Shown piece by piece: positions 1-27,242 of a stretch of 27,242 bases of DNA. The notes beneath the pieces are model-generated. The model searched no databases. It saw only the letters and a list, made by a program, of their open reading frames with translations, and was not told where the DNA came from. The DNA comes from a virus: the IMG/VR virus record IMGVR_UViG_3300049846_000454, positions 1-27,242 of that record; one strand, written 5' to 3'. The first letter of the stretch is position 1. The number at the start of each line of letters is the position of its first letter. The position numbers were made by a program, and so were the translations under genes.

Positions 1-315
1 CGGCAGTTCATGCGCGACGCCGAGATCCGAGAGGAGCAGTTAGCGGTTCAGGACCGATCCGACGCTAGGGGAATGGCTAAGGCGTTGGGTTCGTCCGCGC
101 CTCAACTGGCGATCGTCGTCGCGCTGACCGTGATGGTTGCCGGGGTGGTTTGCGCCCTGTTCGAAGATGCGCCGCCGAAGGGATCGGAGAACGTGCTTTT
201 TATTATTTTGGGCCAGTTAACGACGGCTTGGACCGCAGCCATCTCGTTTTTCGTAGGCACCACGCGATCAAGTTCGGAAAAAACGACGGCGCTTATGCAG
301 GCGGCTAATCGATGA
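1..315 (+). CDS. Holin-like small membrane protein (5' end probably outside window)
   Basis: The reading frame is open from the first base, so the gene probably starts upstream. An ATG at position 10 is a possible internal start. From that ATG, a charged stretch (residues 1-25, rich in Asp, Glu, Arg and Gln) is followed by two hydrophobic segments at about 31-51 and 62-82 and a short Ser/Lys-rich tail. Small phage membrane proteins near lysis genes often have this pattern: a charged amphipathic N-terminus, two membrane helices, and a Gly-Ser-Ser-Lys-like tail after an aromatic-rich second helix (here the second helix ends in SFFVG). The TGA stop lies inside the Shine-Dalgarno region of the next gene. 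A holin or other lysis-associated role is inferred from topology and position only. No catalytic motif is present. Confidence 0.6.
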   Translation, partial: RQFMRDAEIREEQLAVQDRSDARGMAKALGSSAPQLAIVVALTVMVAGVVCALFEDAPPKGSENVLFIILGQLTTAWTAAISFFVGTTRSSSEKTTALMQAANR

Positions 316-324
316 GGAAAAACA

Positions 325-2412
325 GTGCCGATAATCCGCGTTAGCCTTGCATCAGACGGACTTTATTGGGCATCGGGATATGAACCTGCATCCCTTACGG
401 TGTCCCCTGTGTTGTCCGATGCCGAAACGACGGCAACCGTTACCTGCGAAACGACCAGAACGAGCGGGACCATTTATGTTTTCGTTTCGACCAGTGCGAC
501 CGCGCCCTCTGCGGCAACGCTAAAGGCGGGAACAGGGGCGACGTATGCAAGCAGTAAATCGGTAACAAGCACGAGCGAGTCATTTTCTGTTACCGGGCTT
601 TCGGCAAATACGATTTACTACCAGCATTGGATTCACACGTACAATGGGCGGGATTCTGGCATTGTTTCGTCCACGATTCTGACGGCTGCTGCCGCCCCTG
701 GCGTTGGCGACCACGACATCACTCTTTTGCCGCTCGACGGAAACGGTTGGCATGACCTGCTTTCGATGGTTCAGGCATCTGGGAAATACGATGACGCTCG
801 GATCATGTATGTCTCCGAGGCCGATGGGAACAACGGCACGGCGCAGAACTACACGAAGTTTAGCGTGGCTCTTGGAGGGAATGGCTCAAACGTAGCTGGC
901 AATCCGTTTGCGCCTAGCGGGGCGGTTGCGCCGTATGCAACGGCAGCGGCAGCGATTGCGCAAATGCGCGTTGGCAAGCCGGACATCGTTCTTTTCAAGT
1001 CCGGCGAGACGTTCGAAACCACGCAGTCTATTAGCGGGTTGATGACCTACGCGAGCGGTCGGGCAAATGACGAGCGCGCGATCATTGGTGTCTATGGCGG
1101 GTCCGCGCAAGCGATTTTCAAGCGCGACACTAATTCTAGTTTTTGCGTTTTCAGCAACGTGGCTACAACGTGCCAGCACATCATCATCCGCGATCTGCAC
1201 CTTTGGGGATACCTCAAAGACCCGGACAGTCCGTCATTCACCGGAGACGCTGGAGATGTTACCCAGGAAGTAATCGGCTTCAGGATGCGGACAAGCCTGT
1301 ATTCCTGGTTGATCGAGGGATGCACGTTTGCCTACGTCCGAAACGAATTCGACGGGTACGGATCGACGCCTGAGCGAACCATTCAAAACGTCCTGATGCG
1401 GCGTTGCGTAAGTTTCGGTTCGTATGAGGTGCCAAGCAGCAAGGCCAACAATTACCACACAAACCGGCTCATCAATTTCGTGTTCGAGGATTGCGTCAGC
1501 GATTACGGTGGTTGGAACCCTGACGTCGCTGGCGCAGAAACGAAAACGATTTTCTCGCACAACTATTACCTTGCGGATCTACATAGCGGCGTTGAACTGA
1601 GGGAATGCATTTCGACGCGAGCCGCCGCAAACGGGGTGCAGATGCGGGCCGGCGGGCGTATCCACAACTGCTTTTTTGCGGATAACCCGATTGTAGGATT
1701 CACCGGAGCCAACTGCGGATACGGGACCTGGACGTATAACGTCGTGGTTGGGAGTTCGTCAAAATCTGACGGCTCTGGCGGTTGGGGCATGATGGTCAAG
1801 ACCGGATCGCCCGCAACGGAAATCACGGTCCAGAACAACCTCATCATCAATAAGCAAGCGGGGCTTGAGCAAAGCATCATTTCCCAAGCTATTTACGTCG
1901 ATGACAACGCGACGACCGAGCATATCTCGGGGGATATTTCCGACAACGTGGTGGTCAACTGGTTGTCCAATGGCGGGTGTCTGTTACTTCCCGACCCTAA
2001 CCATGTCGTATCGCTGACCGTTACTGGGAACAAGTTTGTGAATGCCGGTGCCGGGCAGGTAGTCATTACGCACAGCGGGGCTGCGAATTCTGCGAAGGTG
2101 GCGATCTCGGGGAACACATATTACACGGACGCTGCCACGGCGCGGTTTAAGATCAACGGCGCAAACAAGACGTTTGCAGAGTGGCAGGCGGCGACCGGGG
2201 ACAACACCAGCACGTTCGCTAACCCGACCTTTTCGAACAGTTCGGCGAGCATCGCGGGTTACATGACCTCTATCAGTGGCAGCGGCACAACCTTGGCCGA
2301 TTTCATGACCAGGGCGAGGCAGCAGTGCAGGAGCAATTGGGACGCCGATTACACCGCTGCGGGGATTAACGCGTATTTCCGCGCGGCATATGACATGGCG
2401 GAGCCGGCATGA
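325..2412 (+). CDS. Beta-helix tail fibre/tailspike-like adhesin
   Basis: A 695-residue protein starting at GTG 325, with GAGGAAA at 314-320 as ribosome binding site. Residues ~25-120 look like a fibronectin type III or Ig-like beta-sandwich: Ser/Thr-rich strands and a SVTGLSANTIYY-type strand typical of Fn3 edges. Residues ~150-620 show the short repeating strands, asparagine ladders and small-residue turns of a right-handed parallel beta-helix (pectate-lyase-like fold), for example VLMRRCVSFG, FVFEDCVSDYG and ITVQNNLIIN. Such proteins are normally virion adhesins or polysaccharide depolymerases. No catalytic residues can be assigned by eye. Its stop overlaps the start of the next gene by ATGA. 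Placement before the terminase genes, away from the two adhesins at 23378-26206, suggests a separate adhesin module. Confidence 0.8.
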   Translation: MPIIRVSLASDGLYWASGYEPASLTVSPVLSDAETTATVTCETTRTSGTIYVFVSTSATAPSAATLKAGTGATYASSKSVTSTSESFSVTGLSANTIYYQHWIHTYNGRDSGIVSSTILTAAAAPGVGDHDITLLPLDGNGWHDLLSMVQASGKYDDARIMYVSEADGNNGTAQNYTKFSVALGGNGSNVAGNPFAPSGAVAPYATAAAAIAQMRVGKPDIVLFKSGETFETTQSISGLMTYASGRANDERAIIGVYGGSAQAIFKRDTNSSFCVFSNVATTCQHIIIRDLHLWGYLKDPDSPSFTGDAGDVTQEVIGFRMRTSLYSWLIEGCTFAYVRNEFDGYGSTPERTIQNVLMRRCVSFGSYEVPSSKANNYHTNRLINFVFEDCVSDYGGWNPDVAGAETKTIFSHNYYLADLHSGVELRECISTRAAANGVQMRAGGRIHNCFFADNPIVGFTGANCGYGTWTYNVVVGSSSKSDGSGGWGMMVKTGSPATEITVQNNLIINKQAGLEQSIISQAIYVDDNATTEHISGDISDNVVVNWLSNGGCLLLPDPNHVVSLTVTGNKFVNAGAGQVVITHSGAANSAKVAISGNTYYTDAATARFKINGANKTFAEWQAATGDNTSTFANPTFSNSSASIAGYMTSISGSGTTLADFMTRARQQCRSNWDADYTAAGINAYFRAAYDMAEPA

Positions 2413-3635
2413 CAGTCCCTACCCTGCACACTGCTGACACAAAGACCTACAATACTGGCGTCACTGCGGCCACAAGCCACGCAATCCCGTACTGCACCAA
2501 CATCAGTGCGGGCGATCTTCTGGTGGTAATGGGCAAGTTTGGTAACGCGACCTCGACTAACGACGGTGGCTTCACGGAAGCCCACGACGGGACGCGGATA
2601 ACGTGCTTGTACAAGACCGCCAGTGGCTCTGAATCAGGCAACCTGACGCTTACTACCGGGTCTGTCCGCGCCGTAGCTACTATGGTTCGGATTAGCGGGT
2701 GGTCGAGTTTCACCGCAGGCACGATCACGAACGAAAGCTTGGACGCGCCGAGCGTTACGTTACCAGCGACCGATGACTACCTGTTCATAAACTTTGCTGG
2801 CGCGCAGCGTTGCGATAACGGGTTTACGAATACCCCAACGGGTTACGGCAACACCAGTTTTACGAAACTGGAAACAAGCTCCGGCAGTTCTACTGCCTCA
2901 AACATGACGTTGGTGTGGGGGTCGCGTACAGCGACCTCAACCGCAGGCCCTGAAAACGCTGACGCATGGACCCAGAGCGGAACGCTTGGTTCGACATACG
3001 CAGCGGTAACGCTGGCTATTCAGGGTGCATCGGCTTCGCGCACTGCTACGCCGACCGCATCGAGCGGCACCCCCGGCTCCACGCAGGTAGTCAACCTGAC
3101 CGGCTTTGGCGGAACTCCGACCGGGGTGACGTTCAATGGGGTTTCGTGCAGCTTCACGGGGAACAGTAGCGCAGTGACGGTAACGCTTCCCGCGCTGTCC
3201 ACGTTCGTAAGTGCGGGGACTCACGCGGCGACCCGGTGGGACACCAACTACACGCTGACTGTCAGCGAAGCTGGCGGGTCGGCTAATGCGACCTACCAGA
3301 TTGATCCCCCGGACACGGACGGCCCGACCTATTGGTTCTACGCTGCGGGGGCGACCCCATATCCTGGCGATAGCGTCCATCCGGTTGGAACGGCTCAGAA
3401 CGACGACGTTTTCGCGCAGGTAGCAACCGGGACGCTTTCGAGCATTTCGACGGGCGGGGCTACGGCATGGTCGGCGGTTCCTGGGCAGCTTCTGGTCAGG
3501 ATTTACGACGTATCAGGCTCTTCATGGTCAACCGTTGATACGTGGAATTTTACGGAATACACGCCTGAAGAAACGATTACCAAAAAGGCGGCTCAATCAA
3601 TCATCAAGCGCCTAGTGCGCAAACTAGTCGGGTGA
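2409..3635 (+). CDS. Phage structural protein with Ig/IPT-like domains
   Basis: A 408-residue, Ser/Thr/Gly-rich, beta-strand-rich protein. Residues ~1-200 resemble the beta-sandwich domain common in phage particle proteins, with motifs such as AGDLLVVM and LYKTASGSESG. Residues ~205-300 look like a second beta-sandwich of Ig or IPT type. The protein ends in a basic amphipathic helix (residues ~390-408, many Lys/Arg alternating with Ile/Leu/Val), which could dock it to another virion protein. The start overlaps the upstream stop as ATGA. It lies between a beta-helix adhesin and two small structural genes, so an accessory adhesin or decoration role is likely but inferred. Confidence 0.65.
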   Translation: MTVPTLHTADTKTYNTGVTAATSHAIPYCTNISAGDLLVVMGKFGNATSTNDGGFTEAHDGTRITCLYKTASGSESGNLTLTTGSVRAVATMVRISGWSSFTAGTITNESLDAPSVTLPATDDYLFINFAGAQRCDNGFTNTPTGYGNTSFTKLETSSGSSTASNMTLVWGSRTATSTAGPENADAWTQSGTLGSTYAAVTLAIQGASASRTATPTASSGTPGSTQVVNLTGFGGTPTGVTFNGVSCSFTGNSSAVTVTLPALSTFVSAGTHAATRWDTNYTLTVSEAGGSANATYQIDPPDTDGPTYWFYAAGATPYPGDSVHPVGTAQNDDVFAQVATGTLSSISTGGATAWSAVPGQLLVRIYDVSGSSWSTVDTWNFTEYTPEETITKKAAQSIIKRLVRKLVG

Positions 3636-3638
3636 CGT

Positions 3639-3956
3639 ATGGCATCGAACAGCGCCGGTAAATACATTCGCGGGACGTTTACGGCCAACGAAACGAGTGC
3701 GTCGATTTTCTGCAAAAGCACCGCCGTGGTTTACGTTGGCGCTAGTGGTGGCGCGACATTCGACGGCGGCACGGTAGCGATTCAGTTTCTTGGGCCGGAC
3801 GGCCAGTGGTATCCGAGCGATCAGACGTTCTCGGCTGCGGATGTGAAGTCAATCGATCTTCCGATCCCGTCCTATATCCGCCTGAGCCTTTCGGGTTCTA
3901 CCTCGCCCGATTTGGATTACGCCATCCAGTCGAACACGACGGCTCCGAACGAATGA
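3639..3956 (+). CDS. Small beta-rich structural protein
   Basis: 105 residues, mostly beta strands, with a pattern frequent in small phage virion proteins: a GGTVAIQFLGPDGQW segment (residues ~45-60) followed by a PSYIRLSLSG strand. Comparable modules occur in head-fibre, decoration or fibre-base proteins. No enzyme motif, signal peptide or membrane segment is seen. It starts 3 nt after the previous stop and overlaps the next start by ATGA. Function is not recognised beyond probable virion component. Confidence 0.6.
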   Translation: MASNSAGKYIRGTFTANETSASIFCKSTAVVYVGASGGATFDGGTVAIQFLGPDGQWYPSDQTFSAADVKSIDLPIPSYIRLSLSGSTSPDLDYAIQSNTTAPNE

Positions 3957-4222
3957 GAGCATACCGGCAAGGCACAGAGGAGAAGCGCCGCTATGCGGTG
4001 GACTTCCAAGACCGCCTTGACGCTGGCGACGGCATCGCATCGGTTACGTGGACCGTTGATAACGGAATCACCACGAGCCTCAGTGACTACGACGACCGCT
4101 ATGCCTACATCACCGCAAATGGCGGGACGGAAGGCACGAGTTACGAGTTTCAAGCCGTGGTGACGACCAGCGAAGGCCGGAAGCACGAGCGTACTTTCAT
4201 TGTTCAGGTAGTGGATAGGTGA
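3953..4222 (+). CDS. Phage fibre-tail adaptor-like small protein
   Basis: 89 residues from ATG 3953, which overlaps the upstream stop as ATGA. The frame is open further upstream, but that part runs antiphase through the previous gene and is rejected. After a charged N-terminus, the sequence has the DF-x-x-x-L-x-x-G-x-x-I-x-S-V-x-W pattern (residues ~17-33) and a C-terminal Ig-like edge with YEFQAVVTTSEGRKHERTF. This layout matches the small Ig-like proteins often annotated as phage fibre-tail adaptors, which join adhesins to the tail. It closes the adhesin block and directly precedes the terminase small subunit. The family assignment is by recognised pattern, without a search. Confidence 0.6.
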   Translation: MRAYRQGTEEKRRYAVDFQDRLDAGDGIASVTWTVDNGITTSLSDYDDRYAYITANGGTEGTSYEFQAVVTTSEGRKHERTFIVQVVDR

Positions 4223-4572
4223 TGGGCAGGCCGCGCAAGTACGAAACGGTTGAAGAACTTGAGTACGTGATCGACGGCTACTTTGCGACATGCCTGTCAA
4301 ATGACATCCATCCTACTATCACCGGGTTAGCACTTGCTCTTGACCTAGACCGCATGGGGCTTATTCGCTATCAGGGTCGCCCGGAATTTAGTGACGCAAT
4401 AAAAAGGGCTAAAGCGAGAGTCGAAAACTACATCGAGCAAACCCTTCTGGAAGGCAGGGCAACGGCAGGCGCTATCTTCAACCTGAAAAACAACTTCGGT
4501 TGGATAGACGAGAAGCAGCACCAAGTTTCGGGGGAATTAGGTGTCCGCAGCGTTAAAGTCACCGGACGTTGA
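4222..4572 (+). CDS. terS: Terminase small subunit (gp3-like DNA-packaging protein)
   Basis: 116 residues from ATG 4222; a GTG directly before it (4219) is an alternative start. Key parts are the N-terminal GRPRKY, a TITGLALALDLDRMGLIRYQ helix-turn-helix-like segment (residues ~35-52), and the C-terminal IFNLKNNFGW signature. The last is characteristic of the GP3_package-type small terminases that recognise the packaging site and recruit the large subunit. Typical members are about 120-160 residues. Its 3' end overlaps the large terminase start by 32 nt, so the two are almost certainly co-translated. In P22 the pac site lies inside the small-terminase gene; no such site can be identified here by eye. 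Confidence 0.9.
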   Translation: MGRPRKYETVEELEYVIDGYFATCLSNDIHPTITGLALALDLDRMGLIRYQGRPEFSDAIKRAKARVENYIEQTLLEGRATAGAIFNLKNNFGWIDEKQHQVSGELGVRSVKVTGR

Positions 4573-5827
4573 AGTAGAAACCCCGACTGTATTCCTGCCG
4601 CTCTACGAGCCATATCGGTACAAAGTTCTATATGGCGGAAGGGGCGGCGCGAAGTCCTGGGCGATAGCCGATGCGCTGATCGTCAAGGCGTGGGAAAAGC
4701 CTCTGCTGATCCTCTGCACTCGCGAGCTTCAGCGGTCCATTAAAGAGTCGGTGCATAAGCTTCTGGCTGACCGGATCGAGGCTAACGGGTTCGCGAGTGA
4801 ATACGAGATCCTCAATAACGAGATCAAGGGCAAGAACGGTTCTCGGTTCATCTTTGCGGGACTTCGGCACAACGTCACAGAGATCAAGTCCACAGAGGGC
4901 GTGGACATCTGCTGGGTTGAGGAAGCCGAGAAGGTAACGGACGAGAGTTGGAAGATTCTGATCCCGACCATTCGGAAACCTGACTCTGAAATCTGGATCA
5001 GCTTTAACCCTCGACTGATTACCGACGCCACCTACCAGCGGTTCGTGCTGAACCCCCCGCCTGAAGCTTGGGTAAAGAAAGTCTCTTGGCGAGACAACCC
5101 GTGGTTTCCCGACGTGCTAGTCAAGGAAATGGAGTACCTCAAGTCGAGAGACTTCGAGGAATACATGCACGTCTGGGAAGGCGAGCTCAAGATGTTTGCG
5201 GACGGGGCTATCTACCGCAAGCAACTAGAGAAGGCGCGGAAGGACAAGCGCATTTGCAGCGTTCCGGTAGAGAACGGGGTGGAAGTTCATACGTTCTGGG
5301 ACTTGGGCCGGAACGACGAAACGGCCATCTGGTTCATGCAGAACGTCGGTCGAGAGTATCGGTTCATTGACTACTACTCGGCCCGGTTTGAGGACGTAGA
5401 ACACTACGCGCGGGTCATCAAAGAGAAAGGCTATCTATACGGCACGCACCATATGCCGCACGACGCCGAGGCTCAAATGCTGGGCATGAAGGCAAACCGT
5501 AAAGCGTTGTTTGAGCAGGCTGGCGTCCGGCCTATTGAAGTGGTGCCGCGCATCCAGGATTTGATGGACGGCATCGCCCTAACCAAACAGATATTTGACT
5601 CGTGCTGGTTCGATGAGAAACGGTGCGACGAAGGACTAAAGGCATTGATGAACTATTCCAGAGCATACGACGACGAGCGCGACACGTACTCAGAGCGTCC
5701 TGTCCACAATTGGGCATCAAACGGCTCTGACGCGTTCCGCATGTTTGCTCAGGGGTTCAAGCCGCGCAGTGCGCCGAATATTAACGCAATGCTTGAAACC
5801 AACGTCGGCGGCGGTTGGATGCGATGA
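4541..5827 (+). CDS. terL: Terminase large subunit (ATPase/nuclease)
   Basis: 428 residues, the usual length for PBSX/Terminase_3-type large subunits. GTG start with GGGGGAA just upstream, inside terS. The N-terminal ATPase has a Walker A motif GGRGGAKS (residues 32-39), a Walker B stretch DICWVEEAE (122-130) with catalytic-type Glu, and a coupling motif ISFNP (153-157). The C-terminal RNase H-like nuclease has the expected acidic residues: Asp254 in FWDLGRNDETAIW, Asp308 in MPHDAEAQ, and Asp397 in NGSDAFRM. The protein translocates DNA into the procapsid through the portal and cuts the concatemer. The stop overlaps the portal start by ATGA. Confidence 0.97.
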   Translation: MSAALKSPDVEVETPTVFLPLYEPYRYKVLYGGRGGAKSWAIADALIVKAWEKPLLILCTRELQRSIKESVHKLLADRIEANGFASEYEILNNEIKGKNGSRFIFAGLRHNVTEIKSTEGVDICWVEEAEKVTDESWKILIPTIRKPDSEIWISFNPRLITDATYQRFVLNPPPEAWVKKVSWRDNPWFPDVLVKEMEYLKSRDFEEYMHVWEGELKMFADGAIYRKQLEKARKDKRICSVPVENGVEVHTFWDLGRNDETAIWFMQNVGREYRFIDYYSARFEDVEHYARVIKEKGYLYGTHHMPHDAEAQMLGMKANRKALFEQAGVRPIEVVPRIQDLMDGIALTKQIFDSCWFDEKRCDEGLKALMNYSRAYDDERDTYSERPVHNWASNGSDAFRMFAQGFKPRSAPNINAMLETNVGGGWMR

Positions 5828-7731
5828 CAAACGACGAGAAGGTTTTAGAAGAAGCCCTCAAGCGGTTCAAAAAGGCCGAAGAAGCCGAGCAGGAAAACCG
5901 CGATCTTGCCGAGGAAGATTTCCGCTTTGCTGCTGGTGAGCAGTGGCCGGACCAGATCCGGCAGGAACGGGAACAGAGCGACCGGCCTTGCCTCACGTTT
6001 AACCGCCTGCCTGCATTCATCGCCCAGGTTGTCGGGGACGCGCGGCAGAACAAGCCTGCGATCAAGGTATTGCCTTGTGATTCTGGCGCAGATGTCGAAA
6101 CCGCCGAAGTCTATAACGGCCTCATTCGAAACATTGAGTCCCAGAGCCGGGCTACTCAGGCTTACATCACGGCATTCGAGCACTCTGTCACGGGCGGAAT
6201 GGGCGCGTTCCGCATCCTCACCAAATACGCCTCTGATGACAGTTTTGAGCAGGACATCCGCATCGAGCGGATCACTAACCCGTTCTCGGTCTATTGGGAC
6301 CCCAACGCGCGGGAATACGACAAGTCGGACGCGCAGTGGTGCTTCGTTAGCGAATGGATGACCAAAGAGGCGTTCGAAGCGAAGTACCCGAAGGAAACGC
6401 CCGATGATTGGAACGAGGATTATCGGGGCAGCAATTGGGCGCTAGAGGATCGTGTTCGCGTAGCGGAATACTGGTGCAAGAAGCCTGTTACTCGAAAGAT
6501 CGGCCTGCTTGATGGGCGTGTCATTGAGATCAAGAAGGGCATGGAAGGCTTGCCCTTCGAGATGACCCGGACGGTTGAGTCTTTCAAGGTTGTTCGCTAC
6601 GTCCTCTCGGGTCATACGGTACTCGAAGGGCCGAGCGAGTGGGCAGGGCGGTGGATTCCGATAGTCCCTGTGTTCGGACCCGAAGAATGGGTTGATGACC
6701 GGATTAGGTATCGTTCGCTCATTCGGTACGCGAAAGACCCGCAGAGGCAATACAACTACTGGCAGAGTGTAATCACCGAGAAGGTGGCGCTTGCGCCTAA
6801 ATCGCCCTGGCTTGTGACCCCTGCGATGATTGCGGGCCTGGAACGCTTCTGGAACGCCGCTAACAAGGAAAACAGGGCCTACCTTCCATACAACCCTGAT
6901 CCCACGGCAGGACGCCCAGAGAGGCAGCAACCGGCCTTTGTGCAGGCGGCAGAGCTTCAGCAGTCCGCCCAAGCGATTGACGACATGAAGGCCACGATGG
7001 GCCTTTACGACGCATCCCTTGGGAACCAGAGCAACGAAACGAGTGGGAAAGCGATCATCGCCCGGCAGAGGGAAGGCGATAACGCAACTTATGCGTGGAT
7101 CGACAACCTCGCGCGCTCTATCCAGCACGCAGGCCGAATCCTGGTTGACCTCATTCCACGAATCTACGACACCGCACGAATCGTCCGCATCATGGGCGAG
7201 GACGAGGCGGCGGAAATGGTGCCGATCAACTATGTATTGCCCACAGGTGAGGTCATTAACGACCTGTCCGTCGGGAAATACGACGTTGAGATTGTGGTCG
7301 GTCCGAGCTACGCCACGAAGCGCATGGAAGCCGCTGAGAGCATGATGGCGTTTGTTCAGGCTATCCCGCAGAGCGCGCAGATTGCAGGCGACCTGATAGC
7401 CAAGGCAATGGATTGGCCGGGCGCAGAAACGATTGCAGAGCGTCTGAAGAAGGCGCTACCTCCGGGCATTGTTGACGAGAAGATGACGCCAGAGGAACAA
7501 CAGGCCCAACAGGCAGCGATGCAGGAAGCCGAGGAAATGAAGCAGATTCAGAAGGCTTCGGTTATCGCGGATATTGAACTGAAGCGCGCACAGGCGGCTA
7601 AGGCTAAGGCGGACGCGAGCAAGGTTCTGGTGGAAGCGGAAGCGCAGGACATCGAGAACACTGCCGTCGAGACGGGCATGGCTAGTTTGTTGGACCGAAT
7701 GAATGCCCAAGATCAAGCATTTGCTGGATAA
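5824..7731 (+). CDS. P22-type portal protein
   Basis: 635 residues from ATG 5824 (ATGA overlap with terL); a TTG at 5815 is an alternative start. It is recognisable as a P22-type portal by the N-terminal helix and clip region with RPCLTFNRLPAFIAQVVGDARQN (residues ~54-76), the ITNPFSVYWDPNAREYDKSD stretch (~149-168), the core with GNQSNETSGKAI and an Ala/Glu/Lys/Gln-rich helical C-terminus like the barrel of P22 gp1. Somewhat shorter than P22 gp1 (725 residues). It forms the dodecameric ring at one capsid vertex through which DNA is packed and ejected. The last 29 nt overlap the next gene. Confidence 0.93.
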   Translation: MTNDEKVLEEALKRFKKAEEAEQENRDLAEEDFRFAAGEQWPDQIRQEREQSDRPCLTFNRLPAFIAQVVGDARQNKPAIKVLPCDSGADVETAEVYNGLIRNIESQSRATQAYITAFEHSVTGGMGAFRILTKYASDDSFEQDIRIERITNPFSVYWDPNAREYDKSDAQWCFVSEWMTKEAFEAKYPKETPDDWNEDYRGSNWALEDRVRVAEYWCKKPVTRKIGLLDGRVIEIKKGMEGLPFEMTRTVESFKVVRYVLSGHTVLEGPSEWAGRWIPIVPVFGPEEWVDDRIRYRSLIRYAKDPQRQYNYWQSVITEKVALAPKSPWLVTPAMIAGLERFWNAANKENRAYLPYNPDPTAGRPERQQPAFVQAAELQQSAQAIDDMKATMGLYDASLGNQSNETSGKAIIARQREGDNATYAWIDNLARSIQHAGRILVDLIPRIYDTARIVRIMGEDEAAEMVPINYVLPTGEVINDLSVGKYDVEIVVGPSYATKRMEAAESMMAFVQAIPQSAQIAGDLIAKAMDWPGAETIAERLKKALPPGIVDEKMTPEEQQAQQAAMQEAEEMKQIQKASVIADIELKRAQAAKAKADASKVLVEAEAQDIENTAVETGMASLLDRMNAQDQAFAG

Positions 7732-9337
7732 GCTCGACAACGCTGCGCGGCGTCTCGCATACCACGGCAGTCCTCACGACTTCGCAGCGGAAAGGCTCGT
7801 GCGCCTCGCGGATGGGACTGAGCAATGGATTGTGGGCAAGCCTGGGCTGCTTCCTGACGTTCCTGCTGGGGCAGAGGTGCTGAAGGATGCGCCGTTAGGC
7901 CGGTTCCGTCTGGACAAGATGGGGACGGGCGAAGGCGCGCAGGCTTATGGGGCGGGGGCGTATCTTAGTAGTTCTGACAGCATAGCTAGGGGGTATAGAA
8001 ACAAACTTTCAGACAACAATTTTTCGTTTGCAGACGAAGAATCGCGAAAACTATATGACGACGTAACGAATTTCGCAGATGGCGCTGGCTTGTATGCTCT
8101 GCGGATCGTTAACGGGAAAGGCTCTAGATATGAAAAAGCGGCAGATTTGCGCCGTCTAGCCGAGGACTCTGCTGCCTTAAACGATGAGTATTACGCTAGG
8201 GCATATACCGCAATGGCCGACCTAGTAGAAAACGGGAAAATGGAAACCCGCACTACAGGCAAACTCTATACCGCAGAAATCCCCCACGAATCCCTGATGC
8301 TGGACTGGGACAAGCCGCTGAGTGAGCAGCCAGAATATGTTAGGCAGTCCTTTGCCGCTGTTGTGGATGTTCCCAAAAGCAAACGCCTCCAAAGTCGCGG
8401 GGATTGGGCGGCTAGAACGGACGAGTTCGGTAATGAGTGGTGGGAATCGAAGGATATTGACGGAAGGCGCGGCGTCGTTATAGGGAAGAAAGGCCCGACG
8501 CGGTTCCGGCCAGGCCAGCCTGTTTCCTACTATGTGGCGTCTAGCTCAAACAAGGGTTTCGGCGAGTTTTCTACGTTCGAGGAAGCGAAGGCGGCGGCAG
8601 AGGGCGGGGTAATCGCCGACGATTTCAACCCGCTAGACCGCGAGATAGCCTCTATCCAACGTAGCATGGGCGGCGAGATGACGGGGCGCGACGTTTATGA
8701 GGGGATGGCTAAAAAGTACGGTTGGAGCCAAGATCGAACCTCGCAAGAATTGGCAAAGCGCGGAATCCCTGGTCTTACCTACATCGGCGGCACCTCTGGC
8801 GAGCGCAACTTCGTCCTGTTCGACGAGAGCGCCATCGACATAAAAGAGAAGGGGATGATTGATCCGAGGTTGCTGGTCCCTGTTGCCGCTGCTGGGGGCG
8901 TTGGCGTAGCGGCGCAGGCGTATGACTACGGCACGCCTGAACTGGACGCAGCCTATCGCGCGTATGAGTCCAAGCGGTCCCAAAAGCGTGACATCTGGCG
9001 CACGCTGAAGGATTCGATAGAGTTCGGCGCGACTCTTGGCTCTGCCATTGGCGGCGGGATCATTGCGGACGCGTCGAGACTCGGCGGGTATCTGAATCCG
9101 TTCATGTCTACGCAGGACACCGAGCAAGGCGCGCAGGTGATAGAGAACAACCTGCAATACGTGCCGAGCCAGCCTAACGCAATGCTCGAATCATTCGGGC
9201 AGCAGATGAACCAGTTTAGCCAGGACATTGAGCCGCTAGCGGCCCCGTTCCGGCAGTCGATCCCATACAAAGCCTACGAGGCCCTGCCAGAACGTGCGCA
9301 GGGGATAGTAAGGATCGGCGCAGATTACGCCTTCTAA
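7703..9337 (+). CDS. ADP-ribosyltransferase-domain protein (ART-PolyVal type)
   Basis: 544 residues. The N-terminus has AYHGSPHDF (residues 19-27), then LDKMGTGEGAQAYGAGAYL (70-88), the signature of ADP-ribosyltransferase domains found in phage polyvalent proteins; His21 and Tyr82/Tyr87 would be NAD-binding positions. The end of the domain is AKRGIPGLTYI plus RNFVLFDESAIDI (~350-385). About 40 residues separate the first two motifs, which normally lie close together, and residues ~233-301 look like a further inserted domain. The third catalytic acidic residue cannot be assigned. After the domain come two Gly/Ala-rich hydrophobic stretches (~390-405 and ~440-455). P22 has no gene in this slot. 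Wedged between portal and scaffold, it may be a virion-packaged or ejected effector (inference, by analogy with T4 Alt). Overlaps the portal gene by 29 nt. Confidence 0.85.
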   Translation: MPKIKHLLDKLDNAARRLAYHGSPHDFAAERLVRLADGTEQWIVGKPGLLPDVPAGAEVLKDAPLGRFRLDKMGTGEGAQAYGAGAYLSSSDSIARGYRNKLSDNNFSFADEESRKLYDDVTNFADGAGLYALRIVNGKGSRYEKAADLRRLAEDSAALNDEYYARAYTAMADLVENGKMETRTTGKLYTAEIPHESLMLDWDKPLSEQPEYVRQSFAAVVDVPKSKRLQSRGDWAARTDEFGNEWWESKDIDGRRGVVIGKKGPTRFRPGQPVSYYVASSSNKGFGEFSTFEEAKAAAEGGVIADDFNPLDREIASIQRSMGGEMTGRDVYEGMAKKYGWSQDRTSQELAKRGIPGLTYIGGTSGERNFVLFDESAIDIKEKGMIDPRLLVPVAAAGGVGVAAQAYDYGTPELDAAYRAYESKRSQKRDIWRTLKDSIEFGATLGSAIGGGIIADASRLGGYLNPFMSTQDTEQGAQVIENNLQYVPSQPNAMLESFGQQMNQFSQDIEPLAAPFRQSIPYKAYEALPERAQGIVRIGADYAF

Positions 9338-9353
9338 CGAAGGCTAAAACGCT

Positions 9354-9374
9354 ACCCGTGGCGTAACACGGGGT
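9354..9374 (+). promoter_or_regulatory. Small hairpin between ART gene and scaffold gene
   Basis: In the 55-nt gap, CCCGTG (9355-9360) can pair with CACGGG (9367-9372) around a 6-nt loop, extended by A9354-T9374 with one bulged G. No T-run follows, so it is not a standard terminator. It could be an mRNA processing or stability element, or chance. Confidence 0.3.
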
Positions 9375-9392
9375 AAATCCGCGAGAGCGCAA

Positions 9393-10208
9393 ATGACTGA
9401 TGAAAACCTTTCAGGGGTTGCCCCTGCTTCGGACGCAGAGCCTTTGCCTGCCGCACCGGAAACGGTTGGCGAGGTAGAGGAAGAGATTGATTCGGAATCG
9501 TCCACCGAAGAAGGCGAATCGGACCAGCCGAAAAAGATCGGCGGTGTCACGAAACGCATAAACGAACTGGTCGCACAACGCGAGGAAGAAAAGCGAAGGG
9601 CGCAACGGCTTGAGTCGATGCTTGAGCAGGTGCTGGCTAACCGTCAGCAAACTGAGAAAGCACCGGAACCCGTTGTATCGCAACCGCGAGGCGAGCCGAA
9701 GCTAGAGGACTTTGCGACCTACGAGGAATTCGTAGACGCACGGGCCGACTGGCGAGCCGAGCAGCGAATCCAGCAGTGGGAACAGAAGCAACGGGATGCG
9801 GAAGCCGAGAGGCAGAAGCAAACCCAAGCGCAGACGTTTCAGGCGAAGGTGCAAGAGTATCGCTCTCAAACACCGGATTTCGATGCGGTCGCACTGAACC
9901 CTTCACTGCCTGTAACCGACGCGATGGCAGAGATTATCAACGGGTCCGAGAACGGCCCGGAACTTCTCTATCAACTCGGGAAAAACCCGGCAGAGGCTGC
10001 ACGAATCGCAGCACTTCCCCCGCTGATGGCGGCAGTTGAGCTTGGCAAGTTCGCGGTGAAAGCGAGCCTGCCGCAACCCAAGAAACTGTCCTCCGCACCA
10101 CCGCCAGTCGAGCCGCTTACGGGCGGGGCTGGGACTCTGAACGTCGATCCCGACCGGATGAGTACCGATGACTGGTTGAAGTGGAGGCAATCGCAACTGA
10201 AAAGGTAA
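9393..10208 (+). CDS. Scaffolding protein
   Basis: 271 residues, highly charged, with no globular enzyme motif. The N-terminal ~50 residues are acidic (Glu/Asp/Ser-rich). Coiled-coil stretches follow at ~52-86 (VTKRINELVAQREEEKRRAQ) and ~116-155 (Gln/Glu/Arg/Ala-rich). The C-terminus ends MSTDDWLKWRQSQLKR, a basic helical end like those by which scaffolding proteins bind coat protein. P22 gp8 is 303 residues and lies between portal and coat, as here. It directs procapsid assembly inside the coat shell and leaves before packaging. Its stop directly abuts the stop of the antisense HNH gene. Confidence 0.85.
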   Translation: MTDENLSGVAPASDAEPLPAAPETVGEVEEEIDSESSTEEGESDQPKKIGGVTKRINELVAQREEEKRRAQRLESMLEQVLANRQQTEKAPEPVVSQPRGEPKLEDFATYEEFVDARADWRAEQRIQQWEQKQRDAEAERQKQTQAQTFQAKVQEYRSQTPDFDAVALNPSLPVTDAMAEIINGSENGPELLYQLGKNPAEAARIAALPPLMAAVELGKFAVKASLPQPKKLSSAPPPVEPLTGGAGTLNVDPDRMSTDDWLKWRQSQLKR

Positions 10209-10862
10209 TCACTCCACCAGTTGAAACTCCGGGAAGTTTGGCGAATGACAGCGCCTTCGAATGGTTCCCCATTTGATGCCTGTCGCGCTGGCCGCTTCTT
10301 TTAGTGTTCTGTATCTGATTCCGTGGATTATGCAGGGTGTCTGCTTAGGCGGATTCTTTAGCATGTTCTGGACGACCCAATCGGGTCTAGGGCCATAGCG
10401 AACCGGCGGCCTGATGCCGAGCCGTTTAATAGCGGCTCCTATTTTGGCCTTCGTTTCGTCAGATAGACGGCGTCCTTTTTGGCGCTCGCTTTGCCGCTTC
10501 TTGGCGGCGTCGCTCATTTTCGACCGTTTGAGCCTGTCAACCGTTTCCGCGTGGCGATCTCTGATGTGTGTCATTGCTGGCACTATTTCGAGGTTATCCG
10601 CGCGGTTGTCGGACTTGTCATGGTTCTTGTGGTGCACATGCTCGCCCTTCTCTATGGGGCGAATCCATGTATGGGCGATAGCGCGGTGCAGCAGTTGTTT
10701 TCTTCCCATGTGGAAGTAGCCGTCTTTCCTAGGCTTCGGTTCGTATGGCTCGCCAAGCCGGAGAACCTTGCCGTCTTTGGATATGGAATACAGATGATTG
10801 AAGGGCCGGTATTCGTCACGCATGTGTCGGCTCAATTGTTGGAGGTCAACATTATAGGACAT
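10209..10862 (-). CDS. HNH (homing-type) endonuclease with NUMOD-like domains
   Basis: 217 residues from ATG 10862 (- strand); ATG 10823 and TTG 10880 are alternatives. From the N-terminus: a NUMOD4-like strand set FNHLYSISKDGKVLRLG (residues ~21-37), an HNH core HVHHKNHDKSDNRADNLEIV (75-94) with His77/His78, Asn86 and Asn90, a NUMOD3-like basic helix GRRLSDETKAKIGAA, and a C-terminal NUMOD1-like DNA-binding repeat RTLKEAASATGIKWGTIRRR. This matches free-standing phage homing endonucleases that cut a cognate site and spread by repair. It is antisense to the late operon and fills the entire scaffold-coat gap (0 nt and 5 nt from its neighbours), suggesting a later insertion. A TATAAT at 10851-10856 inside the 5' part favours the shorter start at 10823. 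Confidence 0.9.
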   Translation of the reverse strand: MSYNVDLQQLSRHMRDEYRPFNHLYSISKDGKVLRLGEPYEPKPRKDGYFHMGRKQLLHRAIAHTWIRPIEKGEHVHHKNHDKSDNRADNLEIVPAMTHIRDRHAETVDRLKRSKMSDAAKKRQSERQKGRRLSDETKAKIGAAIKRLGIRPPVRYGPRPDWVVQNMLKNPPKQTPCIIHGIRYRTLKEAASATGIKWGTIRRRCHSPNFPEFQLVE

Positions 10863-10880
10863 GGCTAATGAGCAACACAA
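10851..10880 (-). promoter_or_regulatory. Possible promoter for the HNH gene
   Basis: On the - strand a perfect TATAAT (10856 to 10851) is preceded by an 18-nt spacer and TTGTGT (10880 to 10875), a weak -35 match. Transcription would start near 10843, just upstream of ATG 10823. It overlaps the ribosome binding region and first codons of the coat gene on the other strand. The -10 is convincing by eye, the -35 is not. Confidence 0.4.
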
Positions 10881-12136
10881 TTAGAACCCCTACCGAGATC
10901 ACGCGCGAGGCTTTGCGCGTACTCCACGGGAAACTTGGCTTTATCGGCAACGTCTCGCGGCAATATGACAACCGCTTCGCCCAGACCGGCGCGAAGATCG
11001 GGACGACCCTGAACATTCGAATGCCGCCCCGGTACAGCGTCCGCACTGGTTCCGCCATCTCTGTGCAGGACCATGTTGAGCGCTCGACCCCGCTGACGAT
11101 CAGTTCGCAGGCCGGTATCGACCTGAGTTTCACTTCGGTTGAACTCACGATGTCGCTGGACGAGTTCAGCTACGTCGTTCTCGAGCCGGCAATGTCGCAA
11201 CTGGCAGCGCACATCGAGAATTCGTGCCTGTCCGCTGCGTACAAATTGGTCTCGAACTACAACGGCACCACGACCACGAGCGGTCAGATCACGTTCAAGC
11301 AGTTCGACAACATGGGCGCGCTTCTCTCTGAGAATCTGGCCCCGACTGCTAACCGTGTTGCGCTGCTGTCGCCGGTATCGCGTAACGAGTTCAACGACGC
11401 CACCAAGGGGCTGTTCCAGGCGTCGGACAACCTCGCCAAGCAGTACCGTGAGGGCATGCTGGGTCGCACCTCGGGCTTCGACGTTTATGAGAACACGTTC
11501 CTGCCGACGCACACGACCGGCACGCTGGCTGGCAGCCCGCTGACCAACGGCACGGGTCTCGGCTCTACGACCACCTCGAACGAGTGGGTATCGCAGACCG
11601 ACCTGTCGATTGACGGCGCGACCAACGGCACGACCCTCAAGGCTGGCGACATCATCACGCTGGGCACGACTTCGGCGGGCGTCCTCGACGTTCACGCTGA
11701 ATCGAAAACCTCGCTTGGCCGCCTCAAGCGGTTTGTTGTGCAGTCGGATGTCACTCTGACGACCTCGACCTCGGCTTACACCGTAACGGTCAAGCCCGGC
11801 CTGATCACCGGCACTGGCAACGCGTACAAGAACTCGCTGCTGACCGGCACGACCACGACCGACAACATGACCGTGACCCTGATCGGCAACGTCGGCACGA
11901 CCTACGGTCAAAACCTTGCGTTCCACAAAGACGCATTCGTTTTCGGCACGGCGGACCTCGTGGATGTGTCGAACATGGGTGCCTGGGGTGCGCGTGAGGT
12001 GATGGACGGTATTTCCGCCCGTCTGGTTCGCCAGTACGACATCAGCGTTGACTCGGTATATGCCCGCTTCGACATCCTGTACGGATTCGGCGGACTGTAC
12101 CCGGAACTCGCTGCGCGGAACTGGTACACGCTGTAA
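10868..12136 (+). CDS. P22-type major coat protein
   Basis: 422 residues, close to P22 coat gp5 (430). The start TPTEITREALRVLHGKLGFI, the following NVSRQYDNRF, and the HK97-fold-like pattern of an N-terminal arm, long helix and beta domains, ending in RFDILYGFGGLYPELA, are as in P22 coat-family proteins. It forms the icosahedral shell around the scaffold. Ribosome binding site AGGA (10856-10859), 8 nt before ATG. Its codons strongly favour C/G-ending forms (ACC/ACG, GGC, CTG, AAC), unlike the flanking ART and glycosyltransferase genes, as expected for the most abundant virion protein. A hairpin follows the stop. Confidence 0.93.
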   Translation: MSNTIRTPTEITREALRVLHGKLGFIGNVSRQYDNRFAQTGAKIGTTLNIRMPPRYSVRTGSAISVQDHVERSTPLTISSQAGIDLSFTSVELTMSLDEFSYVVLEPAMSQLAAHIENSCLSAAYKLVSNYNGTTTTSGQITFKQFDNMGALLSENLAPTANRVALLSPVSRNEFNDATKGLFQASDNLAKQYREGMLGRTSGFDVYENTFLPTHTTGTLAGSPLTNGTGLGSTTTSNEWVSQTDLSIDGATNGTTLKAGDIITLGTTSAGVLDVHAESKTSLGRLKRFVVQSDVTLTTSTSAYTVTVKPGLITGTGNAYKNSLLTGTTTTDNMTVTLIGNVGTTYGQNLAFHKDAFVFGTADLVDVSNMGAWGAREVMDGISARLVRQYDISVDSVYARFDILYGFGGLYPELAARNWYTL

Positions 12137-12145
12137 TTGAGGTTT

Positions 12146-12194
12146 TCGCGGGGTCGGTGTCCCCTCCACCCTTGGCCGAAAGGTGGCCCCGCGA
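12146..12194 (+). promoter_or_regulatory. Strong compound hairpin after the coat gene
   Basis: TCGCGGGG (12146-12153) pairs perfectly with CCCCGCGA (12187-12194). Inside it CCACC (12166-12170) pairs with GGTGG (12182-12186), stacking on the 3' side of the outer stem. No T-run follows, so it is not a textbook terminator. It may reduce read-through after the coat gene or protect the 3' end of coat mRNA, lowering expression of the enzyme cassette downstream (inference). Confidence 0.65.
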
Positions 12195-12200
12195 TCTTCT

Positions 12201-12206
12201 GAGGGG
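12201..12206 (+). promoter_or_regulatory. Ribosome binding site of glycosyltransferase-like gene
   Basis: GAGGGG lies 5 nt before ATG 12212 but only 2 nt before the in-frame GTG 12209, which favours the ATG as the start. It sits 6 nt after the hairpin at 12146-12194, so folding there could affect access to it. Confidence 0.6.
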
Positions 12207-12211
12207 AAGTG

Positions 12212-12982
12212 ATGGATAAGACTCGGAGACTTGGTAAGGCTAAACCGTCCCAGATTAGCGCGTTTGTTGCGACACCGGCCTATGACGGCAAGGTGGACGT
12301 GGACTACGCGGTTTCTCTGGCTGATTCCTGCATGGCTGCGACCATGGCAGGGATTAAGGTCAACGCCTGCGTGATGGGTAACGGTGCGTTTATTGAGATG
12401 GCGAGGAACATCTTTGCCAAGCAGTTTCTTGATAGCGACTGTACTCATTTGTTCTACATCGATTCGGACCTAAAGTGGGAATGGCGGGCATTCGTTGGGC
12501 TTTTGCAGGCCGGTCGGCCTGTTGTCTGCGGGGTTTATCCCAAAAGGCAGAGTCCTGAGGAATACCCCGTGCATTACATCGAGGACGAGAGCAATCCCGG
12601 CATCCAGATTATGGAAGGCGGGTGGATCGGATGCGACAAGGTTCCCACTGGATTCTTGTGTATCGAACGCTCAGTCATCGAGGAAATGGTTAAGCACGTC
12701 CCTGCCTTGGAACTTAAGGATCACGGTTCCGTTCCGTGGTTGTTTAGTACCGAGATTGTCGAGAACAAGGACGGCACCAAGACGTTCATGGGGGAAGATT
12801 TCGCGTGGTCCGTTAAATACGGGCAGATTTTCAACAAACCTATTTACGCGTGGCCCGACTTCGACTTCATACACCACGGTCATCGTGGGAACTGGCACAA
12901 ATTCATGCTTGCTGCTGTAGAGCGGGCAGAGAAGGAAGGTTCCCTCATTAATCTGGTTACGTCGGAGGTGGTCAATGGCTGA
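12212..12982 (+). CDS. Glycosyltransferase-like protein (GT-A fold)
   Basis: 256 residues from ATG 12212. The N-terminus shows a strand and nucleotide-binding-like start AFVATPAYDGKV (residues 17-28), then SLADSCMAATMAG, EMARNIFAKQFL (62-73) and CTHLFYIDSDLKW (77-89), with the DSD (84-86) of metal- and sugar-nucleotide-binding GT-A enzymes. VVCGVYPKR and a C-terminal HHGHRG follow. This arrangement recurs in phage-encoded glycosyltransferase family 2-like proteins. No membrane segment or signal peptide, so it should act in the cytosol. It is the first gene of a three-enzyme cassette with 8-nt and 4-nt overlaps, behind the coat gene. Donor and acceptor are unknown. Codon use (AGG, GGG, AGT) differs from the coat gene. 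Confidence 0.75.
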   Translation: MDKTRRLGKAKPSQISAFVATPAYDGKVDVDYAVSLADSCMAATMAGIKVNACVMGNGAFIEMARNIFAKQFLDSDCTHLFYIDSDLKWEWRAFVGLLQAGRPVVCGVYPKRQSPEEYPVHYIEDESNPGIQIMEGGWIGCDKVPTGFLCIERSVIEEMVKHVPALELKDHGSVPWLFSTEIVENKDGTKTFMGEDFAWSVKYGQIFNKPIYAWPDFDFIHHGHRGNWHKFMLAAVERAEKEGSLINLVTSEVVNG

Positions 12983-13520
12983 GGTAGAGTTTGTTTCAAC
13001 GCCTGTTCGCGGGCATGAATTGCTGATCGGGTGCGGGAATAACCGCGCGAAGCAATTGGCGGGGAAGGGGACGGGCGAGGAATGGAAGGATGTCGTTACG
13101 CTCGACATTGATCCCAACTGCAACCCGGACGTTCTGTGGGACCTGAATCACCTTCCCTATCCTTTCGAGGATGAGACGTTCGCAGAAATCCACGCCTATG
13201 AAGTGCTGGAACACGTCGGGCAACAGGGTGACTGGCGGTTTTTCTTCCGGCAGTTCGAGGAATTTCACCGCATCCTGAAACCGGGCGGCATGTTTTTCGG
13301 CGTGGTTCCAATGTGGGACCAAGAGTGGGCATGGGGCGATCCCGGCCACACTCGTGTGATTACACCGGGGACGGTGATGTTTCTCAGCCAGGAAGTGTAC
13401 GAGCGGGATGTCGGCAAAAGCACGATGACCGACTACCGGCACTTCTATAAGGCCGACTTTGAGGTTGAGGGCTGTCAGGAGGTAGGCGGAAGGCTTTGTT
13501 TCGTTCTGTCTAAGAAATGA
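12975..13520 (+). CDS. Class I SAM-dependent methyltransferase
   Basis: 181 residues, GGAGG at 12964-12968 six nt before ATG. Motif I LLIGCGNN (residues 16-23) binds SAM, LDIDPN (43-48) supplies the acidic residue after strand 2, the EVLEHV stretch (76-81) is the motif II region and RILKPGG (99-105) is motif III. Together this is a Methyltransf_11-like small-molecule, sugar or protein methyltransferase, not a DNA methyltransferase: no DPPY or PCQ motif is present. Partners are the glycosyltransferase-like gene upstream (8-nt overlap) and the radical SAM gene downstream (ATGA overlap). A sugar-modifying role is plausible from context only. Confidence 0.8.
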   Translation: MAEVEFVSTPVRGHELLIGCGNNRAKQLAGKGTGEEWKDVVTLDIDPNCNPDVLWDLNHLPYPFEDETFAEIHAYEVLEHVGQQGDWRFFFRQFEEFHRILKPGGMFFGVVPMWDQEWAWGDPGHTRVITPGTVMFLSQEVYERDVGKSTMTDYRHFYKADFEVEGCQEVGGRLCFVLSKK

Positions 13521-14335
13521 GCCTTGCGTTAGCGAGGGAATACTACCTCGACCAACCGAAAGAGGTTTCGCTGGAAACCTTCTCGCGGTGCAATGCGGCC
13601 TGTACGTTTTGCCCGTATCCCACGTTAGAGCGTATCGGTACGAAGATGCCGGACGCTCTGATGTGGCGGTTGGTTGATGAGATGTCCGAATGGACGATCC
13701 CGTTTGATTTCTGCCCGTTCAAGGTCAACGAACCGCTTTTAGACAAGCGGGTGATGCCGTTGCTTGAGCGGGTGGAAGCTCAAACGATTGCGGACATACG
13801 TCTATTCACCAACGGGCAGGCGTTAACCGAGAAGTGGGTCGAGCAGATCAACCAGCTTGATCGGCTGAAAGTCCTGTGGATTTCGTTAAACGACCACCGA
13901 CCGGAAGAATACCGGCAGTTGATGGGCCTGGACTTCGAGCGCACTGCCAGAAACCTAGATTTCCTGCACGACTCGGACTTCATCCATCCCGTGACCGTTT
14001 CGAGGGTTGGTCACAGCGAGGAATTCCAGCGTTACGTTCACTCTCGCTGGCCGAAGTTCCAGATTGTGCAGATCAAAAAGGATGGCTGGTTAGGCTACAC
14101 CGATCCTGCGGTGGACGTTGTGCCGAATACGCCCTGCTCGCGTTGGTTTGAACTGTCCATCATGGCAACAGGGCGCGTTGCGTTGTGCTGCATGGACGGC
14201 GAGGGGAAATTTCAGATTGGCGACCTGACGACGCAGACGATGCTGGAAGTCTACAACTCGCCACATTGGCGTGATCGTCGGGAACGGATGATTTCGCGGA
14301 AGGAAGTGTTCCCCTGCTCTACCTGTACCTACTGA
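13517..14335 (+). CDS. Radical SAM/SPASM-domain enzyme
   Basis: 272 residues. CNAACTFC (residues 25-32) is the CX3CX2C cluster that binds the catalytic 4Fe-4S and SAM. A partial TIM barrel follows. The C-terminal half has the SPASM-type cysteines: Cys207, Cys224, Cys225, Cys267 and Cys270 (pattern C..CC..CxxC), for one or more auxiliary iron-sulfur clusters. Such enzymes modify peptides (sactipeptide, thioether or epimerised RiPPs), sugars or proteins. No precursor peptide gene is seen nearby. It ends the coupled cassette and stands 7 nt before the gp4-like gene. The enzyme class is clear, the substrate unknown. Confidence 0.87.
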   Translation: MSLALAREYYLDQPKEVSLETFSRCNAACTFCPYPTLERIGTKMPDALMWRLVDEMSEWTIPFDFCPFKVNEPLLDKRVMPLLERVEAQTIADIRLFTNGQALTEKWVEQINQLDRLKVLWISLNDHRPEEYRQLMGLDFERTARNLDFLHDSDFIHPVTVSRVGHSEEFQRYVHSRWPKFQIVQIKKDGWLGYTDPAVDVVPNTPCSRWFELSIMATGRVALCCMDGEGKFQIGDLTTQTMLEVYNSPHWRDRRERMISRKEVFPCSTCTY

Positions 14336-14342
14336 GGAAGCA

Positions 14343-14732
14343 ATGGCCACCGCAAGGGATTTGATAACGATGAGCCTGCGGACGATTGGCGTCCTGCACT
14401 CTGGCGAAACGCCGAGCGCAGAGGAAGCCACCGACGGACTCGACACCCTTAACCAACTGATGAACAGTTGGCTTTATGAGGGCATCGACCTCGAATGGAA
14501 AACGCTTACGAGTCTGAACGACGCCATCGTTTACCCTGACGACCACATCGGGCCATTCCGCTACAACCTTGCGGTCGCCTTGTCCCCTGATTATGGGGTT
14601 CAGGTCACGCCTGCCGTGGCTGCGCTTGCTCGTAATGGGTATGACCAGTTGCGGCGGCAGTATCTCGACAACCGGGAACTTGCCGTAGACAACGCATTGA
14701 CCCAGACCTACGAACTTAACAGGCGGTTCTGA
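14343..14732 (+). CDS. P22 gp4-like head completion/tail accessory protein
   Basis: 129 residues with GAGGA just upstream of ATG. The pattern is that of P22 gp4-like tail accessory proteins: N-terminal ARDLITMSLRTIGVL helix, LDTLNQLMNSWLYEG (residues ~34-48), a segment with FRYNLAVALSPDYG, and a charged helical C-terminus. P22 gp4 is 166 residues; this is shorter. It binds below the portal and helps close the head after packaging. P22 gp4 also has lysozyme activity, which cannot be judged here. Overlaps the gp10-like gene by 1 nt (TGATG). Confidence 0.82.
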   Translation: MATARDLITMSLRTIGVLHSGETPSAEEATDGLDTLNQLMNSWLYEGIDLEWKTLTSLNDAIVYPDDHIGPFRYNLAVALSPDYGVQVTPAVAALARNGYDQLRRQYLDNRELAVDNALTQTYELNRRF

Positions 14733-16081
14733 TGGAGCTTCAGGTCGCCCTGAATTCCGGCAAGGCCACGCAGGTCAACGCCGAGCGGCTCGTTAACATC
14801 TACGCCGAGCAGTCCTCTGGGAAGGCGCGCGTGCGTCTCACCGGAACCCCTGGCCTTACCCTGTTCTCGACCTGTGGGACTGCTGCTGTCCGTGGCATGG
14901 CGGTAATGGACGATGTTCTGTACGTCGTCACGAGCAGCCTCTATTCGGTGGATTCCGGCGGCACGGCCACCGAGATTGGCGCTATCGCCGGGACCGGGCT
15001 TGTCCAGATGGCATCTAACGGCACGCAACTCGTGATCGTTGCCGATGGGACGATCTACGTCTATGACGGCGCACTGGCAACGGTTACGGACCCGGACGCG
15101 CCCACAGCGTTGACTGTTGACTACCTCGACGGCTACCACATCTTCAGCGATGGCAGCGGCAGTTTTTATATTTGCGCCCTGTACGACGCGACCGATTACG
15201 ACGCGCTCGACTTCGCATCTGCCGAGAGCAATCCCGATCCAATTCGAAGGGTATTCGTTGACCACCGGGAACTGATCCTCTTTGGTTCCGAAACAGCCGA
15301 GGTATGGGTTAACACTGGCGGCGTTGACTTCCCGTTTGAACGCCAACCCGGCGCGATTGGTGAGAAAGGGATAGCAGGCCCCAACGCCTGCGCGAAGCTC
15401 GATAACTCAGTGGTTTGGATAGATCAAAATGGCGTCGTGCGAAGGATGGCGTCCGGTTACGCCCCTCAAAGGATTTCGACCCACGAGGTTGAGAGAGCGT
15501 TATCGGAATCGACCAGTCTGGAAGATGCGGAAGCGTTCGCATACACCCAAGAGGGGCATGAGTTTTTCGTACTGACCGCGCCGGGGTCGGGGACTTGGGT
15601 ATTCGATGCCGCGACCTCTCTGTGGCACGAGCGCCAATCCTATGGCGATGACCGCTGGCGGGCGCGGACGTATGCGTTCGCCTATGAGAAGCACCTTGTA
15701 GGGGACTATTCGAGCGGGAAGATTTACGAACTCGACTATTCGACCTTCACCGAAAACGGCGACATCCAACTAGCCGAACTGATCTTCCCGCCGATCCACG
15801 CCGAGCAAAACCGCTTCAGGATGCACCGCCTGATTCTCGACATGGAACACGGCGAAACCCCGCCTTATGGGGAATCACAGGTCCGCCTCGACCTCTCAGA
15901 CGATTCACAGGACTGGACGACGCTGGGCTATGGGAGCGTCGGGGAAACCGGACAGCGTTCAACCAGGACCGTTTGGCGGCGTTTGGGGCAGCATCGCAAC
16001 GCGCACCTGCGGTTTCGTATCTCTGACCCTGTGCGGCGAACGATCTATGCGGCCTACGCTGAAATTGAGGGCGATAGCTGA
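14732..16081 (+). CDS. P22 gp10-like packaged DNA stabilisation protein
   Basis: 449 residues; P22 gp10 is 472. The NAERLVNIYAEQ start, followed by the TPGLTLFSTCGTAAVRGM segment (residues ~39-56) and repeated beta-propeller-like strands (LVIVADGTIYVYDG, HRELILFGSETAEVW, FERQPGAIGEKGIAGPNA), is typical of the phage stabilisation protein family. The C-terminal third contains DLSDDSQDWTTLGYG and RFRISDPVRRTIYAA, a beta-sandwich. It forms the tail channel extension that seals the head with gp4. Starts by 1-nt overlap with gp4 and ends in a TGATG with the next gene. Confidence 0.9.
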   Translation: MELQVALNSGKATQVNAERLVNIYAEQSSGKARVRLTGTPGLTLFSTCGTAAVRGMAVMDDVLYVVTSSLYSVDSGGTATEIGAIAGTGLVQMASNGTQLVIVADGTIYVYDGALATVTDPDAPTALTVDYLDGYHIFSDGSGSFYICALYDATDYDALDFASAESNPDPIRRVFVDHRELILFGSETAEVWVNTGGVDFPFERQPGAIGEKGIAGPNACAKLDNSVVWIDQNGVVRRMASGYAPQRISTHEVERALSESTSLEDAEAFAYTQEGHEFFVLTAPGSGTWVFDAATSLWHERQSYGDDRWRARTYAFAYEKHLVGDYSSGKIYELDYSTFTENGDIQLAELIFPPIHAEQNRFRMHRLILDMEHGETPPYGESQVRLDLSDDSQDWTTLGYGSVGETGQRSTRTVWRRLGQHRNAHLRFRISDPVRRTIYAAYAEIEGDS

Positions 16082-16296
16082 TGGCTTCCCGCTTTTTCAA
16101 CGCCCGCATCTGGTCCCAGATGGGGTGGAACAATCCGGCCATTGAATACCTGCGCCTAAACGACACCGATACGACGCAGGTAATCACCGACCTAGCCGCG
16201 CACATCGCTGCCGCTGATCCGCACCCGCAGTACGAGACGACGGCAGAGGTTCAGACGCGCATTAACACGCAGACATTCCTGCTTATGGGGGCCTAG
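16081..16296 (+). CDS. Short fibre-like tail protein
   Basis: 71 residues, starting in a TGATG overlap with the gp10-like gene and ending in a TAGTG overlap with the next. The central AHIAAADPHPQY (residues ~40-51) is a motif common in phage tail fibres. The N-terminal ~25 residues (aromatic, NARIWSQMGWNNPAIEYL) may be an anchoring helix. Position right after the gp10-like gene is where P22 has its tail needle gene. A short plug or fibre stub is possible, but this is inference and no closer family is recognised. Confidence 0.6.
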   Translation: MASRFFNARIWSQMGWNNPAIEYLRLNDTDTTQVITDLAAHIAAADPHPQYETTAEVQTRINTQTFLLMGA

Positions 16297-16625
16297 TGGC
16301 GGACGTTCTCAAGATTCTCGGACAATCTGCGCCCTCTGCGACGACGGAAACCGCGCTGTATACGTGTCCGGCATCAACTAGCGCAATCGTGAACACTTTC
16401 ACGGTTTGCAACCGTTCTGCGACTGCGGCGACATTTCGGCTGAGTTTCGACCAGGGTGGTGGCGGGACGGCTAACAAAGACTATGTCTACTACGACCTCG
16501 CCATTGCCGGGAACGACACCTTTATCGCCACGGTCGGATTCACACTGGCAGCAACGGACGTGATGTACGTGTATGCGTCCACCGGGAACCTTAGTTTCTC
16601 TGCATTCGGGTTGGAGCGCACCTGA
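16296..16625 (+). CDS. Beta-sandwich virion protein of phage type
   Basis: 109 residues, GTG start in a TAGTG overlap. Sequence blocks VLKILGQSAPSATTETALYT, IVNTFTVCNRSATAATFRLS, YVYYDLAIAGNDTF and LAATDVMYVYASTG form a single beta-sandwich pattern seen in many phage structural genes, often of unknown place in the particle. No catalytic motif or signal. Overlaps the next gene by TGATG. A tail or neck decoration role is inferred from neighbours. Confidence 0.6.
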   Translation: MADVLKILGQSAPSATTETALYTCPASTSAIVNTFTVCNRSATAATFRLSFDQGGGGTANKDYVYYDLAIAGNDTFIATVGFTLAATDVMYVYASTGNLSFSAFGLERT

Positions 16626-17878
16626 TGGCACAAGGTAACGCAGCCAGCCTGATCCTTAGCAACGCGGTCACCATCGCTGACGGGGCAAACCTCGACGCCT
16701 TTAGCCGCCTGCGCGTATCGAATCCCGTCACCCTTTTCTCTGCTCAGACGCAGTACGACGCCGATCCGCTGCTGTTCGAAACCGGGAACACTGGCGACGG
16801 TGCAGCACCTAGCCATTCCGCCAACTCTCGGATGGTCGCACTGACCTGCAACGCCGGGACCGGGACGAGCTATATCCAGTCCTACGAGAACGTGCCGTAT
16901 CAGGCAGGCAAGAGCCAGTTGATCTTCGTGACCGGAGTTCTCGGTACTGCCGTAGCCTCTGCGGTTGTGGACGTGGGGTTGTTCAACGCGGATAACGGTC
17001 TGTTCCTGCGGCAGAACGGGACCAGTTCTATACAGTTCGTCCGGCGTACCTCGACCTCTGGAAGCGTAGTAAACAACGCAGTTTCCCAATCCTCTTGGAA
17101 TATCGACAAGATGGACGGGACCGGGATCAGCGGGCACACCTTCGACGCGACCAAAACCTTCATTCTGGTGATCGACTGCCAGTACCTCGCGATGGGCCGG
17201 GTTCGACTGGGTTTCGACTTCGACGGCGAGATTCACTACGCGCACCAGTTCCTGAACGCCAACGTCCTCGATGTCCCGTACATGCAGACCCTGACTCTGC
17301 CTGTGCAGATGTTGGTAACGGGCACGGCTACGGCTGGCGCAAAGACCTCGTACTTCAAGTGTGCCAGCGTATCGAGTGAGGGCGGGCTAGAGGACGACCT
17401 CTCGTACTCATTCGCCACCCCCGAAGGGACCGTAACCGCCGCGTCTGGTGCAGCCACACATATTCTCGGGCTGCGCCCTCGTACCACGTTCAACTCGATC
17501 ACAAACCGGACGCTCATCAAGCCGGTATCGGTTGAGATACTGGTGACCGGCAACAATCCTGTCCGGTGGGAACTGTGCATCGGCTCCGCCTTCAGTGCAG
17601 CACCGACGTGGGCAAGCGTAAACTCGACGTACTCTGCTGCTGAGTACACTTCTGCTGTGGGCACTGTTTCCGCCACAGGGCTGGTTATCGCCTCCGGCTA
17701 CGTGGCTGCGAGCGCGTCCACCAAGAGTTCGATCAATTTCAAGGTGGCGTCTCGGTACCCCATTAGCCTAGATCGTGCCGGTGCAGTACGGGCAAACGGC
17801 ACGCTTAACCTGTTCGTGACGGGGATTGGTGGTACTTCTGCCACCAGGGCGACGATGAACTATCAGGAAGTCCGGTGA
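16625..17878 (+). CDS. Large phage structural protein, DAFSRLRVS type
   Basis: 417 residues. The N-terminal DAFSRLRVSNPVTLFSAQTQYD (residues ~24-45) is a recurring signature of beta-rich structural proteins in diverse phages. The rest is Ser/Thr/Gly/Ala-rich beta sheet, with FNADNGLFLRQNG and MGRVRLGFDFDGEIHYAHQF (~185-204) resembling a jelly-roll. No transmembrane segment or enzyme motif. Overlaps both neighbours (TGATG, then GTGA). Probably a tail-associated component; the exact role is not recognised. Confidence 0.6.
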   Translation: MAQGNAASLILSNAVTIADGANLDAFSRLRVSNPVTLFSAQTQYDADPLLFETGNTGDGAAPSHSANSRMVALTCNAGTGTSYIQSYENVPYQAGKSQLIFVTGVLGTAVASAVVDVGLFNADNGLFLRQNGTSSIQFVRRTSTSGSVVNNAVSQSSWNIDKMDGTGISGHTFDATKTFILVIDCQYLAMGRVRLGFDFDGEIHYAHQFLNANVLDVPYMQTLTLPVQMLVTGTATAGAKTSYFKCASVSSEGGLEDDLSYSFATPEGTVTAASGAATHILGLRPRTTFNSITNRTLIKPVSVEILVTGNNPVRWELCIGSAFSAAPTWASVNSTYSAAEYTSAVGTVSATGLVIASGYVAASASTKSSINFKVASRYPISLDRAGAVRANGTLNLFVTGIGGTSATRATMNYQEVR

Positions 17879-18813
17879 GCCAGGGTTACTCGTCTGGCGG
17901 GCCATCCATTGATACGGACGGCAACCTAGCGGCGAATAGCGACCTTCTGATCCCGTCGCAGAAGGCTGTCAAGACTTACGTTGATTCCGTCTCGACTGGC
18001 TCGATCACTAGCCTTACCGGGGAAGTCACGGCAACGGGTCCTGGTGCGTCTGCTGCGACCATCGCTAACGGCGCGGTTAGTTATGCCAAGCTGGGCGCGG
18101 ACGCTATCTCAGCCTTTGCGGTAGCGGCAAAGGGTGTTACTAACGGGGACAGCCATGACCATAACGGCGGGGATGGGGCGCAAATTGCGTATTCCAGCCT
18201 GTCTGGATTGCCTACGCTTGGTACCGCCGCAGCCACCGCTTCGACCGATTACGCGCCTGCTGCGAAAGGTGTTACCAATGGCGACTCGCATGACCACAAT
18301 GGCGGGGACGGGGCGCAGATAGCCTATTCGTCCCTGAGCGGTACGCCGGACCTTTCAAGCCTGCACGCGCGTTCTCATGCGGTCACCTCAACCAGCGACC
18401 ATACCGCCGGTAACTGGAAGGTTTTCTATTCAAACGGTAGCGGGCAGGTTACGGAACTTGCCCTCGGTGCTAGCGGGACATATCTCAAAGCTAACGGCGT
18501 AAGTTCTGCGCCTACGTTTGAAACGCCGCCCGTTCCGATCAGTAGCACAACGGTTGCATTTACAGATGGCGACACTACGCGGCGGTCCACAGTAACTGAT
18601 GCCGCCGTCAGCGCCTCAAGCAAAATAATATTGACCGTCCGCAGGCCTGACACGGCGGCGACTGCTGACCGTGGCTACCTGTACATGGCAAATGTAGTCA
18701 CGGTTGGGACCGGGTCTTTTGATGTTCTGATTCTGGCCCTGGATGAAAGCGGCGGCGACTGTACTGAACTGCCGCCAAATGAAACGATCACTCTTTACTA
18801 TCAGGTGGCCTGA
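17875..18813 (+). CDS. Tail fibre protein with HDH-motif repeats
   Basis: 312 residues, GTG start by GTGA overlap. DLLIPSQKAVKTYVDS (residues ~23-38) is a common phage fibre segment preceding a trimeric stalk. Two near-identical 28-residue units follow, beginning AAKGVTNGDSHDHNGGDG (residues 84-111 and 129-156), each with a His-x-His like those that bind a metal ion on the axis of trimeric fibres such as T4 gp37. The C-terminal ~110 residues form a beta-rich tip. It sits where the P22 tail needle gene would be. A trimeric metal-stabilised fibre or spike is a fair inference; receptor unknown. Confidence 0.72.
   Translation: MSQGYSSGGPSIDTDGNLAANSDLLIPSQKAVKTYVDSVSTGSITSLTGEVTATGPGASAATIANGAVSYAKLGADAISAFAVAAKGVTNGDSHDHNGGDGAQIAYSSLSGLPTLGTAAATASTDYAPAAKGVTNGDSHDHNGGDGAQIAYSSLSGTPDLSSLHARSHAVTSTSDHTAGNWKVFYSNGSGQVTELALGASGTYLKANGVSSAPTFETPPVPISSTTVAFTDGDTTRRSTVTDAAVSASSKIILTVRRPDTAATADRGYLYMANVVTVGTGSFDVLILALDESGGDCTELPPNETITLYYQVA
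18124..18207 (+). repeat. HDH repeat, copy 1
   Basis: 84-nt coding repeat (28 residues) within the fibre gene. Copy 2 starts 135 nt later. Most differences between the copies are at third codon positions, so the protein is conserved while the DNA has drifted. Confidence 0.85.
18259..18342 (+). repeat. HDH repeat, copy 2
   Basis: Second 28-residue unit. It encodes the same peptide as copy 1 with synonymous changes (for example GGGGACAGCCAT against GGCGACTCGCAT). A 17-codon linker separates the copies. Confidence 0.85.
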
Positions 18814-19553
18814 TGCCGCAAGAATATGGAATAGCCTACCGAGCAAGTCTGCCTGGAATTCAGTCGGATGGTGGGCAAAAGCAGTTAACTACTGACCAAT
18901 ATGGCGGCCTTGCTACCCGGCAGGAAGGATACCTGTGGGCAGAGCAGGGGACATACTTCAGAGCGTTGGCTAGTAGCACGCCTCTCACGGGTATTGCGCA
19001 GTCCATCCAAACCTCATTCAGCGCGACCAACGCAGCCCTGGTGATGGTGAACGGGTCAAGCACAGTCAGAGTAATTCCGCACTACATCCGTCTGACCTGT
19101 ACGGCGGCGGGATCGTCGTCTACTTCATCTGCTCTTGCGGTGGCGATTGACTCTGCTAACCGCTATTCGTCAAGCGGAACGGACCTTACTGGTTTTATCG
19201 TAAACAGCAACACTTCCCTCGGCCCGACTAGCGCGGTGACTGTTTTGCGCATGGGGACCGTCACGGCATCTGCGGCGGGTGCCGGAACGCGATACGTGGC
19301 GAACACGCAGCTTAAGGTTCAGGCCTCGCCTTGCTGGACTGTAGGTGATGAAGTGCTGCTTACCTTCGGCGACGTTGTGGCAGGCCCGGCTGGCGGCGCT
19401 ACCAACGGCGCTGCAACCCTCGCAATCGTTAAAAACATGGGGCCAGTGGTGCTGGGCGGACAAAACGCCTCGTTGCTTCTGCACCTTTGGAACCCATCGA
19501 ACGCGACAACCGCCCCTAGTTGGGCGATAGAAATGGCTTGGTGGGAGCGTTGA
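18813..19553 (+). CDS. Beta-rich phage structural protein
   Basis: 246 residues, starting in a TGATG overlap. N-terminal AYRASLPGIQSDGGQKQLTTDQYG (residues ~8-31), then EQGTYFRALASSTPLTGIAQ, a Ser/Thr/Ala-rich beta region and a C-terminus with LLLHLWNPSNATTAPSWAIE. This layout appears in phage tail proteins of unknown role. Last of the five structural genes between the gp10-like and ejection genes. A 47-nt gap follows, holding only the next ribosome binding site. Function not recognised. Confidence 0.55.
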   Translation: MPQEYGIAYRASLPGIQSDGGQKQLTTDQYGGLATRQEGYLWAEQGTYFRALASSTPLTGIAQSIQTSFSATNAALVMVNGSSTVRVIPHYIRLTCTAAGSSSTSSALAVAIDSANRYSSSGTDLTGFIVNSNTSLGPTSAVTVLRMGTVTASAAGAGTRYVANTQLKVQASPCWTVGDEVLLTFGDVVAGPAGGATNGAATLAIVKNMGPVVLGGQNASLLLHLWNPSNATTAPSWAIEMAWWER

Positions 19554-19600
19554 ACGAAGTCACCGAATACCGGACCAAAGCACAAGATTAGGAGAAGATC

Positions 19601-20542
19601 ATGGCAGCACAAGCGGCGGCAGCAGCAGCAGGCGGCGGCGGGGCTGGGCTTGGTTGGGGAATGGCGGCAACGGCCCTGCTTGGGGCGGGGGCTGCGATAT
19701 GGGGAAGTAAAAAAGCCGCTGATGCCGCAGAGGAAGGGGCCGCGAAAGCCAACGCGCTTTCCCAGCAAGTTTACGCACAGCAGCGTGCGGACCAGATGCC
19801 CTACATGCAGAGTGGGTATCAGGCTCTCAACGCCTACAACCGGCTGATGGGCCTTAACCCTGTGGACGTTAACGCCCTGACTCAGAACATGGGGCCGGGC
19901 GGGCTAAAGATGATCCCGGTTCAGTTCCACGGGAAGGGCGTATTGGTAGACGCCGAGGGCAACGGGTACATCCAGGCGGTGAGCGGATCGAACGCCGGGA
20001 CTCTGATCCCGATTGGGAAGAAATATCCGCAGTATGCTCAACCTACCCAGCAGACTAGCGGCGCAACGCCCACGACTGCCTCTACGACCCCGCAGGACCG
20101 CTATGGCGGCTTCTACGCCTCGCCCGGCTACCAGTTCAGGCTGGACGAAGGAACGCGCGCCCTGGACCGTTCTGCGGCGGCTAGGGGGATGCTGCTCTCG
20201 GGGGCGCAGGTGAAGGCGCAGACGCGTTACGGGCAGGGGGTGGCTTCGGACGAGTTCAATTCGTACGCCAACCGTCTTGCGGCTATTGCAGGACTCGGCC
20301 AGACGGCAAACCAAAACGTATCGGGCGCGGCAGGGCAGTACGGCGTAAACGCGGCTAATGCGGCCATGAATACTGGATACGCCCGCGCATCTGGCTACAT
20401 GGGCACGGCCAACACCATCGGCTCGATAGCCAACGGGGTCATGGCATCTATCCCGTATTGGGGCAGTAACAACGTGAACAACCGGCTGACTCAGGACGCC
20501 AATAACGTCATGGGCCGCGCGTTCAGCTATTCGAGGGTGTGA
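19601..20542 (+). CDS. DNA ejection/transfer protein (gp7-like position)
   Basis: 313 residues, TAGGAGAAG upstream of ATG. The first ~36 residues are Ala/Gly-rich with a hydrophobic segment ending IWGSKKA. The central motif YASPGYQFRLDEGTRALDRS followed by AAARGMLLSGAQVKAQTRYG (residues ~171-210) is a strong signature of internal virion or DNA-transfer proteins found in many podoviruses and related phages. The C-terminus is Asn/Ala/Gly-rich. In P22 the first ejection gene after the tail genes is gp7 (229 residues). It is probably ejected into the periplasm or inner membrane to help DNA cross. Followed 1 nt later by the next ejection gene. Confidence 0.75.
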   Translation: MAAQAAAAAAGGGGAGLGWGMAATALLGAGAAIWGSKKAADAAEEGAAKANALSQQVYAQQRADQMPYMQSGYQALNAYNRLMGLNPVDVNALTQNMGPGGLKMIPVQFHGKGVLVDAEGNGYIQAVSGSNAGTLIPIGKKYPQYAQPTQQTSGATPTTASTTPQDRYGGFYASPGYQFRLDEGTRALDRSAAARGMLLSGAQVKAQTRYGQGVASDEFNSYANRLAAIAGLGQTANQNVSGAAGQYGVNAANAAMNTGYARASGYMGTANTIGSIANGVMASIPYWGSNNVNNRLTQDANNVMGRAFSYSRV

Positions 20543-20543
20543 T

Positions 20544-21668
20544 ATGTCGATCTACGACGTTATTGCCCAAGGTCAGGACGTTGGTTCAGGAATCAATGCC
20601 TTCGCCCGGAACAAGTACCTGATCCAGCAGGATCAGGCGGCTAATCAGGAACGGCAGCAGCAAAACGCCTTTGTTCGGCAGCGGGATGACCTAGCCATAA
20701 GGCAAGAAGGGCTAAAGCAGGCCGCGCAGATTTACGCAACCACCGGGAACATGGATCAGGCGTTTTCTCATCTCGACTATCTTTCCCAGCAGTACGGGTT
20801 CGAGCCTGCGGACAGGCAGAGGCTTGCGCCTGTGCTGGAAGGGTTGTCGGCGACGTACTTGCAGCAAGGAACACAACAACCCGCATCAATTCAGGAATGG
20901 CAGCAATTCAATAAGATGTCGCCTGCCGATCAAGAGCGGTATTTGCTGATGAAGCGCGCGCAGCCTGTCGTGCCGTTGGGCGGCGGCGGCTCTGGGATTG
21001 TTAGCCCGATCAGCGGGCAGACGCAGACAGTGGTTGACCCTGTAGTTGCCACCGGCAGGGACGCGACAAGGGCCGGGGCGATTACTACTGCAGAGGAAGG
21101 GGCGAGAACAGAGGCTATCCCGGCGCGTACTGTTGCCCAAATCAAGGCCGACTTTGACAAGTTCGCGGCCACATCACAACAACAGGGGATGGCGGAACTT
21201 CCCCAGGTGCAGGCTAACGCTGAACAAGCGATGGGCGTGATTGACGCTCTGCGGTCCCACCCCGGCCTTGATTACCTTGTCGGCGCGGCATCTCTGATTC
21301 CGATTGTCCCCGGCTCGCCTCAAGCTGATGCGAATGCCTATCTTGAGCAAATTCAGGGAAAGGCGTTTCTTGAGGCGTTTGCCACCCTTAAAGGGGGCGG
21401 CCAGATCACCGAGGTTGAAGGTGCTAAAGCAACGGCGGCGATTGCCAGGTTGAACCGTGCGCAGTCTAAAAAGGCTTTCGAGCAGGCGCTTAATGAACTG
21501 TATTCGATTGCGCAGACTGGTTTGGAAAGGGCGCAGAAAAAGGCTGGATCTCAACCGGCATCGCCTAATGTTGACGTGCAGGGTGTTAAGACTGCGCCTC
21601 GTGCGGTTAACCCGCAGACCGGGGAAACGCTCGAATACGATGGCAGCAAGTGGGTGCCGGTAAAATGA
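20544..21668 (+). CDS. Ejection-type internal virion protein (gp20-like position)
   Basis: 374 residues, GAGGG ribosome binding site before ATG 20544. Helical and Gln-rich: residues ~20-95 contain a Gln/Arg/Ala-rich region (QQDQAANQERQQQ), ~175-250 are helical, and LKGGGQITEVEGAKATAAIA (~285-304) recurs in phage internal proteins. C-terminal NPQTGETLEYDGSKWVPVK is a short beta tag. Position second of three, between the gp7-like and gp16-like genes, matches P22 gp20 (471 residues), but sequence homology to gp20 is not claimed. Confidence 0.6.
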   Translation: MSIYDVIAQGQDVGSGINAFARNKYLIQQDQAANQERQQQNAFVRQRDDLAIRQEGLKQAAQIYATTGNMDQAFSHLDYLSQQYGFEPADRQRLAPVLEGLSATYLQQGTQQPASIQEWQQFNKMSPADQERYLLMKRAQPVVPLGGGGSGIVSPISGQTQTVVDPVVATGRDATRAGAITTAEEGARTEAIPARTVAQIKADFDKFAATSQQQGMAELPQVQANAEQAMGVIDALRSHPGLDYLVGAASLIPIVPGSPQADANAYLEQIQGKAFLEAFATLKGGGQITEVEGAKATAAIARLNRAQSKKAFEQALNELYSIAQTGLERAQKKAGSQPASPNVDVQGVKTAPRAVNPQTGETLEYDGSKWVPVK

Positions 21669-23269
21669 GCAACATCCCGCCGCCTCCGAAGGGGTTTGTG
21701 CTTCAGGAAGAAGTGCCGCCGCCGCCCGATGGGTTCGTCATTGAAGGCGTTAAGCCCTCGCCCGACACCATTTCAAGCCGCCCGGCTATAGACGTTGAGG
21801 CTAACCGCCGAGCTGCTGTTGGGAACTACATTGAAAGCCTGCCGTGGTATGACCGCCTCGGGATCGGCGCGCGGGAACCTATCGCGGTCGCAGGGCAGAA
21901 GCTCGAAAGCGCGCTAGGCATTCCAGACGTAGGCGATCGGATCGACCCGGCTCTGTCCGCTGGCGCGCAGGACACTGTCACCAACATAGGCCGGGCGATT
22001 CCTGCTATTGCTGCAACCTCGCGCATTCCAATGGCAGGGCTTCCTGCGGGCGCTGTGCAGGCTTTGGGGCGCGCTGGACCTGTAGTTAATGCTATCGCAC
22101 GGGTAGCGCCTAGCGTGGCTGGTGGGGCCGCGTATGGGGCTGCTACTAATGAGGACTCTGAGCAGGGGGCTGTTGCCGGGGCTACTGGTGCCGGTATTGG
22201 CTACATGGCGGGGACCGCTCTCGGCAGGCTGGCTAACGGCATCGTCGGGAATTGGGCTAACCGAGCCATTTCGGAAACGGATGACTTTGCATCCACGCTG
22301 GACGATTTCCAAAGGGCGGGCGGGAAGCTCTCGCCGGGGCAGGCTTCCGGGGGCAGGGGTCGGCAGTTCGTTGATGAGGCGTTGGCAAATAACCCTGTGA
22401 CGGGGACGGGTTACGCTTCCATAGAGAAGCACAACCAGCAGATTCTCAACAAGTCCGTAGCCAAAGCCCTCGGCATCAATCTTGACAAAAGCGGGAAGTT
22501 CGGCCCGGCAGCATTTGCCGCCGCTGACGATGTGATTAACCGCGAGTTCACTGCCGTTGCGCAGCAAATACCGGAAGTCCCGCTTGCGCCTGGATTGGCG
22601 GAAGATTTGTCGGGCATTCTGAGCCAGCGGACGCTAAAGCCTTTCGCGGACAAGCTTGCTGCCGGGCGGATTACCGGGCGCGATTACATGGACCTTCGCT
22701 CAAAGTTGCTGAAGGTCACGCGGTCTGGAAGCGACAAGGTGCAAGAGGCGTCAAACCTGATCGACGACCTCGACGATATGGTGGATGCCGTAGCGCCCGA
22801 AAGTTACAAGCCCGCATATGCTGCGGCGCGCGAGCGTTATAAGACGTTGCTCGCCGTTGACCGTTCGCGGCAGGTAGTGACGGGCGGCAACGTAAACCCG
22901 CTGACTATGGCTAACTCGCTGTGGTCTATCTACCAAAAACAGTACAGCCGTGGGGCGGATACGCTTTTGCCTGAAACCGGGAACTTGTTTACGGTTGTTC
23001 GGGCTATGAGCGATCCGAGAATGGCCCCGCTTACTGGTGGGTCGCAGACGGCGAGAAGGGTAATTACAAGCACGACTCTCGGCGGGGCTGGCGTGGCTGG
23101 CGTGCTCACTGACCCCGTTACTACGGTCGGCATCGCTGGCGGCGCGCTACTGGCCCCTAGGGCTTACCTTGCTGCCCCTGCTGGCCCTGCTGTTCGCCGG
23201 GCTGGGGTGGCTCTTGGTGTTGCTGGTGCCAACGCTTTGCAGAACGCGCCAACTGATAATCGTCGATAA
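21665..23269 (+). CDS. Large ejection-type protein with IPPPPxGF N-terminus (gp16-like position)
   Basis: 534 residues from ATG 21665 (ATGA overlap); an in-frame GTG at 21650 is less likely. The N-terminus carries two proline-rich units, IPPPPKGFVLQ and PPPPDGFVIEG, of the kind seen in virion-associated and ejected phage proteins. Residues ~85-185 and ~440-534 are Gly/Ala-rich and hydrophobic (GAAYGAATNEDSEQGAVAGA; VAGVLTDPVTTVGIAGGALL), suited to membrane insertion or pore formation. The middle is helical and charged. In P22 the last ejection gene, gp16 (609 residues), is in the same place and interacts with membranes. Role is inferred from order and composition. Confidence 0.65.
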   Translation: MSNIPPPPKGFVLQEEVPPPPDGFVIEGVKPSPDTISSRPAIDVEANRRAAVGNYIESLPWYDRLGIGAREPIAVAGQKLESALGIPDVGDRIDPALSAGAQDTVTNIGRAIPAIAATSRIPMAGLPAGAVQALGRAGPVVNAIARVAPSVAGGAAYGAATNEDSEQGAVAGATGAGIGYMAGTALGRLANGIVGNWANRAISETDDFASTLDDFQRAGGKLSPGQASGGRGRQFVDEALANNPVTGTGYASIEKHNQQILNKSVAKALGINLDKSGKFGPAAFAAADDVINREFTAVAQQIPEVPLAPGLAEDLSGILSQRTLKPFADKLAAGRITGRDYMDLRSKLLKVTRSGSDKVQEASNLIDDLDDMVDAVAPESYKPAYAAARERYKTLLAVDRSRQVVTGGNVNPLTMANSLWSIYQKQYSRGADTLLPETGNLFTVVRAMSDPRMAPLTGGSQTARRVITSTTLGGAGVAGVLTDPVTTVGIAGGALLAPRAYLAAPAGPAVRRAGVALGVAGANALQNAPTDNRR

Positions 23270-23330
23270 GTCCGACAATCCACAGCATCGCGAGAACGCC
23301 CGCGATAGTTGCCACTGCTGACAAAATCAT
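23157..23330 (-). CDS. Possible small antisense membrane protein
   Basis: 57 codons on the - strand from ATG 23330, preceded by AGGA 7 nt upstream of the start. The protein begins with a hydrophobic helix (MILSAVATIAGVLAMLWIVG), then an acidic/basic stretch DDYQLARSAKRW and a Gln/Pro/Gly-rich tail. Its 3' two-thirds overlap the end of the ejection gene in antisense, so the tail could be a by-product of that gene. The membrane-helix half lies mostly in the intergenic gap, and the gap has no other coding option. In P22 the corresponding interval after gene 16 holds sieA, an antisense inner-membrane exclusion gene. No promoter is evident. Real but unproven. Confidence 0.4.
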   Translation of the reverse strand: MILSAVATIAGVLAMLWIVGLIDDYQLARSAKRWHQQHQEPPQPGEQQGQQGQQGKP

Positions 23331-23341
23331 AGGTATTTCCT

Positions 23342-23367
23342 AAAGGCCCTCCGGGGCCTTTTTTATT
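23342..23367 (+). terminator. Rho-independent terminator after ejection genes
   Basis: AAAGGCCC (23342-23349) pairs perfectly with GGGCCTTT (23354-23361) around TCCG. A T-rich tract runs to 23367 (TTTTTT at 23359-23364). It ends the main late transcript after the ejection gene and stands 10 nt before the adhesin start, so the two adhesins may be expressed at a lower level or by read-through or anti-termination. Confidence 0.88.
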
Positions 23368-23371
23368 GGAG
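23368..23371 (+). promoter_or_regulatory. Ribosome binding site of first adhesin gene
   Basis: GGAG lies 6 nt before ATG 23378, right after the terminator T-run. It decides for ATG 23378 over the in-frame TTG 23366, which lies inside that tract. Confidence 0.6.
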
Positions 23372-23377
23372 CACCGA

Positions 23378-24259
23378 ATGGCCCTGATGTACCCCGCCGG
23401 GTTCACCTTCCTCGACTCAAACGGCAACCCCGTGGCGTCTGGCTCCGTCGCCTTTTATAGCACCGGAACCCAGACCCTCAAAGCCATTTACACGGACAAG
23501 GATTTGACCATCGCGGCCACGAACCCGTTTGACCTCGATGCCAGCGGGCGGTTCAGTCAAAACCTGTACGGATCGGGGGATTACAGCGTTGAGTGCTTCA
23601 ATTCGGCGGACGTAAGCGTTTTTTCTTTTGACGACGTATTCGGCATTGAGCCTGCCGACGTTGCTGAGGTTACTAGACTTCCGGCGACCGATAACGCGGT
23701 CAATCTCGGGTCGGGGGCAAAACGGTACGCCAACCTTTATTCGGTCAACGTCTCTGCGACCTCGGTAACGACCACAACGATGACTGCCACCGGCGCGGTA
23801 TCGGGTTCGGACATCACAGCTTCGGGAAAGGTTCTGGTTGGAACAACCCGTCAGGTTGTGAGCGGGACAGGCTCGCCAGAGTCCTCTGTAACCGCCCCGA
23901 TGGGATCGCTGTATCTCAGGACCGACGGTGCATCGGATACCACGCTCTACGTCAAAACCTCTGGATCAGGAAATACCGGCTGGCAGGCGGTTTACACCAA
24001 CGTATTGACGACCTCGACAACCTGGGACGTTGGAAGCCTCGCGGATGGGGCAGGGGAAACGAAATCGGGGATCACTGTAACTGGCGCTGCTCTGGGTGAT
24101 TTCGTCGACGCAAGCCTATCCGTAGATATTCAGGGAATGATCCTGACGGCGTGGGTGAGTTCCGCCAATACCGTGGCCGCGCGAATCCAGAACGAAACCG
24201 GAAGCGGGCCGATTGACCTTGCCTCTGCAACCCTTCGCATTCGAGTGAGGAAGGCGTAA
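23378..24259 (+). CDS. Tail fibre with phage head-binding-like N-terminal domain
   Basis: 293 residues from ATG 23378. Residues ~1-92 form a beta-rich attachment domain (YPAGFTFLDSNGNPVASGSV, YTDKDLTIAATNPFDLDASG) that is repeated at the start of the next gene. The middle (residues ~95-165) is Ser/Thr-rich and fibre-like. A segment APMGSLYLRTDGASDTTLYV (~172-191) is a common phage fibre unit, followed by a C-terminal beta domain of ~90 residues. This looks like a virion fibre that shares its docking surface with the neighbouring tailspike. No enzyme motif. Function as host-binding or base fibre is inferred. Confidence 0.75.
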   Translation: MALMYPAGFTFLDSNGNPVASGSVAFYSTGTQTLKAIYTDKDLTIAATNPFDLDASGRFSQNLYGSGDYSVECFNSADVSVFSFDDVFGIEPADVAEVTRLPATDNAVNLGSGAKRYANLYSVNVSATSVTTTTMTATGAVSGSDITASGKVLVGTTRQVVSGTGSPESSVTAPMGSLYLRTDGASDTTLYVKTSGSGNTGWQAVYTNVLTTSTTWDVGSLADGAGETKSGITVTGAALGDFVDASLSVDIQGMILTAWVSSANTVAARIQNETGSGPIDLASATLRIRVRKA

Positions 24260-26206
24260 ATGCTTTTGTTCCCGGCTGGCTATCAGTTCTGCGACATCAA
24301 CGGGGACCCCGTGGCAAGCGGGACCGTGACTTTCTACGCGACAGGCACCACGAGTTACCAGACTATCTACAGCGACCCGGATTTGACCATCCAAGCGGCT
24401 AACCCGATCAGTCTGGACGCAGCAGGGCGGTTTGCCAGTTCGATCAATGTTTACGGGACCGGGACGTATACCGTACTGGTTAAGGACGCCACGGCGGCGA
24501 CAGTTTTTAGCCGTGACGATGTGTTCGGCTGGGGTGATGGCACGCCTTACTACCGGCGCTCTGACGAGGAAATTTCCGCTGGAGTTATCCCGTCCGACTA
24601 TCAACGCATCCCCGGCGACATCCGCCGATATGGAGCTCTGGTTGACGGAAGCGCCGACGACACCGACGCATGGACCGCAGCCGTATCAATCGGCATCAAC
24701 ATTTACACCCCGGCAGGAACAACGCGGGTCGATCCTGACGTTATTAACCTGAAAAGCGGGGTTCGCCTGTACGGCGATGGGTGGTCCTCGATCATCAAGC
24801 CCAATTCCGCCGGGAAGATCATCAAGAATGAGAATTGGAACACCACGACCCGGAACACCGACATTTGCATTGAAGATTTATGCGTAGATTCCACCGGGTA
24901 CACAGGTTCGGCAATCCCGACGATCCAACTCAAATACGTCAAGTATGGGAAGGTTCGTAACGTCAAGGTGATCGAGCCTGCGAGTCAGGGAATACTGATC
25001 GCTGGTTACTATACGGGCGGGGTCCATTACCCAAGCGAATATTGCAAGGTCGAGAACTGCCTGATTGATGGCAGCAAGGGAACCGGGGTCACGTTTTTCG
25101 GTGAAACGAAGTATTGCACCAGCATCGGCAATACCGTCGTCAACCACAAAGACGACGCTTTCGCTTTTGACGCCGAGGCTAGTACGGCGTGCTATGGCAA
25201 TAAGAGCATCGGGGACACGTCATACAACGGCACCGAGAACGATCCTGCGGCGGGCGGCAGGGGCATCGAAATCGGCGGGCAGCTTGGTTTCGTATGCACC
25301 GGATTCTCTACCAGGAACCTCGCCTCTAGCGGGATCGTTCTGGAATACGGCACGGGCGGATCTACAGCCTGCTCTGACGTGACCATCACTGGCTTTACGA
25401 TCATCGGGGCCGGGACGCTCGACAGCGACGCGGATTCCATCGGCTACGGCATCAACATCGGACGATGTGACGGGTTAACCCTCTCATCTGGCCGGGTGAC
25501 GGGATCGCAGGATCACGGCGTACACGTAGCCACTACTGCTACGAAGGTCTCGATTGATAACGTGACCGCTGCGAGCAACGGCGGATGCGGCTTCAACGTC
25601 ACGGGGCCTGGGACGTTGGTCACGAACTGCGACGCCTACAGCAACCAGCAGCACGGAATTTTCATCAACGACGCCGACTATTGCGAAGTACTTGGCAATA
25701 CATGCTTCAGCAACGGCATAAACACGGGCGCAGAGTACGACGGAATCAAGGCGCAGAACTCGGACTATATCCAGGTCAACAACAACCACTGCTACGACGT
25801 AGGCGGCTCGCCGACCCAGAACAACGGGGTATTTTTGACCAACTGCGACCGCGCGGACATGTCGTGGAACCTCGCTCACGGTAACGCCACCGAGCAAATC
25901 CTCCCGCAAAATTTTGGCCCCAGCACAGACTGCGACTACATCACTATGCGGGGCAACATCCTCGATCCAGGGGCGTCGCTCAAGGGTACGGCTACCATCG
26001 CGAACGGGCAGAGCAACGTCACCGTGACCAACGCCAACGTGACTCTCGGGTCGGTAATCTCGATCATCCCGACCAATGCCACGATGGCGGCGGCGGTTGC
26101 TGCGGCGAATGGGATGCACGTGACGAAGTTGAATAAAACGTCCTTCACCGTGACCGTTACCACTGCCCTCGGTGCGGATGGCACGTTCGACTGGATGATT
26201 ACCTAG
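24260..26206 (+). CDS. Tailspike, beta-helix (pectate-lyase-like)
   Basis: 648 residues, starting directly after the previous stop with GAGGAAGG 5 nt upstream. Residues ~1-93 repeat the attachment domain of the preceding gene. YGALVDGSADDTDAW (residues ~125-139) is the entry motif of pectate-lyase-like right-handed beta-helices, and ~150-560 show regular short strands and Asn/Cys ladders (CKVENCLIDGSKGTGV, CEVLGNTCFSNG). The C-terminal ~75 residues (GTATIANGQSNVTVTN to FDWMIT) match the compact C-terminal domain found at the end of many phage spikes. Probably a polysaccharide-binding or -degrading receptor protein; catalytic residues not identified. Its last 8 nt overlap the convergent - strand gene. 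Confidence 0.87.
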   Translation: MLLFPAGYQFCDINGDPVASGTVTFYATGTTSYQTIYSDPDLTIQAANPISLDAAGRFASSINVYGTGTYTVLVKDATAATVFSRDDVFGWGDGTPYYRRSDEEISAGVIPSDYQRIPGDIRRYGALVDGSADDTDAWTAAVSIGINIYTPAGTTRVDPDVINLKSGVRLYGDGWSSIIKPNSAGKIIKNENWNTTTRNTDICIEDLCVDSTGYTGSAIPTIQLKYVKYGKVRNVKVIEPASQGILIAGYYTGGVHYPSEYCKVENCLIDGSKGTGVTFFGETKYCTSIGNTVVNHKDDAFAFDAEASTACYGNKSIGDTSYNGTENDPAAGGRGIEIGGQLGFVCTGFSTRNLASSGIVLEYGTGGSTACSDVTITGFTIIGAGTLDSDADSIGYGINIGRCDGLTLSSGRVTGSQDHGVHVATTATKVSIDNVTAASNGGCGFNVTGPGTLVTNCDAYSNQQHGIFINDADYCEVLGNTCFSNGINTGAEYDGIKAQNSDYIQVNNNHCYDVGGSPTQNNGVFLTNCDRADMSWNLAHGNATEQILPQNFGPSTDCDYITMRGNILDPGASLKGTATIANGQSNVTVTNANVTLGSVISIIPTNATMAAAVAAANGMHVTKLNKTSFTVTVTTALGADGTFDWMIT

Positions 26207-26429
26207 CGGTAGGGTAGGTGCTTCGCCACCTAGAAAGTTCCTCTCCGCACGAACCTTCCGCCGTTATGACAATCATTGGTCGCGGGGCTTCGTGGGGTAG
26301 ACTCATTCGCAAGCCGCTAACCGGAAACGGGTCGAGATAGTTTTCGTTCCAGTCGTCCGACAAAACATCAACGTCCCCGTGTTCCTCAACCGCAGCCCTA
26401 AGCAAGTCGATCAGTTCGGACGCTTTCAC
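26199..26429 (-). CDS. Small hypothetical protein
   Basis: 76 residues from GTG 26429, chosen because a perfect AGGAGG lies 7 nt upstream and the start overlaps the upstream stop as GTGA; the frame's longer extension runs through the upstream gene. Helical N-terminus KASELIDLLRAAVEEHGDVDV, an acidic segment DDWNENYLDPF, then a beta stretch PRPMIVITAE. The layout recalls short phage early proteins that start with an ASELI-type helix. No known function. Last of the - strand block, converging on the tailspike gene. Confidence 0.7.
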   Translation of the reverse strand: MKASELIDLLRAAVEEHGDVDVLSDDWNENYLDPFPVSGLRMSLPHEAPRPMIVITAEGSCGEELSRWRSTYPTAR

Positions 26430-26911
26430 TCTCGATCCTCCTTCAGCGCGCGGATGGCAGCCGTTGCGTCCCACTCTGCGTAGTCCTCTCCTGTTCCGCC
26501 CTTGTGTCCGCACTCGCGGAAGAAATGGAAGGCAGCCGCTTCCGCGCACCGCTCGATGATCTGGTCGCGCTCCTTCCGCAGCCTCGTAATTTCTTCCGGC
26601 CACGTAGTCGCCTCTGTATCTGTCGGCTTCAATGCAATGTAGATTGCCCCAATCATAGATCGTAGCCGCTGGACCTCGGCGCGCGCTTCGTGCCTTTCCC
26701 GCTTTGCTGTCAGCATCCTTTCAGTCAGGGCATCGAGGTAGTCTTCAAGCCGCTCGACCTCGTCGCGGCGATTCCACGCTGCCCCCGCCTCCTGCGGGGA
26801 ATCGAATTTGCGGGTTTGCAGCCCGCAGCCGACGCACTCTGCGCGAACGCGAGCGCCATAAAAGAACTCTGCGGCGTCAGCGCAGACCGGGCACGGTTTC
26901 AGGTCACTCAC
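26426..26911 (-). CDS. Lar-like restriction alleviation zinc-ribbon protein
   Basis: 161 residues from GTG 26911, which overlaps the methyltransferase stop as GTGA; ATG 26923 is an alternative start. The N-terminal LKPCPVC (Cys7, Cys10), the CVGC pair (Cys26, Cys29) and the AAWNRR end (residues ~44-49) match the Lar restriction-alleviation family, which in coliphage and Rac prophage context relieves type I restriction. The rest is a charged coiled coil (~50-90), then a KERDQIIERCAEAAA helix common in phage proteins with an N-terminal Lar domain. Lies next to a DNA methyltransferase, which fits an anti-restriction role. The Lar domain is clear; activity is inferred. Confidence 0.8.
   Translation of the reverse strand: MSDLKPCPVCADAAEFFYGARVRAECVGCGLQTRKFDSPQEAGAAWNRRDEVERLEDYLDALTERMLTAKRERHEARAEVQRLRSMIGAIYIALKPTDTEATTWPEEITRLRKERDQIIERCAEAAAFHFFRECGHKGGTGEDYAEWDATAAIRALKEDRE
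26437..26442 (-). promoter_or_regulatory. Strong ribosome binding site
   Basis: Perfect AGGAGG on the - strand, 7 nt before GTG 26429; it fixes the start of the 76-residue gene. Confidence 0.8.
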
Positions 26912-27242
26912 CTCTGCCCCCATTTCCTCGTCTCCGGCCCGCTCGGCAGCTGCTCGAGCGGCTTCCGGCCGGCGTCGATCAGGCCGGTCGTGTCGAGATA
27001 TGCCATTACGAACTCCGCCGCGACTTGCGGAACGATTGCATTGCCGTAGCCCCGCAGGAGTCCCACTCGGCCGGATACCCCATGAGCCAGCGGCTCAATG
27101 CCGGGTTCAATGCGCCGCGCTTTTCCGTCTCCGCAGGGAATCCAGATCGCCCCGTCCCAAGATCGCCGCGCGCCTGGTCCGTCAGCGAGTAGCCCGCGTT
27201 CGCGTTGCTCTGGTCGGTGTTCCTCGAGCCCGCCGATTTCGC
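26908..27242 (-). CDS. DNA (cytosine-5) methyltransferase, C-terminal part (cut by window edge)
   Basis: On the - strand the frame is open from the window edge to a TGA at 26910-26908, about 110 codons with no start needed. The sequence AIWIPCGDGKARR (near 27145-27100), then HGVSGRVGLLRGYGNAIVPQ ending near 27025, contains GNAIVP (27045-27028), motif X of C5-cytosine methyltransferases, and the ending AAEFVMAYLDTTG. Phage-encoded Dcm-like enzymes commonly end in this way. The catalytic PCQ and ENV motifs must lie outside the window. It would methylate phage DNA against host restriction. Overlaps the next gene by GTGA. Confidence 0.85.
   Translation of the reverse strand, partial: EIGGLEEHRPEQRERGLLADGPGARRSWDGAIWIPCGDGKARRIEPGIEPLAHGVSGRVGLLRGYGNAIVPQVAAEFVMAYLDTTGLIDAGRKPLEQLPSGPETRKWGQR

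Follow-up and report, generated by a model that had tools for sequence, protein, structure and literature searches.

What do three enzyme genes do inside the head operon of a P22-like phage, and on what do their products act? The question is raised by a 27,242-base IMG/VR virus record (the window, here the whole stretch of DNA analysed), in which a P22-like podovirus is represented by its genes for packaging, head and ejection: those for the terminase large subunit, portal, scaffold, coat, gp4, gp10 and the ejection proteins were recognised. Genes for a glycosyltransferase (GT), a methyltransferase (MT) and a radical SAM enzyme (rSAM) lie between coat and gp4, with gp4 and gp10 directly 3′ of the cassette. 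The features of the region are listed below.

10868 to 12136, plus strand: P22-type major coat protein, 422 aa, the proposed acceptor (Pfam P22_CoatProtein, 6.6e-31; PHROG major head protein, 3e-63)
12146 to 12194, plus strand: stem-loop between coat and GT, a possible attenuator; the window lacks a U-run there
12209 to 12982, plus strand: GT-A glycosyltransferase, soluble, 256 aa counted from the ATG at 12212 (phrog_1574 and fold)
12975 to 13520, plus strand: class I SAM-dependent methyltransferase, 181 aa (Methyltransf_11, 3.1e-6)
13517 to 14335, plus strand: radical SAM/SPASM (twitch-like) enzyme, 272 aa (Radical_SAM, 6e-11; SPASM, 4e-9)
14343 to 14732, plus strand: gp4-like tail accessory/head-completion protein, the 3′ border of the cassette (P22_Tail-4, 1.2e-6; PHROG head-tail adaptor)

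The GT and MT genes overlap by 8 nt and the MT and rSAM genes by 4 nt. A gap of 7 nt separates the end of rSAM from the start of gp4 (14343), and the leader between coat and GT measures 72-75 nt. The GT reading frame has a GTG start at 12209 and an alternative ATG at 12212; the ATG is the likelier start, given the ribosome-binding sequence GAGGGGAAG that precedes it. No membrane segment was detected in GT, MT or rSAM (highest 19-residue Kyte-Doolittle mean, 1.14). A gtr serotype-conversion cluster was rejected, since it requires membrane-bound GtrA/GtrB and a multi-span Gtr, and none of the three genes encodes a membrane segment. A RiPP biosynthesis cassette was rejected for want of a precursor peptide gene: none is found within the cassette and none is conserved in the relatives, and the overlaps, the 7-nt gap and the short leader leave no room for one. 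This negative covers the cassette; very short ORFs may occur elsewhere. An earlier note on this DNA had described the three genes with the same overlaps between coat and gp4, named the enzymes as glycosyltransferase-like, SAM methyltransferase and radical SAM/SPASM, seen no membrane segments and disfavoured RiPP synthesis. The ORF coordinates and hydropathy values agree with it, the lack of space bears out the case against RiPP synthesis, and the names are upheld by Pfam, PHROG and the GT-A fold model.

Elsewhere in the window, an HNH_3 homing-type endonuclease gene (10209-10880, minus strand) lies antisense between scaffold and coat, and its 5′ end and that of coat overlap by 13 nt. A 544-aa ORF between portal and scaffold (7703-9337, plus strand) has no Pfam match and a marginal PHROG match, and most relatives have no counterpart at that place. 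Two large ORFs of 695 and 408 aa, 5′ of the terminase genes (325-3635, plus strand), have no PHROG match.

GT matches phrog_1574 at 2.2e-19, a family labelled 'unknown function' in PHROG. Pfam gave no match and no sequence relative was found among solved structures, so that the naming of the enzyme rests on PHROG kinship and fold. The AlphaFold model, of high confidence with a pLDDT of 87, has a GT-A fold, and its best match is A197 of the archaeal virus STIV (Z 16.9, rmsd 2.3 over 159 residues, 18% identity), with lysyl hydroxylase LH3, mimivirus R699 and collagen galactosyltransferase as further neighbours. Against the same model, Z is about 13 for TarP, SpsA and WrtF, which are GT-A enzymes acting on other acceptors, and likeness of a predicted fold to protein glycosyltransferases does not establish a protein acceptor. 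The catalytic residues are almost invariant among the relatives: the DxD aspartates D85/D87 in 98/98, E196 in 97/98, D197 in 98/98 and H222 in 97/97. Profile match, fold, DxD motif and catalytic acids together place the enzyme with the GT-A glycosyltransferases of phrog_1574.

MT is assigned to the class I SAM methyltransferases by its match to Methyltransf_11 (28.2 bits; cut-off 21.2) and by a conserved SAM-binding region, and it has invariant positions across about 100 relatives. A profile search found no relative of MT among solved structures. In the collection of named phages MT had no match and rSAM a single weak one; named phages thus hold hardly any close kin of these two enzymes.

The assignment of rSAM to the radical SAM/SPASM enzymes follows from Pfam matches over the cut-off, the cluster motif CX3CX2C at residues 25-32 and SPASM/twitch cysteines at 207, 224, 225, 267 and 270. 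The motif cysteines are conserved in 61/62 phage relatives, and the five C-terminal cysteines in 59/61 to 61/61. In the model, which is of medium confidence at a pLDDT of 75, the closest folds are BtrN (Z 18.4), ChlB (17.6), PqqE (16.0) and EpeE (15.9); as fold kin of the modelled enzyme, BtrN, an aminocyclitol dehydrogenase, and ChlB, a peptide modifier, are tied. BtrN is also the best sequence profile match (1.9e-10, over the core only), and EpeE/YydG is matched at 2.9e-6. Likeness to BtrN thus comprises the best match in sequence and in fold, a similar length and cysteines compatible with one auxiliary cluster, whereas identity is about 18% and the phage enzyme differs by an extra invariant cysteine and by its phage context.

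All three enzymes are under strong purifying selection. In comparison with the nearest relative (contig 3300049846_000522), dN/dS is 0.042 for GT, 0.071 for MT and 0.064 for rSAM; in the same comparison coat (0.167) and gp4 (0.152) both lie above the cassette enzymes.

To what extent is the cassette linked to the coat gene? IMG/VR was scanned with the coat, not the enzymes, as seed, and 80 loci with coats 54-84% identical were collected. GT is the next gene after coat in 74 of the 75 testable loci; at the lone exception, L077, it is part of a long ORF whose start precedes coat. MT is present in 58/61 testable loci and rSAM in 25/58 loci bounded by gp4, and the order coat-GT-MT-(rSAM)-gp4 is constant. 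Clustering at 95% identity resolves the 65 loci of the coat tree into 53 groups. For the control, the DSL-LC05 type served as seed and yielded 80 loci of a sister P22-like coat clade; among the 63 testable loci, GT was found in none, MT in one and rSAM in none. A GT gene conserved with virion genes, one of the marks expected of phage virion glycosylation, is thus seen here together with a negative control. Recurrence of the order in dozens of independent contigs and its absence from the sister clade indicate more than chance. Noise of the HMM searches as the source of the GT matches was rejected on the 0/63 of the sister clade; random insertion of cargo was rejected on the conserved order, the purifying selection and the absence from that clade. 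The cassette is a conserved, selected and virion-linked set.

In the five named P22-coat phages compared (PAE2, DSL-LC05, PBR31, P26218 and VvAW1) nothing larger than small ORFs separates coat from gp4, which fits the remark of the earlier note that P22 has nothing there. The uncultured record MW202691 carries a GT at this site, without MT or rSAM. The three genes had been treated earlier as one unit, a view that was to fall if they were never conserved together in related phages. They do recur together and in order, but the unit is not an obligatory triplet: presence or absence of rSAM changes state eight times on the coat tree, and at least four of these changes fall on branches with good support. 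The unit that stands is a GT-MT core, to which rSAM is an added option.

Variation was also seen within the clade. A related-looking ORF of 111-117 aa, with no family assigned, lies between GT and MT at L010:3741-4094 and L011:4395-4730, and L101, L102 and L104 have GT-MT gaps of the size of this ORF. L087:4206-5254 holds a tandem pair of MT genes, with GT before and rSAM after.

A second scan was seeded with the rSAM family. It recovered phages with an unrelated coat and portal of the SU10 type (SU10_MCP, SU10_portal), in which rSAM and MT adjoin the terminase gene, ahead of the portal. A GT of the same broad family lies behind the coat in all six of these records that exceed 12.5 kb, and in four of the six it lies no more than 340-360 nt from the coat gene. 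GTs of SU10-type and P22-type phages share a median identity of 23% (best 29%), against 48% within the P22 type. The corresponding medians across types are 51% for MT (best 60%) and 50% for rSAM (best 57%), against 55% within the P22 type for each; the loci were found through rSAM, so that its figure is conditioned on detection, while those for MT and GT are not. GT sequence thus tracks capsid type, whereas for MT and rSAM the capsid type makes little difference to identity. This suggests recognition of the capsid protein by GT, with MT and rSAM acting on something common to both kinds of phage, most simply the sugar. The SU10 sequences group together as a single clade in the MT tree; among the remaining groups, short coat-less contigs labelled 'other' inflate the number of apparent exchanges, and no rate is claimed.

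The set was seen in different orders in other virion modules (L184, L210, L215, L220). A natural fusion of GT and methyltransferase adjoins the rSAM gene at L206:4228-5622. Within an MT-rSAM-MT-GT cluster, L215:5337-6014 encodes a sulfotransferase, possibly a further tailoring step.

Relatives of rSAM in cells keep similar company. In Clostridium ljungdahlii the order is flagellin-GT2-MT-rSAM, a further GT2 and flagellin lie close by, and C. luticellarii has the same kinds of genes; the arrangement occurs in 2/207 genomes of the family, and the clostridial rSAM is about 36% identical to the phage enzyme. These loci resemble the cassette: a self-assembling surface protein is encoded next to a glycosyltransferase, a methyltransferase and a radical SAM enzyme. 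They differ in being cellular, in a GT2 with TPR repeats and in a longer methyltransferase. In Reyranella (L133) a TPR-rSAM protein adjoins a methyltransferase, and a TPR transferase of the GT41 type is encoded close by. GT, methyltransferase and rSAM occur together in all the cellular settings, twice beside a self-assembling surface protein. Cellular relatives with N-terminal extensions were found at L117, L118, L121, L124 and L133, some of them beside methyltransferase, GT41 or TPR genes; this cellular group, so far undescribed, may function in protein glycosylation.

Evidence on the host comes from L116, a member of the clade that has all three enzymes; its contig, 83.7 kb long, belongs to a genome bin of Woeseia. 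On this contig (contig 10 of the bin; L116, L339) an integrase lies at 36.4-37.9 kb, downstream of the cassette phage, followed by genes which, identified by eye, we take to be galU, rpsA, cmk, aroA and pheA. An integrase followed by chromosomal genes indicates that the cassette lineage includes a prophage of a gammaproteobacterium.

We consider it probable, though well short of certain, that the three genes are a cassette for glycosylation of the virion, expressed along with the head genes, in which GT acts on a virion protein (probably the coat) and MT and rSAM tailor the sugar. The soluble GT would move a sugar from a host nucleotide-sugar onto a virion protein in the cytosol, the most likely acceptor being the coat protein encoded directly 5′. 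MT would then methylate the attached sugar, and rSAM, by analogy with BtrN, would add a step of radical chemistry on it (oxidation, epimerisation or similar) in about half of the phages of the clade, the present one included. We infer the acceptor, the sugar, the order of the steps and the action of rSAM on sugar, not peptide; adjacency to coat could reflect timing of expression instead of the acceptor. A more specific form of this proposal, possible and offered tentatively, is decoration in two layers: a capsid-specific GT co-evolving with the coat, and a portable MT/rSAM pair that would make the attached sugar unusual. The pair itself is common to phages with unrelated capsids.

The acceptor may be another virion protein, a tail fibre or spike or a head-completion protein. 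No datum names the acceptor, gp4 and gp10 follow the cassette directly, and in mycobacteriophages the tail tube protein is also described as modified (PMC11600133). We regard this as unlikely, since GT lies behind coat in two unrelated capsid families and follows the capsid type in sequence, while the genes after GT and the positions of MT and rSAM vary. Direct modification of a virion peptide by rSAM and MT (epimerisation, crosslinking, or N- or O-methylation of coat or another protein), with GT acting separately or in addition, draws on the tie of the rSAM fold with ChlB, on PqqE and EpeE close behind and on the profile match to EpeE/YydG. It appears improbable: the best match in sequence and fold is BtrN, which acts on an aminocyclitol, the cellular kin of rSAM adjoin GTs, and a pair common to unrelated coats would be awkward for enzymes that read one protein sequence.

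The enzymes might instead act on the host surface, altering a glycan precursor in the cytosol and leading to a block of superinfection or a change of serotype. Glycosyltransferases of pelagimyophages have been read in this way (PMC7029224), and with a temperate member in the clade, the Woeseia prophage, conversion is conceivable. The genes, however, have no membrane segment, flippase or GtrA/GtrB-type partner, and lie inside the head operon at every locus bounded by coat and gp4, whereas conversion genes usually lie outside the late operon; we judge this reading, too, to be improbable. The earlier note had favoured modification of a virion protein (coat or fibre) or of a host surface sugar precursor; the virion arm is strengthened by linkage in the clade and recurrence in SU10-type phages, and the host-sugar arm gained no support of its own. 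Hypermodification of phage DNA by GT and MT is very improbable. Phage DNA glucosyltransferases exist, and the GT of L206 has a marginal match, below the cut-off, to a TET-associated glycosyltransferase family (4.6e-4). Against it, the cassette has no base-modifying or nucleotide-pool gene, the set occurs in virion modules only, MT matches general methyltransferase models and no DNA-methyltransferase family, and the fold neighbours of GT are protein and polysaccharide transferases.

Glycosylation of the phage particle has been shown in few phages, where it was noted for shielding from antibodies. We know of no radical SAM enzyme that modifies a virus particle; a two-layer system, if real, would be the first such case. 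The uncultured podovirus clade appears to keep enzymes of this kind near-constantly in its head operon and to add radical SAM chemistry. If this is true, decoration of capsids with tailored sugars would be a common phage trait of which standard models of the virion and studies of host range take no account, and a capsid-specific GT with a portable tailoring pair would make acceptor specificity directly testable.

The closest known systems are STIV A197 and those of mycobacteriophages, in which capsid and tail are reported to be glycosylated by phage GTs (work cited in PMC12363180 and PMC11600133). For Corndog, Che8 and Myrna, gp38/gp110 are needed according to papers that cite the work (PMC12363180, PMC11600133), the source being Freeman et al. 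2023 (through PMC12363180, PMC11600133, PMC11256854). In Corndog an O-methyltransferase adjoins GTs inside the virion operon, and capsid modification was suspected by its authors (PMC4351075). These phages thus share with the present one phage-encoded glycosyltransferases and, in Corndog, a methyltransferase in the virion operon, but have no radical SAM gene in the regions compared. Location differs as well: GTs lie between portal and protease in Corndog and at the genome end in Che8. Comparison of Che8 gp108-110 with the present GT family gave no homology (best E 0.008, 5 bits). In Thibault (cluster J) the capsid gene is followed by GT, kinase, MT and GT; the first GT behind the capsid gene is homologous to the present GT family (59.9 bits), and the kinase, methyltransferase and further GTs precede the head-tail connector gene. 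The region nevertheless has no radical SAM gene, its annotated methyltransferase fails the present MT model, and the phage is of an unrelated type. To our knowledge, modification of the Thibault virion has not been demonstrated.

STIV A197, the best structural match to GT, is likewise a soluble, minimal GT-A enzyme; it is essential to the virus and is the candidate for the enzyme that glycosylates the STIV coat protein (PMC10551542, PMC4187194). It belongs to an archaeal virus with a double jelly-roll coat, its likeness to GT lies in the fold and is weak in sequence, and the portions of these sources dealing with it mention no MT or radical SAM partner (PMC10551542, PMC4187194). A search of open-access papers turned up no account of GT, MT and radical SAM as a set linked to a capsid gene. 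The earlier view of the cassette as undescribed holds to this extent for the version with radical SAM, but not for virion sets of GT and methyltransferase, which were known from mycobacteriophages with demonstrated virion glycosylation (PMC4351075, PMC11600133, PMC12363180). Most likely, the cassette belongs with virion glycosylation rather than with a wholly different system, and the addition of radical SAM is its novel part.

How the enzymes are expressed relative to coat is hinted at by the stretch between coat and GT. Scans for sigma-70 promoters and terminators gave nothing above chance. The stretch at 12137-12211 of the window folds at -29.9 kcal/mol, with a z of -0.49 against shuffles; the stem-loop of the window itself is thus no more stable than shuffled sequence and is unremarkable. 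The structure is also present in the nearest relative (L042). In 12 of the 17 valid intergenic stretches of relatives z is -2.3 or lower, several of them with a U-run; the folded stretch of L092, largely within coat, was left out. These relatives, rather than the window, suggest that the stem-loop may act as an attenuator, by which the enzymes would be expressed at a lower level than coat.
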